Positions 1-64,000 of a stretch of 64,000 nucleotides of DNA are shown here, piece after piece. This stretch comes from Hahella sp. CCB-MM4. GTDB taxonomy: Bacteria; Pseudomonadota; Gammaproteobacteria; Pseudomonadales; Oleiphilaceae. The position numbers and the translations under genes were made by a program. The stretch lies in contig NZ_MRYI01000021.1 of the NCBI RefSeq assembly GCF_002260525.1, positions 62,001-126,000 of the forward strand, given 5' to 3'. The notes beneath the pieces were generated by a model. It had not been told where the DNA came from. It saw only the letters and a program-made list of their open reading frames with translations, and did not search any database. Each line of letters opens with the position of its first letter. Position 1 is the stretch's first letter.

Positions 1-443
1 TGATTCCCGACTCGCGTAAGTTTGATGCCGGTGTAGGTTATATCTATCACGAGAGCAGTACGCACATTTTCAATGCAGACTTTCATGCTCGCGGTCAGAC
101 GGCGATCGGTAATCTGCCAACCACCGTTGGCGTAGGCGTTCAGGGAACCATTTTTGATGAGGACAATCTGGACGGTTCAGCCCTAGGTCTCGGCGGTAAC
201 GCTCATATTAAAATCCCCGCCGTGCCGGGATTGGGCTTAAAAGCAGCTCTCCACTACGCGCCGTCTATCACATCCTTTGGCGATATCGACAGACTGGTAC
301 GCTTTGACAGCCGAGTAACTTACCGCATTATCCAAAATGCAGATATTTACGCAGGTTATCGTATTGTCAGGACCAAAGTGGAAAACGCCGGCAACGAAAC
401 GCTGGATGAAAACGTGCACCTGGGCTTTACCCTGCAATTCTAA
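1..443 (+). CDS. YfaZ family outer membrane protein, C-terminal part
   Basis: The gene is cut by the left edge of the window; the reading frame is open from base 3 to the TAA at 441-443. The translated part (about 146 residues) alternates polar and hydrophobic residues as beta-barrel strands do, contains the stretch SALGLGGNAH, and ends in LGFTLQF with a terminal Phe, the usual signal for insertion into the outer membrane. This resembles the C-terminal half of the YfaZ family (assignment from memory of the family). Its function is not established. An internal ATG at 222 is not a real start because similarity to a barrel protein continues upstream of it. Confidence 0.7.
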   Translation, partial: IPDSRKFDAGVGYIYHESSTHIFNADFHARGQTAIGNLPTTVGVGVQGTIFDEDNLDGSALGLGGNAHIKIPAVPGLGLKAALHYAPSITSFGDIDRLVRFDSRVTYRIIQNADIYAGYRIVRTKVENAGNETLDENVHLGFTLQF

Positions 444-464
444 GTTTTGCTGATCAGCGCTAAT

Positions 465-545
465 CCTGTTGAAGGAACCAATCCCCCGTTTATGGGACTA
501 TAGGCCCGTTTAAGGGGCTACAGTCCTGATTTGGGGAATGATAGG
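465..545. repeat. Degenerate 20-nt tandem repeat after yfaZ-like gene
   Basis: Units begin at 465, 485, 505 and 525, a constant 20-nt period. The second and third units agree at about 16 of 20 positions (both start CCCGTTTA and continue with GGG and CTA); the first and fourth are more diverged. The last unit runs into the terminator hairpin of the upstream gene. This is one of several short tandem repeats found at gene ends in this window. Confidence 0.6.
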
Positions 546-568
546 CATTATCTGCCCATTCCCCTTTT
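533..568 (+). terminator. Rho-independent terminator of yfaZ-like gene
   Basis: Arms GGGGAATG (533-540) and CATTCCCC (557-564), with an inner GGCA/TGCC pairing (544-547 with 553-556), are followed by TTTT at 565-568. It lies about 90 nt after the stop codon and would close transcription before the lipoprotein gene at 701. Confidence 0.75.
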
Positions 569-700
569 CCTACCACATCACAATATCCGTCGCTGCCCCT
601 TTTTGTCACCTTCCTGACCCTTTAAACTAGCAGTTACGAATCATTCGTCACATGCACTTGAATCAGCCCTTGTCAGCGCTAAGATCCGGATAATAAGACT

Positions 701-3070
701 ATGCACACACGGAACTGTCTCATTAGGTTTTTGGGGATTAAAGTCGTCTCAGACTTCCGCTCAACCCTACTCCCATTAATGATAATGTTCAGCCTGGCCC
801 TGACCGGATGTGGCGGTGGCGAAGAGTCCCTGGACGGCTTGGGCACCTTCGGTTCCCCTTCAACCAATAACGGCAATGGCGTTGATGACCCCGTCGCTTC
901 CAATGAGATCAACCTTAGAGTCGAAGCCACAACCGGAATGCGCTCAGCTACGGTGTCACAACGGCTTTTCGACTTCATGACTCCCGCCAAAGCCTTCGCA
1001 ATCGATGCGGGGAGCAGCGTCAGTGCCGATATCAAAGTCAGGCACCTCAGCCGTGATGGCGAGGTTCTTTATGACGGAGTCATTGATGAGGGAGATTATT
1101 TTATAGTCGATAATGAAAACGGCACCTACACCATTGTTTTTGATGGCTCATCTATTCCAAATCGCATGGATCTGGCGATCATCGCCACCCTTTCCAACGG
1201 CACCGTACTGAGACGTGGTCTTCCCAATACGGCAGAGGGAATAGTAATTAACGCAGCGACAGAGTATGCGGTACAGCAATTCTATTCCAGCTTCAGCAGC
1301 CAGTCAGAACTGGACAATCTGCTTTCCTGTACTTCCGGATGTGACGGCCAATCCGAGACTCATATGCTGAACTGGCTCGCGCTGAATAACGCGGTAATGG
1401 ATTTCGAAATCACTATCCCAGACGACTATGACCTGGATGAAGCCATTGACCTGTTGGACAGTAATTCGCTGGTGCAGGACTATGTTGATCAATTCATCGA
1501 TACAATCAAAGAAACCAAGGTGGAAAGCATCGATAACTCCACCATTGCAAAGGCACTCAGTAACCGGTCGGGAAATTACAATTCCGTGCTGTTTGCCATG
1601 GGCCTGAATCAGGGGCTGCCAGATGAATCCGATGCAGACAACAAGACCGTCGTATTTTCCAACCAGACTTCTGACGTACTGACCAACACGGCTTCTGATG
1701 TTACCTCTTACATCTATCCCAAGATCGTTATCAGCACAAGCATACTAAGTTTTAACCCTGTCCTGATCGAACAGGTACCGTGGTCACGAACCTCTCTGAC
1801 CCAGCTCAGCGACAACACCTTCGATACCAGCAGCACCATTATCGATACTGAAACAAACCGCCAGGAAGGCACCGTATTTACCTTTTTGTCGCCTAAAGGC
1901 CACTTTGACATGGCTCGTCTCCAAACCCAGACGATTACTCAGGAGACTTCAGCCAGCCCCACCGGATGGCTGAATAATCCATTTTTCACCCGTTACTACA
2001 GCACCAAGTCAGCCGATGCAGATACAGAGACCTCTGAAGGTATTGCTTCAGCCTATATTTCTGACGGACTGGTATTTCGGTTGTCGGAAAACTCTAACGG
2101 TAAATATGATCGTGAAGAAACATTGGAAAAAAGCCATACCTTTGGTTGGCTGTACTCACTGAAAATGACTGATAGTGATGATTTTGATATCGAAACCCTC
2201 GATGAAGCCGACTATGGCGTTGTCAGCCTCACCCAGAAGCTGGAAACCACAAATCCCATGGAGCTCAGAGCAGGTATAGAGCAATGGAGTGTTAACGGAA
2301 GTACACTACAGGTCACGCAGCCTACATTAGGCGGCGGAGATCCGGAGATTTTCAAGACCTATGAAACAGGACGTAATTCTGATCTGTCAGCAAATGCTGT
2401 ATCCATCGTCGCGACCAATGATGGCAGCTATAACCTGAGCGCTATTGCGAGCCCATCGAACATTAATACAGGAAGCGATAAGTTTACTGGCAGAGTCCAG
2501 CTGAATAATTGGAACAGTGCAGGTGATGATCGAGGGGACTGGACCGGTGCCAGCGATCCCCTCGGAAATATTCTGGTTCTGAGAACCAACTCTGAAGAGT
2601 CAGGACAAGGTATCGCCCACGCCGTGAAAATCAGCAAGACCAATGTCAGTCTTGCCGGTAATCGTTACTACCTATTTGGAAACAGCTTCCAGTCAACCGA
2701 TATGGAAACCGTACTGAGCAATTTCAATTTATCCACTCTCGAATTCGATTCCAGCAGCAATGCGACTTTGACTGTTAAAGAGCTTAAGGTCGCTCAGACA
2801 ATCGGCGACCAAATATTGAGCGAAACCACCAACAATAGCGCAGCCTATACGACCCAACCAACCACCTCACCGGCCTCGAATACCAATCCGGACTATAGGA
2901 ACCTACTAAAACTGGAATTTTCAGATCCTACCGGTGGAGCAGATAACTTTATCCTGGAAGGTTTTGTTGGAAGTGAAGGTAAAGTCCTCGTTCTATTGAT
3001 GCGCTACGGTCAACACCTTGGTCTTTTATATGGATTTCTCGAGCAGGAACTGACTGCCTCTTCTGAGTAA
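701..3070 (+). CDS. Large predicted lipoprotein, function unknown
   Basis: The 789-residue product begins with an N-terminal region that ends in a lipobox LTGC (Cys37), followed by a Gly-rich linker and then an acidic, Ser/Thr-rich, mostly soluble chain. This predicts export and lipid anchoring. The residue after Cys37 is Gly, not Asp, which would fit sorting to the outer membrane. I recognise no domain. A local pair of cysteines occurs in LLSCTSGCDG near residue 210. The signal peptide is unusually long from the ATG at 701; the inner ATG codons at 779 and 785 would leave too short an n-region, so 701 is kept with some doubt. No good ribosome binding site is visible. The gene stands alone between the terminator at 533-568 and the hairpin at 3099-3124. 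Confidence 0.75.
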   Translation: MHTRNCLIRFLGIKVVSDFRSTLLPLMIMFSLALTGCGGGEESLDGLGTFGSPSTNNGNGVDDPVASNEINLRVEATTGMRSATVSQRLFDFMTPAKAFAIDAGSSVSADIKVRHLSRDGEVLYDGVIDEGDYFIVDNENGTYTIVFDGSSIPNRMDLAIIATLSNGTVLRRGLPNTAEGIVINAATEYAVQQFYSSFSSQSELDNLLSCTSGCDGQSETHMLNWLALNNAVMDFEITIPDDYDLDEAIDLLDSNSLVQDYVDQFIDTIKETKVESIDNSTIAKALSNRSGNYNSVLFAMGLNQGLPDESDADNKTVVFSNQTSDVLTNTASDVTSYIYPKIVISTSILSFNPVLIEQVPWSRTSLTQLSDNTFDTSSTIIDTETNRQEGTVFTFLSPKGHFDMARLQTQTITQETSASPTGWLNNPFFTRYYSTKSADADTETSEGIASAYISDGLVFRLSENSNGKYDREETLEKSHTFGWLYSLKMTDSDDFDIETLDEADYGVVSLTQKLETTNPMELRAGIEQWSVNGSTLQVTQPTLGGGDPEIFKTYETGRNSDLSANAVSIVATNDGSYNLSAIASPSNINTGSDKFTGRVQLNNWNSAGDDRGDWTGASDPLGNILVLRTNSEESGQGIAHAVKISKTNVSLAGNRYYLFGNSFQSTDMETVLSNFNLSTLEFDSSSNATLTVKELKVAQTIGDQILSETTNNSAAYTTQPTTSPASNTNPDYRNLLKLEFSDPTGGADNFILEGFVGSEGKVLVLLMRYGQHLGLLYGFLEQELTASSE

Positions 3071-3098
3071 TCTCAACTTGACCTGTGACCAGCCCTCC

Positions 3099-3124
3099 TC
3101 CGGGGATAACTCCTTATCCCCGGA
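3099..3124 (+). terminator. Strong hairpin after lipoprotein gene
   Basis: A perfect 10-bp stem, CCGGGGATAA (3100-3109) with TTATCCCCGG (3114-3123) and a 4-nt loop, lies 30 nt after the stop codon. It is followed by ATAAAATA rather than a T-tract, so it may be a 3'-end stabiliser or a weak terminator rather than a classical one. Confidence 0.5.
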
Positions 3125-3268
3125 TAAAATACTGATCTACAGTAAACCCAGTGCGCCATATTCGCGTATATGACAATTGATTTTTTCTAAAAAGAACCTA
3201 TTTTCAACTACATAATAAAAAGATCAATTTGCAGAATAAGCCGACCAAACAGGGTTAACAGTATCTAT

Positions 3269-4060
3269 ATGATTTTAAATGCGAACCATCTTGTATTTTT
3301 CTTTTTCAGCGCCTTAACAGCTGCATTTTTAACTCCACTTAATATTGAGATACCAAAACCGAAACCACAGCCTGTGTCGACAGAGCCACAGGTAGATCTG
3401 GACCAGGCATTACCGGACTTTGGAAACATCAAGGATGTAACACAGAAGAAAGATGCTTTCTTCCAGTTTTTGAACCCTTTGGTGTCCTATGCTAATCAGC
3501 AAATTTTAAAAGATCGGGAGTTTGTAGAAGCAATGCAATCTAAAGCAAAGCTTTCTCCCAAGGAAAAACACAAGTTGGGCGGATTGGCGAACAGATATCG
3601 GGTTCCAACCACCAATGGATTCGATAAACATTTCTATTCCCTGATGCTTAAACGAGTGGATACCATTCCCCCAGCACTTGCATTGGCACAGGCTGCCAAC
3701 GAATCAGCCTGGGGAACCTCCAGATTCGCCCGGCTGGGCAACAACCTTTATGGAGAATGGTGCTTCCGCAAGGGCTGCGGCATAAAACCCAGTCAGAGAG
3801 CAGCAGACGCATCCCATGAGGTGGCCAAGTTCGACAACGTCTACGAATCCATCCAAAGTTACATGCTAAACCTCAATCGTCACGACTATTACGCAGATTT
3901 CCGCACGGTTAGAGAAAGTCTTCGTAACTCCGCAAGCCCATTATCAGCAATCACTCTCACAGAGGGGCTGCAACGTTATTCATCAAGAGGCAATGAATAT
4001 ATTGCAGAGTTGCAAAGCATGATCAGAATAAACAAACTGGAAGAAAGGTATACTAACTAA
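3269..4060 (+). CDS. bax: Bax-like glucosaminidase domain protein
   Basis: 263 residues. A hydrophobic N-terminal segment (residues 8-22) without an obvious cleavage site points to a membrane anchor or signal, followed by a proline-rich linker (PKPKPQP). The domain from about residue 120 carries AQAANESAWGTSRFA, with Glu145 at the position of the catalytic Glu of the GH73/Bax glucosaminidase family, then LGNNLYGEWCF and a tail with YESIQSYMLNLN. Members cleave the glycan strands of peptidoglycan; the role of Bax itself in E. coli is poorly defined. A pair of cysteines (WCFRKGC) fits a periplasmic location. No clear Shine-Dalgarno precedes the ATG. The next gene follows 49 nt later on the same strand. 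Confidence 0.85.
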   Translation: MILNANHLVFFFFSALTAAFLTPLNIEIPKPKPQPVSTEPQVDLDQALPDFGNIKDVTQKKDAFFQFLNPLVSYANQQILKDREFVEAMQSKAKLSPKEKHKLGGLANRYRVPTTNGFDKHFYSLMLKRVDTIPPALALAQAANESAWGTSRFARLGNNLYGEWCFRKGCGIKPSQRAADASHEVAKFDNVYESIQSYMLNLNRHDYYADFRTVRESLRNSASPLSAITLTEGLQRYSSRGNEYIAELQSMIRINKLEERYTN

Positions 4061-4109
4061 AGAAAGTTAGAGAATATGAGGAGTACCGCCTCTCGAGCAG
4101 GAGTGTCTC

Positions 4110-4511
4110 ATGGTGAATAAAGCACCTGATAAATCATTCAGTTCAGGCAAACTCTGGAGAAAGTTGAAGAACGCAGGCAGCGTGGCCGGTTTTACGGCTG
4201 TTGAGTCTGCGCTGACCCTATTCTATACCTCCACTGCCAAGGAGACGCCTGCCTGGTGTAAGTCTGTGATCTATGGCGCACTGGCCTATTTTATTTCCCT
4301 GATTGACGGTATACCCGACCTGACACCTATTTTGGGATATACAGACGATATCGCCGTCATGGCGGCTGCTCTGGCAACTCTCAGCCAGTACATAACTCCT
4401 GAGATCAAATCCAAAGCAAAATCGAAGACAGAAGCATTACTGGGATCCAAGCCGACACCGCAGCTAGAAAAGTCCCAGCCACGATCAGCATCGGGTGATT
4501 CAGCTCATTAG
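4110..4511 (+). CDS. DUF1232 (YkvA-like) membrane protein
   Basis: 133 residues. The core shows the DUF1232 signature, here ISLIDGIPDLTPILGYTDD (residues 62-80), sitting between hydrophobic segments at about 50-64 and 80-95, followed by a Lys/Ser-rich tail. The family is widespread and its function is not established. A good ribosome binding site (AGGAG, 6-nt spacer) supports the ATG at 4110. The gene may be cotranscribed with the bax-like gene just upstream. Confidence 0.85.
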   Translation: MVNKAPDKSFSSGKLWRKLKNAGSVAGFTAVESALTLFYTSTAKETPAWCKSVIYGALAYFISLIDGIPDLTPILGYTDDIAVMAAALATLSQYITPEIKSKAKSKTEALLGSKPTPQLEKSQPRSASGDSAH

Positions 4512-4610
4512 GCTATTGGCCAAGCTTAGTTTATATTTTCATTGCTCAATGCCCCTATTTTTCCATTTTTGGAAATTCAGCTCCTTTTAATCCTTAACCT
4601 CAACCTAAAA

Positions 4611-4629
4611 TGATGGGAAAATCCCATCA
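4611..4629. other. Perfect palindrome upstream of acyltransferase
   Basis: TGATGGGA (4611-4618), AAA, TCCCATCA (4622-4629): a perfect 8-bp inverted repeat with a 3-nt centre, 87 nt before the acyltransferase ATG. No T-tract follows, so an operator site or a leader hairpin is more likely than a terminator. No regulator can be named. Confidence 0.4.
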
Positions 4630-4715
4630 GCAAAATACAGCTCGATTGCTATTTGTCATTAAACTCCGCATTTTTCATTAAAAAATGCTTCATTAATCAA
4701 AAAAATACGACATCT

Positions 4716-5624
4716 ATGCTTAGCTTTCTACCGCACTGGCTTCGGGGCGTTCTAACGCTTACCTCAATAGGCCTATCAACGATTACACTATTTCCACTGG
4801 TGATTTTATTCGCATTACTAAAATTGATTATACCGATAAAGTTTTCGCGAAAAATATGCACCATTATCCTGATCGAAATCGCAAATCTCTGGATAGGTTT
4901 CAATAACCTGCTCCTGAGTGTCATGCATGATATTCAATGGGACATTGAAGGCCTTGAAGGGCTGAATACAAAAGATTGGTATTTCGTCACCTGCAATCAC
5001 CAATCCTGGGCTGATATACCCGTGGTTCAAAAAGTTCTGATGCGAAAAATCCCCATGCTGAAGTTCTTTTTGAAACAGGAGCTTATTTGGGTACCATTCA
5101 TAGGTATCGCCTGGTGGGCCTTGGATTTTCCTTTTATGAAAAGATATAGCAAAGAGGAAATTGAAAAAGATCCCTCACTCAAAGGAAAAGATCTGGAGAC
5201 CACCCGTCATGCATGCGAAAAGTTTAAATTCACTCCGGTCACCGTTTTTAACTTTCTGGAAGGCACTCGTTTTACCGAAGAGAAACACTCTCGCCAGAAT
5301 TCCCCCTACAAATACCTGTTAAAGCCCAAAGCCGGCGGCGCTGCATTTGTTCTGGGTGCAATGGGAGACCAGCTCCACACTATGCTGAATATTACCATCC
5401 ATTATCCTGGAGATGACCGGGGATTCTGGAGTTTTATGTCCGGGAGGATTAGAAGGATTGTGGTTCGCATTCAAAAGGTCAACATACCCTCACAATTCCT
5501 CGGTAAGGACTACATGAATGATGAGCAATTCCGCTCAGCTTTCCAGGAGTGGGTATCGAAACTATGGCAGGAAAAGAATGAGCAACTCGCTCAACTTCAC
5601 GAACAATTCCCGAGATCAAGTTAA
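4716..5624 (+). CDS. YihG-like lysophospholipid acyltransferase
   Basis: 302 residues from the ATG at 4716. Two hydrophobic segments (about 10-45) precede an acyltransferase (PlsC-like) domain with the catalytic HX4D box NHQSWAD (His95, Asp100) and the second box FLEGTRFTEEK (residues 180-190). The conserved LDFPFMKRYS and GKDLETTRHACEKF stretches match my memory of E. coli YihG closely. Members acylate lysophospholipids at the inner membrane; YihG has a preference for particular acyl chains. A longer reading from the TTG at 4653 adds 21 residues not found in the family, so the ATG is preferred. The bidirectional terminator at 5660-5690 follows. Confidence 0.88.
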   Translation: MLSFLPHWLRGVLTLTSIGLSTITLFPLVILFALLKLIIPIKFSRKICTIILIEIANLWIGFNNLLLSVMHDIQWDIEGLEGLNTKDWYFVTCNHQSWADIPVVQKVLMRKIPMLKFFLKQELIWVPFIGIAWWALDFPFMKRYSKEEIEKDPSLKGKDLETTRHACEKFKFTPVTVFNFLEGTRFTEEKHSRQNSPYKYLLKPKAGGAAFVLGAMGDQLHTMLNITIHYPGDDRGFWSFMSGRIRRIVVRIQKVNIPSQFLGKDYMNDEQFRSAFQEWVSKLWQEKNEQLAQLHEQFPRSS

Positions 5625-5659
5625 CCAACTTAGATCTTCCCTGACATCATTTCGACAAT

Positions 5660-5690
5660 AAAAAAGGCGGGAGATCCCGCCTTTTTTATT
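5660..5690. terminator. Bidirectional terminator
   Basis: Stem GGCGGG (5666-5671) with CCCGCC (5676-5681) and loop AGAT, flanked by six A on the left and six T on the right. It can end transcription of the acyltransferase on plus and of the DUF1329 gene on minus, which converge here. Confidence 0.9.
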
Positions 5691-5704
5691 TGGTTTGTGG
5701 TCGA

Positions 5705-7078
5705 TCAGCGACGGCCCGCTCTGCGCAATGCAGCAGGCGTGAACTCATCGGAACTGGACTCCACATCAAACTCATATCCCTTTGGCTCTTCATTGGTCAA
5801 GCCCAACACCAGATACCGGCCAGAGAGCAAGTCATACAATGCTTCTGCCGTGAACCAGGATATTTTCTGATCATAGAAATAAATGTGATGACCTTCAGCC
5901 ACACGCCACAGATCTCCGCGACCGTCATAGTGATCCACCAGACCAATCTGCCAGGTATCCTCGTCAACGTAGAACACGCGTTTCGCGTAGATATGACGGG
6001 CTCCAGGCTTCAAAGTAGCTTCCAACACCCAGACACGATGAAGCTCGTAACGTGCAAGGTCCTGATTGATATGCCCAGGCTTGATGATCTCATCGTATGA
6101 CACTTTTTTGGAATTCAAGTGATAGGAGTTATAGGGGATATACACTTCCCGCTTCCCTAACAGTTTCCAGTTATAACGGTCTGGAGCCCCGTTAAACATG
6201 TCAAAGTTATCCGTGGTACGCTGACCATCAGATGCAGTTCCAGGACCATCATAAGCAACCTGTGGCGCCCGCCTGACCCGACGTTGGCCACTGTTATAGA
6301 TCCATGCCCGGCGAGGCTCTTTTACCTGATCCAGGGTTTCATGAACCAACAGTACATTCCCCGCCAAACGTGCCGGCGAGGTGATTTCCTGTTTGAAGTA
6401 AAAGATAACGTTTGGATCAACCGACGGATTGTAGTCTGTCAGAGATGTACGATAGCTCAGCTGCTCGGAGAACTTCACAGGCGTGAATTCTCCATTAGCC
6501 AGAGGAGTCATCTGAACAACATTCCGCTTCAGACTTCCGTCCCTCCAGCGGGTGATGTGGTTCCACATGATCTCAAGAGCCTTATCACGCTCTGATCCAC
6601 TGGGAATGGGGAACGGAACAGAAAGCTCATAGTCGTTCATTCCGTTACCGTCAGCAACCAGCTCAGCCGACGTAGCATTCTTCTTTGCAGCATCATAGAT
6701 CATCTGCTCGTAAGCCGCTGTGCGATGGGTCGGAAAAACCTTGATCTTATAGTCAGGGTATTTCTTCAACATCGCCAACTGTCCTACAGACAGCTGATCT
6801 TTGTACTGATCGGCATTTGCAGCTGTAATCTCAAATTTGGGAGACTCGCCGGCAAACGGATCAATGTAATTAACGCCGTCAAATCCTGCTGGGGGGCTGG
6901 CCAATCCGCCATCCCATGCTGGAATGGTTCCGTCAGCATTTCCGGCTTTTTCTGCTCCCACAGGCGTTAGCGTGTCACCCAATCTTGCAGCTTCCTGTGG
7001 AGACACTTTCCCCCAGGCAAGCGAAGAGGACAGCGCCACTGCAATGGCACTGTATTTTAAAATAGCATTGAATTTCAT
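5705..7078 (-). CDS. DUF1329 exported protein
   Basis: 457 residues from the ATG at 7076-7078, which begins a clear signal peptide (MKFNAILKYSAIAVALSSS, likely cleaved after LAWG). A longer reading lacks a signal and overlaps the upstream gene. The family shares a fold with outer membrane lipoprotein-sorting factors such as LolB/LolA-type proteins (recalled). Conserved features here include TPVGAEKAGNADGTIPAWDGG at the mature N-terminus and the tail region with DYYDGRGD-like residues (DHYDGRGDLWR). It follows the DUF1302 gene by 40 nt; the two families are usually found as neighbours, often with RND exporters or fatty acid/sterol catabolism genes. Substrate unknown. Confidence 0.88.
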   Translation of the reverse strand: MKFNAILKYSAIAVALSSSLAWGKVSPQEAARLGDTLTPVGAEKAGNADGTIPAWDGGLASPPAGFDGVNYIDPFAGESPKFEITAANADQYKDQLSVGQLAMLKKYPDYKIKVFPTHRTAAYEQMIYDAAKKNATSAELVADGNGMNDYELSVPFPIPSGSERDKALEIMWNHITRWRDGSLKRNVVQMTPLANGEFTPVKFSEQLSYRTSLTDYNPSVDPNVIFYFKQEITSPARLAGNVLLVHETLDQVKEPRRAWIYNSGQRRVRRAPQVAYDGPGTASDGQRTTDNFDMFNGAPDRYNWKLLGKREVYIPYNSYHLNSKKVSYDEIIKPGHINQDLARYELHRVWVLEATLKPGARHIYAKRVFYVDEDTWQIGLVDHYDGRGDLWRVAEGHHIYFYDQKISWFTAEALYDLLSGRYLVLGLTNEEPKGYEFDVESSSDEFTPAALRRAGRR

Positions 7079-7118
7079 TGAGGTTACCTCATAAACCCTT
7101 GGTTTGTATTGTAATTTC

Positions 7119-8885
7119 CTAGAAAGACACGCCAACGCTGGCTGAAACAGTGTCTCTATCGTTGAGGTAGTTAAAAGGTTCGCCCCCAAAATATGCCACG
7201 TAACCTATGGAAGCCGAGTATTTGTTCAGGTAGAGCGCATTCAGCGTCAAGCCGACTGACTTGCTCCCTTCTCTGAAGATAATCGGGCCGTAGCCATATA
7301 CGTCATGGCTCAATGACAGAACCGGGGTTAAATTGATACCAGCTGCCACGTCAGGATAATCCAGCGAGAAACGCATGCGGTAACCAGCGGACAGATCCGT
7401 TACGTAGCCATCGTCTACGCAGTAGCTGGGATTGATGTTAACCGAAATACTTTCACATTCATCGTCACTACCCGTTGTAACCGGTCCAATACCAAAAGTA
7501 CTGTCACGACCATAACGCGAGTTATCAGGGATACCATCAAGGTAGACAGCACCGAATTCAGAAACAAACGTTAATCTGCTAGCACCAAGCACCTGGTCAA
7601 AAAACTTAATGAACGTAATTTGCGCCTGGGTCATTGGAAATTCATCATATCCACGAATGACTTCTCCAGGAGACCAGTCATCGACAAATGCCCCATATGA
7701 CTGTCCGAGAGAGGATGCCGTCATCTCAAAACCGTTACGCGCGACAGGCATGTCAGGACGATGGGAGATCTCACCACCGATGGACCACCCACTGTCAGTG
7801 CTGGTATTGAAACTAATGGCAAACTGATCAATATCTTCTGGATAGGTAATATAGTATCTAGCAGTGGCTACATCATTTTCAGTCTGACTGCTGATAAAGT
7901 TTGCGTATGGAATGGTGCTATGAGTTCGGGTGAAATAGAAGCCAAATTCTGTATCACCAAGATTTGCAGCATACCAACGAAGAGCAAGTCCAAATATTCC
8001 ATCATTATCCGGCTCATCATCGCCGTTTCGCGCTACATAAGCCCCCTGAGCATCTGCTAACGCCTCGGGAATCTGACCGAATAAATAAATTGGACCACAG
8101 CCATCGGTGGCTACATCAGTGTTTGAATAAAAAGTGCCGCAGGGATCTGGCTCAGTTTTTTCCCATTCGAACTGATAAAATGCCTCTACAGTAACGTCTT
8201 GGGTTAAGCCGACAGAACCATAAAGCATGGTCACAGGCATCAAAACATCTTTAACTTCAGCGCCAGGAGCTCTGGCAGCCGAGAAATCAACCGGGTTGAC
8301 GGAATTAATACCACCAAAAATAAATGTGCTTTCCCCCCAACTGACCACCTGCTTACCGAAGCGCACGTTGATCGGTGTATCACCCGCATACAAATCCGCC
8401 CATACGTAGGCATCCAGAAAACGCACATCTGCGCCAGCCTGATCCAGGGTTTCTTTTCCTAATGGGCGAGTCTGTCCCACATTGTCATATGCCCGCCCCT
8501 CATCCATTAACTCAACGTCATAAAAATAACGTAGTCTTGTGAAGGCACCATAATCTTCATAGCGAAGCAAAAGATCGGTAGTTCCCTTCAAAAGCTTTGA
8601 ATAGGTTTCACCCTGTTTGAAATTCCAGTTACCATTATCAGTATTGGAAGTTGAAGCCCCGGTAGTACTACCGGCGGGAACACCGAGGTTCCCCTGACCA
8701 AGTTGAGCATGATCCCGATCTTCTACACGCCAGCTCGCACCCGCTGTAAGCGTGGTATCCAGCGACCCTTCTATATCGCCTAGATAAAATTGAAACGCGT
8801 TTGCGGGAGCAGATATGGACGCCGCCACGGCAGCCGCAACCGGCAGCATTGTCCATTGATGCCAACGCTGATTATTTTTCGTCAT
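7119..8885 (-). CDS. DUF1302 outer membrane protein
   Basis: 588 residues with a signal peptide ending in ANA (residues 28-30). The mature protein has many aromatic, alternating beta strands and ends in SASVGVSF with a terminal Phe, so a beta-barrel outer membrane protein is inferred. The family is commonly encoded beside DUF1329, as here (40 nt apart, same strand). A good ribosome binding site (GGAG, 9-nt spacer) supports the ATG at 8883-8885. The exact role is unknown; the association suggests transport or handling of hydrophobic compounds. The divergent neighbour is a thiolase, which would fit lipid or steroid catabolism, but that is inference. Confidence 0.87.
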   Translation of the reverse strand: MTKNNQRWHQWTMLPVAAAVAASISAPANAFQFYLGDIEGSLDTTLTAGASWRVEDRDHAQLGQGNLGVPAGSTTGASTSNTDNGNWNFKQGETYSKLLKGTTDLLLRYEDYGAFTRLRYFYDVELMDEGRAYDNVGQTRPLGKETLDQAGADVRFLDAYVWADLYAGDTPINVRFGKQVVSWGESTFIFGGINSVNPVDFSAARAPGAEVKDVLMPVTMLYGSVGLTQDVTVEAFYQFEWEKTEPDPCGTFYSNTDVATDGCGPIYLFGQIPEALADAQGAYVARNGDDEPDNDGIFGLALRWYAANLGDTEFGFYFTRTHSTIPYANFISSQTENDVATARYYITYPEDIDQFAISFNTSTDSGWSIGGEISHRPDMPVARNGFEMTASSLGQSYGAFVDDWSPGEVIRGYDEFPMTQAQITFIKFFDQVLGASRLTFVSEFGAVYLDGIPDNSRYGRDSTFGIGPVTTGSDDECESISVNINPSYCVDDGYVTDLSAGYRMRFSLDYPDVAAGINLTPVLSLSHDVYGYGPIIFREGSKSVGLTLNALYLNKYSASIGYVAYFGGEPFNYLNDRDTVSASVGVSF

Positions 8886-9275
8886 CGAACGCTACTCCAT
8901 TATTTTTCTATTTCTTCCTGCAGAAGCAAGAAGTTGCTTGATGTAAACCCGATAAGAATGTTGTTTTTGTTAGTTCCCGCCAGGCTCAGCCGATACAGAA
9001 ATCACTAAAATGGACCCTGTAAAAACACAACAGGCGGTACTGCGACGCTAAAGCCTCCTACACACTATAGTCGCTAATTTACTTATACACCAATGCCTGA
9101 TGAAAAAAACGCAAGTCACGAATAAATAAGAAACTTTGCGTAACTGATCGTATGAATTTCCGGACAACATTACGACGTTAATACCGGCCAGAGATAAAGC
9201 TTGGTAAACTAGGCAAACAACCGTTTAAATTTGCGGAAATAACAATCGAAATAAGAGAGCAATGAGAGGAAGGTC
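8886..9275. other. Divergent intergenic region, DUF1302 / thiolase
   Basis: 390 nt without a gene. It must hold the promoters of both divergent genes. I see a good ribosome binding site for each gene (GGAG for DUF1302; AGGAAGG just before the thiolase ATG) but no convincing -35/-10 pair, no sigma-54 promoter and no strong palindrome. Confidence 0.6.
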
Positions 9276-10457
9276 ATGAAAGCAACAGATGTTGTTATTG
9301 TTTCGGGGGCTCGGACCCCAATGGGTGGATTCCAGGGAGCACTAAGCTCCATGACAGCCGTTGAGCTTGGCACCATTGCCATATCCGCCGCCATAGAAAA
9401 AGCCCAACTAGCCCCTTCGGATATCGAAGAAGTCATTATGGGCTGCGTCCTTCCAGCAGGACTCAAGCAGGGCCCTGCCCGCCAGGCCATGCTGGATGCA
9501 GGTATCCCCAATACCACAGGCGCAACGACAGTCAACAAACTTTGCGGCTCCGGCATGAAAGCCACCATGTTGGCCCATGACCTCATCAAGGCAGGAACCA
9601 ATAATGTCATGGTCGCAGGCGGCATGGAGAGTATGTCCAACGCACCTTATATCCTTGAAAAAGCCCGCTTTGGATATCGCATGGGGCACGGAGAAGTCAA
9701 GGATCACATGTTCCTCGATGGCTTGGAAGATGCCAAAAGCGGCCGTCTGATGGGGTCCTTTGCCCAGGAAGTGGCGGATCGCTATAAGATCTCCCGCGAG
9801 CAGATGGACGAATTTGCCATTCGCTCCCTGACACGCGCTCAGGATGCCATTGAGAAGGGACTGTTCAAGGACGAAACCGTTCCCGTAACTGTCTCTTCCA
9901 GAAAAGGCGAAGTGACTATTGAGCACGATGAACAGCCCGGTAACGCCAAGCTGGATAAAATCCCCACTCTACGTCCGGCCTTCCAGAAAGACGGTACAAT
10001 TACCGCCGCCAATTCCAGCTCTATTTCAGATGGAGCCTCCGCTCTGGTGTTAATGAGCGCAGAGGAGGCTGAGCGCCGAGGGCTCAATGTCATGGCCCGG
10101 ATTGTTGCTCATAGCACTAACTCTCAGGCACCTGAAGAATTCACCATTGCACCGATCGGCGCTATACAGAAAGTATTGGATAAAGCAGGCTGGACAAAGG
10201 ACGAAGTTGATCTATACGAAATCAACGAAGCCTTTGCCATGGTAACCATGCTGGCAGTTCAGGAGCTGGGGCTGGACATGGATAAGGTCAATGTTTACGG
10301 AGGCGCATGCGCCCAAGGACATCCGGTAGGATCGACAGGCTCCCGCCTGATTGTCACCCTCATGCACGCGCTGAAAAATCAGAGCAAGAAAAAAGGTGTA
10401 GCAGCCCTCTGTATCGGTGGCGGAGAAGCCACGGCTGTCGCCATCGAACTACCCTAA
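9276..10457 (+). CDS. Acetyl-CoA C-acyltransferase (thiolase)
   Basis: 393 residues, the standard thiolase length. Cys90 in NKLCGSGMKA is the acylated nucleophile; His349 in AQGHPVG and Cys379 in LCIGGGEA are the other catalytic residues, and NEAFA carries the conserved Asn-Glu. The enzyme joins or cleaves acyl-CoA and acetyl-CoA. Sequence alone does not tell a biosynthetic acetoacetyl-CoA thiolase (AtoB/PhaA type) from a degradative one; the start DVVIVSGARTPMGGFQG resembles the AtoB side. GGACAQGHPVG has Cys-Ala-Gln where many relatives have Ala-Leu or Cys-Ala-Leu. The ribosome binding site AGGAAGG directly before ATG is strong. It is not in an obvious operon; terminator at 10477-10505. Confidence 0.92.
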   Translation: MKATDVVIVSGARTPMGGFQGALSSMTAVELGTIAISAAIEKAQLAPSDIEEVIMGCVLPAGLKQGPARQAMLDAGIPNTTGATTVNKLCGSGMKATMLAHDLIKAGTNNVMVAGGMESMSNAPYILEKARFGYRMGHGEVKDHMFLDGLEDAKSGRLMGSFAQEVADRYKISREQMDEFAIRSLTRAQDAIEKGLFKDETVPVTVSSRKGEVTIEHDEQPGNAKLDKIPTLRPAFQKDGTITAANSSSISDGASALVLMSAEEAERRGLNVMARIVAHSTNSQAPEEFTIAPIGAIQKVLDKAGWTKDEVDLYEINEAFAMVTMLAVQELGLDMDKVNVYGGACAQGHPVGSTGSRLIVTLMHALKNQSKKKGVAALCIGGGEATAVAIELP

Positions 10458-10476
10458 GCGGCCTTTAGGACTATAT

Positions 10477-10505
10477 ACCGAGGCGGTTGATCCGCCTCGG
10501 TTCTC
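10477..10505 (+). terminator. Terminator of thiolase gene
   Basis: Arms CCGAGGCGG (478-486 of the 10 kb) and CCGCCTCGG (492-500), extended by an A-T pair, with a 5-nt loop and followed by TTCTC. The T-tract is short. Confidence 0.7.
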
Positions 10506-10584
10506 ATGTTGCCTTTTCTTAAATATACGACTCGTCACCTATTCCTGAGGACAGCTAGCCACCTGAACTGAGTAGACTTCAATA

Positions 10585-11697
10585 CTACGGTCTATGCGGT
10601 GACGCCAGATATTCCCTGGATTGCATTTCAAGGAGACGACTCTCAGTTCTTTCAAACTCGAACTTCAAACGCTCTCCCCGATAAATCTCATGGATGGCAG
10701 CTTCTGCCGAAATAATCATCTTTACCCGTCGATCATAAAATTCATCAACCAGATTGATAAATCGGCGTGCCTGATCTTCAATATCCGCTTTAAATACAGG
10801 GACATTGCTCACCAGCACAGCATGAAATTCACGGGCAAGCTCTATATAGTCATTCTGGCTTCTGGGACCGTCGCAAAGCTCCCGGAATTCAAACCAGACA
10901 ACATCTTCTGCTCGTTTGACAGCATTCAAACGTCGGCCGTTCACCTCAAGCTGAATGCCATGACTACCATCTTCAAGTGCCAGGTTCTGATAACTTTTTT
11001 CAAGACTGGCGTTAGCCTGACCGTCCAACGGAAAATGATACAACTCGGCCTGTTCTAACGAACGTAGACGATAATCCGTACCACCATCGACATTGATGAC
11101 TTCCGTATGCTCGTTCAGCAATGCAATCGCAGGCAAAAAACGCTGCCGCTGCAAACCGTCCTTATACAGGCCGTCAGGAACAATATTGGAGGTGCATACC
11201 AGCGAAACGCCTCGTGAAAACAACGCTTCCATCAAAGTTCCCAGGATCATGGCATCGCCGATATCCGTCACAAAAAACTCATCAAAGCAGATAATCCTGG
11301 CCTCCTGGCTGAATCGGTCAGCCACTAACTCCAGAGGATTTTTCTCCCCTTTCAGCGCCTTAAGCTCCTGATGGACTTTCTGCATGAATCGATGAAAATG
11401 GACCCGCATTTTTCTTTCAAAGGGCAGGCTTTCATAAAAGGTATCCATCAAATAGGTTTTACCGCGCCCTACTCCGCCCCAGAAATAAAGCCCTCGTTCT
11501 GGAATCGATTTCTTCTTTTTCCACGTAACTTTACTAGCCAGCCTGGCCAGTGAGCCCTTGGATTTCTGCTCTTCTTCAGACTTTATCAGTCTTTCAAATA
11601 GATCCTGCAGCTTCTTGACCGCCATTTCCTGGGCCGCATCATAACTGAAGTCGGCTCTTTCCAGATCTCTTCGATACTTCTCCAGTGGAGTTGTCAC
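10585..11697 (-). CDS. zapE: ZapE cell division ATPase
   Basis: 370 residues, AFG1-like AAA ATPase. Walker A is GGVGRGKT (residues 74-81) after the characteristic GLYFWGGVG; Walker B is in IICFDEFFVTDI. In E. coli ZapE associates with the Z ring and affects its stability, under stress in particular. zapE, zapG and a degS-type protease gene lie together here as yhcM, yhcB and degQ/degS do in E. coli, although zapE is on the opposite strand. The 257-nt stretch between zapE and zapG must contain both promoters; I see no clear -35/-10 pair in it. Confidence 0.93.
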   Translation of the reverse strand: MTTPLEKYRRDLERADFSYDAAQEMAVKKLQDLFERLIKSEEEQKSKGSLARLASKVTWKKKKSIPERGLYFWGGVGRGKTYLMDTFYESLPFERKMRVHFHRFMQKVHQELKALKGEKNPLELVADRFSQEARIICFDEFFVTDIGDAMILGTLMEALFSRGVSLVCTSNIVPDGLYKDGLQRQRFLPAIALLNEHTEVINVDGGTDYRLRSLEQAELYHFPLDGQANASLEKSYQNLALEDGSHGIQLEVNGRRLNAVKRAEDVVWFEFRELCDGPRSQNDYIELAREFHAVLVSNVPVFKADIEDQARRFINLVDEFYDRRVKMIISAEAAIHEIYRGERLKFEFERTESRLLEMQSREYLASPHRP

Positions 11698-11954
11698 TAC
11701 TTACACACCTCACCACAAAGGTTTTTTACAATTTTTTCCAGAGTTTGCCCGTTACCCAAAAGCGACCATATTTTGCCTATTTCGCAGAATATTGGCCACA
11801 GCATCGCTAAATTATACGTAACTTAAGGATTTAACGGCATCGGGATATCCCACTTGCGACCAAAAGCTACCAGCGCGGCGTGGAAATAGCCCGAGTAAAG
11901 TCGGTATACTTGACCTGAATTTGGATTGAACAGCTTGATTGAGCGAAACAGTAT

Positions 11955-12440
11955 ATGGGTTCTACTATCGTAATTGCGGCTATCGCATTTTTGATCGGCA
12001 CCGGGATAGGCATTCTTCTGCATAAGCTTCTGCATTCAGAAAGCGCTAAGAACAGACGGCTGGAAAGCCAAATGGATCAACTGCAGGACCAGCACATGCG
12101 CTATCAAGCCGAGGTCACTGAGCATTTTACCCGAACAGCAGAAATGCTGGGTCGGCTGAATGCCAATTATCGGGAAATATTTAATCATCTGGCAGTGGGA
12201 GCTGAGCGCCTGTGTAGCGACACAGAGTTCAAATCACTGGTAGCATCTGCAGCTCCCAGCAAACCGCTTCGTACAGAGAAGCTATCGAAAAATGAGAGAT
12301 ATCAGACCGAGCTGTTTGATCCCCCCCGGGACTATGCCCCTAAGAGTAATCCCAAGGAGAAAGGAACTCTGGCAGAAGACTTCGGCTTCCAATCTTCTGA
12401 CCCATCCTCTCCCAAAAAAGACAAAGCCAGCACCGAATAG
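11955..12440 (+). CDS. zapG: ZapG / YhcB (DUF1043) membrane protein
   Basis: 161 residues. One N-terminal transmembrane helix (residues 5-24) with the family's IGTGIGILLHKLL motif, a coiled coil at about 30-75 (MDQLQDQHMRYQAEVTEHF), then a conserved LGRLNANYREIFNHLAVGAE segment and a disordered Lys/Pro/Ser tail. YhcB links cell division and envelope growth in E. coli. Length and layout match the family. Transcribed away from zapE. Confidence 0.93.
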   Translation: MGSTIVIAAIAFLIGTGIGILLHKLLHSESAKNRRLESQMDQLQDQHMRYQAEVTEHFTRTAEMLGRLNANYREIFNHLAVGAERLCSDTEFKSLVASAAPSKPLRTEKLSKNERYQTELFDPPRDYAPKSNPKEKGTLAEDFGFQSSDPSSPKKDKASTE

Positions 12441-12458
12441 TTTTCTTTGGGACATTAT

Positions 12459-12487
12459 GGCAGCAAGGGGCTTTTCTCCTTGCTGCC
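12459..12487. terminator. Hairpin between convergent zapG and nif3-like genes
   Basis: A perfect 10-bp stem, GGCAGCAAGG (12459-12468) with CCTTGCTGCC (12478-12487), 9-nt loop. No T-tract follows on either strand, so termination in both directions is inferred only from position. Confidence 0.5.
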
Positions 12488-12495
12488 GACGGATT

Positions 12496-13254
12496 TTAAG
12501 CCGGATTGCTCAACTCAAAGTAATCGACAACAATACCAAACTCTTCGCGAATAGCCTCCCCCAACAACTGCACACCGTAGCGCTCAGTTGCATGATGCCC
12601 AGCCGCCACATAGGTGACCGCCTGTTCTCGGGCACTGTGAGTTGTTTGTTCTGAAATTTCCCCACTGATATACACATCCACGCCAAGGTCTGCAGCATTA
12701 TCAATAAAACCTTGGGCACCTCCTGTACACCAGGCAACAGTTTCCAGATTTTCCCGCCCTCCAGAGACAATCAAAGGTGCCCGACTTAAACAATGACTCA
12801 CATGCTCGTTTAATTGAGAAACCGTCATAGGATTGGGTAGCTTTCCATACCAGAGAAGATTGGGTGTTCCTGCGGCAGTATGTTGCCCCTCAACGATCAG
12901 TCCAAGTTTCTTAGCCAGGCCTGCGTTATTGCCAAATTCCGGATGAATATCCAAAGGCAAATGGTAGGCTATCAAATTGACATCATTTGCCAGCAGTGTC
13001 GCTAACCGGCGTTTTTTCATTCCCACAATTGAGGGGTTTTCTGATTTCCAGAAATAACCATGGTGCACAAGAACGGCATCAGCATTGACTTCAACTGCTC
13101 GATCAACCAAAGCCTGAGTAGCCGTAACTCCGCATAAAATTCTTTTGATTTCGTTCCGACCTTCCACCTGGAGCCCGTTGGGACAATAGTCCCGGACCAA
13201 TTCAGGTTGCAGCCACTCATTTAGTCTGTTTAAAAGCACCTCGCGTTGAACCAA
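12496..13254 (-). CDS. Nif3-like dinuclear metal centre protein (YbgI)
   Basis: 252 residues. Metal ligands typical of the NIF3/YbgI family are visible: HH in AVLVHHGYFW (64-65), Asp102 in HLPLDIHPE, and H220/E224 in AAGHHATERYGVQLL. Family members form hexameric toroids; the biochemical role is unsettled (annotated as GTP cyclohydrolase I type 2 homologue, or linked to radical and DNA metabolism). The start is TTG at 13252-13254, preceded by GGAGG with a 6-nt spacer, which is convincing; no ATG lies nearby. The 228 nt upstream, shared with degS, show no clear promoter. Confidence 0.9.
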   Translation of the reverse strand: MVQREVLLNRLNEWLQPELVRDYCPNGLQVEGRNEIKRILCGVTATQALVDRAVEVNADAVLVHHGYFWKSENPSIVGMKKRRLATLLANDVNLIAYHLPLDIHPEFGNNAGLAKKLGLIVEGQHTAAGTPNLLWYGKLPNPMTVSQLNEHVSHCLSRAPLIVSGGRENLETVAWCTGGAQGFIDNAADLGVDVYISGEISEQTTHSAREQAVTYVAAGHHATERYGVQLLGEAIREEFGIVVDYFELSNPA

Positions 13255-13482
13255 TTCTTTCCTCCCACACCACTTATATCAGTATCTAGCAAAATCTTTG
13301 GTCATTATGGCAAACTTGCCTGTATCCACAAGCAACGGCATGCAATATCGTAAACGAAAAAACGATTCGTGCCTCCAGATCATTTTTCCTCTATTATCTG
13401 ACTTGGCAATATGTTGTTTTTAAAGAAGAACCAAGCCTGAGCCATTAGCCTTAACTATTAACTTTCCAATACTCTCCATCAG

Positions 13483-14613
13483 ATGGCCAATATGCAAAAA
13501 AGCAGCACCCGTATTCTCATATCCATCATCATCGGGCTGTTGATCGCGCTAACCTATCTGACATGGAACCTTTACCGTCAAACCCATTCTTCACCTGTAT
13601 CAGGTTTCAGCTATGCCAAGGCTGTAGAAAATGCCGCTCCCTCTGTCGTCAGCATTTACAGTCAATCTTCAGAAGTAGATGACAAAGGACTCTGGAATAA
13701 CCCTCTTTTCTCCGGTTATGGCGAGCGTCTGAAGAAACCTGAACAATCAGCCCCCCGTTTAGGCTCTGGTGTCATCATTGATAAATCCGGACACATTCTG
13801 ACCAACTATCATGTGGTCCGGATGACAGACAAAATCCGTGTAAGCCTGGCAAGCGGTAAGACTTCTCCGGCTACCATTGTCGCCGAAGACCCAGACAGTG
13901 ATCTTGCAATTATACAGATACCAGCAGATCTGATCGCCGACACAGAAGCCTCCACATCACCCGGCATGGGGCGCCCGATCAAGACAAGCGGAGCCCAGCC
14001 CAAACCCGGAGATGTTGTGTTGGCAATAGGTAACGCTTACGGTGTGGGTCAGGCGGTGACACAAGGGATCGTCAGTGGGCTCGGCAGAAGTAATTTAGGA
14101 TTAGCCAATATCGAGAACTATATCCAGACCGATGTAGCCATCAATCCTGGCAGCTCAGGCGGCGCGCTAGTGAACCCCAACGGGGAGCTGATTGGTATCG
14201 TTACAGCTGTGTTTTCTACTGATGGCACTTATCAGGGAATCAGCTTTGCCATTCCTGCAGAAGTAGCTCTGAGAATCGCGGGAGAGCTTATTCGCAGCGG
14301 CAAAGTTATCAGAGGTTACCTCGGCGTGGAGATGCACGCCCTGACTCCTTATGAAGCCGATTTCTTCGGTCTGGGGAATACAAATGGAATGCTGGTAACA
14401 GGCATACATGACGGGAGCCCTGCTGAAGAGGCAGGACTAAAACCTGGAGACGTGCTTTTAAAAATCAATGGAAAAGTAGTCGCTTCCGCCACACAAGGAC
14501 AACAGGCCGTGGCCATGACTCGGCCAGGAACCTCGATATCCCTGACCGTTTTCCGTCGGGGAGCTTTACTGGAAGTGAAACCTATTGCGGCCAGTCGACC
14601 CGAAGAGCATTGA
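13483..14613 (+). CDS. algW: DegS/AlgW periplasmic serine protease
   Basis: 376 residues: a transmembrane anchor (about 10-29), a trypsin-like protease domain with the triad His110 (LTNYHVV), Asp140 (DPDSDLAII) and Ser225 (NPGSSGGAL), and one PDZ domain (about 285-370, starting RGYLGVEM). One PDZ and a membrane anchor mark it as the DegS/AlgW type rather than DegP. Such proteases sense misfolded outer membrane proteins and cut the anti-sigma factor of the envelope stress sigma factor (RseA/MucA), neither of which is in the window. The position next to hisC matches algW of Pseudomonas. It converges on hisC with only 2 nt between the stop codons. Confidence 0.93.
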   Translation: MANMQKSSTRILISIIIGLLIALTYLTWNLYRQTHSSPVSGFSYAKAVENAAPSVVSIYSQSSEVDDKGLWNNPLFSGYGERLKKPEQSAPRLGSGVIIDKSGHILTNYHVVRMTDKIRVSLASGKTSPATIVAEDPDSDLAIIQIPADLIADTEASTSPGMGRPIKTSGAQPKPGDVVLAIGNAYGVGQAVTQGIVSGLGRSNLGLANIENYIQTDVAINPGSSGGALVNPNGELIGIVTAVFSTDGTYQGISFAIPAEVALRIAGELIRSGKVIRGYLGVEMHALTPYEADFFGLGNTNGMLVTGIHDGSPAEEAGLKPGDVLLKINGKVVASATQGQQAVAMTRPGTSISLTVFRRGALLEVKPIAASRPEEH

Positions 14614-14615
14614 GT

Positions 14616-15710
14616 TTACGCCAATCCTAAAGAGCCCGTCACAGATTTCAAAGCCTGCAGCAACCGGCCATTCTCATCCTGCGTTCCAACGGTGAACCTC
14701 AGACATTCGGATAGCATCGGATGAGAGCCATCAAGGCACTTGATCAGTACGCCCTGCTCCTTCAGCCCTTCAAAAACTTTCTTAGCAGAGTGCGGAAGCC
14801 TCACCAAAATAAAATTCGCTTCGCTGGGAAACACTTTGAAGGACGTATACTCCGACAACGCATTGTAGAGACTTTCACGATCCCGGCGTAACTGTTCAGT
14901 TTGCTCCAGGAGCAAATCAAAGTTTTGCAGCGCGTTCAAAGCGACAGACTGAGTAAGGCTGTTGATATTATAGGGCAGCCTCACCTTATTGAATTGCTCA
15001 ATCCAGACCGGTGCCCCATATAGCATGCCAAAGCGAAGACCTGCCAGCCCAACCTTGGAAAAAGTCCTCATGATCAATACATGCTCATAGTCGTTCAGCC
15101 AGGACATATAGTCTGCATCGGTAAACGCAGTATAGGCCTCATCAATGATGACCACCCCTGGAGAAGCCTCAACAATCGCCTTCAAGGCCTTGTCGGAAAA
15201 CAGGTTTCCCGTTGGGTTATTCGGCTGAGCAATAAATACCAATGACGGCTTGTGCTGCTCAATGGCTGCAACGGTTGCCTCAATATCGATCGAGTAGTCA
15301 CTACTGAGCGGAACCCCAACATACTCACTACCAGTAAAGGTCGCGATCATTTTGTACATCACAAAGCTGGGTTCCAGTGACAGGATTGTACGTCCGGGAC
15401 CACCCATTACCATTGCGAGAATCTGAATGATTTCGTCTGAACCATTACCGAACAATATGTCGACGGACTCATTCAGCCCGTACAATGATTTCAATGCAGC
15501 TTTAATCTTGGATGCTTCGGGATCCGGATAACGGTTAATTGCGGCGGAACTCAAAGCACCACTAACATCGCCTTTCAGGGATTCAGGAAAGTCATACGGA
15601 TTTTCCATCGCATCCATTTTCAGCATACCGACTGAAGAGGCTACATGATAAGCAGAGATTGCCCGAATTTCCGGCCTTACCCAACGTTCCACTCTGCTTT
15701 CATTACTCAT
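14616..15710 (-). CDS. hisC: Histidinol-phosphate aminotransferase
   Basis: 364 residues, PLP-dependent class II-type aminotransferase. Visible motifs: [26 protein letters not shown] and the PLP-lysine motif [12 protein letters not shown]. It converts imidazole acetol phosphate to histidinol phosphate with glutamate. It is the last gene of the hisG-hisD-hisC run at the end of the long mla-murA cluster; 52 nt separate it from hisD. No terminator is visible before degS converges on it. Confidence 0.95.
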
Positions 15711-15762
15711 GATGTAGCCTCAAATAAACAAAATTATTCTGCAATTACTGTTGAACCCGGTC

Positions 15763-17058
15763 TTAATCTTCGATGATGCGATACTCGGCCGATCTGGCAT
15801 GCGCTGTCAGCCCTTCTCCGCGAGCCAGAACAGATGCAGTTCTTCCCACCTGAGACGCACCCTCTGCAGAAAAGTGTATGATGGATGACCGTTTCTGGAA
15901 GTCATATACACCTAACGGACTGGAAAACCGGGCGGTACCTGACGTAGGCAGCACGTGATTGGGTCCAGCACAATAGTCTCCCAACGCTTCAGCGGTATAA
16001 CGCCCCATAAAGATGGCACCGGCATGGCGAATACCAGATAGTAAGGACTCAGGATTCTCGACGGATAACTCCAAGTGTTCAGGAGCAATCTGATTAACGA
16101 CCTCAACCGCTTCGTCCAGATCCCTGACCTTTATCAATGCACCCCGGGCTGAAAGGCTGGCGTCGATAATGTCACGCCGCTCCATTTCAGGCAGCAGTTT
16201 TTCCACAGAGGCTTTTACTGACTCCAGATAATTCTCATCGGTAGAAATCAGGATCGATTGAGCATCCTGGTCATGCTCCGCCTGGGAAAACAGGTCCATG
16301 GCAATCCAATCAGGGTCAGTCTTACCATCGCACACTACACATATTTCCGAGGGTCCGGCAATCATATCGATACCTACCGCCCCAAACACAATCCGCTTGG
16401 CGGTTGCCACGTAGATATTTCCCGGCCCCACAATTTTATCGACTCTGGGAACAGACTCAGTTCCATATGCCAAAGCACCGACAGCTTGCGCCCCACCAAT
16501 CGTGAACACCTGATCCACCCCTGCGACAGCGGCAGCAGCCAACACCAGTGAATTCACTTCGCCTCCCGGAGTGGGCACTGTCATGATAATTTCACCTACC
16601 CCGGCGACCTTGGCCGGTATAGCGTTCATCAGGACAGAAGAAGGATAAGCGGCTTTCCCTCCAGGCACATAAATACCGACACGATCCAGCGGAGTCACTT
16701 TCTGACCAAGAACAGTACCGTCTGCTTCCGTGTATTGCCAGGAAGTCTGGGCCTGCCTGTCATGATAATCCCTTATCCGCTGTGCGGCTTCACGCAGAGC
16801 CTCCTGCTCTTTGGCTGGCAATGATTCCAGAGCCGCCTGCAGCCTATCACGGGATATCTGTAAATCAGCCATGGACGAAACAGCCATTCTGTCAAAGCGA
16901 TTGGTATACTCCACAACAGCTTCATCACCACGCCGCCTGACATGCCCCAGGATATCTTCCACCGCATGATTCACATTAGCGTTAGCCTCTTCTTCAAAAG
17001 CCAATAGATTTTTCAGCTCTTGCTGAAAGTCAGTTTGACGAGTATCGAGTTCACGCAT
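15763..17058 (-). CDS. hisD: Histidinol dehydrogenase
   Basis: 431 residues from the ATG at 17056-17058 ([15 protein letters not shown]), preceded by AGGA at suitable distance; the ATG nine codons earlier has a worse site. The enzyme oxidises histidinol to histidine in two NAD-dependent steps with a zinc ion. Motifs include [31 protein letters not shown] and AGPSEICVV, and the C-terminal catalytic region QIAPEHLEL. Full family length. Confidence 0.95.
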
Positions 17059-17116
17059 TTGAGATTCCTGGTTTTTTTTAATCAACAGCTTTAATTTTCT
17101 AGAGGCTGACCTTTAC

Positions 17117-17156
17117 ATTCACTTCAAATGAATCCAGGCGAACACGAAGGTTCGCC
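17117..17156 (-). other. Two hairpins between hisG and hisD
   Basis: On the minus strand, GGCGAAC/GTTCGCC arms (17137-17156, 6-nt loop) are followed directly by ATTCA/TGAAT arms (17117-17133, 7-nt loop). Neither has a T-tract. They may stabilise or process the long transcript or lower expression of hisD-hisC relative to hisG. Confidence 0.45.
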
Positions 17157-17173
17157 CTTACAAGGTCTCAGCC

Positions 17174-17803
17174 TCACTCAACCGCTTCAGCGATCAAATC
17201 AACAATTGGCTGGATCAACTTATGCTTCATTTTCATTGAAGCACTATTAGCGATCAGTCGGGAGCTGACATGACAAATAAGATCTCGAGCTTCCAAGCCG
17301 TTTGCCTTCAGCGTATTACCGGTATCCACAATATCAACGATTTCATCGGCCAACCCCATCAAGGGAGCCAGTTCCATTCCACCGTATAACTTAATGATGT
17401 CAGCCTGAATACCACGGCCGGCGTAATATCGCTTGGCGATATTCACAAATTTTGTAGCGACTTTGATTCGCCCGGTTTTTGGTTCAGCACCTTTTATCGC
17501 GGCGGTCATCAATCGACATGTAGCGATTTTCAGATCTAAAGGCTCATGAAGGCCTTCGGAACCATGTTCCATCAGAACATCTTTTCCTGCCACACCCAGA
17601 TCGGCGACGCCGTGTTGAACATATGTCGGCACATCAGTCGCCCGCAAAACGACCAACTTGACGTTCTCTTTGTTGGTTCCAAATATGAGCTTACGGCTTT
17701 TCTTTAAATCCTCTTCCGGCTCAATTCCGGCAGCCGCCAGTAAAGGCAAGGTGTCGTCGAGAATTCTACCTTTGGACAACGCAATCGTAATATTTGAATT
17801 CAT
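17174..17803 (-). CDS. hisG: ATP phosphoribosyltransferase, short form
   Basis: 209 residues from the ATG at 17801-17803 ([17 protein letters not shown]); a TTG four codons earlier is a weaker choice. It catalyses the first step of histidine synthesis, joining ATP and PRPP. The length and the lack of the C-terminal regulatory domain show the short HisGS form, which in known organisms needs the HisRS-like partner HisZ; hisZ is not in this window. The PRPP-binding segment is seen in the conserved region [17 protein letters not shown]. Confidence 0.94.
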
Positions 17804-17896
17804 GACCCGTTTCAACTATTGCGGGGGAGCTTACGTCCCCAGAATTTGACGGGTGAGCGAGCTATAGCCCACAACACCCTTGCGGTAATTTAGCGG

Positions 17897-19198
<1,302 letters not shown>

Positions 19199-19441
19199 TT
19201 ATTGATTGATTTCAGACCATTCTGACGGCGTATAGGTTTTGATTGACACCGCATGAACAGTACCATCAACAATCAAATCATTAATACAACCGTATACTGC
19301 CTGCTGTTTTTTGACAGGAGAAAGCCCCGCAAACCGTTCGCCAACGGCAACCACTTCATAGTGATAGCCGTCTCCGGATACCTGTACATCACAGTCTGGA
19401 AGTTTCTCTTGCAGAATTGTTTGCAGCTCTTCAGGCGACAT
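19199..19441 (-). CDS. ibaG: BolA family protein IbaG
   Basis: 80 residues from the ATG at 19439-19441 (MSPEELQTILQEKLP), with GAGG 9 nt before it; the TTG five codons upstream is not preferred. BolA-like proteins of this type bind monothiol glutaredoxins and Fe-S clusters. The C-terminal half carries the typical VGERFAGLSPVKKQQAVYG and the invariant region around AVSIKTYTPSEW. The gene is regularly placed between the mla operon and murA. Confidence 0.93.
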   Translation of the reverse strand: MSPEELQTILQEKLPDCDVQVSGDGYHYEVVAVGERFAGLSPVKKQQAVYGCINDLIVDGTVHAVSIKTYTPSEWSEINQ

Positions 19442-19528
19442 TCGATACAACCTCAAAGGAATTTTTTACAGGCGCGCAATTCTACCCTATTGCGGGCATG
19501 GCACCCAAATTAATCCGCTGTATGAAAT

Positions 19529-19574
19529 GAATTAATGGGATTATTGGAAAGGAATTAATGAGCTTATTGAATAG
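19529..19574. repeat. 23-nt tandem repeat spanning the mlaB stop
   Basis: Two adjacent 23-nt units (19529-19551 and 19552-19574) agree at 19 of 23 positions; both begin GAATTAATG and share TTATTG. The second unit contains the mlaB stop codon. A much weaker third unit may precede at about 19506. Confidence 0.65.
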
Positions 19575-19893
19575 GAAGCACTGTATCAATGCCGCTCACA
19601 CGGGCAACTTCAAACATCTTGCCAGACAATCCGGTGACTCCCACTTCAATGTGATTTTTCTCAGTAAAAGCAATCCAGCGCAACAAAACCGATAGCAGTA
19701 CACTATGAGCATTCTCCACACCGGAAACATCAATACTGACCTTCTTTTCAGAGCGGGCGCCATTGGACAAATAGCACTCCCCCTCATGCATTACATCGAC
19801 ACAGTTATCGAAATCAATGTGCCCGGACAAGGATAACCTGCCACCTTCATGGCTGGAGGCATCAGCATCCCAGGAGACCTGGTAGTCAGGCAT
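19564..19893 (-). CDS. mlaB: MlaB STAS-domain protein
   Basis: 109 residues from the ATG at 19891-19893, with AGGAG well placed; the reading from a TTG at 19902 adds only three residues. A small STAS domain with DVSGVENAHSVLLSVLLRW, where the usual conserved Ser/Thr of the helix is seen as HS. MlaB binds the ATPase MlaF and stabilises the MlaFEDB complex that moves phospholipids between the membranes. Last of the mla genes in the transcript before ibaG. Confidence 0.9.
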   Translation of the reverse strand: MPDYQVSWDADASSHEGGRLSLSGHIDFDNCVDVMHEGECYLSNGARSEKKVSIDVSGVENAHSVLLSVLLRWIAFTEKNHIEVGVTGLSGKMFEVARVSGIDTVLPIQ

Positions 19894-19924
19894 ATCAGGC
19901 AACTCCTCTGGCTATGGCAACCAT

Positions 19925-20584
19925 TTACTGCTGATCCTCTTCTTTAGCGCCATTTTTAACTTCATCCTCATCCAAGTGGCTGGACCAGTTGGATACAACC
20001 TGATCAATATTGCCATTGTATTGAGCATACTGCTGTTCAAAGCGGTCCCTGAATGCCAAACCAACATTGACACCGTTGACAATGACGTTTTCCAGCAGCC
20101 ACTTTTGGAGATCAGTGTTTTTATACATGGCATATATTACAGGGTACTTGCTCCCGGTAGCCGTCGTGACCTCCAGATCTACTGTGGCACGCTCTTCATC
20201 TCTGGGATTAACGTCGGCAGTTAGCACACTGATGGTAAAATCACCACTTTCAACCAGAGTTTTTCCATAGGCGTTAAACAAGCTCTTTTTGAACGCTTCC
20301 ACAAAGGCATTCTTCTGATCCTTTGTCGCCTCTCGACGGTATCGCCCCATCACCCGCGCGGCAATCCGACGAAAATCAACAGAGTCAGACAAAGCAGACT
20401 CCATGACGGCATAGAATTTTTCGGGATCTTCATCATAAGTCCCGCGCTCCTTTTCCAGCTTATTAACAAGGAACTCAGTACTGTCTTCGACGGTCTTCCT
20501 CACCTCTCCAGCGATGTCAGCCCGCGCACAAAATGCCACCAACAACATGATGACCAAACTAAATTTGCTCATTGCTTGCTTCAT
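19925..20584 (-). CDS. mlaC: MlaC periplasmic phospholipid carrier
   Basis: 219 residues from the ATG at 20582-20584. Signal peptide MKQAMSKFSLVIMLLVAFC with an ARA cleavage site, then the MlaC/Ttg2D domain with RRIAARVMGRYRREAT and the hydrophobic pocket regions. It ferries phospholipids between the outer-membrane MlaA complex and the inner-membrane MlaFEDB transporter. mlaA is not in the window. The acidic C-terminal tail is common in Pseudomonas-like members. Confidence 0.94.
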   Translation of the reverse strand: MKQAMSKFSLVIMLLVAFCARADIAGEVRKTVEDSTEFLVNKLEKERGTYDEDPEKFYAVMESALSDSVDFRRIAARVMGRYRREATKDQKNAFVEAFKKSLFNAYGKTLVESGDFTISVLTADVNPRDEERATVDLEVTTATGSKYPVIYAMYKNTDLQKWLLENVIVNGVNVGLAFRDRFEQQYAQYNGNIDQVVSNWSSHLDEDEVKNGAKEEDQQ

Positions 20585-20667
20585 ATGCAATTCCAAAAAA
20601 CGATTCCCATGAATTGAGGACGCCTGTTATGACTCTAACTCATCATAAAAAGTTCATGAATGCGTAG

Positions 20668-21120
20668 TTATAACTTGCTGGTGGCGAAATCACTGATCAG
20701 TTTCTCCAGATTCAGTGCGCTCTGAGTACTATCAAAAAAGTCTCCTGGCTCCAGAGCGTCTTCATCACCACCAATGGATACGTTGATATACTTCTCACCC
20801 AACAAACCTGCGGTACTTACTACGGCAATGCTGTCCTTACTCAAATAGTCCACATTGGCGTCGATATCCATTTCCACCACGGCTTTAATGGAACGACCAT
20901 CGAGATAGATATTGCTGACCCGACCAATAGTAACCCCCGCCAAAGACACTTTTCCGCGAACTCTTAGACCACCAACATCGTTAAATTCTGCATACAGTTT
21001 GTAAGTCTTCTCGGTAGGTCGCAGTGAGAGCCCACTGACTTCCAGCGCCAGCAGGAACAAGGCAGCGATACCCGCCATAATGAATAGCCCCACCGATATT
21101 TCCATTGTGCGCAATCGCAT
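20668..21120 (-). CDS. mlaD: MlaD MCE-domain protein
   Basis: 150 residues from the ATG at 21118-21120, which gives the normal MlaD start (MRLRTMEISVGLFIMAG); upstream codons in the same frame lie inside mlaE and are not part of it. One transmembrane helix (about 8-27) and one MCE domain (KTYKLYAEFNDVGGLRVRGKVSLAGVTIGRV). MlaD forms a hexameric ring in the periplasm over the MlaE channel. It starts 2 nt after the mlaE stop, with GGAGA inside mlaE as the binding site, so coupling is likely. Confidence 0.95.
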   Translation of the reverse strand: MRLRTMEISVGLFIMAGIAALFLLALEVSGLSLRPTEKTYKLYAEFNDVGGLRVRGKVSLAGVTIGRVSNIYLDGRSIKAVVEMDIDANVDYLSKDSIAVVSTAGLLGEKYINVSIGGDEDALEPGDFFDSTQSALNLEKLISDFATSKL

Positions 21121-21122
21121 AT

Positions 21123-21902
21123 CTAAAAATCTCCAAACATGACTGCAGTCAAAATAAAATCTAATCCCAGTACAGCAAGTGAGGAGTACACCACCGTTTT
21201 TGTCGTGGCAGCACTGATCCCCTCGGATGTCGGCACAGAATCGTATCCCTGAAATACAGCTATCCAGGTACACACCACGCCAAACACAACACTTTTGACA
21301 ACTCCGTTAAGCACATCTTCCTGGAAATCTACGGCAGATTGCATATTGCCCCAGAAAGAACCTTCATACACCCCAAGCCAGTCGACACCGACCATCATGC
21401 CGCCCCATACGCCGACAACACTGAATATCATGGCCAGCAAAGGCATCGCGACAAATCCGGCAGCCAGACGCGGCGCCACAATCTGCTTAAGCGGATCCAC
21501 CCCCATCATCTCCAGGCTGGAAAGTTGCTCCGTGGCTTTCATCAAACCAATTTCAGCCGTCAACGCTGAACCGGCACGACCAGCGAACAATAATGCAGTG
21601 ACCACAGGCCCTAACTCGCGCACCAGAGTCAGTGCAATCATCTGCCCGATAGCCTGCTCGGAACCGTAATCGACCAGGATGTTATATCCCTGAAGCCCCA
21701 ATACCATTCCGATAAACAGCCCACTGACAATGATAATCACCAAGGACAACACACCGATGGAGTGGAGCTGCTTGATAAACAGCGGCACACCTTTCCATCC
21801 GGGAACACCCGTCAATGAACGGACCAGAAACAACCCTGCCCGCCCCAGAGAAGCGACCGATAGCAGCCCTTTCTTACCTGTTCGCTGCAGAAAATCCAGC
21901 AT
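21123..21902 (-). CDS. mlaE: MlaE permease
   Basis: 259 residues from the ATG at 21900-21902 ([12 protein letters not shown]). Multiple membrane helices and the family's [31 protein letters not shown] segment, the coupling region that contacts MlaF. Permease of the MlaFEDB phospholipid transporter. The start lies 29 nt inside the end of mlaF. Confidence 0.95.
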
Positions 21903-22713
21903 CCTGGTCTCCTTGCAACAGATCAGCGCCATAATCCCGGGCCGGGTAGTGGAATGGCACAGGGCCGTCCGGCAGACCATTGAGAAACTGTTTCACAAAC
22001 GCACTTCCTTCCTGCTTCAACTGTTCAGGCGTACCCTGCCCCATCACTTTTCCATCGGCAATAATACATAGATGATCTGTAATACTGAGTGATTCCTGAA
22101 TGTCGTGAGAGACGACAATACTCGTGAGCCCCAAGGCATCATTCAACAATCGGATTAACTGCACAATGACTCCCATCGCAATGGGATCCTGTCCTGTAAA
22201 AGGCTCGTCGTACATCACCATTTCGGGGTCAAGCGCGATTGTTCTGGCCAGCGCAGCCCTCCGCGCCATGCCTCCCGAGAGTTCGCTGGGCATCAGGTCC
22301 CTGGCTCCCCGCAATCCTACGGCCTGGAGCTTCATAAGCACCAGATCCCGGATCATTTCCTCGGGTAGCTGGGTATGCACTCTCAAGGGAAAGGCGACAT
22401 TTTCAAAAACCGTCAAATCAGAAAATAATGCACCGGACTGAAACAGCATCCCCATGCGTTCACGTAAGAGGTACAACTCTTTCCGTTTCAATCGGGTGAC
22501 TTCCTGACCATTAACCTTAATCCGACCCTGCTCCGGCCTCAATTGGCCTCCGATCAATTTGAGCAAGGTGGTTTTACCTGTGCCACTGGGGCCCATAATT
22601 GTCGTGATTTTGCCCTTGGGTACATCGATATCAACATTATCAAAAATCAACCGATCACCGCGGGAAAACGACATTCCCCTTATTTCGACATAGTTGTCGG
22701 ATGCCTGATTCAT
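21874..22713 (-). CDS. mlaF: MlaF ATPase
   Basis: 279 residues from the ATG at 22711-22713, with GAGG 5 nt before it. ABC ATPase with Walker A GPSGTGKT (41-48), signature [13 protein letters not shown] and Walker B MVMYDEPF, then SHDIQ with the switch His. It powers the Mla phospholipid transporter. First gene of the minus-strand mla-murA-his cluster; divergent from kdsD over 279 nt. Confidence 0.96.
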
Positions 22714-22888
22714 GCATTCCTCAAATATATGAAGCCAGAAGACCCCATGCGCATTGGACAACCCGCAGGCTGTTCCTGGCCGCAGGGCAAAGTTAGCAGC
22801 GCCAACTTAAAGCGCGGAATATACCAGATCGTTTATAAAAAGGCAGCCGCCAGGGTAAAACCAGTTAAAAGTGTTAACGAGCTTTCAG

Positions 22889-22916
22889 TTGCAGCCGGTT
22901 CCATGCGCTCTATAAT
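22889..22916 (+). promoter_or_regulatory. Candidate sigma-70 promoter for kdsD
   Basis: TTGCAG (22889-22894), a 16-nt spacer, and a perfect -10 TATAAT (22911-22916), 76 nt upstream of the kdsD ATG and in the correct direction. The -35 box is imperfect. Confidence 0.5.
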
Positions 22917-22992
22917 ACCGGACCAACCTGAACAAAAGCCTAACGGGCAACTTGTTATCTATCCAGCCATTCAAATGGGACTAATCGTTGGA

Positions 22993-23970
22993 ATGACAGA
23001 CCATAGCCACGAATACATCAAGGCTGCCATACGCACCATTGAAATTGAAGCCGAATCTGTAACCGCCCTGAAGCATCGAGTGGACGAAAACTTTGTCAAG
23101 GCCTGTGACCTGATCCTATCCTGCGAAGGCCGGGTGGTTGTTACCGGCATGGGCAAATCCGGACATATCGGAACCAAAATAGCCGCGACTCTGGCTTCCA
23201 CGGGAACCCCCTCATTCTTTGTTCATCCGGGCGAAGCCAGCCACGGTGACCTGGGGATGATCACCCCAAAGGATGTTGTCCTGGCATTGTCCAATTCCGG
23301 CAACACTGCTGAAGTAGTAACCATCTTACCCCTGATCAAGCGAATGAATGCGCCCTTGATCAGCATGACCGGAAATCCGAATTCCACCATGTCCCAGATG
23401 GCTGATGTGAATCTGGATGTGAGTGTCGCCTCAGAAGCCTGCCCGCTAGGTCTGGCGCCAACCTCCAGCACTACTGCCAGCCTCGTCCTGGGGGACGCTC
23501 TGGCAATAGCTCTACTGGAAGCCCGCGGATTCTCTGCGGAAGACTTTGCCTTCTCTCACCCGGGTGGCGCACTTGGTCGACGACTGCTTTTAAAAGTGTC
23601 CGACATCATGCACTCCGGAGATCAGATACCTATTGTCAGAAGTGGCGAGACCCTCAGCAATTCATTATTGGAAATGACCCAAAAGGGATTGGGAATGACT
23701 TGCGTGGTAGATGCCGACAATAAAGTATGCGGTATATTCACTGACGGTGATTTGCGCCGCTCACTGGATAAGGCGATAGATGTGCACAACTGCCTGATTG
23801 ATGAGGTTATGACAAAACAGTTCAAATCGGTCTCTAAAGACACGCTAGCCGCAGAAGCTTTGTCACAAATGCAACAAAAAGCCATTGGCGCCATGCCTGT
23901 CGTAACGGAAAGCGGCGAAGTCATAGGCGCCTTTAATATGCAGGACATGCTCCGCGCCGGCGTAATTTGA
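22993..23970 (+). CDS. kdsD: Arabinose-5-phosphate isomerase
   Basis: 325 residues from the ATG at 22993 (MTDHSHEYIKAAIRTIE), the normal family length; the frame is open much further upstream but that part overlaps mlaF on the other strand and is not coding. SIS domain (about 40-175) with GMGKSGHIGTKIAATLASTGTPSFFVHP and a pair of CBS domains (about 205-325). It isomerises ribulose-5-phosphate to arabinose-5-phosphate, the first step towards KDO for LPS. kdsC follows 18 nt later. Confidence 0.96.
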   Translation: MTDHSHEYIKAAIRTIEIEAESVTALKHRVDENFVKACDLILSCEGRVVVTGMGKSGHIGTKIAATLASTGTPSFFVHPGEASHGDLGMITPKDVVLALSNSGNTAEVVTILPLIKRMNAPLISMTGNPNSTMSQMADVNLDVSVASEACPLGLAPTSSTTASLVLGDALAIALLEARGFSAEDFAFSHPGGALGRRLLLKVSDIMHSGDQIPIVRSGETLSNSLLEMTQKGLGMTCVVDADNKVCGIFTDGDLRRSLDKAIDVHNCLIDEVMTKQFKSVSKDTLAAEALSQMQQKAIGAMPVVTESGEVIGAFNMQDMLRAGVI

Positions 23971-23988
23971 TAGAGAGAAATTTGACTG

Positions 23989-24540
23989 ATGGAAAACGAC
24001 CTGAACCTGGACAGACTGTCGCAAGACCTGTTGGATAAACTGAAGCACATCAAACTCCTGGCTCTCGACGTCGACGGAATACTGAGCGATGGCACGCTCT
24101 TTTTCAGTGCTGATGGAGATGAAGTAAAAGGTTTTTCCATCCTCGACGGCCTTGGCATCAAGCTGCTGCAGGATAACGGAGTCACTGTCGCCATCATTAC
24201 CGGGCGCACCTCTCCTCTCACAGCAAGAAGAGCTGCAAATCTAGGTATAAAACACATTGCACAGGGGCGGGAAGACAAAAAAACGGCACTCCTGGAACTA
24301 TGCGGAGAGCTAAAACTGGAGCCCGCCGATTGTGCCTATATGGGGGATGACCTGCCTGATCTCAGCGCCATCAGGCATTGCGCCGTAGGATTTACCGTAC
24401 CTAACGCGCACTGGTTTGTTCGGCAACATGCTGACCATTGCACTCAGTCTAAAGGTGGAAAAGGTGCAGTCAGAGAGGTTTGCGATATCATCCTGCATGC
24501 AAAAGGCAGACTGGAATCCACTCTTGAGGCTTACCTTTAG
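23989..24540 (+). CDS. kdsC: KDO-8-phosphate phosphatase
   Basis: 183 residues, HAD family of the small C0 (capless) type that works as a tetramer. Nucleophile motif LALDVDGILSDG (Asp27, Asp29), second motif IITGRTS, and YMGDDLPDLSA at the third. It releases phosphate from KDO-8-phosphate to give KDO. Lies between kdsD and lptC as in Pseudomonas and E. coli. Confidence 0.96.
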   Translation: MENDLNLDRLSQDLLDKLKHIKLLALDVDGILSDGTLFFSADGDEVKGFSILDGLGIKLLQDNGVTVAIITGRTSPLTARRAANLGIKHIAQGREDKKTALLELCGELKLEPADCAYMGDDLPDLSAIRHCAVGFTVPNAHWFVRQHADHCTQSKGGKGAVREVCDIILHAKGRLESTLEAYL

Positions 24541-24593
24541 TTCCCCCTGGAATAGACAGACAGCCGCGACGTAGAAGGAGATCCACACCCGCA

Positions 24594-25172
24594 ATGAAAC
24601 AGGCATTAAAAAACAACATTAAACTGGTGATAGGCGCTTTAATCATTTCGGGGATCGTTCTCTATTCTATCCTCACGCCAAATACACCAGTGAGCCTGTT
24701 TCAGGAAGAACCGATGCTCGACGATGAACCGGATGCCTTTGTCACCGGAGCCGAATACAGAACCTACGATGAACGTGGCAATCTGGAGAGCGTGCTACGC
24801 AGCGAACGGGCCAAGCATTTCCCACAGACCAACATTGGCCTGCTGACAAACCCAAACCTGCAACTCTACCAGGAAGGCGAACCCAGCTGGACAGCAAAGT
24901 CCAGCGAAGGACAATTTGACGTACAGAAGGACCATGTTGTCCTGATGGGTAATGTCCAGATTCAGGGTACCGATCGCAAGGGAGAAAAGTTTTCCATGCA
25001 TACAGAAAAGCTGAATTATGCGAACAAGTCCGGCTTTATCGATACCGATCAACCAGTTAAGATTACGTCCGATACCAGCGAGATTACAGCTGTCGGCATG
25101 ACGGCCGACATTGCACAGAAAAAAATCATTCTTCTTTCCAAGGTAAAAGGCCAATATGTACAACCCAAGTAA
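24594..25172 (+). CDS. lptC: LptC LPS export protein
   Basis: 192 residues: one N-terminal transmembrane helix (about 10-27) and a periplasmic beta-jellyroll domain. LptC takes LPS from LptB2FG and passes it to LptA. AAGGAG lies 12 nt before the ATG. It overlaps lptA by 17 nt, so translational coupling is likely. Confidence 0.94.
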   Translation: MKQALKNNIKLVIGALIISGIVLYSILTPNTPVSLFQEEPMLDDEPDAFVTGAEYRTYDERGNLESVLRSERAKHFPQTNIGLLTNPNLQLYQEGEPSWTAKSSEGQFDVQKDHVVLMGNVQIQGTDRKGEKFSMHTEKLNYANKSGFIDTDQPVKITSDTSEITAVGMTADIAQKKIILLSKVKGQYVQPK

Positions 25173-25689
25173 GCGCCATGCCCTGCTGTTTTACCTGATG
25201 CTGGCCTTGAGTCTATTGTCCCCCTTAAGCTACGCGATCAATCTGAGCAGTAGCAGTGATGAACCGATCAAGATCCAGGCCGATCGGGCAGAACTGGATG
25301 ACATAGCAGGCAAGTCAACTTATACAGGCAATGTCATCATTACCCAAGGCAAGTCCCGCCTGGAAGCCGCAAAAGTTATTCTTGTATCTGACAGCAACGG
25401 CATTAAGAGTTTTTTTGCCAGCGGTGAGCCTGCCCATCTGGTTCAGTACGATCCAGAGACAGACGTGGTCACTCAGGCATATGCACGGGAAATTCGATAT
25501 GAGCGTGATGAAAATCGGGTAACCCTCAAACAGAACGCCCGCCTGGAGCAACCCAGCAGTTCCTTCCAGGGTGAAGAAATCATATATGACACGGTCAAGC
25601 GTCTGGTGACCGCAGAGTCAGCTTCAAGTGGAGAGGATACCGGCAGGGTTGAGATCATTTATCAACCGCCTAAGGCAAACCCGCAATGA
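25156..25689 (+). CDS. lptA: LptA periplasmic LPS bridge protein
   Basis: 177 residues. Signal peptide ending SYA (about residue 27), then the OstA-like jellyroll: [32 protein letters not shown] and the later [17 protein letters not shown]. LptA forms the filament that carries LPS across the periplasm. The start lies within the end of lptC, and its stop overlaps the lptB ATG (ATGA). Confidence 0.95.
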
Positions 25690-26411
25690 CCGTGTTATCT
25701 GCCCGTAATCTGGCCAAGGCTTACAAAAAGCGGCCTGTCGTCAAAGATGTCAGCGTGGAAATCAATAGCGGTGAAATTGTTGGATTACTTGGACCTAACG
25801 GGGCGGGTAAGACAACATGCTTCTACATGGTCGTGGGTTTGATACCTTGTGATAATGGTGCCATATTTATTGATAATCAGGACATTACTACCCTGCCCAT
25901 GCATGGGCGGGCACGTAAGGGTATTGGATACCTGCCGCAGGAGGCTTCGGTATTTCGCAAACTCACGGTAGAAGAAAATATCTACGCTATCCTGGAAACC
26001 AGACACGACCTGAGTCGCAAGGACCGCAAGCACAAAATGGAAGAGTTGTTGCAGGAGTTCCACATCACCCATATCCGTAAAAGCCTGGGCATGAGCCTGT
26101 CAGGCGGCGAACGCCGTCGAGTGGAGATTGCTCGGGCCTTGGCAACGGAGCCGGATTTTGTCCTTCTGGATGAGCCTTTTGCAGGTGTTGATCCAATCTC
26201 AGTAAATGATATCAAGCAGATCATTGAACACCTGAAAACTCGGGGCATTGGTGTACTCATTACTGATCACAATGTTCGCGAGACCTTGGATATTTGTGAA
26301 CGCGCCTATATTGTAAGTGAAGGATACATCATCGCCAGCGGCAGCCCCGCAGAGATTCTGGAAAACCAGAAAGTGCGGGAGGTATATCTGGGAGACCGAT
26401 TCAAGCTTTAA
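25686..26411 (+). CDS. lptB: LptB ATPase of LPS exporter
   Basis: 241 residues. Walker A GPNGAGKT (36-43), signature [16 protein letters not shown], Walker [13 protein letters not shown] and the switch [10 protein letters not shown]. It drives LPS extraction from the inner membrane together with LptF and LptG, which are not in the window. Start overlaps the lptA stop. Confidence 0.97.
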
Positions 26412-26485
26412 CGGGAATACATTCTGACTACTGGCACTCTGGTATGAGCCGGAAAAAGATGTAACCCTGTAAAAAATATAGAGAA

Positions 26486-26504
26486 GTACAGACTTGATCT
26501 GTAC
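26486..26504. other. Palindrome upstream of rpoN
   Basis: GTACAGA (26486-26492), 5-nt centre, TCTGTAC (26498-26504): a perfect 7-bp inverted repeat in the 210-nt lptB-rpoN gap, 118 nt before rpoN. No T-tract follows on plus. A perfect TATAAT at 26571-26576 lies between it and rpoN and could be the -10 box of an rpoN promoter, but I see no matching -35. Confidence 0.4.
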
Positions 26505-26621
26505 AAAAAAAGAACACTCACAATGATTTTTCAATTAATACCAAATCGGCCATTGCAGAACTTGTTTATTTATAATAGAAAGTGATACAAAATCTGTGCC
26601 TATTTTGGTGGTTAGCATTAG

Positions 26622-28130
26622 ATGGTTATGAAAACATCATTGCAGCTGAAGCTTGGTCAACAATTGACCATGACGCCTCAACTGCAACAAGCAATCAAAT
26701 TACTGCAGCTCTCAACGCTAGATCTGCAACAGGAAATTCAGCAGGCGCTTGAATCCAACCCCATGCTTGAGGTGAACGAGGACGACGAGCCCAGCAGCAA
26801 TCCTCAAAATGATGAGATTACCGAGCGTTTGGTTGCCAATGCCAAGGAATCTGCATCTGAAAGCGCGTCGTCCAGCGAAGAACCATCTTATTCAGAGGAC
26901 GATAACTGGAACGAATCAATTCCCAATGATCTGCCAGTCGACACCGCCTGGGATGACGTCTACCAGGGCAGCAACACCAGCTACAGCAGCGGGTCGGAGG
27001 ATGATGAATTTGATTTTGAATCCAGAAATAGCAAAGGCGAAACGCTGCAGGACCACCTGCTTTGGCAGCTTAACCTGACCCCGATGTCGGACACCGACAG
27101 GGTTATCGCTATCGCCATAGTCGATGCGGTCAGTCCCGATGGCTACCTGACCCTTACCGCGGAGGAAATTCACAGCGGTCTCGAAACAGAGGGCGAGGAA
27201 GGCATTGAACTCGACGAGGTACAGGCTGTTTTAAAACGGGTGCAGCAGTTCGATCCTCCTGGTGTTGCAACCAACACCCTGCAGGAGTGTCTCCTGAACC
27301 AACTCAACCAGCTACCCAAGGATACTCCATGGCTTGGCCAGGCCAAGCTGGTGGTAAGCCACTACATCAACCTGCTGGGCAACCGCGACTACGCTCAGTT
27401 GATGCGCCGCAGCAGGTTGAAAGAAGAAGACCTTCGCCATGTACTCAAACTGATTCAGGGTTTAAACCCCAAACCTGGCCAAAGCATCCAGGAGAGCGAA
27501 ACAGAATACGTGGTCCCCGACGTCATGGTTCGAAAGACCAACGGACGCTGGCTGGTCGAGCTTAACCCGGAAATTTCTCCCCGTATCAGGGTTAACCCCG
27601 GCTACGCCTCTCTGGTAAAGCGTGCTGACAGCAGCGCCGATAACACCTACCTGCGTGACCAGCTTCAGGAGGCCCGTTGGTTTATCAAAAGTCTGCAAAG
27701 CCGGAACGAAACCCTGCTGAAAGTTGCGTCACAAATTGTCGAACATCAGCAAGGATTTCTGGATTACGGAGAAGAAGCGATGAAGCCGTTGGTTTTGCAC
27801 GACATCGCAGAAGCTGTTGAGATGCATGAATCAACAATCTCCCGGGTTACCACACAGAAATATATGCACACACCAAGAGGTGTGTTTGAGCTGAAGTACT
27901 TTTTCTCCAGCCATGTCAGCACAGATTCCGGAGGCGAGTGTTCGTCTACGGCAATTCGGGCTATTATCAAAAAGTTGGTGGCGGCCGAATCCCCTAAAAA
28001 GCCATTGAGCGACAGTAAAATTGCTGCTTTACTGGGAGAACAGGGAATTAATGTGGCACGCAGGACCATCGCCAAATATCGGGAGGCCCTGTCCATTCCA
28101 CCTTCCAACGAACGTAAGCGACTGATTTAA
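26622..28130 (+). CDS. rpoN: RNA polymerase sigma-54 factor
   Basis: Up to 502 residues. The Gln/Leu-rich region I ([34 protein letters not shown]) that contacts enhancer-binding activators, an acidic Ser/Glu region II (about 55-130), the core-binding domain, and the C-terminal RpoN box [12 protein letters not shown] that reads the -24 element. By comparison with relatives the true start may be the second ATG at 26628 (MKTSLQLK). It directs transcription of nitrogen, motility and other genes. The conserved downstream order hpf-ptsN-rapZ-ptsO is present. Confidence 0.97.
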
Positions 28131-28259
28131 TGTCTGAAATAACGCCTGAAGGAGGTTATCAAATAGATCCACGTCAATTGGCCACATCCTGGATGTGATA
28201 GTATTTTCATGGAAGTGCAAAGATCGTAATGCACCCTATCTTGGCATTAGGAGCTACAT

Positions 28260-28568
28260 ATGCAAATGAATATTACCGGACATCATGTCGAACTGACTGA
28301 GCCACTGAAAGAATACGTCAAGAGCAAGTTTGACAAGCTCGAGCGACATGTCGACAACATCAGCAATGTCCAAGTCACGCTTTCAATTCAAAAGCAGCGT
28401 CAGATTGCCGAAGCAACACTGCATCTCAGTGGAGCCGACATCCATGCCAATGCTGAACATGAAGATATGTACGCCTCAATAGATGGCCTCGTAGATAAAC
28501 TCGACCGACAGATATTGAAATACAAAGAAAAGAATGTAGATCGCGCACACGGTGCATCTGCACGATAA
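28260..28568 (+). CDS. hpf: Ribosome hibernation promoting factor
   Basis: 102 residues, the short HPF form, which together with RMF makes 100S ribosome dimers in stationary phase. Typical start MQMNITGHHVELTEPLKEYV and the basic/aromatic motif region ending HEDMYASIDGLVDKLDRQILKYKEK. GGAG lies before the ATG. 129 nt separate it from rpoN and 9 nt from ptsN. Confidence 0.95.
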   Translation: MQMNITGHHVELTEPLKEYVKSKFDKLERHVDNISNVQVTLSIQKQRQIAEATLHLSGADIHANAEHEDMYASIDGLVDKLDRQILKYKEKNVDRAHGASAR

Positions 28569-28577
28569 ATTGATTAT

Positions 28578-29042
28578 ATGACTGATAACGCCATTACGAT
28601 CGAATCGATCATTTCGCCCGCCCTGACCCGCTGTCAGGTCGCGGGCTCTTCCAAAAAGAAAGTTCTGGAATTTATAGCCCAACTGGTTGCCCAGCATTAT
28701 CCCTTTCTCGACGAAAATGCCCTGTTTACCAATTTAATTTGTCGCGAAAGACTTGGCAGCACAGGAATCGGCCAGGGAATAGCTATCCCCCACTGCCGAC
28801 TGGAAAACTGCGACAGAGTGATCGGTGCACTGATCACACTGAAGGAAAAAATTCCCTTTGACGCTATCGACAATGAGCCAGTAGACCTGCTGTTCGTACT
28901 CATAGTTCCTCAAGAAGCAACAAGTGAACATCTTGACCTTTTGAGCCAGCTGGCACAAAAGTTCAATGACCGTAGCTACTGTGAAAAACTGAGAAACTGT
29001 GAAGATGACCAGGGACTATTTGAGATTGCCATGGGCAGTTGA
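28578..29042 (+). CDS. ptsN: Nitrogen PTS enzyme IIA
   Basis: 154 residues. PTS EIIA type-2 domain with His72 in GIAIPHCRL as the phosphorylated residue. EIIA-Ntr is a regulatory protein that receives phosphate from NPr (ptsO, 1.1 kb downstream) and affects potassium uptake, carbon storage and stress responses; ptsP (EI-Ntr) is not in the window. Confidence 0.95.
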   Translation: MTDNAITIESIISPALTRCQVAGSSKKKVLEFIAQLVAQHYPFLDENALFTNLICRERLGSTGIGQGIAIPHCRLENCDRVIGALITLKEKIPFDAIDNEPVDLLFVLIVPQEATSEHLDLLSQLAQKFNDRSYCEKLRNCEDDQGLFEIAMGS

Positions 29043-29112
29043 CAGACTCCAGCAATAACCTCCTGTCATCGTTAAGAAAACTCTCACGGGTAGACTCAGT
29101 CAAAGAATTATC

Positions 29113-29145
29113 ATCAGCCCCTCCACAGATCGGCAGGGAGCTGAT
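29113..29145 (+). other. Leader stem-loop before rapZ
   Basis: ATCAGC and CCCT (29113-29122) pair with AGGG and GCTGAT (29135-29145) with one bulged A and a 12-nt loop, 54 nt before the rapZ ATG. It could affect rapZ expression or protect the transcript end after ptsN; no T-tract follows. Confidence 0.35.
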
Positions 29146-29198
29146 ATAAATACATAGACCATTTGAAATTTCATACGTCTTCAGCAACAGGACAGGCA

Positions 29199-30059
29199 AT
29201 GAAGCTGATTATTGTGAGCGGCCGCTCCGGATCGGGAAAAAGTACTGCGTTACATGTTTTGGAAGACATGGGCTACTACTGCATAGACAATCTTCCGATC
29301 GGCCTGCTAGGACCTCTCACCAAAGAAGCCCTCTACGAAGGCGCAGGCCATGCTGACAAGATTGCCGTCAGCATTGACGCCCGAAACCTGTACAGAGAAT
29401 TGGGTGATTTCCCTCACATATATAAACGACTGCAGTCTGAAGAGGTGGATATTGAAGTCATCTACCTGGATGCAAAGGACGAAACGCTGCTTAAACGGTT
29501 TCATGCCACTCGACGCAAGCATCCCCTCAGCAGTAAGAGCGTATCCCTGAAGGAAGCGATACAACAGGAAAAAGCCTTACTGGAACCTATCGCCTCTCTC
29601 TCCAATCTGTATATTGATACCAGCGACCTGTCACTTTATCAGCTGCGCGATCAGGTAAAGCTTCGAGTATTGGGGCGGACAGGCCAGGAACTGGCACTGC
29701 TGTTCCAGTCGTTTGGTTTCAAGCATGGAGTACCTTCGGATTCAGACTTCGTTTTCGATGTCAGATGCTTGCCCAACCCTTATTGGGACACCAGTCTTAG
29801 AAGTTTCAGGGGGACAGATCCTGAAATCATAGAGTTTCTGAAAAAGCATCCTGAAAGTGGCCAGATGGTGCAGGACATTGTATCTTTCCTGGAAACCTGG
29901 ATACCTCGCTTTCAAAACAGTAACCGAACTTATATGACTGTGAGTGTAGGATGTACAGGGGGACACCATCGCTCAGTTTTCATCAGCGAACAGTTGGCGG
30001 AACATTTTCGACAGAAATATGATAACGTCCAGGTTCGCCATAAGGAGTTGGCCCAGTAA
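29199..30059 (+). CDS. rapZ: RNase adapter protein RapZ
   Basis: 286 residues from the ATG at 29199 (MKLIIVSGRSGSGKST), preceded by AGGACAGG; the longer reading lacks similarity. N-terminal P-loop GRSGSGKS (8-15) and Walker B-like YYCIDNLP; the C-terminal domain has the VGCTGGHHRSVFISE motif used for RNA and GlcN6P binding. In E. coli it steers RNase E to the sRNA GlmZ and so adjusts amino sugar supply for the envelope; in this branch of gammaproteobacteria the targets may differ. Confidence 0.95.
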   Translation: MKLIIVSGRSGSGKSTALHVLEDMGYYCIDNLPIGLLGPLTKEALYEGAGHADKIAVSIDARNLYRELGDFPHIYKRLQSEEVDIEVIYLDAKDETLLKRFHATRRKHPLSSKSVSLKEAIQQEKALLEPIASLSNLYIDTSDLSLYQLRDQVKLRVLGRTGQELALLFQSFGFKHGVPSDSDFVFDVRCLPNPYWDTSLRSFRGTDPEIIEFLKKHPESGQMVQDIVSFLETWIPRFQNSNRTYMTVSVGCTGGHHRSVFISEQLAEHFRQKYDNVQVRHKELAQ

Positions 30060-30151
30060 TCACCATTGAACCGACCACCCAGATACCCCTTAAATAAACC
30101 TGACAGGTCTAAACCTGTTTTGACTGCTAACCAGTTTGTTGCAAATAAAGC

Positions 30152-30421
30152 ATGATCCAGGAAAAAGTTACGATTATTAACAAGTTAGGCCTTCACGCCA
30201 GAGCAGCAGCCAAGTTTGTTGGCACAACGGGACGTTTCTCCAGCATGGTGAAAGTTTCCAAGGGGAGCCAACAGGTTGATGGTAAGAGTATTATGGCAGT
30301 TATGATGCTGGCAGCCAGCAAAGGCACAGAATTGGAATTGCACATAGATGGGCCGGATGAACAGGAAGCCTACGACGCGATAAAGTCACTGATTGACGAT
30401 TATTTTGGAGAAGGAGAATAA
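30152..30421 (+). CDS. ptsO: Nitrogen PTS phosphocarrier NPr
   Basis: 89 residues, HPr fold. His15 in KLGLHARAAAKF is the phosphorylated residue; Ser45 in GKSIMAVM is the second conserved position. NPr passes phosphate from EI-Ntr to PtsN. Position after rapZ matches the usual gene order. Confidence 0.95.
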   Translation: MIQEKVTIINKLGLHARAAAKFVGTTGRFSSMVKVSKGSQQVDGKSIMAVMMLAASKGTELELHIDGPDEQEAYDAIKSLIDDYFGEGE

Positions 30422-30478
30422 GGCAGGAAGCCTTCCAGATAACCCTAAGCAAGCGAGCGATTCACAATCCACATGAAT

Positions 30479-30502
30479 AAAATCAGTCAATTCACTGATT
30501 TT
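30479..30502 (+). terminator. Terminator after ptsO
   Basis: Arms AAAATCAGT (30479-30487) and ACTGATTTT (30494-30502) with a 6-nt loop, 58 nt after the ptsO stop; the T-run is built into the 3' arm. It probably ends the rpoN-ptsO transcript before mgtE. The rest of the gap to 30673 shows no clear promoter or riboswitch. Confidence 0.65.
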
Positions 30503-30673
30503 ACTTACCTTATTCAAGTTCATAACTTACACTTTAGATACAGCTAATTTATACTGTGTCCGCATTTTCGACCTTCACTTGGTGTTAAGCCTGATTCTGG
30601 GCATGGTTGACAAGGCGAACAAGCTTTCCTGGCATACGCCCCAAAGGATGTAACCCAAGCCCGGACAATCACG

Positions 30674-32035
30674 ATGTCGCAAACCGCTGAGAAAAACTCC
30701 ACCAAAATCAGAATGCGATCTCTTTCAGAGGCGCTGGAAAGCGGTTCTCTGCAACAGGTCACCCGCATTCTGAACAGCGGCCTTTCTCCCAGCGATATCG
30801 CACACCTGCTGGAGTCCTCCCCTCCTAAAGAACGTAAGCTACTTTGGCAACTGGTAGACGATGAACTGGAAGGCGAAGTTCTTCAGTATCTGAGCGACGA
30901 GATCCGCTCTGACTTCCTCAGTGAAATGAATGCTCAGGATGTTATCGACATTGCCGAGGACTTTGAGGTTGACGATCTTGCCGACCTTCTCCAACAACTT
31001 CCTGAAGCCGTCATCAGCGAAGTACTGGATTCTATGGACAGCCAGGACCGGCAGCGTCTGGAAGAGGTTCTGTCTTATCCGGAGGATTCGGCCGGCGGCT
31101 TAATGAATACAGACATGGTCACGGTGCGCCCTGACATTACCGTGGACGTGGTACTTCGCTACCTGCGTAGCCATAAAAGCCTTCCAAACATGACCGACAG
31201 TCTGGTAGTGGTCAATCGGAAAGATATGTTCATTGGGGTATTACCGGTTACAACCTTGCTGGTGTCCAGCCTCAGCTCAACTGTTCGTGAGATCATGCGT
31301 ACAGATGTCGATGGTATTCCAGCAACCCTGTCCGATCGGGAAGTCGCCTTGCTCTTCGAACGCCACGACCTGGTTTCTGCTCCAGTTATTGATTCAAGCG
31401 GTCGCCTGCTGGGAAGAATCACCATCGACGATGTGGTTGACGTTATTCGGGAAGATGCCGATCACGAAATCATGAGCATGGCGGGTCTGGACGAAGAAGA
31501 GGACATGTTTGCCCCCATCATGAAGACCGCTAAAAGTCGGGCTGTCTGGCTCGGAATAAATCTGATCACAGCCTTCCTGGCCTCTGCCGTCATCGGTATT
31601 TTTGAGGAAACCATCGCGAAAGTCGTCGCACTGGCAGTACTGATGCCAATTGTTGCCAGCATGGGCGGGATTGCCGGCAGCCAGGCACTGACTCTGGTGA
31701 TCCGAGGAATGGCGACAGGAAAAGTTGCCCCGAGCAATATTCGCTGGCTGATGAACCGCGAGCTCCTGGTGGGCGCTTTCAATGGCACCCTCTGGGCGGT
31801 TGTTGTCGCAACGGCAGCCATGGTCTGGTTTAACGACATGACAATTGGCCTCCTGATCGCCTCAGCCATGCTGATTAACCTGACCGTCGCTGCATTGGCA
31901 GGTACCGCCCTGCCATTGATATTGAAAACCATGAAAGTGGACCCGGCACTGGCTGGTGGCGTCATTCTGACCACAGTAACGGATGTGGTGGGGTTTATGT
32001 CCTTCCTGGGACTGGCCACCATCGCCTACGCCTGA
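30674..32035 (+). CDS. mgtE: Magnesium transporter MgtE
   Basis: 453 residues: N-terminal superhelical MgtE_N domain (about 20-130, LLQQLPEAVISEVLDSMD), two CBS domains (about 135-260), then five membrane helices in the C-terminal part with the conserved GIAGSQALTLVIRGMA. A homodimeric magnesium channel gated by magnesium binding to the cytoplasmic domains. The ATG has only a weak ribosome binding site. Not part of the recalled Pseudomonas order, so this may be a lineage-specific neighbour. Confidence 0.95.
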   Translation: MSQTAEKNSTKIRMRSLSEALESGSLQQVTRILNSGLSPSDIAHLLESSPPKERKLLWQLVDDELEGEVLQYLSDEIRSDFLSEMNAQDVIDIAEDFEVDDLADLLQQLPEAVISEVLDSMDSQDRQRLEEVLSYPEDSAGGLMNTDMVTVRPDITVDVVLRYLRSHKSLPNMTDSLVVVNRKDMFIGVLPVTTLLVSSLSSTVREIMRTDVDGIPATLSDREVALLFERHDLVSAPVIDSSGRLLGRITIDDVVDVIREDADHEIMSMAGLDEEEDMFAPIMKTAKSRAVWLGINLITAFLASAVIGIFEETIAKVVALAVLMPIVASMGGIAGSQALTLVIRGMATGKVAPSNIRWLMNRELLVGAFNGTLWAVVVATAAMVWFNDMTIGLLIASAMLINLTVAALAGTALPLILKTMKVDPALAGGVILTTVTDVVGFMSFLGLATIAYA

Positions 32036-32089
32036 TTTATTCCCGTTAAGCTACACCTAATTTATTCCCATTAACTTTATTCCCATTAA
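32036..32089. repeat. Three direct repeats directly after mgtE stop
   Basis: TTTATTCCC[G/A]TTAA occurs at 32036-32049, 32061-32074 and 32076-32089; the last two are identical. The first copy starts at the base after the mgtE stop codon. Spacing is 25 and 15 nt. This fills most of the gap before yjgA. Confidence 0.75.
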
Positions 32090-32173
32090 CCAATGTCTAA
32101 ATGAACTATAATAGTAATCCGCCGGTGAAATCGGCACGAACTTGTCCTACAACGAAGAGATTAAAGAGAGAGC

Positions 32174-32710
32174 ATGCACGCTGACCACTCTGATGGAGAC
32201 GACCATTACTCCGATGAGGAATATGACTTCGGCCCCAGCAAAACCAGCAAGAAGAAGGCTATGCAGGCCTTACAGGACCTGGGCAAAGAGCTTGCCCAGC
32301 TCCGGCAGGAACAGCTGGACGAATTACCCATATCAGACAGGCTGAAAGATGCCCTGATTGACTACCAGAAATTCCCCAGTCACGAGGCAAAACGCCGTCA
32401 GCTTCAGTATATTGGAAAGCTGATGCGCGACGTTGATGAGGAAGAACTGCAGCCTTATCTGGATAAATTCAGGGAAGGGTCTACCACTCAGACCGCTTTG
32501 CATCACTCGGCAGAAAGGTGGCGTGAACAGCTGTTGTCGGGAGGTAACGAAGCACTGACAGAGTTTGTAGATGAACACCCCGGTGGGGATGTACAACATT
32601 TACGTCATTTGATTCGTAATACTCAGAAGGACATAGAGCAAAACAAAAACCGGGGAGCCGCGAAAAAACTTTACCGCTATATCCGAGATATGCTGGAAGA
32701 GAACGCCTGA
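32174..32710 (+). CDS. yjgA: YjgA / DarP ribosome-associated protein
   Basis: 178 residues of the DUF615 family. An acidic, His/Asp-rich N-terminus (MHADHSDGDDHYSDEEYDFGP) precedes a helical domain with KKAMQALQDLGKELAQL, SHEAKRRQLQYIGKLMR and the tail KKLYRYIRDML. DarP helps late assembly of the 50S subunit. In Pseudomonas, as I recall, tldD follows this gene; here the nitrilase converges on it directly with an imperfect hairpin (CAGGCC/GGCCTG, 32715-32749) between them. Confidence 0.93.
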   Translation: MHADHSDGDDHYSDEEYDFGPSKTSKKKAMQALQDLGKELAQLRQEQLDELPISDRLKDALIDYQKFPSHEAKRRQLQYIGKLMRDVDEEELQPYLDKFREGSTTQTALHHSAERWREQLLSGGNEALTEFVDEHPGGDVQHLRHLIRNTQKDIEQNKNRGAAKKLYRYIRDMLEENA

Positions 32711-32771
32711 AACGCAGGCCCTCTTTTCCCTGAGTGGAAGGAAGGCCTGTTAAACCTGAGACAGAATAACT

Positions 32772-33647
32772 TTACTTGACACGCCGGTGCTGTAGTACCG
32801 GCATTTTACTTCTGACTTGATGAGCAAAGTCAGGATCGATAGTTCCTACCACCATTCCTTCACCCGCCTCTCTGCGGCATTCCAAGACACTCCCCCAGGG
32901 ATCAACAAGCATGGAATGTCCGTAGGTTGTACGTGTAGAGCTGTGCTGCCCGCCCTGCCCGGCAGCCACAATATAGACTTGATTTTCAATGGCCCGCGAC
33001 CTTAGAAGAGTTTCCCAGTGGGCTTCACCGGTACGATAGGTAAACGCGGCCGGTACAACCATCCAGTCAGCACCGGACTCAGAGAGTTTACGATATAGCT
33101 CCGGGAACCTCAGATCATAGCAGATCGACAAACCAACCCGACCAACCGGAGTATCCACCACAACAGCACGATCTCCAGGTTCAAACCATTGTGATTCACG
33201 GTACTGTCCATGCTGATCGTCCACGTCAACGTCAAAAAGGTGGATTTTATCGTAACGCCCGACCTCTTTTCCGTCCGCATCAATCACCCAGCAAGCGGAC
33301 CGCACTCGATTCTCAACCGTGCTGCCGTCCGGACGCACGGAGCAAGGCAAAGATCCGGCAATTATCCATATCCCATGGGAACGTGCGAGCCCCCTTAAAA
33401 ACTGTCTGACCTGACCATCGGGCGAAGACTCTTTCCGCCCCAATTCAATCGAGCTGTAGCTATCCAGCATGGAGAAGTTCTCCGGCAGCACCACGACCTT
33501 CACGCCCTGTGCTGCAGCCTCTCCAACCCAATAAGCCACCCGCTCCAGATTGAAGGCGATATCTTTACCACTGACCAGTTGAATTGCGGCAACTTTACCC
33601 CTTGCCACAGGGCTTGTTGATGCTTTTGTCTCGATATTCTGACTCAT
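32772..33647 (-). CDS. Nitrilase-superfamily amidase (Nit-like)
   Basis: 291 residues from the ATG at 33645-33647 (MSQNIETKAS), 1 nt after the yhdP stop. The catalytic triad is visible: Glu56 (LPENFS), Lys134 (YDKIHLFDV) and Cys176 (SICYDLRFPELYR). The sequence is of the Nit1/Nit2/YbeM type, whose likely reaction is hydrolysis of deaminated glutathione. Last gene of the mreBCD-maf-rng-yhdP run and probably translated by coupling with yhdP. Confidence 0.92.
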   Translation of the reverse strand: MSQNIETKASTSPVARGKVAAIQLVSGKDIAFNLERVAYWVGEAAAQGVKVVVLPENFSMLDSYSSIELGRKESSPDGQVRQFLRGLARSHGIWIIAGSLPCSVRPDGSTVENRVRSACWVIDADGKEVGRYDKIHLFDVDVDDQHGQYRESQWFEPGDRAVVVDTPVGRVGLSICYDLRFPELYRKLSESGADWMVVPAAFTYRTGEAHWETLLRSRAIENQVYIVAAGQGGQHSSTRTTYGHSMLVDPWGSVLECRREAGEGMVVGTIDPDFAHQVRSKMPVLQHRRVK

Positions 33648-33648
33648 A

Positions 33649-36600
33649 CTATTCAGCCTTGGATTTACCCGTCTCGACTTTTGGCGATTTGGACTGATCA
33701 AATATCTGTTTCAACTTCATCTCAGGTTTCTGGAAAGTACCCTTTATTTCATAAGTTGCACTGGTCAGACTGCTCAGAGGTTCACCCAATAGCTTATCAA
33801 TCAGATACAGAGCCCCGCCAACCTGAGGCGCGCCAACCAGAAGAGCGGCAAGCGGCAAATTCTGGGTCACTGGCAGAACAACCACCATCTGCAGATCCAG
33901 AGAATCATCCACCAGACTGGTTTTTCCAGTAATCTTATAGGCGCTTGAGGGCCCCTGAATAGCCAAGGGAGTTTCCATGGAAATGACCCCCTCCTGAATC
34001 CGGGCATTCCCCTCTATCCTGTCATAGGCCAGACCTTTCTTATAGAGATCAGAAAAATCGAGCTTCAACCGACGAATGATGGAATCAGTATTCAGTATAC
34101 CGAAGATACGAAACAGGTTTGTTTCCGTGGAAGCTTCGTTAATCACACCGGATTCCATATTCATGGACACCTGGCCGCTAACCCCCTCCCAACTGAAATC
34201 CAGCGGAGGACGACTCCATACCAATCCAGCATTCATCGAGTAACTTTCTGCGCTCAAGGGCGCATCATCCGACCAGTTCTGATAAAGATCAGCAAACTTT
34301 TTACCGGAGATTTCCCCTGTCAGTATTGAGTTATGAACACCTGTTTTCGGCTCATACAACCAACTCAATCTGGCATTGAGTACAGCTCCGCTAAGCTTGC
34401 CAACCACCTGATTGAATACGACACCGTTATCCCGCTTTTGGGCTGTCCAGGACCAGGCTCCATATTCCTGTTCACCCAGCTTAAAATCATTGATACTGAA
34501 CTGCCCTAGCGGTACGTCTGAAGGCAACATTTCGCCAGTTTTTTCATCAGATTTTTCGCTCAGATACAGTCGATCAAAATTTGCCGAAAGCACTTCTTCA
34601 TCAGATAGCGGAAAACGAATCACGCCTTTTACCCTGTTCTGATCATCCACAGTCAGTATCAACGAATCTTCTTTATGGGTCAGGGACAAGGAGGCGTCGT
34701 TAAAAATCTCATCTGAAATTTTCACGCTGCCAATATCGACATTCACTAGGCCAAGCCACTCCGGCCACTGAAAGTTTTTATCGGAACGACCAGAGGACTG
34801 CCTGTTCAGATAATCCTGCCAAAGATTTGCATCGAGATGATCCAAACGGCCGACCACATCAACACCTTTAACCGGTATGTCATCTTTTCCACTTTGCAGT
34901 AACTTCACCAACCCACGATTGATGCCTTTCGCATCACTGAACAACTGCATCGACATCAGATTTTTTACACTGACATCCAGCAGGCCTTGCTGGCGATCGG
35001 AGTTCCATTGGTAGCGGGCTTTGAGGGGACGGGATTGATTCATCGTCTTTTGCAAAGGTGGAGGTAACAGAATGCTTGTACCCACCAGGTCAGAGTCAAA
35101 CGTCAGATCAAATTTGGTCTTCTTTCCACTGTTAACCGCCAGACGAAAGTCATAATCAAACTCCCCCTGCAAAGGCATGTCCTCTCCCAGATCAGCCCGC
35201 TGCGCCACAACTTCTGCCGGCGCTTTCCCTGACACGTTCAATTGCACACCTTTGCTGTCCGATGACCAGTCACGGGTACTCAGCTTCATTATCGCTGGAC
35301 CACCAAATACATCGGCTTCGAGCTTTTCTGCATAAACCCCCATATCAGAATCAAACTGAAACGCTCCCTTCAACCCCAGCAGTCCCAGCTTATAATCTTC
35401 CAGGTAAAGGTTCATATCCTTGAATTCCGCTCCCAATTGAACCTTGGTTTCCTCACGATCCAAGTTGGTTTCGACGGCCAATTCAATTTCACTGTCGCCA
35501 TTGATATCCCAGCCATTCACCACAGGCTTGGTATGTTCTGCCACGGGAGACTCGAATAACCAGTACTTCCAGTCTTCTGCATCGGGATTGAGTCTGGTAT
35601 GGATTTTAAGCAGATGCTCACCGTTGACGGTACTCGCCATTTCCAGATCAACATCTTCGACATGACTGACAGCAAGCTCACCAGAGTACACGGTGCCGGT
35701 TATGTGGCCGTCATCAATCGACAACCTTCCGTCAAAATCTGTCAGCACCGGCCAAGCCTCTGAAAACTTCAATGCCGCATCTTCCAGATTAAAATACATC
35801 TGAGAGCGATAAGTGCCCTTTTGCGCATGACTGCCGACTGCTCCGGAGTATAGATATCCTCCTTCTGTAATCGTGCCCGCCAGCACTGCGTTCTCCAGCC
35901 AGCTGTATAACTCGGGACTGACAATATGCCCCGGCACAAAGGTTGGGGTGAGCGTTGCGTCCGTGTTTTTGATACCAATCGCCAGCTCAAAACTGCCTGT
36001 CTCTTCAGCGAACTGCGGGATAAGAATGCTGAACTTTCCCCTGAGATCCGCCCGCTGGTGATTGGGGTTATTCAGGCTGATGTTCTGCCCACTGACATAG
36101 GTATAGTCATCAAACAGACGCCACCTAACCACTCCCTCTCCGTATTGGAATGTCCAGCGATCAAAAAACAACTCTGGGAAATTGAGTGATAACTGGTCTC
36201 CGTGGAACATGACGACACCATGGTCCCCCGTGGCTTCCATGTATCCGGAAATTTCCTCCCCTCCAGGTGCGCCACCATGAGGAGCCACCGTCACGGATTC
36301 CAGCTCAGCAGCAACCTCTACATCGCCGTGCTGATTGCTGATCTTCAGGTTGTTCAGCCAGCCTTCTGGAGAATAATTCTGTATCGACCGGTGCAGCTTA
36401 TCAGGCAGTAACCCGGAAGCTACCGCTAAATCTTTGAGAAAGCCTACATTTATACGGTCAAACTGCAGCTGCCAGGCTTCCACATGCTTGCCACCTGCAT
36501 TAGAGCTTTCACCTACATTTGCGCTCCCACCTGCATTTGCACCGCCGCTTGAGCTACCGCTACCGTTCGAGCCGAGCTGCATATCCGCGACTAACCGGCC

Positions 36601-37596
36601 AAGCTCCAGAGACTGCCCTTTCCAATCCATCTGCAGATCTGAGGCCCGCATGTGCCAGTCATCGTCTTCTTTCTCAACGCGGAACCGGCCTGCAATATGC
36701 TGAATGGGATCCTGGGCTTCGTATTGGCGTTGCCATTGAACGTCAGTTACATCGACTTCGGTCGTCAGCCCCTCAACCTGCCCTCCGCCAATATGTATCC
36801 ATGCACTGCCCTTAGACTGAAAACCGGTAACACGTGTTCCCCTGGATTCCAGCATTTCCATTAACGGGTTTAATAAGGCACTGTTGCGCCAAGCCAAATA
36901 TAAGTCAGCATTCAGGCCGTCAGCACTTTGATCAACTCTTTCAGCAAGCGAGAATATTCCGAGCGGTTCATTGTCATCCAATTGATGTATAAAACCGGAA
37001 GCCTGTAATCCCTGCTCACCGGTCTGCAGTTTCATTATGGGAATGAGCCAGGTAGTCGAGGATATGTTGCGAAACTTCCAGTGAATGCGGATATCCCGGA
37101 ATTCAAAGGTCGGTGAAGCCAAGAGGTCATTGAAGCCCTCCCACTCCCATTCCGACTCTTGGGTATCAGATAGCGCAGGAAACCCGGTTAACGACCAGCT
37201 GCCATCAGCATTCTGCTCCACGTTGACGGCAACATCACCCAACTCGATATGTCGGAACACCAGGCCCATATTGAAGAGGCTGGCCACCACATCCGGTTGA
37301 ATCATGACGGATTTCAACTCAATGATATTGGTGCTTCCATCTGTCGGATCAACAATATTAACGTCCGCCAGCTTAAGCACAGGATCGAAACCGTCCCACT
37401 CACCTCTAAGGTCGCCAATATGGACAGAAACCCCGGTGAGTTCATTCAGTTTCGCTTCCAGTGAATCCTTAAAGGCTGCCACTGAACCAAAAAAGTTGCG
37501 CCCCAGGGCAATATAGGTAGCCACCACTACTAAGAGAGTAATGGCGAGATACCACACGGCCTGAGTGGCCTTGATAACTATGGATTTAAAAGTCAT
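33649..37596 (-). CDS. yhdP: YhdP AsmA-like phospholipid transport protein
   Basis: 1315 residues from the ATG at 37594-37596 (MTFKSIVIKATQAVWYL); a TTG 14 codons earlier is less likely. One N-terminal transmembrane helix (about 8-26), then a very long chain of repeated beta segments of the DUF3971/AsmA-like type that forms a hydrophobic groove from inner to outer membrane. The C-terminal part has LDFSDLYKKGLAYDRIEGNARIQEG and PLAALLVGAPQVGGALYLIDKLLG, typical of the family. YhdP, TamB and YdbH together carry phospholipids to the outer membrane in E. coli. Near residues 353-375 there is a Gly/Ser/Asn/Ala insert made of an 18-bp repeat (see 36487-36540). Cotranscribed between rng and the nitrilase. 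Confidence 0.93.
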   Translation of the reverse strand: MTFKSIVIKATQAVWYLAITLLVVVATYIALGRNFFGSVAAFKDSLEAKLNELTGVSVHIGDLRGEWDGFDPVLKLADVNIVDPTDGSTNIIELKSVMIQPDVVASLFNMGLVFRHIELGDVAVNVEQNADGSWSLTGFPALSDTQESEWEWEGFNDLLASPTFEFRDIRIHWKFRNISSTTWLIPIMKLQTGEQGLQASGFIHQLDDNEPLGIFSLAERVDQSADGLNADLYLAWRNSALLNPLMEMLESRGTRVTGFQSKGSAWIHIGGGQVEGLTTEVDVTDVQWQRQYEAQDPIQHIAGRFRVEKEDDDWHMRASDLQMDWKGQSLELGRLVADMQLGSNGSGSSSGGANAGGSANVGESSNAGGKHVEAWQLQFDRINVGFLKDLAVASGLLPDKLHRSIQNYSPEGWLNNLKISNQHGDVEVAAELESVTVAPHGGAPGGEEISGYMEATGDHGVVMFHGDQLSLNFPELFFDRWTFQYGEGVVRWRLFDDYTYVSGQNISLNNPNHQRADLRGKFSILIPQFAEETGSFELAIGIKNTDATLTPTFVPGHIVSPELYSWLENAVLAGTITEGGYLYSGAVGSHAQKGTYRSQMYFNLEDAALKFSEAWPVLTDFDGRLSIDDGHITGTVYSGELAVSHVEDVDLEMASTVNGEHLLKIHTRLNPDAEDWKYWLFESPVAEHTKPVVNGWDINGDSEIELAVETNLDREETKVQLGAEFKDMNLYLEDYKLGLLGLKGAFQFDSDMGVYAEKLEADVFGGPAIMKLSTRDWSSDSKGVQLNVSGKAPAEVVAQRADLGEDMPLQGEFDYDFRLAVNSGKKTKFDLTFDSDLVGTSILLPPPLQKTMNQSRPLKARYQWNSDRQQGLLDVSVKNLMSMQLFSDAKGINRGLVKLLQSGKDDIPVKGVDVVGRLDHLDANLWQDYLNRQSSGRSDKNFQWPEWLGLVNVDIGSVKISDEIFNDASLSLTHKEDSLILTVDDQNRVKGVIRFPLSDEEVLSANFDRLYLSEKSDEKTGEMLPSDVPLGQFSINDFKLGEQEYGAWSWTAQKRDNGVVFNQVVGKLSGAVLNARLSWLYEPKTGVHNSILTGEISGKKFADLYQNWSDDAPLSAESYSMNAGLVWSRPPLDFSWEGVSGQVSMNMESGVINEASTETNLFRIFGILNTDSIIRRLKLDFSDLYKKGLAYDRIEGNARIQEGVISMETPLAIQGPSSAYKITGKTSLVDDSLDLQMVVVLPVTQNLPLAALLVGAPQVGGALYLIDKLLGEPLSSLTSATYEIKGTFQKPEMKLKQIFDQSKSPKVETGKSKAE
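36487..36540 (-). repeat. In-frame 18-bp tandem repeat inside yhdP
   Basis: Three adjacent 18-bp units (36487-36504, 36505-36522, 36523-36540) encode, on minus, ANAGGS, ANVGES and SNAGGK. They follow a run GSNGSGSSSGG, so the whole insert is a flexible linker in YhdP. The units differ at a few positions each. Confidence 0.85.
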
Positions 37597-37713
37597 GGAG
37601 TCAGAATAAAAAACTCGGATTAACGCAATCTGAACCAAAAATCAGGCAAAAATCCAATCCGTCCCTTGGTCCCGTTGAGAAGGCCGGGATTATTGGCACC
37701 CTTCCAAAGGTCG

Positions 37714-39186
37714 TTACTGCAGAACGACGTCAAACTGCTCCTGGGTATACAGCATTTCCACCTGGAAGCGAATTCTTTTACCTATAAAGGTCTCAAGGTC
37801 CGCCACACTATCTGATTGCTCATCCAAAAGCAGATCCACCACTGACTGCGACGCCAACACAAGGTAGCTCTGGGCATCGTAGGTCCGATTAATACGCAGG
37901 ATCTCACGGAAGATTTCATAACATACAGTCTGCGAAGTCTTGACCGTCCCACGTCCATCGCAAGCCGGACAGGGTTCGCACAGCATCTGTCCCAGGCTTT
38001 CGGTGGTTCTTTTACGGGTCATCTCCACCAATCCCAGTTCACTGACGCAACTGATTTTGGTTTTAGCGTGATCCCGTTCCAGCATTTTCTCCAACATTCT
38101 CAGCACTTGGCGCTTATGCTCCTCGTCCTCCATATCAATAAAGTCGAGAATGATAATGCCGCCCAAGTTCCGCAATCTTAATTGCCGGGCAATCGCTCTG
38201 GCCGCCTCAAGATTGGTTTTGAATATGGTTTCTTCAAGGTTTCGATGCCCGACAAACGCCCCGGTGTTCACATCGATCGTTGTCATGGCCTCGGTCTGAT
38301 CAATAATCAGATATCCTCCGGATTTGAGCTGCACCTTGCGGCTGAGAGCCTTTTGCAACTCATCTTCCACACTGTACAAATCGAATATGGGACGCTCTCC
38401 CGGATAGTATTCGATTTTAGACTTGATCTCTGTAACAAAGTCTTCCACGAATTTATAAGCTTTCTGATAGCTCTCCCTGGAATCTATACGGATTTTTTCG
38501 GTATAGGGGCGCACCAGATCCCGCAACGTGCGGATATATAAAGGCAAATCTTCGTAGATGGGTATAGGGGCTTCCGATGTCTTTATCTTTTCTTCCAACG
38601 ACAACCACAGCCGCTGTAAGAAAACGATATCCACCTCAAGCTCTTCAGCGCCAACTCCTTCCGCCGCAGTACGAATGATAAATCCATTCGCACCAGTATT
38701 CGACTCCCCTTTTTCAACACAATTCTGTATCAGGTCACGTAGACGATCCCGCTCCTGCTCGTCTTCAATTCTCTGGGAAATACCGATATGGTCGTTCCCC
38801 GGCATATAAACAAGGTATCTGGAAGGCACTGAAAGTTGGGTGGTCAACCGAGCGCCTTTGGTTCCGATCGGGTCCTTGGTTACCTGCACGACCAATGACT
38901 GGCCTTCCCGAAGCAACGTGCTGATGTCAGGATGCTTGCCATTCTTATCTTCCTGGTTGGGACTGATAATATCGGAAGCATGTATAAATGCCGCACGTTC
39001 TAGCCCAATGTCGACAAACGCCGCTTCCATCCCAGGCAGAACCCGCGCAACCTTGCCTTTATAAATATTACCGACAATCCCACGCCGCTGGCTTCGTTCT
39101 ATATAGACTTCCTGTAGCATCCCGTTCTCGACGACTGCCACTCGGGTTTCGACGGGTGTCACATTGATCAGGATTTCTTCACTCAT
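37714..39186 (-). CDS. rng: Ribonuclease G
   Basis: 490 residues. S1 RNA-binding domain (about 38-120), RNase H-like and DNase I-like parts with the catalytic aspartates in TIDVNTGAFVG and IILDFIDMEDEEH, and the zinc-link CEPCPACDGRG near residue 405. RNase G matures the 5' end of 16S rRNA and degrades some mRNAs. The last 8 nt of maf overlap its start. 117 nt separate its stop from yhdP; that gap holds no clear promoter, though a T-rich stretch precedes yhdP. Confidence 0.96.
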   Translation of the reverse strand: MSEEILINVTPVETRVAVVENGMLQEVYIERSQRRGIVGNIYKGKVARVLPGMEAAFVDIGLERAAFIHASDIISPNQEDKNGKHPDISTLLREGQSLVVQVTKDPIGTKGARLTTQLSVPSRYLVYMPGNDHIGISQRIEDEQERDRLRDLIQNCVEKGESNTGANGFIIRTAAEGVGAEELEVDIVFLQRLWLSLEEKIKTSEAPIPIYEDLPLYIRTLRDLVRPYTEKIRIDSRESYQKAYKFVEDFVTEIKSKIEYYPGERPIFDLYSVEDELQKALSRKVQLKSGGYLIIDQTEAMTTIDVNTGAFVGHRNLEETIFKTNLEAARAIARQLRLRNLGGIIILDFIDMEDEEHKRQVLRMLEKMLERDHAKTKISCVSELGLVEMTRKRTTESLGQMLCEPCPACDGRGTVKTSQTVCYEIFREILRINRTYDAQSYLVLASQSVVDLLLDEQSDSVADLETFIGKRIRFQVEMLYTQEQFDVVLQ

Positions 39187-39781
39187 GATGATTCATTGAT
39201 CCCATCTTGATTCCAAACTTGTTCAGAAGCATGGAGGTTTCGCATAACGGCAACCCGACAATAGAAGAATAGCTGCCGTCGATTCGCTCCACAAAAACAC
39301 CTCCATGCCCTTGTATTCCGTAGGCTCCAGCCTTGTCAGCCGGCTCACCTGTATTCCAGTACCATGACATATCCTGCCGGCTGACCGGACGAAACTTAAC
39401 CCTGCTCTGCACGATGACCTGCTCTGACCTGGCACAATCCAAAACGCAGACAGCGGTGTACACATCGTGCCAGACGCCAGACAACATAGATAGCATGCGG
39501 CATGCGTCTTCAAAACTTTCCGGCTTTCCAAGAATTGAGCCTTCGGCAACCACGGTTGTGTCCGAGCCAAGGACAATCAATCGCTCATATTGCCGGACCA
39601 AGTCGCTGTGGACCGCCTCAGCTTTAGCCTTGGCCAGACGAGCCACATAAACATCAGGCATTTCGCTCTCGATGATGCTCTCATCGATATCAGCATGATG
39701 TACCTGGAAATCGACATCCAGCATCTTAAGTAAAGATTTTCTGCGAGGTGAGGCTGATGCAAGTACCAGCGTTCTATCCAT
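39179..39781 (-). CDS. maf: Maf-type nucleoside triphosphate pyrophosphatase
   Basis: 200 residues. Maf signature ASASPRRKSLL at the N-terminus, the central LGSDTTVV with the catalytic Asp, and GKPES. Members of this subfamily (YhdE type) hydrolyse dTTP/UTP and modified nucleotides to monophosphates, a house-cleaning role. It lies between mreD (32 nt) and rng (overlap 8 nt), as in E. coli and Pseudomonas. Confidence 0.95.
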   Translation of the reverse strand: MDRTLVLASASPRRKSLLKMLDVDFQVHHADIDESIIESEMPDVYVARLAKAKAEAVHSDLVRQYERLIVLGSDTTVVAEGSILGKPESFEDACRMLSMLSGVWHDVYTAVCVLDCARSEQVIVQSRVKFRPVSRQDMSWYWNTGEPADKAGAYGIQGHGGVFVERIDGSYSSIVGLPLCETSMLLNKFGIKMGSMNHHE

Positions 39782-39813
39782 GGTAATCCTGTATTAGTAT
39801 CAAAATATCCGCC

Positions 39814-40284
39814 CTATCGATCAAAACGATTCAGCACCATTCTCACCAAAGGCCAGAGCATCGCTGAAGTCAGGGCCGCCAGCATGTAGGTCATATCTGA
39901 CGCCGGATGGCTGATAAAGCCACCAATCCACCGATACAGCATCATGACAATTCCCACAATAATGAATACCACAAAAGATTGCTGAAGTGCCGGATATAGC
40001 TGAAGTCGCTGAATCATAGTCAGCACCAGATAGCTTTGAAGGCCAAGCGCCAGCGCATGAACCCCCAGAGCACTGCCGACCAGGACATCCCAGAACAAGC
40101 CTACCACCCAGGCAACGATAATGCCGAAGTGTGCGGGATGTCTCAGCGTCCAATAGAACATCACAAGAGATATCATTTCCGGACGTAGATACACCCAGAT
40201 ACCTGACAGCGGAAGAACGCCTAAGCAGAAGGCCAGAATGAAACTGACAACAAATAACAGGTAGTTTGGATCGTCCCGAGCCAT
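39814..40284 (-). CDS. mreD: Rod shape-determining protein MreD
   Basis: 156 residues from the ATG at 40282-40284 (MARDDPNYLLF), 10 nt after the mreC stop; the longer reading would overlap mreC. Five to six hydrophobic helices fill the protein. MreD is the inner membrane partner of MreC in the elongation complex. Confidence 0.93.
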   Translation of the reverse strand: MARDDPNYLLFVVSFILAFCLGVLPLSGIWVYLRPEMISLVMFYWTLRHPAHFGIIVAWVVGLFWDVLVGSALGVHALALGLQSYLVLTMIQRLQLYPALQQSFVVFIIVGIVMMLYRWIGGFISHPASDMTYMLAALTSAMLWPLVRMVLNRFDR

Positions 40285-40294
40285 CGCCTCAACC

Positions 40295-41173
40295 TTATTC
40301 AGTTGAAGCTGGCTGCCCGGCACCCTCTGCCGGCAGATTCTTTTCGCCTGCAGCCGGCTTACGGAACACCATGAGAATATGGCGGCTCCGATTCAGTTCC
40401 GCCAAGGGGCGCGCTTCCACCCGGGCAAAGGGCTCACCCGGATCGTGCACAATTGAGCTGACAACGGCTACAGGGTAGCCTGGAGGAAACTTTCCCCCCA
40501 AGCCTGAACTGACAAGGAGATCCCCTTCAATAATGTCGGCAGTATCCGGGACATTTGCCAGCTCCAGACGATCCAAGGCTCCGATTCCCACCAGAATACC
40601 CCGAACTCCGTTTCTATTAACCTGGATAGGAACAGCGTGATTGCTGTCTGAAATCAACAGTACCCGTGATGACAATGGAGTAACCTGGGTGACCTGCCCA
40701 AACAAACCCTGAGAGTCCAACACCGGCTGGCCGACATAGATACCATCATCGCTGCCTTTGTTGACAACAACCTGATGGGTATAGGGATCCGGACTGACAC
40801 CGATGATTTCAGCCACCAGCACAGAGTCGTCCACAACGGACGACGCATTCAGCAACTCTCGCAAACGGTTTACTTCCGCAGAAAGGGACGCCAGACGCTG
40901 TGATTTTGCTTCCAGGATGAGCATCCGATTACGTAATGCTTCATTTTCCTGCTGCAGATCCGTCCGCGATTTCATTGTGTCTTCCGTCCACTCCAGCAAA
41001 TCATCCGGAGCGCTGACAATCCACTGTACCGGAGCCACAACTGTCGACAACGCCTGTCTTAGTGGAGCGGTAAGATTGAAATGATAATCAGCCAGAATCA
41101 GGCCGACCGATACAACGGCCACTAATATCATTCGCGCGCCAAGGAAAGGTCCTTCAACGAAGATATTCTTAAT
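40295..41173 (-). CDS. mreC: Rod shape-determining protein MreC, ATT start
   Basis: 292 residues if translation starts at the ATT at 41171-41173. The first codons read IKNIFVEGPFLGARMILVA, which lines up column by column with the N-terminus of E. coli MreC (MKPIFSRGPSLQIRLILAV) so that ATT takes the place of the family's ATG. A perfect AGGAG (minus strand, 41181-41185) precedes it by 7 nt. The only ATG, at 41131, has no ribosome binding site and would remove the cytoplasmic start of the transmembrane helix. After the helix come a coiled coil (about 70-110: LQQENEALRNRM) and two beta domains (NDPYTHQVVVNKGS-like region, GLFGQVTQVTP). MreC organises the elongation synthases in the periplasm. 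Reading upstream of ATT meets TAG after eight codons. Confidence 0.9.
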   Translation of the reverse strand: MKNIFVEGPFLGARMILVAVVSVGLILADYHFNLTAPLRQALSTVVAPVQWIVSAPDDLLEWTEDTMKSRTDLQQENEALRNRMLILEAKSQRLASLSAEVNRLRELLNASSVVDDSVLVAEIIGVSPDPYTHQVVVNKGSDDGIYVGQPVLDSQGLFGQVTQVTPLSSRVLLISDSNHAVPIQVNRNGVRGILVGIGALDRLELANVPDTADIIEGDLLVSSGLGGKFPPGYPVAVVSSIVHDPGEPFARVEARPLAELNRSRHILMVFRKPAAGEKNLPAEGAGQPASTE

Positions 41174-41185
41174 GCCTGTTCTCCT
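41171..41185 (-). promoter_or_regulatory. Ribosome binding site and ATT start codon of mreC
   Basis: AGGAG at 41181-41185 (minus), 7-nt spacer, ATT at 41171-41173. Nothing else in the frame between the TAG upstream and the ATG 14 codons later is an ATG, GTG or TTG. AUU starts are known for infC in E. coli. Confidence 0.75.
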
Positions 41186-41226
41186 GTTATCTGTCTATTG
41201 GTCGAGGAACCATAAAGATTATATGG

Positions 41227-41253
41227 AAAAATCCGGAGAACTGGCTCCGGATT
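41227..41253 (-). terminator. Terminator or attenuator between mreB and mreC
   Basis: Minus-strand arms AATCCGGAG (41245-41253) and CTCCGGATT (41230-41238), 6-nt loop, followed by three more T to give a run of five. It lies 76 nt after the mreB stop and would let mreB be made in excess over mreC and mreD. Confidence 0.7.
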
Positions 41254-41328
41254 CTTGCATAAGCACCTGCGGCCGATTTTTAAACCCACTGTTTAAGAAG
41301 CAGCTTTAAAGAACCGTGCTTTAACAGT

Positions 41329-42372
<1,044 letters not shown>

Positions 42373-42616
42373 TTAGAATCCGTAATTATTCAGGTTGGGC
42401 ATGCTGCGGCAACTTTAACAGTGGCGACGTGACAGAGCAAGCAGCATTTGCCCGCCACTACGGGCTCTTGGGGCCACCCAAGTGCTTGATTGCAGGTCGC
42501 TGCAGCTGCATTAATTCTTATTAAATATAAAATCGCCGCCTGGCTTCCGTTACCCATCGATGCCGACGATATCCCGCCCAGGTGCCCCTAGAGCCGAAGA
42601 AATCCTTCGCAGTTCC

Positions 42617-42647
42617 TTTACACTGACCATAGACTGACAATTATAAT
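42617..42647 (+). promoter_or_regulatory. Candidate promoter of gatCAB
   Basis: Perfect TATAAT at 42642-42647 with TTTACA at 42617-42622; the 19-nt spacer is longer than ideal. It points towards gatC and lies about 190 nt upstream of its start. Confidence 0.4.
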
Positions 42648-42803
42648 AGACGGTTTTTAGACTGAAGGCTGGCGGAAAACCATATTTAACGCCCACCACC
42701 CCGCATTTGAGAACCTTATCTCATTGTAGAACAGCCAATTAGTTCCCTCCCTGGGCTGTCATTTATATAGGGGGCGGAATGAAAGAGAAAAGAAAGATGA
42801 AAG

Positions 42804-42830
42804 AAATGGGGCAAATGGAGCAAATGGAGA
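42804..42830 (+). repeat. Three 9-nt repeats with Shine-Dalgarno-like cores before gatC
   Basis: AAATGGGGC (42804-42812), AAATGGAGC (42813-42821), AAATGGAGA (42822-42830) in exact tandem within a purine-only stretch that begins near 42774. The last GGAG, 10 nt before the GTG start, is the working ribosome binding site; the others are extra copies. Confidence 0.75.
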
Positions 42831-42837
42831 GTAAAAC

Positions 42838-43125
42838 GTGACAATTCAATCAGATGAGCTGGTCAAAATCGCTTATCTGGCCAAGTTGCAGATTGACGCT
42901 GACAACACCGCCAGACTGACCCGTGACCTGGACCAGATTCTGAACTTTGTTGATCAGATGAAGTCTGTCGATACCACCCAGGTGGAACCTTTGAGTAATC
43001 CACTGGAGATGACCCAGCGCCTGCGCAAAGACGAAGTTACTGAAATCAATCAACGGGACGCCTTCCAGAATATTGCGCCGGCTACCGAGGCAGGCCTTTA
43101 TCTCGTGCCCAAGGTAATTGAATAG
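42838..43125 (+). CDS. gatC: Glu/Asp-tRNA amidotransferase subunit C
   Basis: 95 residues with a GTG start. Typical GatC: VKIAYLAKLQID at the start, DLDQILNFVDQMKSVDTTQVEPLSNPLE in the middle and a C-terminal GLYLVPKVIE. GatC wraps and stabilises GatA and GatB; the enzyme converts Glu-tRNA(Gln) (and Asp-tRNA(Asn)) to the amide form, so the organism uses the indirect pathway for at least one of these tRNAs. The stop codon lies in the first unit of a 16-nt tandem repeat. Confidence 0.95.
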   Translation: MTIQSDELVKIAYLAKLQIDADNTARLTRDLDQILNFVDQMKSVDTTQVEPLSNPLEMTQRLRKDEVTEINQRDAFQNIAPATEAGLYLVPKVIE

Positions 43126-43164
43126 AAAGGTTATTGAATAAATCTGGCATTGAATAAGACTTGG
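43117..43164. repeat. 16-nt tandem repeat with stop codons at gatC end
   Basis: ATTGAATA[G/A] followed by 7 variable bases, three times at exact 16-nt period (43117, 43133, 43149). Each unit carries a TAG or TAA, and because 16 is not a multiple of three these stops occupy all three plus-strand frames (43123, 43139, 43155). Confidence 0.8.
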
Positions 43165-43238
43165 CCACCGAACGGGATTATCCGGCAACGCTGCATACAA
43201 CGACCGGTGCCATATAAACGTTTCAACAAGAGTTCACC

Positions 43239-44687
43239 ATGTTACCAGAATCCATCAGCGAACTACTTAAAGGCCTGGAGAGTAAAACTTTCTCATCCGA
43301 GGAAATCACCCGCGCCTACCTTGATAAGATCAAGCAACATAATGATACCCTGAACTGTTTTATCACGGTCACCGAGGAGCAGGCTCTGGCCGCGGCGAAA
43401 GCCTCGGACCAGCGTAGATCTGAGGGCAAAGCCGGCCTCATTGAAGGTATCCCGGTTGCTCACAAGGACCTGTTCTGTTCAACAGGAGTAAAAACCACCT
43501 GCGGATCACGGATGCTGGAAAACTTCATCCCCCCATACGAATCCACAGTGACTGGAAAATTTGCCGAAGCAGGCGCTGTCAGCCTGGGCAAAACCAACAT
43601 GGACGAGTTCGCCATGGGCTCTTCTAACGAGAACAGTTATTACGGTCCTGTCAAAAACCCCTGGAACATCGAGTGTGTTCCCGGAGGTTCCTCTGGTGGC
43701 TCTGCAGCAGCGGTAGCAGCAGGTCTGTGCGCCGCAGCGACCGGCACGGATACCGGCGGATCGATTCGTCAACCAGCGGCTTTTTGCGGCATCACCGGCC
43801 TCAAGCCCACCTATGGGAGAGTGTCCCGCCTGGGAATGATAGCGTTTGCCTCCAGCCTGGACCAGGGCGGCCCCATGGCACGAACAGCCGAAGACACCGC
43901 TCTGCTACTCAATGTTATGGCAGGCCACGACCCCAAGGATTCCACAAGTTCAACTCAAGCCGTGGAAGACTATACCGCATCCCTGAATCAGGATTTGAGC
44001 GGCACCCGCATCGGACTGCCCAAAGAGTATTTCTCCGGAAACCTTGACGCAGACATGGGCAAAGCTCTGGAAGCGGCGATCAAAGTGTATGAGTCTCTCG
44101 GTGCTTCGGTTGAGGAGATTTCACTACCACATACTGAGCTGTCCGTACCGGCATATTACGTCATCGCTCCGGCGGAAGCTTCCGCCAACCTGTCTCGTTT
44201 TGATGGCGTACGCTACGGCCATCGCTGTGACAGCCCTAAAGACCTGGAAGACTTATACCGTCGCTCCCGGGCAGAAGGCTTCGGCGCGGAAGTTCAACGC
44301 CGGATTCTGGTCGGCACCTATGCATTGTCCGCAGGCTATTTTGATGCTTACTACCGTCAGGCCCAGAAAATTCGCCGTTTGATCAAAGAGGATTTTGTCC
44401 GCGCATTTGACCACATCGACGCCATTCTGTGCCCGACAACACCAAGCACAGCATTTAAGATCGGAAGCAAGACTGACGACCCGGTACAAATGTACCTTGA
44501 AGACATATTCACCATTCCCACCAGTCTCGCCGGCCTGCCGGCAATGGCACTGCCCTGTGGCGAAAAAGGCGGAATGCCCGTGGGAATGCAATTGATCGGT
44601 AACTACTTCAACGAAAGCAAACTGCTGAACATGGCACACAAGTTCCAATTGGAGACTGACTGGCATCTACGCCGCCCGGAACTTTGA
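43239..44687 (+). CDS. gatA: Glu/Asp-tRNA amidotransferase subunit A
   Basis: 482 residues of the amidase signature family. The Ser-cisSer-Lys triad is visible: Lys76 (PVAHKDLF), Ser151 ([14 protein letters not shown]) and Ser175 ([12 protein letters not shown]). GatA releases ammonia from glutamine for transfer to GatB. Full length; 113 nt after gatC and 72 nt before gatB. Confidence 0.97.
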
Positions 44688-44720
44688 TCGCTGCAGTTAC
44701 TGACAAAAATACAAATTGAC

Positions 44721-44752
44721 GACCTGAATAGGTCCTGACCTGATAAAAGAGG
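44721..44752. repeat. 16-nt direct repeat before gatB
   Basis: Two adjacent 16-nt units (44721-44736 and 44737-44752) both begin GACCTGA; the rest is diverged. The first unit also folds as GACCT/AGGTC. Confidence 0.4.
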
Positions 44753-44759
44753 TTACAAG

Positions 44760-46205
44760 ATGGAATGGGAAGTGGTCATCGGGCTTGAGATCCACGTACA
44801 GCTCGCCACCAAATCCAAGATTTTTTCCGGCTCCAGTACTGCTTTCGGTGCTGAACCGAACACCCAGGCCAGTGCCGTTGATCTGGCCATGCCGGGAATG
44901 CTTCCGGTTATGAACCAAGAAGCCGTGCGCATGGCGGTTAAATTCGGCTTGGCGATCGAAGCAGAGGTTGCTGAGCGGTCAGTGTTTGACCGCAAAAACT
45001 ATTTCTACCCGGATCTTCCCAAAGGCTACCAGATCAGCCAGCTGGAGTTCCCGATCGTGAAGACCGGCCATGTGGACATTCACCTGGACGACGGCACCAA
45101 GAAAACCATTGGTGTCACCCGTGCTCACCTCGAAGAGGACGCCGGCAAAAGTCTGCATGAAGATTTCCACGGCATGACGGGTATCGACCTGAACCGTGCA
45201 GGCACTCCACTACTGGAAATCGTCTCTGAGCCAGACATCAGAAGTGCCAAGGAAGCCGTGGCTTACCTGAAAAAGATCCACTCAATTGTGACCTACCTCG
45301 GTATTTCAGATGGCGACATGTCACAAGGTTCCATGCGTTGTGACTGTAACGTATCCCTGCGTCCGAAGGGACAGGAAGAGTTTGGCACCCGGACGGAAAT
45401 CAAGAACGTCAACTCATTCCGCTTTGTGGAAAAAGCCATTAATACCGAAATCGAGCGCCAGATGGATATTCTGGAGAACGGTGGCAGCATTGAGCAGGAA
45501 ACCCGCCTGTACGATGCAGACAAAGATGAAACCCGCTCCATGCGGAGCAAGGAGTTCGCTAACGATTACCGATACTTCCCGGATCCTGACCTGCTGCCAA
45601 TCGAAATCGATCAGGCATATATAGAGGAAGTACGGAAAACACTCCCTGAACTACCGGAAGCTAAAATTGCCCGTTTCTGCAACGAATACGGACTGTCTGA
45701 CGTGGATGCCGGCATCCTTGCTGCCACTCGCGAACAGGCGGATTATTTCGAAGCGGTGGCGGCGAAATCCGGCGATGCCAAAATGGCAGCCAACTGGGTG
45801 ATGGGAGAGTTGGCGAAATACCTGAACCAGAACAATCTGGACATCGCCCAATCCCCGATCAACGCCGACGCTCTTGGTGGCCTGATCCTGCGAATCAAAG
45901 ACAATACAGTCTCAGGCAAAATCGCCAAGGATGTATTCGACGCAATGTGGAACGAAGGTGGTGAAGCCGATGCAATCATCAAAGCTAAAGATCTCATACA
46001 GGTAACAGACACCAGCACAATCGAAGCCATCGTGGACGAAGTTCTGGCGAACAATGCTGCACAGGTTGAACAATACCGTGCTGCCGAAGAAGCCAAGCGG
46101 GGCAAAATGATTGGCTTCTTCGTCGGACAGACAATGAAAGCTTCCAAGGGCAAAGCCAACCCTCAGCAGGTGAATGAGATCCTCAATAAGAAGCTGAATG
46201 GCTGA
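44760..46205 (+). CDS. gatB: Glu/Asp-tRNA amidotransferase subunit B
   Basis: 481 residues, full length. Starts [24 protein letters not shown]; the kinase-like domain has [14 protein letters not shown] and [17 protein letters not shown], followed by the C-terminal YqeY-like tail domain ([22 protein letters not shown]). GatB phosphorylates the mischarged aminoacyl-tRNA and amidates it with ammonia from GatA. Ends the gatCAB operon at the terminator 46228-46256. Confidence 0.97.
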
Positions 46206-46227
46206 AACGCATTCCAATCACACAGCC

Positions 46228-46256
46228 AAAAAAAGGGACCCTCGGGTCCCTTTTTA
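46228..46256. terminator. Bidirectional terminator gatB / emrB
   Basis: Stem GGGACC (46235-46240) with GGTCCC (46245-46250), loop CTCG, seven A before and five T after. It serves gatB on plus and emrB on minus. Confidence 0.9.
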
Positions 46257-46278
46257 TTTCTTCAATTTGAGCAGAAAC

Positions 46279-47826
46279 TCAATCAATCACTTCGACTCGC
46301 GCGATCTGTCTTTTGGGCGACTTCAGTAACAACAATAACGGAATCGCAGACAGAGTCACAAACATCATCAACCTGAAATCCTGCAAATAGGCCAGCGTTA
46401 GCGCCTCACGAGTTACCTGCATATTCAGTGTGGCCAGGCCCTGCACTGAATTCAGGCTATACACCCCAGCCTCAACGGCCTGCTGTAGCGGCTGACTGAA
46501 CGGGTGAATATAATCCGCAAAGGCCGCATGGTTAATCTGAGTTCTCTGGGATAAATAGGTAATCACCAGGGATATACCAATACTGCTTCCGATGTTACGC
46601 ATCAGACTGAACAGAGCAGTTCCCTCATTACGGTAATGTGGTGAGAGAGTCGAAAACGCAATGGTCGACAGTGGAACAAAGAGAAAACCCAGCCCGGCCC
46701 CCTGAGTTATACCGGTCCATATGATCTCCCAACTGCTGACTTCAGGAGTAAACCTTGTCATTTCCCACAACGCAAAACTGGTCAGCAGCAGACCGGCGAG
46801 AATCATATAGCGCGCATCCACCCTTCCAGACAAACGCCCGACAGTCATCATGGCGGCCATGGTGCCAAGCCCTCGCGGAGCCAGGATATATCCCACATCG
46901 ATCACCGGATACCCCATTAAATTCTGCATAAACGGCGGCAACAGAGCCATGGTAGCCAGGAGAATGACTCCCACCACAAAAATAAAAATCAGGCCCACAC
47001 TGAAATTGCGATCCCTGAACATTCCCGGCTCGATAAACGGATGCTTATGGGTAAAGATATGCGCAATGAAGAGATAGAAGCCCAGCCCGACCAGCATCGC
47101 TTCAATCACCACTTCTCTGCTGGCAAACCAATCGAGCGACTCTCCCCTGTCCAACATCATCTGCAGGGCACCAATTCCGAGACTCAACATGGCAAACCCC
47201 ATAAGATCAAAACGTTTGGTACGGTCAATCGGAGTCTCACTGACAAAAGCCGCCAATCCAAACCACGCCAGCAATCCAAAAGGAAGGTTGATATAGAACA
47301 CCCAGCGCCAGTTATAGTATTCGGTCAGCCAGCCGCCGAGCGAAGGCCCCAGAATCGGCCCCACCATTACTCCAACACCCCACATAGCCATTGCGGAACC
47401 GTGTTTTTCAGGGGGATAAGTATCCAATAATACCGACTGAGACAAAGGAACCAGGCAAGCTCCGAACACCCCCTGAAGCATTCGGAAGATAACGATCTGA
47501 TCCAGGCTTTGGGCCGCGCCACACAACATGGAAGCAACTGTAAAGCCGACGACCGACCACATGAAAACCCTTTTGCGACCAAGCCGGGCTGTCAGAAAGC
47601 CGGTTAAAGGCATAAAAATCGCAGCGGCGACAATATAGGAAGTCAGAACCCATGAAATCTGGTCCTGGGTCGCCAACATGGAGCCCTGCATATGAGGCAG
47701 AGCCACATTGGCTATGGTGGTATCCAGAGCTTGCATGATGGTTGCCAGCATCACCGATACCGTGACAAAAACCGCTTTGCTGCCTTCTGATTGCGCAGGC
47801 AATGCGGGAGAGATCGCAGCAGACAC
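46279..47826 (-). CDS. emrB: EmrB/QacA family multidrug exporter (DHA2)
   Basis: 515 residues with about 14 hydrophobic helices, the DHA2 family of the major facilitator superfamily. The family motif LDTTIANVALPHM is at helix 1 and the motif A region TARLGRKRVF between helices 2 and 3. With a membrane fusion protein (EmrA) and an outer membrane channel such as TolC it expels hydrophobic drugs. It begins 11 nt after the emrA stop, so the two form an operon under the marR gene. Confidence 0.93.
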   Translation of the reverse strand: MSAAISPALPAQSEGSKAVFVTVSVMLATIMQALDTTIANVALPHMQGSMLATQDQISWVLTSYIVAAAIFMPLTGFLTARLGRKRVFMWSVVGFTVASMLCGAAQSLDQIVIFRMLQGVFGACLVPLSQSVLLDTYPPEKHGSAMAMWGVGVMVGPILGPSLGGWLTEYYNWRWVFYINLPFGLLAWFGLAAFVSETPIDRTKRFDLMGFAMLSLGIGALQMMLDRGESLDWFASREVVIEAMLVGLGFYLFIAHIFTHKHPFIEPGMFRDRNFSVGLIFIFVVGVILLATMALLPPFMQNLMGYPVIDVGYILAPRGLGTMAAMMTVGRLSGRVDARYMILAGLLLTSFALWEMTRFTPEVSSWEIIWTGITQGAGLGFLFVPLSTIAFSTLSPHYRNEGTALFSLMRNIGSSIGISLVITYLSQRTQINHAAFADYIHPFSQPLQQAVEAGVYSLNSVQGLATLNMQVTREALTLAYLQDFRLMMFVTLSAIPLLLLLKSPKRQIARVEVID

Positions 47827-47837
47827 AACTTCTACCT

Positions 47838-48917
47838 CTAGAGAGACACGCCCAGCAATTGGCGACGATAACCGGTATCGATCTCAACGACTGCGCTTAA
47901 ACCTGCCAACAGTTGCGCCATGGCCCCATCATCAATCAACTTGATTCTGACAGGCACACGCTGCGCCACCTTCACCCAGTTACCGGTCGCATTCTGTGCC
48001 GGAAGAACCGAGAACTCAGCCCCGGTCGCAGGACTCAGGCTTTCCACTATCCCTTCCCAGGATCTGTCCGGGTAGGTGTCCACGCGCACCGCAACAGTTT
48101 GTCCGGGACGCACATGGGTCAGGTCGGTTTCAATAAAGTTCGCCTCTATCCAGGGTTCTGCACTTGCCACCAATGCCATGATACTGCTACCGGCTGAGAC
48201 ATATTGGCCCGGCTGGGGAATCTTGCTGACTCTCCCTCCAATAGGCGCACGCACAACAGATTTTTCAAGATTAAGTCTGGCCTGATCCAATTCAGAAAGA
48301 GCGACCAGATAACTGGGATGGCTTTCTACCGGAGCATCAAGATCCCCACCAAGAGACTCGATAATCCGCCCAAGATCCTGCTTGCTCGCATTTAACTGCT
48401 GGAGCGCTAACTGGGAGGTTTGCTGGGCGTTCTCGAGCTGAGAAGCAGAGACATAATGCTTGGCGATAAGATCTTCCTGACGCTTTTGTTCCTTTTTGGC
48501 AAAATCAAAGCGAGTTTTCGCCAGATCCACTTCAGCCAACTTTTCCCGATAACTTGCCTTCAAAGCCAGTAAATCTGTTTTCACCTGAGCCAACCTGGCT
48601 TCCGCTTTTTTGACCGCCAATTCAAATGTCGCCGGATCAAGCTGCAATAAAGGCTCACCGACATTGACCACCTGATTTTCACGGACCATCACTATCTGAA
48701 CCATACCGGAGACGTCAGAGCTGACAGAAACTTTGTCCGCTTTAACATAGGCATTATCTGTCTCTACATAACGCCCTCCCAACAGATAGAACACGACTGA
48801 GGCTACCGCAACAATCAAGGGTACAACGACCAGGAGAATCACCCTTTTATGGGAACTCCGGTCGGCTTCAACCTCACTCATTACTGCTTTTTCTGCAGGA
48901 GTTGGTGCCATGCTCAT
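47838..48917 (-). CDS. emrA: EmrA/HlyD family membrane fusion protein
   Basis: 359 residues from the ATG at 48915-48917, 10 nt after AGGAG; another ATG two codons on is possible. One transmembrane helix (about 26-46), the N-terminal half-barrel YVETDNAYVKADKVSVSSDVSGMV, a coiled-coil hairpin (about 100-200: ARLAQVKTDLLALKASYREKLAEVDL) and the lipoyl half VVRAPIGGRVSKIP. It bridges EmrB to an outer membrane channel. Confidence 0.93.
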   Translation of the reverse strand: MSMAPTPAEKAVMSEVEADRSSHKRVILLVVVPLIVAVASVVFYLLGGRYVETDNAYVKADKVSVSSDVSGMVQIVMVRENQVVNVGEPLLQLDPATFELAVKKAEARLAQVKTDLLALKASYREKLAEVDLAKTRFDFAKKEQKRQEDLIAKHYVSASQLENAQQTSQLALQQLNASKQDLGRIIESLGGDLDAPVESHPSYLVALSELDQARLNLEKSVVRAPIGGRVSKIPQPGQYVSAGSSIMALVASAEPWIEANFIETDLTHVRPGQTVAVRVDTYPDRSWEGIVESLSPATGAEFSVLPAQNATGNWVKVAQRVPVRIKLIDDGAMAQLLAGLSAVVEIDTGYRRQLLGVSL

Positions 48918-48957
48918 AAAAATCAAACTCCTCTGAATATATGGGGGTAATGCAAGC

Positions 48958-49386
48958 TTATCCCTGCATTAAATTACTTCGGATCCTTCGCATAGTTTCC
49001 ATGAAGGCCTCAACCTCCTGCTCTGACAATCCCTTCAAAGCATTTTCCCGTATGACAGCTGCCACTTCCTTAACTGCCTCAAGATGAGGTTCCGCTCCGG
49101 GCAGCAGATAGAGCCTGTAAGCACGCCGATCTTCAGGATCTTTTCGGCGCTCCACAGCTTTCTCTTCTTCAAGCCGATCAATCAATCGCGCCAGAGTAAT
49201 TGGCTGTATATCCATCAGATCTGCCAGTTCCACCTGTCTGACACCTTCATGCCGGGCAACATATATCAATGTTTTGGCCTCAGCGTGCGTCAGTGAGCTG
49301 AGCTCCAGTCTGCTCTGATATGCCCGACGAAGCAGCCGGGCAACATCGTTCACCAGGAAGCCGAGACTATCTTTCTGCAATTTCAT
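48958..49386 (-). CDS. MarR family regulator of emrAB
   Basis: 142 residues from the ATG at 49384-49386 (MKLQKDSLGFLVNDVARLLRRAY); an ATG two codons earlier is equally possible. Winged helix with TLARLIDRLEEEKAVERRKDPEDRRAYRLYLL, the usual wing and recognition helix. MarR proteins of this kind bind their own promoter and are released by ligands. It is first in the marR-emrA-emrB operon (41 nt before emrA), so it most likely represses the operon; a matching palindrome is at 49402-49414. Confidence 0.92.
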   Translation of the reverse strand: MKLQKDSLGFLVNDVARLLRRAYQSRLELSSLTHAEAKTLIYVARHEGVRQVELADLMDIQPITLARLIDRLEEEKAVERRKDPEDRRAYRLYLLPGAEPHLEAVKEVAAVIRENALKGLSEQEVEAFMETMRRIRSNLMQG

Positions 49387-49401
49387 AAGCATTCCATTTA
49401 G

Positions 49402-49441
49402 TAAGCTTTGCTTATTATATGCATAACTGATCAACAATCAA
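49402..49441 (-). promoter_or_regulatory. Promoter and candidate operator of marR-emrAB
   Basis: On minus: TTGATT (49436-49441), 16-nt spacer, TATAAT (49414-49419). Immediately downstream, TAAGC-TTT-GCTTA (49402-49414) is a perfect inverted repeat overlapping the edge of the -10 box and the start site, a usual place for a MarR operator. Confidence 0.6.
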
Positions 49442-49571
49442 TCTCTCGTTACATTCGGAGTTTCACCTAGATACCCACAACTATCAGCTGCAGCTCAGCA
49501 TTCGAGAGAGGGATCAATAACTGAAAAGAAAGAACAAGCAACTGAAGTCACCTCCAATAAAAAGCAATGAG

Positions 49572-49657
49572 GCACTCAGCAATAAAACTGTCTGAAAAGG
49601 AAACTGGAAAAGGAATTGGGAAAGAAAGTAAGGAAAGGAAAGGAATGGAAAGAAAGC
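49572..49657 (+). other. Purine-rich tract between marR and rimO
   Basis: From about 49598 to 49656 the plus strand is nearly all A and G, with loosely repeated GAAAAGGAA and GGAAAG units; the other strand is a C/T tract that lies after the rimO hairpin. No gene is present in 49442-49735. It may help rho-dependent ending of rimO or simply be a decayed repeat. Confidence 0.5.
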
Positions 49658-49669
49658 TAAGTCAAATTC

Positions 49670-49690
49670 GGGCGCTGAATGTCAGCGCCC
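49670..49690 (-). terminator. Hairpin after rimO
   Basis: Perfect 9-bp stem GGGCGCTGA (49670-49678) with TCAGCGCCC (49682-49690), 3-nt loop, 46 nt after the rimO stop. On minus it is followed by GAATTTGACTT and then the pyrimidine tract, so it is a plausible terminator with a weak T-run. Confidence 0.55.
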
Positions 49691-49735
49691 GATCAATTCT
49701 GAATCCTATAGATCAGGAAACCTGGTTTCTCGAGT

Positions 49736-51058
49736 TCAGGCTATTGGGTGTGCCCACAAATCATATTCATCAGCCTCTTCCACCTCTACTCGCAGAATAT
49801 CGCCAGGCTTGAGGTGAGTCTGCCCATCAAGGAAAACCTGCCCATCAATTTCGGGAGCATCCGCTGTAGACCGGCAAACGGCTCCTTCCTCAACCACCTC
49901 ATCGACGATCACATCGATTTGTTTGCCCACCTTGGCTTGCAGCCTCGCAGCACTGATACGCTGCTGGACAGCCATAAACCGTTCCCAGCGCTCCTGCTTA
50001 ACAGATTCTTCCACCTGATCCGGCAAAGCATTCGCCGCAGCCCCTTCCACAGGCGAGTATTTAAAGCAGCCAACCCGGTCCAGTTGAGCTTCTTCCAGAA
50101 AATCCAAGAGAATCTGGAAATCCTCTTCGGTCTCGCCAGGAAACCCAACGATAAAGGTGGATCTCAATGTGATATCAGGGCATTGCTCCCGCCACTTTTT
50201 GATCCGGTGCAACACTTTTTCCGCATGGGCGGGGCGACGCATATTTTTCAGAACCGAAGGCGAGGCGTGCTGGAACGGAATATCCAGATAGGGAAGGATT
50301 TTCCCCTCTGCCATCAACGGAATGACATCATCAACATGCGGATAAGGGTAGACATAATGTAAACGCACCCATATTCCCAGTTTGCCCAACTCTTCACAAA
50401 GTTCCTTCATCCGGGTTTTGACCGGGCGGCCTTCCCAGAAACCGGTGCGATATTTCGTGTCCACGCCGTAGGCACTGGTATCCTGAGAAATAACCAGCAG
50501 TTCTTTGACACCATTGTCCGCCAATCGCTTAGCCTCACTCAGCACATCGCCGATAGGTCGGCTGACCAGGTCTCCCCTGAACGAGGGAATGATGCAGAAA
50601 GTACAACGATGATTACAGCCTTCTGAAATTTTCAGATAGGCATAATGTCGGGGAGTCAGTTTAATACCCGTATCCGGCACCAGACTCATGAATGGATTAA
50701 AGTCCGGCTTGGGAACGACCTCATGCACCTGATTCATTACTTCATCATAAGCATGGGGACCACTGACGGCCAAAACATTAGGATGCACTTCACGAATGAC
50801 GTCCTCCTTGGCCCCCAGACAACCAGTCACAATGACCTTGCCGTTTTCCTGAAGTGCTTCCCCGATAGTATCCAGCGATTCTTTGACAGCACTATCAATG
50901 AATCCACAGGTGTTGACCAGAACTACATCTGCTCCCTCGTAGCTTGGGGAGATTTCGTACCCTTCTGTACGAAGCTGGGTCAATATACGTTCAGAGTCTA
51001 CTGTATTTTTGGGACACCCCAGGCTCACAAAGCCGACTTTTCCGGATTTAGAGGTCAT
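49736..51058 (-). CDS. rimO: Ribosomal protein S12 methylthiotransferase RimO
   Basis: 440 residues from the ATG at 51056-51058 (a GTG two codons earlier is possible). N-terminal UPF0004 domain with Cys ligands ([30 protein letters not shown]), the radical SAM motif [15 protein letters not shown] and a C-terminal TRAM domain ([13 protein letters not shown]). The enzyme adds a methylthio group to Asp88 of ribosomal protein S12. Solitary gene. Confidence 0.96.
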
Positions 51059-51529
51059 TACCACCTATCTCATCGTTAATGCTGCGTCAAAACAGCAGCT
51101 GATCAAAAAACGGGCGCTATTCTACCCAATGACGCTTCAATAAAACAGGCGGACAGAAGGGAGTGTTATTCTTTTGTTTCATCAGAGCCTGCACACTAAT
51201 TCCTTAGAACCAAATTCCTTAGAACCAATCTGCAGCATGTACTTTCAAAATATTCTAGAAGCGCAACAGCTCTGTTACACCAAATTGCAAAAAGATGTAA
51301 CAAAAATACTACACATCCGGTGTAAAACGGCGCAAAATGTGCCAACAAGATCAAAAACAGATCAATTTCAAGCTGATAAACTAGTAATAATAAAGTGAAT
51401 TATCAGTATGCTTTGCTAACTGATTAAAGTGCTCCGTAGCGCTCCAATGGCAGGAAGCTGATCAGGGTTTTGTACGGGAATGTCACCCGCAACGCCTGAG
51501 CACTGTTGTTAACAGGTAACAATAAGCTA
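51059..51529. other. Intergenic region rimO / pilZ gene
   Basis: 471 nt without a convincing gene. It contains the perfect 15-nt tandem repeat at 51199-51228, and TTACACC (51275-51281) with its complement GGTGTAA (51319-51325) 37 nt apart. An open frame at 51174-51398 runs through the repeat and resembles nothing. Confidence 0.55.
51199..51228. repeat. Perfect 15-nt tandem duplication
   Basis: ATTCCTTAGAACCAA at 51199-51213 and again at 51214-51228, identical, about 140 nt upstream of rimO in the rimO-pilZ gap. Identity suggests a recent duplication. Confidence 0.9.
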
Positions 51530-51913
51530 ATGCAAAAGAACCTAAGACACCATTTCAGAGTTCCGGCCGATTTCATCGCCCATCTCCGCACCAATAACGG
51601 AGATCAACTTGAGGCCGATATCGTTAATGTTTCACGTGCCGGTTTAATGATTTCCTGTGACCGGGCAACTCTTGAGCTGTTGATGCCAAATGCACTGAGC
51701 TTTGCCCCCCTTCAGCCAGGTTGCGTGACGGTGGATTTTTCTCTTCCTCTTGATGAAGAAGGTTTGGTAGCGCTTTCCATGGAAATGCTAATGGTATACA
51801 CCCGTCGTCTTTCCCGAGATGTGTTCACTATTGGCCTCCAATTCAAGCATCCTACATCTCAGCAATCCGACGTACTTAATACCTACGTCAACGAAAACAA
51901 ATTAAGAGCCTGA
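51530..51913 (+). CDS. PilZ domain protein
   Basis: 127 residues from the ATG at 51530 (MQKNLRHHFRVPADF). A single PilZ domain: the arginine motif RHHFR near the N-terminus and NVSRAGL in place of the DxSxxG box, with a beta-barrel core. PilZ proteins bind c-di-GMP; the RxxxR motif is present here (RHHFR) and the second motif has Asn for Asp, which many binders also have. A longer reading from a TTG at 51506 is possible. It stands alone but could be a target of the c-di-GMP enzymes encoded at 56.2-59.8 kb. Confidence 0.82.
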   Translation: MQKNLRHHFRVPADFIAHLRTNNGDQLEADIVNVSRAGLMISCDRATLELLMPNALSFAPLQPGCVTVDFSLPLDEEGLVALSMEMLMVYTRRLSRDVFTIGLQFKHPTSQQSDVLNTYVNENKLRA

Positions 51914-51930
51914 TTTAAAGGGATATTTAG

Positions 51931-51947
51931 TCCTCTTTCAGAGAGGA
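51931..51947 (+). terminator. Weak terminator after PilZ gene
   Basis: TCCTCT (51931-51936) with AGAGGA (51942-51947), 5-nt loop, followed by ATCTTTCTCT. The region 51948-52190 before cysD has a TATAAT at 52067-52072 without a good -35, as expected for a promoter that needs an activator such as CysB. Confidence 0.4.
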
Positions 51948-52190
51948 ATCTTTCTCTGTGAGCCTATACTGTGACGGGCCGGCAGCGTTGTGCCTGACCC
52001 CTGCTTGGCCGCTTTGACCTATAAAATCATATATCTATATCAAAGCATTCTAAAAATCCCCCTTCTTATAATAAGTCTATTTTTGGTATATTAGCGCACT
52101 GTTTAAATTATGGGCGCGCTGTCGTCGTTGTCGCAGATGTAGCGGCAATATTAGACAATAGCGGGAAACTTCAACGGATAGTATTAGAAG

Positions 52191-53099
52191 ATGACTGATT
52201 TTAATCTGACTCACCTCAAGCAACTCGAAGCGGAAAGTATTCACATTATTCGTGAAGTAGCCGCCGAGTTCGAACGTCCTGTGATGCTTTACTCTATAGG
52301 AAAAGACTCCTCAGTAATGCTTCACCTGGCGCGTAAAGCCTTTTACCCGGGCAAACCACCCTTTCCGTTGATGCATGTCGACACCACCTGGAAATTCCGG
52401 GAGATGATTGAATTCCGTGATCGCCAGGCTGAAAAGTTTGGTCTGGATTTGATTGTCCATATAAATGAAGAAGGTGTTCGCCAAGGTATCGGTCCATTTA
52501 CCCACGGTAGTGCCAAGCACACCGACGTCATGAAAACCGAATCCCTCAAGCAAGCGCTGAACAAATACAAGTTTGACGCGGCCTTTGGTGGCGCCCGTCG
52601 GGACGAGGAGAAATCACGAGCGAAGGAACGGGTGTATTCTTTCCGTGACAGCAACCATCGCTGGGATCCGAAAAACCAGCGTCCAGAACTGTGGAATATC
52701 TACAACGGAAAAATCAACAAGGGCGAAAGTATCCGGGTATTCCCTTTATCCAACTGGACTGAGCTGGATATCTGGCAATATATCTATCTGGAAAATATTG
52801 AAATCGTTCCTCTTTACTACTCTGCCAAGCGTCCGGTCGTCGAGCGCGACGGCATTCTGGTCATGGTCGATGACGACCGCATGCCTTTGAAAGAAGGCGA
52901 AACGCCAATGATGAAGGATGTACGCTTCAGAACACTTGGTTGCTACCCCCTGACCGGAGCAGTCGAATCCACGGCTGATACTTTGCCGGAAATCATTCAG
53001 GAAATGCTGCTCACCACCAGCTCCGAGCGTCAAGGCCGTGTTATTGACCACGATCAGGCCGGCTCTATGGAGCAAAAGAAACGCGAGGGCTATTTCTAA
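52191..53099 (+). CDS. cysD: Sulfate adenylyltransferase subunit 2
   Basis: 302 residues, PP-loop ATP pyrophosphatase family with the [17 protein letters not shown] loop near residue 40 and the C-terminal [29 protein letters not shown] typical of CysD. With the GTPase CysN it makes APS from ATP and sulfate, the first step of sulfate assimilation. cysN follows after 60 nt. Confidence 0.97.
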
Positions 53100-53159
53100 A
53101 GCTGTACGAGCTTTTGGAAATGCATTAGGGCTAAAGAATCAGGAACCAGAATCAAGGCT

Positions 53160-54809
53160 ATGTCACATCAATCGAATCTGATCAGTGAAGATATTCTCGA
53201 ATACCTCAAGCAGCACGAACACAAAGAGCTGCTTCGTCTGCTGACCTGCGGCAGTGTCGACGACGGAAAAAGCACCCTTATCGGCCGTCTGCTGCACGAT
53301 TCCAAAATGATCTATGAAGATCAGTTGGAAGCTATCAAAAAAGACAGCGCAAAAGGCGGCAACGCAGGCGAAAAGCTTGACCTGTCCCTTTTGGTGGACG
53401 GCCTTCAGGCAGAACGTGAGCAAGGCATCACCATCGATGTTGCCTACCGCTATTTCTCCACTGCCAAACGCAAGTTCATTATTGCCGACACCCCAGGGCA
53501 CGAACAGTACACCCGCAACATGGCAACCGGCGCATCAACCGCGCAATTGGCCATTATCCTGATTGATGCCCGCCACGGCGTGCTCACCCAGACCAAGCGT
53601 CACAGTTTTATCGCTTCCTTGCTGGGTATTGAGCACATTCTTGTCGCGGTCAACAAAATGGACCTGGTTGACTACAGCCAGGAACGTTACGAGGAAATCA
53701 AGAAGGATTACCTTGAGTTTGCCAAGGGCATTACCCTGCATGACCTCAAGTTCGTTCCAATTTCCGCCCTGGACGGCGACAACGTAGTAACCAATTCCGA
53801 CAAAATGTCCTGGTACACAGACCAGCCATTGATGGAAATACTGGAAACCGTTGAAATCGCCAAGGACAAGAACGTCAGTGATTTCCGTTTGCCGGTTCAG
53901 TATGTCAACCGTCCCAACCTGGATTTTCGTGGATATAGCGGCACTATCGCTTCGGGCATCATTCGCAAAGGTGATGAGATCATGGCCCTGCCCTCCAGAA
54001 AGACCAGCACGGTGGAATCTATCGTGACTTTCGACGGAGAGCTGGAAGAAGCCTTTATCGACCAGGCAGTCACTCTGACTCTGGCAGATGAAATCGATAT
54101 CAGCCGCGGTGATTTTCTGGTTAAGCCCGATAACGTGCCACCGGTGTCCAACCGCCTGCGCGCCCATATTGTCTGGATGAGTGAAGATGCAATGCTTCCC
54201 GGCCGGCAGTATTACATCAAGCACGCTACAACTCTGGCGACCGGTTCCGTTAGTAAGATTCACCATCTGATTGACGTCAATACAATGGAAGAGTCTTCCA
54301 GCGACAAGATGAATCTGAACGAAATCGGCTTGTGTGAGGTCACGCTGAATCAACCACTGGCATTTGATCCCTACAATCGTAATCGGGGCACAGGCGCCTT
54401 TATCATTATCGACCGCCTGAGCAATGTCACCATCGGCGCCGGTATGATAGAAGCAGCGGTAGATGATGCGGACATCACGGCATTCGCCCCGATCAGCGAT
54501 GCAGAAAGAGAGGCACGCAACGGTCACAAGCCTGGCGTTATCAGTGTTTCAGGGAAAGTCGTAGATAAGCTGGCCCACGCCCTGGAGCGCAATCTGTTTG
54601 AACGCGGGTGCGCGGTCATTGCTCTGGAACAGGCAATCTCAGCTGAATCCATAGACGCTCTTCAGAAGGCAGGACTCTTGGTCATCCTGACCCAGGAAGT
54701 AGAAGGCATCTCTTTTGTGGCGAGCGCTTCTGCGGATGACGAGGCAAACATCTCCAAGGCACTCGGACACATTATTGGAGAGCTGAGAAAAGGACACTAC
54801 CTCAAGTAG
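53160..54809 (+). CDS. cysN: Sulfate adenylyltransferase GTPase subunit
   Basis: 549 residues. GTPase motifs [15 protein letters not shown] (G1), [17 protein letters not shown] (G3) and NKMDLVD (G4), then EF-Tu-like beta-barrel domains. GTP hydrolysis drives APS formation. The gene ends after a degenerate C-terminal stretch and has no APS kinase: from about residue 455 the sequence ([34 protein letters not shown]) keeps only a shortened, P-loop-less trace that looks like the remnant of a CysC domain. A working CysC would have to be encoded elsewhere. Terminator at 54844-54871. Confidence 0.93.
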
Positions 54810-54843
54810 CCACTTTTCACCTCCTACCGTCCAGCCTCCTTTT

Positions 54844-54871
54844 AGAGGCCCGGAAGTATCCGGGCCTCTTT
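54844..54871 (+). terminator. Terminator of cysDN
   Basis: Perfect 11-bp stem AGAGGCCCGGA (54844-54854) with TCCGGGCCTCT (54859-54869), loop AGTA, followed by TTTAG when the last arm base is counted. Confidence 0.8.
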
Positions 54872-54920
54872 AGTTATACATGCTAAAACAATTCTTATGC
54901 GCACCAGAGCGACTATTTTA

Positions 54921-54988
54921 GTTTGCATAACAATGAGCACCTTTAGTTTGTATAACCATGAACAACAGTTTGTATAACCATGAGCACC
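54921..54988. repeat. Three 21-nt direct repeats before the YejK-like gene
   Basis: GTTTG[C/T]ATAAC[A/C]ATGA followed by [G/A]CA[C/A]C, at 54921-54941, 54946-54966 and 54968-54988 (start-to-start 25 and 22 nt). They lie between the cysDN terminator and the nucleoid protein gene and might be protein binding sites or a decayed tandem duplication. Confidence 0.8.
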
Positions 54989-55107
54989 ACTGACTGACAG
55001 CCATTAAGGGATTTTCCGTCCTTTGAAAACGGCATAATGCCTTGCCAGTCCGCCCGAAAGATTTACAATGCCCCCTTTGCATCCCCATAAATGATTGAGG
55101 AGTCTCA

Positions 55108-56157
55108 ATGGCTATTCGCGAACTTTGCATTCAAACGCTGGAAAAATTCGCCGAAGAAGAACCCAGCCAGATCAAAAATCCGGACAGCCTGCCACCCTCT
55201 AACGCTGACGTGGATTCGGTATACCACACGCTTCGACGCCTGTTTGCCGGCAAAGCGGGCAAAGGTTTCGGAAAGCTACACATGCAGGCCGAGCACACTG
55301 TTGTCGGCCCTTGGATAAAAGAGTGGTATGAAGGGAAGATACCCTTTGCCTCGATGACCAAGAACGCTCTTGGCGCTATCAAAGAACGGCTGGACCCTGT
55401 TCCCCTTGTCACCCAAAGCTATTTGATGTGGGTACATGACCAGCAAGGTGAGGCGCGCAACCTGTTTCTGTTTATCATTGAGAGCAGCGTTACCCAGGCC
55501 ATCACCTCTGATCTGACGCTAGAGCCCATTGAACACCTTGACCCTCAGGGCATGAGCTTTGGTATCCGACTTGAGCTTGGCCCTCTGTTTGATCCGGCCA
55601 ATGCAGAAAACAAAGAGGATGCAGTCACTGTTTATCTGCAAAAGAGCATGCGCAAACTAGGCGAAGCCGCCTGTCACGCGTTTGGTTTCGCCAGCTTGGT
55701 CGACACAGCAAAGCAGACGGAAGCCATGCTGACCGGGATAGAACGCTTTACTGAGCAATTGGACGCCAAGACGGCTGCTCAATTTAAGAAGAAAGCAGTA
55801 GAGTTTTGTCACGATCAGGAAAAAATGGGGGAAGCCGTTGAGCTTGATGAGCTATCACTGAGTCTCGACGAACAGCAGCCAGAGCGGTTTGCCCGCTTTG
55901 TTCGTGAAAACCTTCCTGACACACCGACAACCATGCGCCCGGACAGCCGAAAACTGAAACAGTTGGTAAGATTTGCCGGACGCGGACACGGTGTCAGCCT
56001 GTCATTCTCTTCAGACGTTATCAACGAGAGCATCATCTACGATGACAGCAAGGACACGCTGATCATTACTGATATCCCCAAAGCGCTGAAAGCCCAGCTC
56101 AAACGATACCTGAGCCAACAGGGTGAAGGTTCTGAAAGTGATGGCGAAGAAGGCTAA
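55108..56157 (+). CDS. YejK/NdpA-like nucleoid-associated protein
   Basis: 349 residues. The C-terminal third matches E. coli YejK best: DSRKLKQLVRFAGRGHGVSLSFSSDVINESIIYDDSKDTLIITDIP resembles the family's end with TLRQLTKFAGSGGGLTINF. YejK-type (37-kDa nucleoid-associated) proteins are DNA-bound and of unclear function. The N-terminal half is diverged. Pro/acidic tail. GAGG precedes the ATG. The stop codon lies in a 21-nt tandem duplication. Confidence 0.8.
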   Translation: MAIRELCIQTLEKFAEEEPSQIKNPDSLPPSNADVDSVYHTLRRLFAGKAGKGFGKLHMQAEHTVVGPWIKEWYEGKIPFASMTKNALGAIKERLDPVPLVTQSYLMWVHDQQGEARNLFLFIIESSVTQAITSDLTLEPIEHLDPQGMSFGIRLELGPLFDPANAENKEDAVTVYLQKSMRKLGEAACHAFGFASLVDTAKQTEAMLTGIERFTEQLDAKTAAQFKKKAVEFCHDQEKMGEAVELDELSLSLDEQQPERFARFVRENLPDTPTTMRPDSRKLKQLVRFAGRGHGVSLSFSSDVINESIIYDDSKDTLIITDIPKALKAQLKRYLSQQGEGSESDGEEG

Positions 56158-56195
56158 AAGTCAGGACAAAGTGGTTAAAGGTCAGGACGAAGGGG
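56154..56195. repeat. 21-nt tandem duplication at the yejK-like stop
   Basis: Units 56154-56174 and 56175-56195 share [C/T]TAAA and GTCAGGAC and agree at about 17 of 21 positions. The period is a multiple of three, so the TAA stop of the gene (56155-56157) is repeated in frame at 56176-56178. The end of the second unit overlaps the 3' end of the convergent REC-EAL gene. Confidence 0.75.
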
Positions 56196-57384
56196 GCTGA
56201 AATCCAGTCCTCAGCCACGCAACAAAATCCTCAATTCCCATAGGGCGCGCGATAAAGTATCCCTGCACGGTATCGCAGCCGATATCCACCACGCAGTCGA
56301 AAACATCTCGGGTTTCCACCCCTTCTGCAACCACCTTCATGTTGAAATCACGCGCCAGCTGTATCGACGAACGAACAATGGCGCCGCCATGGGAGTGGCT
56401 TGTCGCCACCTCACTGACAAATCCCCGATCGATCTTCAATTCGCTGAACGGGATTTCCTTCAGGCGATCAAGCGAGGAATACCCGGTACCAAAATCGTCG
56501 ATTGACAGGGAAAAGCCTAACAAATGAAGCCGGGTGAGCACCTCCAGCATATTGCTCCGGCGCCTCGATATCCGTGATTCCGTTACTTCCAACGTAATTT
56601 GCGAAGGCGATACGCCATATTTCTGCAGCAGCTCCTCAAGAAGATTGGGGAGCTCACGGTCCTCCAGGGTTTCCACCGAGAAATTTATCGCATAGTGAAA
56701 GTTCGGCCATTCGGGCTGTAGACGCTTGATATCCTGCAATACCAGCATTAAGAGCTGAAAGGTCAGACGGTCCATCAATCCATATTCTTCGGCAACAGGA
56801 ATAAAGAAAAATGGTGCCAGATAGCCTCGGGTGGAATCCTTCCAACGAGCCAGTACTTCCACACCAGTGACTCTTTGCCGGTGGACATCCCATTTGGGCT
56901 GATAGAACGGGCAAAGCGCCGTCTCCAGGTCTGCCTCTACACGTTCCGGGGAAAGAGGACGTAAAGCAATCGGGGTGGATGTGTCTTCATAGTGATGGGT
57001 TTCTCTACCCAGAAGAAGCGATTTCAGCTCTTTCAATTGAACCGGCTTTTTAAGCCTGCCCATCATGTTAAGAGACTGGGACTCAGCCAGATGGTGGACA
57101 GTATCGAGAACCCTCTGATCTTCCCCACTGACGATGATAATCCCTCCCTTGAACTCGATCGCGGCAAGTTCATTTAAAAAGGAAGGTCCGTCCAATTGCG
57201 GCATGCGGAGGTCACATAACAGCACGTCCGGCTGATTTTCCCCCTTCTTGATTAGGTCAAGCGCTGATTTACTGCTAGAGGTCGTAGTGACTCTTGCAAC
57301 GCCAATTCGCGCCAGCTGATGCTCCATGACCTTCAGCAGTGTTGGGTCATCATCGACCACAAGAACGGTTAAGTGCGATAGCAC
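56182..57384 (-). CDS. Response regulator with EAL c-di-GMP phosphodiesterase domain
   Basis: 400 residues. Receiver domain (about 5-125) with the phosphorylated Asp58 (DVLLCDLRMP) and the acidic pair near residue 11-12; then an EAL domain (about 150-390). The signature is EVL (176-178) instead of EAL, and the metal and catalytic residues seem kept: INFS, EVTES, DDFGTGYSSLDRL, LKIDRGFV and VVAEGVET. It probably cleaves c-di-GMP when phosphorylated. 228 nt separate it from the GGDEF-EAL gene upstream; that gap holds a short CTGCC/GGCAG palindrome at about 57411-57421 and no clear promoter. Confidence 0.92.
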   Translation of the reverse strand: MLSHLTVLVVDDDPTLLKVMEHQLARIGVARVTTTSSSKSALDLIKKGENQPDVLLCDLRMPQLDGPSFLNELAAIEFKGGIIIVSGEDQRVLDTVHHLAESQSLNMMGRLKKPVQLKELKSLLLGRETHHYEDTSTPIALRPLSPERVEADLETALCPFYQPKWDVHRQRVTGVEVLARWKDSTRGYLAPFFFIPVAEEYGLMDRLTFQLLMLVLQDIKRLQPEWPNFHYAINFSVETLEDRELPNLLEELLQKYGVSPSQITLEVTESRISRRRSNMLEVLTRLHLLGFSLSIDDFGTGYSSLDRLKEIPFSELKIDRGFVSEVATSHSHGGAIVRSSIQLARDFNMKVVAEGVETRDVFDCVVDIGCDTVQGYFIARPMGIEDFVAWLRTGFQPPSS

Positions 57385-57612
57385 ATGGCTCCCCTAATTC
57401 ACTTAATTGCCTGCCAGGCAGTGTTTGTCTGCGCCACACCAGCGTCTGCTGACACCAAAGGCTGCGCCTGACATTACAACACGCTTGCTCACAGACTCGA
57501 ACATACTTGTGAAAAGCATAGTTCTCCGCCTTAAAAAAGTCATGCCAGGTACAACGGAAAACAGACAGACTTCAACTATTCGGTCAAATCTCTTACCGGC
57601 TTCTGCCAAATG

Positions 57613-59817
57613 TCATGAGGTCATATCCACTTGCTTACAAATCCTCTCACTAATCATTCGCACGGCCTCTTCTGCAGGCCTGGCTTCTGAAAAGTAAAAT
57701 CCCTGGATCTCCTGACACCCGAGTTTCTTAAGATATTCCAGCTGACAGGCAGTCTCCACACCTTCAGCAACAATGTTCAGTTTCAAACCATGAGCCATGG
57801 CAATAATCGCGTTTACAATACAGGCTTCATCGTTGTCCTGGATGTCCTGCACAAAGGTTTTATCAACTTTCAGCGTATTGATAGGCAAGCGGTTCAGGCA
57901 GCTCAGAGAGGAATAACCGGTACCGAAATCATCAATGGCAATGGTCACCCCATAGCCTGCGATCTCGCGAAGCTTACCAACCAGGGACTCCAGGTCAGAC
58001 ATGATCATATTTTCGGTCAGCTCAATCTCCAGATTCTCCGGGGGAAATTGAAGCTCATCCAGCATCCCTTTCAGCATTGGAACGAATTGTGGGTGCTCAA
58101 TCTGAGCCATGGCGAAGTTCACTGCCAGACGTATACTTCCGTAGCCTTCATCCAGCCACTTCTTGACCTCGATACAGGCATTCCGCAACACCCATTCACT
58201 GATATCCACGATCAGTTTGGTCTCTTCGGCCAGAGGTATAAACTGCCCGGGATATAAAATACCGCGTGTGGGGTGATGCCAGCGAACAAGCGCCTCAACC
58301 CCAATAATCTCTCCATTGGCCGAGCTGATCTGGGGCTGGTAGTAAACCCGAAACTCTCCATTTTCCAGAGCCTTTCGCATGTCCCGCTCAATCTCAAGAC
58401 GATTAGCGGCGTTCACCACCATAGAATCAGAAAAGAACTGGTAACCCTCTTTCCCCCGCCCCTTCACATGGTACATGGCAATATCGGCATTCTGGATCAA
58501 CTGCTCCATGTTGGTTCCAGCTTCGGGATATACCGCGATTCCCACGCTGACGCCGACAAAAGCCTCATGCTCACCCAGCATGAAGGGCTCCTTCAACACA
58601 TTGATCACCTTGCGGGCAACCTGACGGGCATCCTCCCGCCCACTGATCTCTGGCAGCAATAATACGAATTCATCACCACCAAACCTGGAAAGCGTGTCTC
58701 CTTCCCGCAAACACTTTTGCAGCCTCAGAGCGACCGATTGCAACAACCGATCTCCCATGGCATGGCCCAATGTATCATTCACCACCTTGAAGCGGTCGAG
58801 ATCGAGGAACAGCACTGCCAGTCGATGCTGACGCCGCCGACAATGTGCTATCGCCATATTCAGACGGTCTTTGAACAAGGCACGGTTAGGGAGTCGCGTC
58901 AGCAAATCGTGATACGCCTGAAAATTAATAAAGTCTTCGGCTTCTTTTCGTTCTGTTATATCCCTGGCTGATCCATAGATACCTATAAAATATTGTGGAT
59001 CGTCTGATTTACCGGGCAGATTGTCAGCCTCTGGGCTCGGGGCTTGACCCGCCTTCGCTGCAAACGTATCCCGGGTGATAGGGAATACCGTCAACTCAAA
59101 ATGGCGGGTAGCGTGCTTGTCTCCCCGAGGGCGGATATTGATTTCAATGTTGCGGATCGTGCAATTGCCTTTGTCGAAATCCTTCGTACTTTCTTTCAAC
59201 CGAGCTAATTCGCTGGGGTCCAAAACCATACGAAAGTGTTTTCCGACCAAATCCTTTCGCTTATATCCCAGCAGAGCCTCAGCCTTATTATTAACAAAAG
59301 TGAAGCGCCCTTCCCGGTCGAGCATAAATACGATATCTGGAGAGCTGTTGACAATATAGCGGTGCAAAACACTCGATTTTTGTAAACGCTCATGCATCGT
59401 GGCATGTTCGCGCTCCAGCTGACGCTTCTGCAGCACTCGCTGAATGGTCGCCTGCAACTCTTCCGGCGCAAACGGCTTTTTAATGTAGTCTTCAGCGCCT
59501 CTTCGTAACGCTGTGCTCACCGCCGAGAACGAGGTTTCACCACTCACCACAACGATGGAGGTGCCGATGTCCCGATCAGCCATGAACCGCATGACCTGAT
59601 GCCCGTTAAGGTCATCCATGCGCAGATCCAGCAATGCCAGGTCATACCTTTGTTCAACCAGCATCTGGCAGGCCTTTCTCCCGCCGGAAGCAGTGTCCAC
59701 TCTATATCCCATCCGCTCAAGCAGCATCTGAAGACTATCCAGCATGCGCTGTTCATCATCCACGACAAGTATTTTGGTCTGCCTACGTGAGTCTATGGGT
59801 GTAGCTTCCTTTAACAT
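57613..59817 (-). CDS. REC-PAS-GGDEF-EAL c-di-GMP regulator
   Basis: 734 residues: receiver domain (15-130, Asp64 in LALLDLRMDDL), PAS domain (about 150-290, FVNNKAEALLGY), diguanylate cyclase domain with intact GGDEF (380-384) and, five residues before it, RxxD (371-374), the product-inhibition I-site, then an EAL domain with intact EAL (508-510), DDFGTGYSSLSCL and VAEGVET. Both enzymatic halves look complete, so net activity cannot be told from sequence. It lies 34 nt after the histidine kinase gene and would be its natural partner. Confidence 0.93.
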   Translation of the reverse strand: MLKEATPIDSRRQTKILVVDDEQRMLDSLQMLLERMGYRVDTASGGRKACQMLVEQRYDLALLDLRMDDLNGHQVMRFMADRDIGTSIVVVSGETSFSAVSTALRRGAEDYIKKPFAPEELQATIQRVLQKRQLEREHATMHERLQKSSVLHRYIVNSSPDIVFMLDREGRFTFVNNKAEALLGYKRKDLVGKHFRMVLDPSELARLKESTKDFDKGNCTIRNIEINIRPRGDKHATRHFELTVFPITRDTFAAKAGQAPSPEADNLPGKSDDPQYFIGIYGSARDITERKEAEDFINFQAYHDLLTRLPNRALFKDRLNMAIAHCRRRQHRLAVLFLDLDRFKVVNDTLGHAMGDRLLQSVALRLQKCLREGDTLSRFGGDEFVLLLPEISGREDARQVARKVINVLKEPFMLGEHEAFVGVSVGIAVYPEAGTNMEQLIQNADIAMYHVKGRGKEGYQFFSDSMVVNAANRLEIERDMRKALENGEFRVYYQPQISSANGEIIGVEALVRWHHPTRGILYPGQFIPLAEETKLIVDISEWVLRNACIEVKKWLDEGYGSIRLAVNFAMAQIEHPQFVPMLKGMLDELQFPPENLEIELTENMIMSDLESLVGKLREIAGYGVTIAIDDFGTGYSSLSCLNRLPINTLKVDKTFVQDIQDNDEACIVNAIIAMAHGLKLNIVAEGVETACQLEYLKKLGCQEIQGFYFSEARPAEEAVRMISERICKQVDMTS

Positions 59818-59851
59818 TACTCAGGATTCTCTATGCTGAACACGACAACTG

Positions 59852-62026
59852 TCACTGATTCGAGGACTCCTTCCCGTCGCCAGCCGGCTTCGCGGGAAGA
59901 AGGAGTTCAAATTCAGTGCCAAGCCGACTGCTACGACAACTGATACTGCCCTTCATATCATTAACCAGATTTCTTGATATGCTGAGCCCAAGACCAGAAT
60001 GACCTTCGCCTTTAGTGGTTTTTCCAGGTTCAAACAGATTGGACAGGATCCCCTCCGGAATGCCGGAACCAGTATCTTTAATCACTATTTCAATAAAATT
60101 TCGACCATTGACGTTAACCTGATGATCCGTACGGATGAGCAGATCCCCGCCATCCGGCATGGCTTCAACCGCATTTTTGATCAGGTTCACCAACACCTGC
60201 CGAAGATAGCGGCGCTGTCCGATTTGAGGCTGTAACTTCTCATCGAGCTCTAATTCGCAGGCAATACCATGACTGACAAAACTGGATGAAGAGAACAGCT
60301 TCACCAGATCTCTGATTTCACGATTAACATCCAGGCTACCGGTAGCAACCTCCTCCGGATCTCTGAGATCCCGCAATCGCATCAGGATTTGGCCGGCGCG
60401 ATCTATCTCTTCGCGAATAATGACCAGTTCCTGCTGTTCAATTCCCTGGTCAGTCAATTTAGCAGATAGTATTTCCAGATAATTGCGCACGATTGCCAAC
60501 GGGTTATTGGCTTCATGGGCTATTTCACGAAGACGCATTTGCAGGTCCTCATGAGAGTATTCAGCGGCGATTTTTTCGGCGGCCTGCAGAACATCCTTAC
60601 AACGGTTACCCGCAGCGTTGGCAAATAGCTGCAGAATTCGCCGGAGAGAATCCGAAAGCTCAGGAGACTTGACCGAACCCAGCACCATCACCCCTACCGC
60701 TTTGTCTTTGGAGTGCATGGGGACACACACCATATCACTGGTTTGCAGCATACTCAGGAAGTGTTGATCAACTACCGGTAGCTCTTCCACCGAACCCTGC
60801 CAATCAGAGGATGTCAGAATCCTGTCTTGCAACACCGCTGCTGCCAACAGACTTCGGTCAGGTTTCAGTGGAACCTTCAATTCAACAGGCGGACTTTCTT
60901 CACCTGCAGTCAAAGCATCCTCTACCTGGTCAGACAGCTGATTTTGATTCCAGAAAAGTAGTGCACCTTCAGATTCGTCGGTAAGCAGAATACGTACAGC
61001 CGGAAAGCCGAAAAGCAGGTAGCCGACCTCTTCAATCGCGCGATGCACCTGTTGCAGGGACATTGCCTCTTCCAGATGCTGCTGGGCAGATCTCACCAGA
61101 CTAAGTGCGCGAATATGCTTGGCCAGTAGAATTCTTTGGCGTTCGTCACTCTCCTGCCCAACCTCTGCATCGGTATCGCCAGCCAATTCTATTTGCAGTG
61201 ACTGGGCAACAGAGAGAACCTCTTCCCTGATACGCTGCTGAATTTCCTCTACCAGGGCCGGCGTCAATCCAAACAGTTTTTCAGCGGAATCCAGTGCACT
61301 GTTGCCTGTACCTGACGTCTCATCCCTGCTTAAATGGCTCGCCAGATGTATAATCTTGACCAAGTGATGAGCATCCAGGACCAGGGAGACCGGCGCTCGA
61401 TGATACTTGATCGCTGCGGTCGCGAAATCGCCCTGCCCCCACTTACCTAACAACCAGGCACCCACCTCGGCCTGGTTCATTCCAAACGTTTCGCTCTCAT
61501 ATTGCAGCCATCTGCTGATATCTCTACCGCTATCCTGCAGTTCCGCAAACTCCGCGGGAAAATTATTTTTCAACACCAGCTCGCCAATGTTATGCAACAA
61601 GCCGATCAAGTAGGCATGTTCCGGCTGCGGGTAGCTGGTTAACGTCGCAATAGCCTTGGCAAATAGAGCTGTCGTCAGAGAATTGTTCCAGAAGGATTTT
61701 AAATACTGGGTTTGACTGGTATTGAATTCGGAAAAGAACTGTTGAATGGAAACCGTTATCGCAATGGTTTTGATCCGCTCAGTGCCTATCACCAAAAGCG
61801 CCCGGTCAACGGACGTCGCATGATTCTCCCGCAAGTAGGAAGGGGAATTGGCAACCGCTATAACCTTCGCCGCCATGACAGAATCCCGGCTGATAATTTC
61901 GGATATCTGCCTGAAATTAAAAGAAGGGTTCAGGCAGGCATCAAGAATCTCAGTCAGCACATGTGGAAGCGTCGGCAGCTTATTGACTTTTAGCTCTTCA
62001 AACAGAAGGTCGTAACGACTTGTCAT
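59852..62026 (-). CDS. HDOD-GAF histidine kinase, cytoplasmic
   Basis: 724 residues from the ATG at 62024-62026 (MTSRYDLLFEELK); a TTG five codons earlier is possible. HDOD domain (about 12-215: LPTLPHVLTEILDA, AVANSPSYLR, LIGLLHNIGEL), a GAF-like sensor part (about 320-480), then a histidine kinase with H-box REIAHEANNPLAIVRNYLEIL and ATPase boxes NLIKNAVEAMP, DTGSGIPEGIL and GLGLSISRNLV. There is no membrane segment, so it senses an internal signal. It likely phosphorylates the receiver domains of the two following regulators. Confidence 0.92.
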   Translation of the reverse strand: MTSRYDLLFEELKVNKLPTLPHVLTEILDACLNPSFNFRQISEIISRDSVMAAKVIAVANSPSYLRENHATSVDRALLVIGTERIKTIAITVSIQQFFSEFNTSQTQYLKSFWNNSLTTALFAKAIATLTSYPQPEHAYLIGLLHNIGELVLKNNFPAEFAELQDSGRDISRWLQYESETFGMNQAEVGAWLLGKWGQGDFATAAIKYHRAPVSLVLDAHHLVKIIHLASHLSRDETSGTGNSALDSAEKLFGLTPALVEEIQQRIREEVLSVAQSLQIELAGDTDAEVGQESDERQRILLAKHIRALSLVRSAQQHLEEAMSLQQVHRAIEEVGYLLFGFPAVRILLTDESEGALLFWNQNQLSDQVEDALTAGEESPPVELKVPLKPDRSLLAAAVLQDRILTSSDWQGSVEELPVVDQHFLSMLQTSDMVCVPMHSKDKAVGVMVLGSVKSPELSDSLRRILQLFANAAGNRCKDVLQAAEKIAAEYSHEDLQMRLREIAHEANNPLAIVRNYLEILSAKLTDQGIEQQELVIIREEIDRAGQILMRLRDLRDPEEVATGSLDVNREIRDLVKLFSSSSFVSHGIACELELDEKLQPQIGQRRYLRQVLVNLIKNAVEAMPDGGDLLIRTDHQVNVNGRNFIEIVIKDTGSGIPEGILSNLFEPGKTTKGEGHSGLGLSISRNLVNDMKGSISCRSSRLGTEFELLLPAKPAGDGKESSNQ

Positions 62027-62430
62027 ATAATAAGTCCGCAATATACCCTGTGGACTAGGCCTTTTGATTTATCAGCTACCAAATCAGATGATCAACATCG
62101 TCCGGAATTGCTAAGCAGCACACTTTTTATAGCCCAAATTGATGATTGAATTTTTGTAGAGTTCAGGGTATCTGAAGATTACTACGTCTGACTATCCATG
62201 CAAAGGCCCCACCGCAACAAACGCGTGTTTTCATTGCGTTTTGTCTGCATTTTACAATTGTTGATGTTTAACCGGCTAAAAATCGGACAATTCGCGCTAT
62301 CCTCTGCCATCTGCCGACATAGCCGGAACGTTCTACATAACGCGGATACAGGCTGGTAACCTCAACACTTTAGACTGATAACAATTGCAATGGAGCCTGC
62401 AGCCTAACGACAACTTTCGGAGCAACTTTT
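62027..62430. other. Divergent intergenic region, kinase / FlhG-like gene
   Basis: 404 nt without a gene. It must hold promoters for both directions. I see no convincing -35/-10 pair or strong palindrome, only the AT-rich stretch at 62240-62285 and the ribosome binding site of the downstream gene (GGAG at 62419-62422). Confidence 0.5.
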
Positions 62431-63744
62431 TTGAGTAGAGACGTTCAGAACGTGATTTCGGAAATCCCGGGCAAAACGGACAAACGACCGCGAGTCATCG
62501 CCGTCACCAGCGGCAAAGGTGGCGTGGGAAAAACCAGCGTTTCCGTTAATCTGGCAATCGCCCTTGCCCGCACATCATCAAGAGTCTGCCTGTTTGATGC
62601 AGACATGAGTCTCGCCAACGTCAATATTATGCTGGGGGTATCCCCCCACTTTACTCTGGAACATGTCCTGACTGGTGAAAAGAGCCTTGACGACATCATG
62701 ATTTCAGGCCCCAAGGGGGTAAAAATTGTTCCGGGCGCCTCAGGGTTCGTCCATTGCGTGGATTGGGACCAGCATCAGCAACGGTTGCTGGTTTCCGCTT
62801 TACAGTCTATGGAACCCCAATTTGAATACATCATCATTGACACGGCCGCCGGCATTTCCCCCAACGTAATGCATTTTATCGGCGCAGCCCAACTGGCAAC
62901 TGTGGTCATCACGCCAGAACCCACTTCCCTGACAGATGCCTTTTCCCTATTGAAGGCGCTTAAACGCCGGGGTTATAAACGAGGAGTACAGGTTATCCTG
63001 AACATGGCACAGGATGCCCGTTCTGCGGCTCGCATCTATCGACGGTTTGAAGCCGCCGTGGACAAATACCTCGGCCTGCCCACAGAGTTCATGGGGTCAG
63101 TATGGATGGATCCGGCGATGCGCAATGCGGTATCCAATCAGCAACCCGTCACCCTGCTCCCGTCTTCAGATCCTTCCTGCCGAACCTTCTTCCGGCTGGC
63201 ACAGCGCCTGGTTGAGATTTTTGACCAGAGGGATTTATCCAGGCACTCCTTCGCAGCTTATTGGCAACGCCTGATCCGGCACAGCATTGGCAAACAGAAA
63301 CAGACAGCCACTCCTCAACAGCCAGCCCATGCAGATACGGCAGAATCCCGCTGGCAGCATGCACGCACAGGAGTATCTGAGTTATCACAGCATCCGGATA
63401 CCACACCGGAACAAATCTTGGAACTGATGACGATCTGTCTTCGGGATTACAAAAAGCCCCTTGGCGGCGATTCTGCGGAACTCGCCCTGGCAATCCTGCA
63501 CAAGCTACAGCCGGATGACCTGAAAGACGAACAGAAGCTTCGGCTTATCCTGAGATCCGAGCAGTTGGCCGGAAAGCAGGAGGATCCAGCGCTATTGTCT
63601 GCAGAAAAGCATCAGTATGATGAGAAGGGGTTTGGTGACCAGGAGCATTTGATCAGGAAAATCCGCGCATCTTCCTCCCAGCAGACACTGAACAATCTTC
63701 TGGAATCGATCAGATACGCTTCATTGGCTCGAAACTCAGACTGA
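62431..63744 (+). CDS. FlhG/MinD-like ParA-family ATPase with C-terminal extension
   Basis: 437 residues starting at TTG (62431), with GGAG 8 nt before it and no ATG nearby. The N-terminal 260 residues are a MinD/ParA ATPase: deviant Walker A SGKGGVGKTSVSVNLA, switch I LFDADMSLANVNIMLG, and IIDTAAGISPNVMHFIGAAQ. The LANVNIMLG and GISPNV segments are like FlhG/FleN/YlxH, the flagellar number regulators. About 150 extra residues follow, Gln/Ala-rich then helical (AELALAILHKLQPDDLKD). No flagellar genes are nearby, so a role other than flagellar number is possible. Its last 9 nt overlap the end of trmH on the other strand. Confidence 0.85.
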   Translation: MSRDVQNVISEIPGKTDKRPRVIAVTSGKGGVGKTSVSVNLAIALARTSSRVCLFDADMSLANVNIMLGVSPHFTLEHVLTGEKSLDDIMISGPKGVKIVPGASGFVHCVDWDQHQQRLLVSALQSMEPQFEYIIIDTAAGISPNVMHFIGAAQLATVVITPEPTSLTDAFSLLKALKRRGYKRGVQVILNMAQDARSAARIYRRFEAAVDKYLGLPTEFMGSVWMDPAMRNAVSNQQPVTLLPSSDPSCRTFFRLAQRLVEIFDQRDLSRHSFAAYWQRLIRHSIGKQKQTATPQQPAHADTAESRWQHARTGVSELSQHPDTTPEQILELMTICLRDYKKPLGGDSAELALAILHKLQPDDLKDEQKLRLILRSEQLAGKQEDPALLSAEKHQYDEKGFGDQEHLIRKIRASSSQQTLNNLLESIRYASLARNSD

Positions 63745-64000
63745 TCCAGCCGCAATTTTACGCATCTTTTCCCACCACTCAGGGGGAGCAATGACAGCCC
63801 CGGCATCATCCATGACAGGATAGGCCTCGCCTATAGCGTCACACTTGGCGGCATATACCGGGTGAGTCCAGCGAAAGAGAAAGTGGTGATATTCTTCATC
63901 ACTCAGCCTTTGCTGCTCGTAGTATCCTGCATTATCCCGTTGCCTGTGAGCCTCTTCCAGAATAATGGCAGCCGCCACGGAGACATTGAAAGAAGCCACC
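63736..64000 (-). CDS. trmH: tRNA Gm18 2'-O-methyltransferase, C-terminal part
   Basis: The gene enters from the right edge; the frame is open from 64000 down to the TGA at 63736-63738. The 88 residues seen begin VASFNVSVAAAIILEEAHRQR, which is the last SPOUT motif and the C-terminal region of TrmH, close to E. coli VASLNVSVASALILYEAQRQR. The codon at 63997-63999 is GTG within the protein, not a start. TrmH methylates guanosine 18 in the D-loop of tRNAs. Confidence 0.88.
   Translation of the reverse strand, partial: VASFNVSVAAAIILEEAHRQRDNAGYYEQQRLSDEEYHHFLFRWTHPVYAAKCDAIGEAYPVMDDAGAVIAPPEWWEKMRKIAAGSV

What the first reader, a model, noticed from the sequence alone, without database searches (positions are those of the whole stretch)
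40295..41185. mreC appears to start at an ATT codon
The conserved N-terminus of MreC (charged start followed by GP-x-L and the membrane helix) is encoded upstream of the first ATG, reading IKNIFVEGPFLGARMILVA. It aligns residue by residue with E. coli MreC so that ATT (41171-41173, minus) is exactly at the family's Met1. AGGAG lies 7 nt before it. No ATG, GTG or TTG occurs between the TAG upstream and the inner ATG at 41131, which itself has no ribosome binding site. AUU starts are rare and in E. coli infC serve autoregulation through IF3 discrimination, so MreC could be made at low level or under IF3 control. A sequencing error of ATG to ATT is the main alternative.
Basis: partly seen in the sequence, partly recalled or inferred. 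Interest (0 to 1): 0.7.

Follow-up and report, generated by a model that had tools for sequence, protein, structure and literature searches.

The report
Rod-shape gene mreC starts at AUU
The cell-shape gene mreC of this Hahella bacterium starts at AUU instead of AUG, and about two thirds of the related bacterial families that could be read use AUU, AUC or AUA there together with a strong ribosome-binding site, while E. coli, the usual model, is one of the exceptions.

Summary
In this Hahella genome mreC can only start at ATT 41173-41171 (minus): in-frame stop 8 codons upstream, no in-frame ATG/GTG/TTG between, AGGAG 7 nt away. It is not a sequencing error: 7 of 7 Hahella genomes, 26 of 26 other genomes read in the family, and 172 of 267 read across the class have ATT, ATC or ATA (AUH) there; 65 have ATG/GTG/TTG, 30 could not be called. 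By family: 107 AUH only, 63 canonical only, 2 both, 29 unclear, of 201. Coding constraint begins at this codon. A strong Shine-Dalgarno core stands before 135 of 172 AUH starts but 14 of 65 canonical ones; the contrast holds in 37 independent pairs on the best tree, though only 6 lie on well-supported branches, too few to test. So lineages keep a weak codon with a strong ribosome site, or the reverse, as in E. coli. Best reading: MreC synthesis is limited at initiation by a codon of the kind IF3 rejects, as in infC. IF3 control is inferred, not shown. My literature searches found no report of it.

The parts
40295..41173 (-). mreC, 292 codons plus stop, from the ATT start
   Evidence: TIGR00219, PF04085
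41171..41173 (-). ATT start codon of mreC
   Evidence: alignment with 266 other mreC starts; coding constraint begins here
41181..41185 (-). AGGAG Shine-Dalgarno core, 7 nt before ATT
   Evidence: duplex energy -7.4 kcal/mol over the 17 nt upstream
41195..41197 (-). in-frame TAG that closes the frame upstream; no canonical start between it and ATT
41129..41131 (-). first in-frame ATG, 42 nt inside the gene; not the likely start
41329..42366 (-). mreB, first gene of the operon
   Evidence: PF06723, 491.5 bits
39814..40284 (-). mreD, from ATG 40284-40282, 10 nt after the mreC stop codon
   Evidence: PF04093, 66.5 bits
41227..41252 (-). terminator-like hairpin between mreB and mreC (8-bp stem, loop of 6, run of T)
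   Evidence: found by the scan

Best explanation
mreC is translated from AUU. This is the Hahella form of a start codon kept as AUU, AUC or AUA (AUH) in 109 of the 172 sampled gammaproteobacterial families that could be called. [Shown by sequence comparison.] The ordinary initiator tRNA reads it as fMet with a poor third-position pair, so initiation is slow and is opposed by IF3, as at infC. [Inferred from established knowledge.] A strong Shine-Dalgarno sequence partly makes up for it. [Association shown.] Codon and ribosome site together set how much MreC is made per mreB-mreC-mreD message; lineages that use ATG, such as the E. coli group, have a much weaker ribosome site. [Association shown; the common set point is inferred.] A likely reason for a limit is that too much MreC relative to MreD disturbs cell shape. 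[Reported for E. coli in PMC7793260; applied here by inference.]
For: AUH at the aligned start in 172 of 267 genomes, 148 of them with no canonical in-frame codon back to the stop. Among the 210 loci whose alignment reaches residue 1 the codon there is AUH in 168, ATG/GTG/TTG in 28, other in 14. Base-position entropy: constraint at codon positions 1 and 2 starts at codon 1 and is absent at codons -8 to -5. Strong Shine-Dalgarno core in -20 to -4 in 135 of 172 AUH loci, against 16 of 172 in -40 to -24 and 3 of 172 just downstream. AUH -7.8 against ATG -3.1 kcal/mol; 37 independent pairs, Wilcoxon median p 7e-6. MreC overexpression deforms E. coli and MreD co-expression at least partly suppresses this (PMC7793260, passages). 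In vitro, AUU read by a CAU anticodon is disfavoured as IF3 rises (PMC10158994, passages).
Against: No expression, ribosome-profiling or peptide data were available here. Only 6 of the 37 pairs lie on well-supported branches, and there the contrast is not significant (3.1 same way, 0.3 opposite, 2.6 no difference; median p 0.25). 65 of 267 genomes use a canonical start, so AUH is not required for MreC function. The weak ribosome site of the canonical group may be overstated where its start is misplaced. 24 AUH loci also have a canonical in-frame codon upstream. The strong ribosome site could make MreC output ordinary and not low.
Confidence: 0.6

Rival explanations
1. Lock-in without function: AUH with a strong ribosome site and ATG with a weak one give the same output, and most lineages inherited the first by descent. 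The codon regulates nothing; changing it alone is selected against only because the ribosome site is tuned to it.
For: The codon and Shine-Dalgarno strength trade off against each other. The state changes at least 37 times on the tree, so both states work. Weak start codons going with stronger Shine-Dalgarno sequences is reported genome-wide for GUG and UUG (PMC5622118, passages).
Against: AUH persists although one third-base change gives ATG, and T, C and A interchange at least 52 times among the AUH rows. Switches to AUU are otherwise very rare: 1 of 61,358 ancestral AUG starts (PMC5622118).
Confidence: 0.25
2. Active coupling to IF3: cells use the free IF3 or initiation state to raise or lower MreC, so that wall elongation follows translation state.
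For: AUH codons are the kind IF3 rejects, and infC and sigR are characterised cases (PMC5472188, passages). The own infC also starts at ATT.
Against: Nothing here shows that IF3 varies enough, or that mreC responds. The E. coli group lives without it.
Confidence: 0.2
3. Translation really starts at the inner ATG 41131 and the upstream stretch is not translated.
For: It is the first canonical codon of the frame.
Against: The 14 codons before it are conserved as protein across the class (K at codon 2 in 147 of 172, F at codon 5 in 168, R at codon 14 in 148), a strong ribosome site faces ATT, and codon 15 is not Met in most relatives.
Confidence: 0.02
4. Sequencing error of ATG to ATT.
For: None found.
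Against: Six other Hahella genomes have ATT at the same place, and AUH recurs across the class.
Confidence: 0.01

Closest known systems
infC (initiation factor IF3), AUU/AUC start with IF3 autoregulation
   Same: AUH start codon kept in distant relatives, with a ribosome site; ATT in E. coli and in this genome; a codon kind that IF3 rejects (PMC5472188, passages).
   Different: infC encodes IF3, so the codon closes a feedback loop. MreC is a wall-growth protein with no such loop, and E. coli itself uses ATG for mreC.
pcnB of E. coli (poly(A) polymerase), AUU start
   Same: AUU start in a non-ribosomal gene; the E. coli K-12 CDS begins ATT. That the codon limits its expression is recalled, not read.
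   Different: Not kept in this genome, where the likely pcnB start is ATG. The mreC codon is kept over many families.
sigR of Streptomyces, GTC start repressed by IF3
   Same: A non-canonical start keeps one protein low relative to a partner (PMC5472188, passages).
   Different: Different codon, gene and phylum; shown by experiment there, inferred here.
Start-codon and Shine-Dalgarno compensation (PMC5622118)
   Same: Weak start codons go with stronger Shine-Dalgarno signals (passages).
   Different: That analysis covers AUG, GUG and UUG genome-wide and leaves AUU out; here it is one gene with AUH over a whole class.

Membership tests
MreC | Match to the curated MreC models | tested here: met
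   TIGR00219 220.7 bits against 92.75; PF04085 152.6 bits against 28
MreC | Position between mreB and mreD | tested here: met
   PF06723 and PF04093 in the neighbours; mreB-like sequence upstream in 260 of 267 loci
Genes with a conserved near-cognate (AUH) start, infC kind | AUH at the start with no canonical in-frame start before it | tested here: met
   Window. Class: 148 strict and 24 with an upstream alternative, of 267
Genes with a conserved near-cognate (AUH) start, infC kind | Ribosome site at the right distance from the AUH codon | tested here: met
   Core in 135 of 172, core ends peaking about 5-8 nt upstream
Genes with a conserved near-cognate (AUH) start, infC kind | Conserved over distant relatives | tested here: met
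   107 families AUH only and 2 mixed, of 172 families with a call, of 201 sampled
Genes with a conserved near-cognate (AUH) start, infC kind | Initiator Met at the AUH codon in the protein | not testable with these tools
   needs N-terminal peptides or initiation profiling
Genes with a conserved near-cognate (AUH) start, infC kind | Translation rises when IF3 fidelity is impaired and falls when IF3 is in excess | not testable with these tools
   needs reporters in IF3 mutants

The most novel reading that the evidence does not exclude
Across much of the Gammaproteobacteria the wall-elongation machinery is set by an IF3-discriminated start codon on mreC, so that cell elongation is tied to the state of translation initiation; the E. 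coli group uses AUG with a weak ribosome site instead, which is why the link was not seen in the model organism.
Probability: 0.25. Interest if true: 0.88.

Novelty: new member of a known kind. Interest (0 to 1): 0.74.

Why it matters
Few bacterial genes are known to keep an AUU/AUC/AUA start over long evolutionary distance; infC is the classic. Adding mreC, a core cell-shape gene, would (1) place a limit on MreC synthesis at initiation, which bears on how cells hold the MreC to MreD balance; (2) make a link between IF3 and wall growth testable with one point mutation; (3) mean that gene callers restricted to ATG/GTG/TTG cut MreC short, by 14 residues here and by 14 to 19 in the middle half of the strict AUH loci (first canonical codon at 42-57 nt), into the membrane helix; (4) show that E. 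coli is not a good guide to expression of this operon.

Tried and rejected
Sequencing error: rejected. Inner ATG start: rejected. An upstream canonical start: absent in the window and in 148 of 172 AUH loci; 24 AUH loci have one between the stop and AUH and were kept apart. A terminator between mreB and mreC as the general way to lower MreC: 10 of 170 AUH and 2 of 63 canonical loci, 0 of 260 shuffled gaps; present in this genome and its nearest relative L003, not general. pcnB as a parallel case: the own pcnB start looks like ATG. infC in 30 order relatives was only looked at by eye, because its N-terminus aligns poorly; only the own ATT is claimed. Start codons outside the class: the two such loci fetched (L358, L359) could not be aligned at residue 1 and are not used. 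An mreD ribosome-site energy printed was computed at the wrong codon and is not used.

Rows dropped before the counts: L001 (duplicate); L032-L040 (one search used peptide patterns that include IKNIFVEG, so they lean towards Ile; L040 is a distant weak match); repeat loci of genomes already held (most of L197-L223; L302); infC, pcnB and stray stretches (L194, L195, L225-L256, L300, L304). Fetched after the counts and not in them: L337-L359, of which L337-L342, the E. coli-like group, are all ATG and would raise the canonical count. Seven loci with both an AUH and an ATG near residue 1 were set to canonical by hand (L185, L188, L196, L278, L280, L318, L328). Loci whose alignment began after query residue 5 were called unclear. 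Four of the 30 unclear loci show an AUH codon just upstream of the conserved block (L152, L191, L259, L291), so AUH is rather undercounted. I read roughly one genome per family, not every genome: 267 loci, from overlapping samples of 58 relatives (56 with a match), 293 genomes of the order (289) and 274 of the class (245), plus E. coli MG1655. Four genomes whose match was a fragment were not read (G357, G360, G389, G436).

Full report
What is in the window. The minus strand holds mreB (42366-41329), mreC (41173-40295) and mreD (40284-39814), identified by Pfam and NCBIfam models. The mreC frame opens after TAG 41197-41195 and reads ACA GAT AAC AGG AGA ACA GGC ATT AAG AAT ATC TTC GTT GAA GGA CCT. 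No ATG, GTG or TTG lies in frame between the stop and ATT, and the first one after it is the ATG at 41131. AGGAG ends 7 nt before ATT. The ribosome-site energy is -7.4 kcal/mol, against -3.3 for mreB; for 44 window ORFs of 200 codons or more the mean is -3.7 at the first start and -4.7 at the best start within 40 codons. E. coli MreC aligns from residue 1, its Met facing the ATT.

Close relatives. The nearest named genome is Hahella ganghwensis DSM 17046, 93% identical in MreC, and the genome is placed with six others of one genus. All 7 have ATT; codons 2 to 16 change mostly at silent positions among them. The 26 other genomes read in the family have ATT or ATC. A sequencing error is excluded.

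The class. I read the mreC start in 267 genomes: roughly one per family, more near Hahella; 200 coded families and E. coli MG1655, counted as its own (start calls made in 45 and 46). 172 are AUH (ATT 79, ATC 68, ATA 25), 148 of these with no in-frame canonical codon back to the upstream stop; 65 are canonical (ATG 47, GTG 14, TTG 4); 30 are unclear. By level: own genus 7 of 7 AUH; rest of the family 26 of 26; rest of the order 54 of 67 (12 canonical, 1 unclear); rest of the class 85 of 167 (53 canonical, 29 unclear). By family: 107 AUH only, 63 canonical only, 2 both, 29 unclear, of 201. Without any choice of codon, the 210 loci whose alignment reaches residue 1 have there ATT 76, ATC 67, ATA 25, ATG 24, GTG 3, TTG 1 and 14 others. 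One AUH genome, L119, has an MreC that matches PDB 6zlv closely (331 bits over its 176 residues); I recall 6zlv as the Pseudomonas aeruginosa protein, so Pseudomonas-like genomes are probably among the AUH group. E. coli and six E. coli-like genomes outside the counts (L337-L342) have ATG.

Is it a start codon? Three lines of evidence. First, base-position entropy over the 172 AUH loci: codons -8 to -5 are near random at all three positions, codons -4 and -3 show the ribosome site, and from codon 1 on positions 1 and 2 are constrained while position 3 drifts, with K at codon 2 in 147 and F at codon 5 in 168. Codon 1 is AUH because the set was chosen so, and a loose motif filter (a large hydrophobic residue followed by F or Y near codons 4 and 5) was also used in calling; the remaining positions, and the contrast with the upstream codons, were not chosen. 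Second, Shine-Dalgarno cores (AGGA, GGAG, GAGG) occur in -20 to -4 in 135 of 172, against 16 in -40 to -24, 10 in -60 to -44, 3 in +4 to +20 and 12 further down; the set was not chosen by this. Third, 26 of 148 strict loci have the upstream stop within 12 nt, leaving hardly any room for another start.

Trade-off with the ribosome site. The mean duplex energy with the 16S tail is -7.8 kcal/mol for AUH (n=172), -3.1 for ATG (47), -4.4 for GTG (14) and -2.7 for TTG (4); strong cores stand before 135 of 172 AUH starts, 9 of 47 ATG and 5 of 18 GTG/TTG. Mann-Whitney for AUH against ATG gives p = 4e-15, which ignores relatedness. On a FastTree tree of 237 MreC proteins without their first 12 residues the state changes at least 37 times. 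Over 37 independent pairs on that tree the AUH member is stronger by 3.6 kcal/mol on average (Wilcoxon median p 7e-6, largest 1e-4 over 200 pairings); a strong core is in the AUH member only in about 20 pairs and in the canonical member only in about 1.7 (sign test median p 7e-5, largest 0.007). On well-supported branches only 6 pairs remain, 3.1 the same way, 0.3 opposite, 2.6 without difference, not significant. The phylogenetic result therefore leans on weakly supported branches.

How it most likely works. Shown: AUH is the start by every sequence test, it is conserved, and it goes with a strong ribosome site. Inferred: the initiator tRNA reads it with a third-position mismatch, IF3 opposes it, and codon and ribosome site together set a limited rate. 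In vitro, AUU read by a CAU anticodon is disfavoured as IF3 rises (PMC10158994, passages). infC and sigR are genes where IF3 represses such starts (PMC5472188, passages). A reason to limit MreC: its overexpression alone deforms E. coli, co-expressed MreD suppresses this at least in part, and the authors argue that balanced expression matters (PMC7793260, passages). Whether variation in IF3 is used as a signal is open.

What is known. One search (mreC with 'AUU start codon') found no paper. Searches listed 20 of 56 and 20 of 32 papers, none of those listed with mreC in it. One search (mreC, start codon, ATT) found one paper, on heterologous expression. sought AUU genes and the arXiv list; sought MreC dosage; one search found 3 papers, one search found 2, one search found 18 with 15 listed. 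By title and abstract none of the listed papers reports a non-canonical mreC start; most were not opened. The library is open-access only. PMC5622118 counted 1 switch to AUU among 61,358 ancestral AUG starts (passages). PMC5559785 reports an ATT start of infC in Xanthomonas by peptides and does not mention mreC (passages). PMC8137920, on P. aeruginosa MreC, does not mention a start codon (term search of the main text). So the claim of newness is limited to these searches, and databases may already carry AUH starts of mreC unremarked.

Verdict. The mechanism is plausible and cheap to test; the IF3 link is unproven.

Noticed in passing
window 41252-41227 (minus strand): Terminator-like hairpin with a T run between mreB and mreC, also in the nearest relative (L003) but in only 10 of 170 AUH and 2 of 63 canonical loci; it may lower mreCD transcription in this species pair.
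   Followed up: partly
L300 (G000 contig 85) and L255 (G000 contig 84): The own infC starts at ATT with no canonical in-frame codon back to the stop, as expected; the own pcnB looks like ATG, unlike the ATT of E. coli pcnB.
   Followed up: partly
window 40323-40282 (minus strand): A mechanical ORF call starts mreD at GTG 40323, inside mreC; the likely start is ATG 40284-40282, 10 nt after the mreC stop codon.
   Followed up: no
mreB-mreC gap in the loci: The gap between the mreB stop and the mreC start is longer in AUH loci (median 84 nt, n=170) than in canonical ones (median 39 nt, n=63); coupling to mreB translation may differ between the two states.
   Followed up: no
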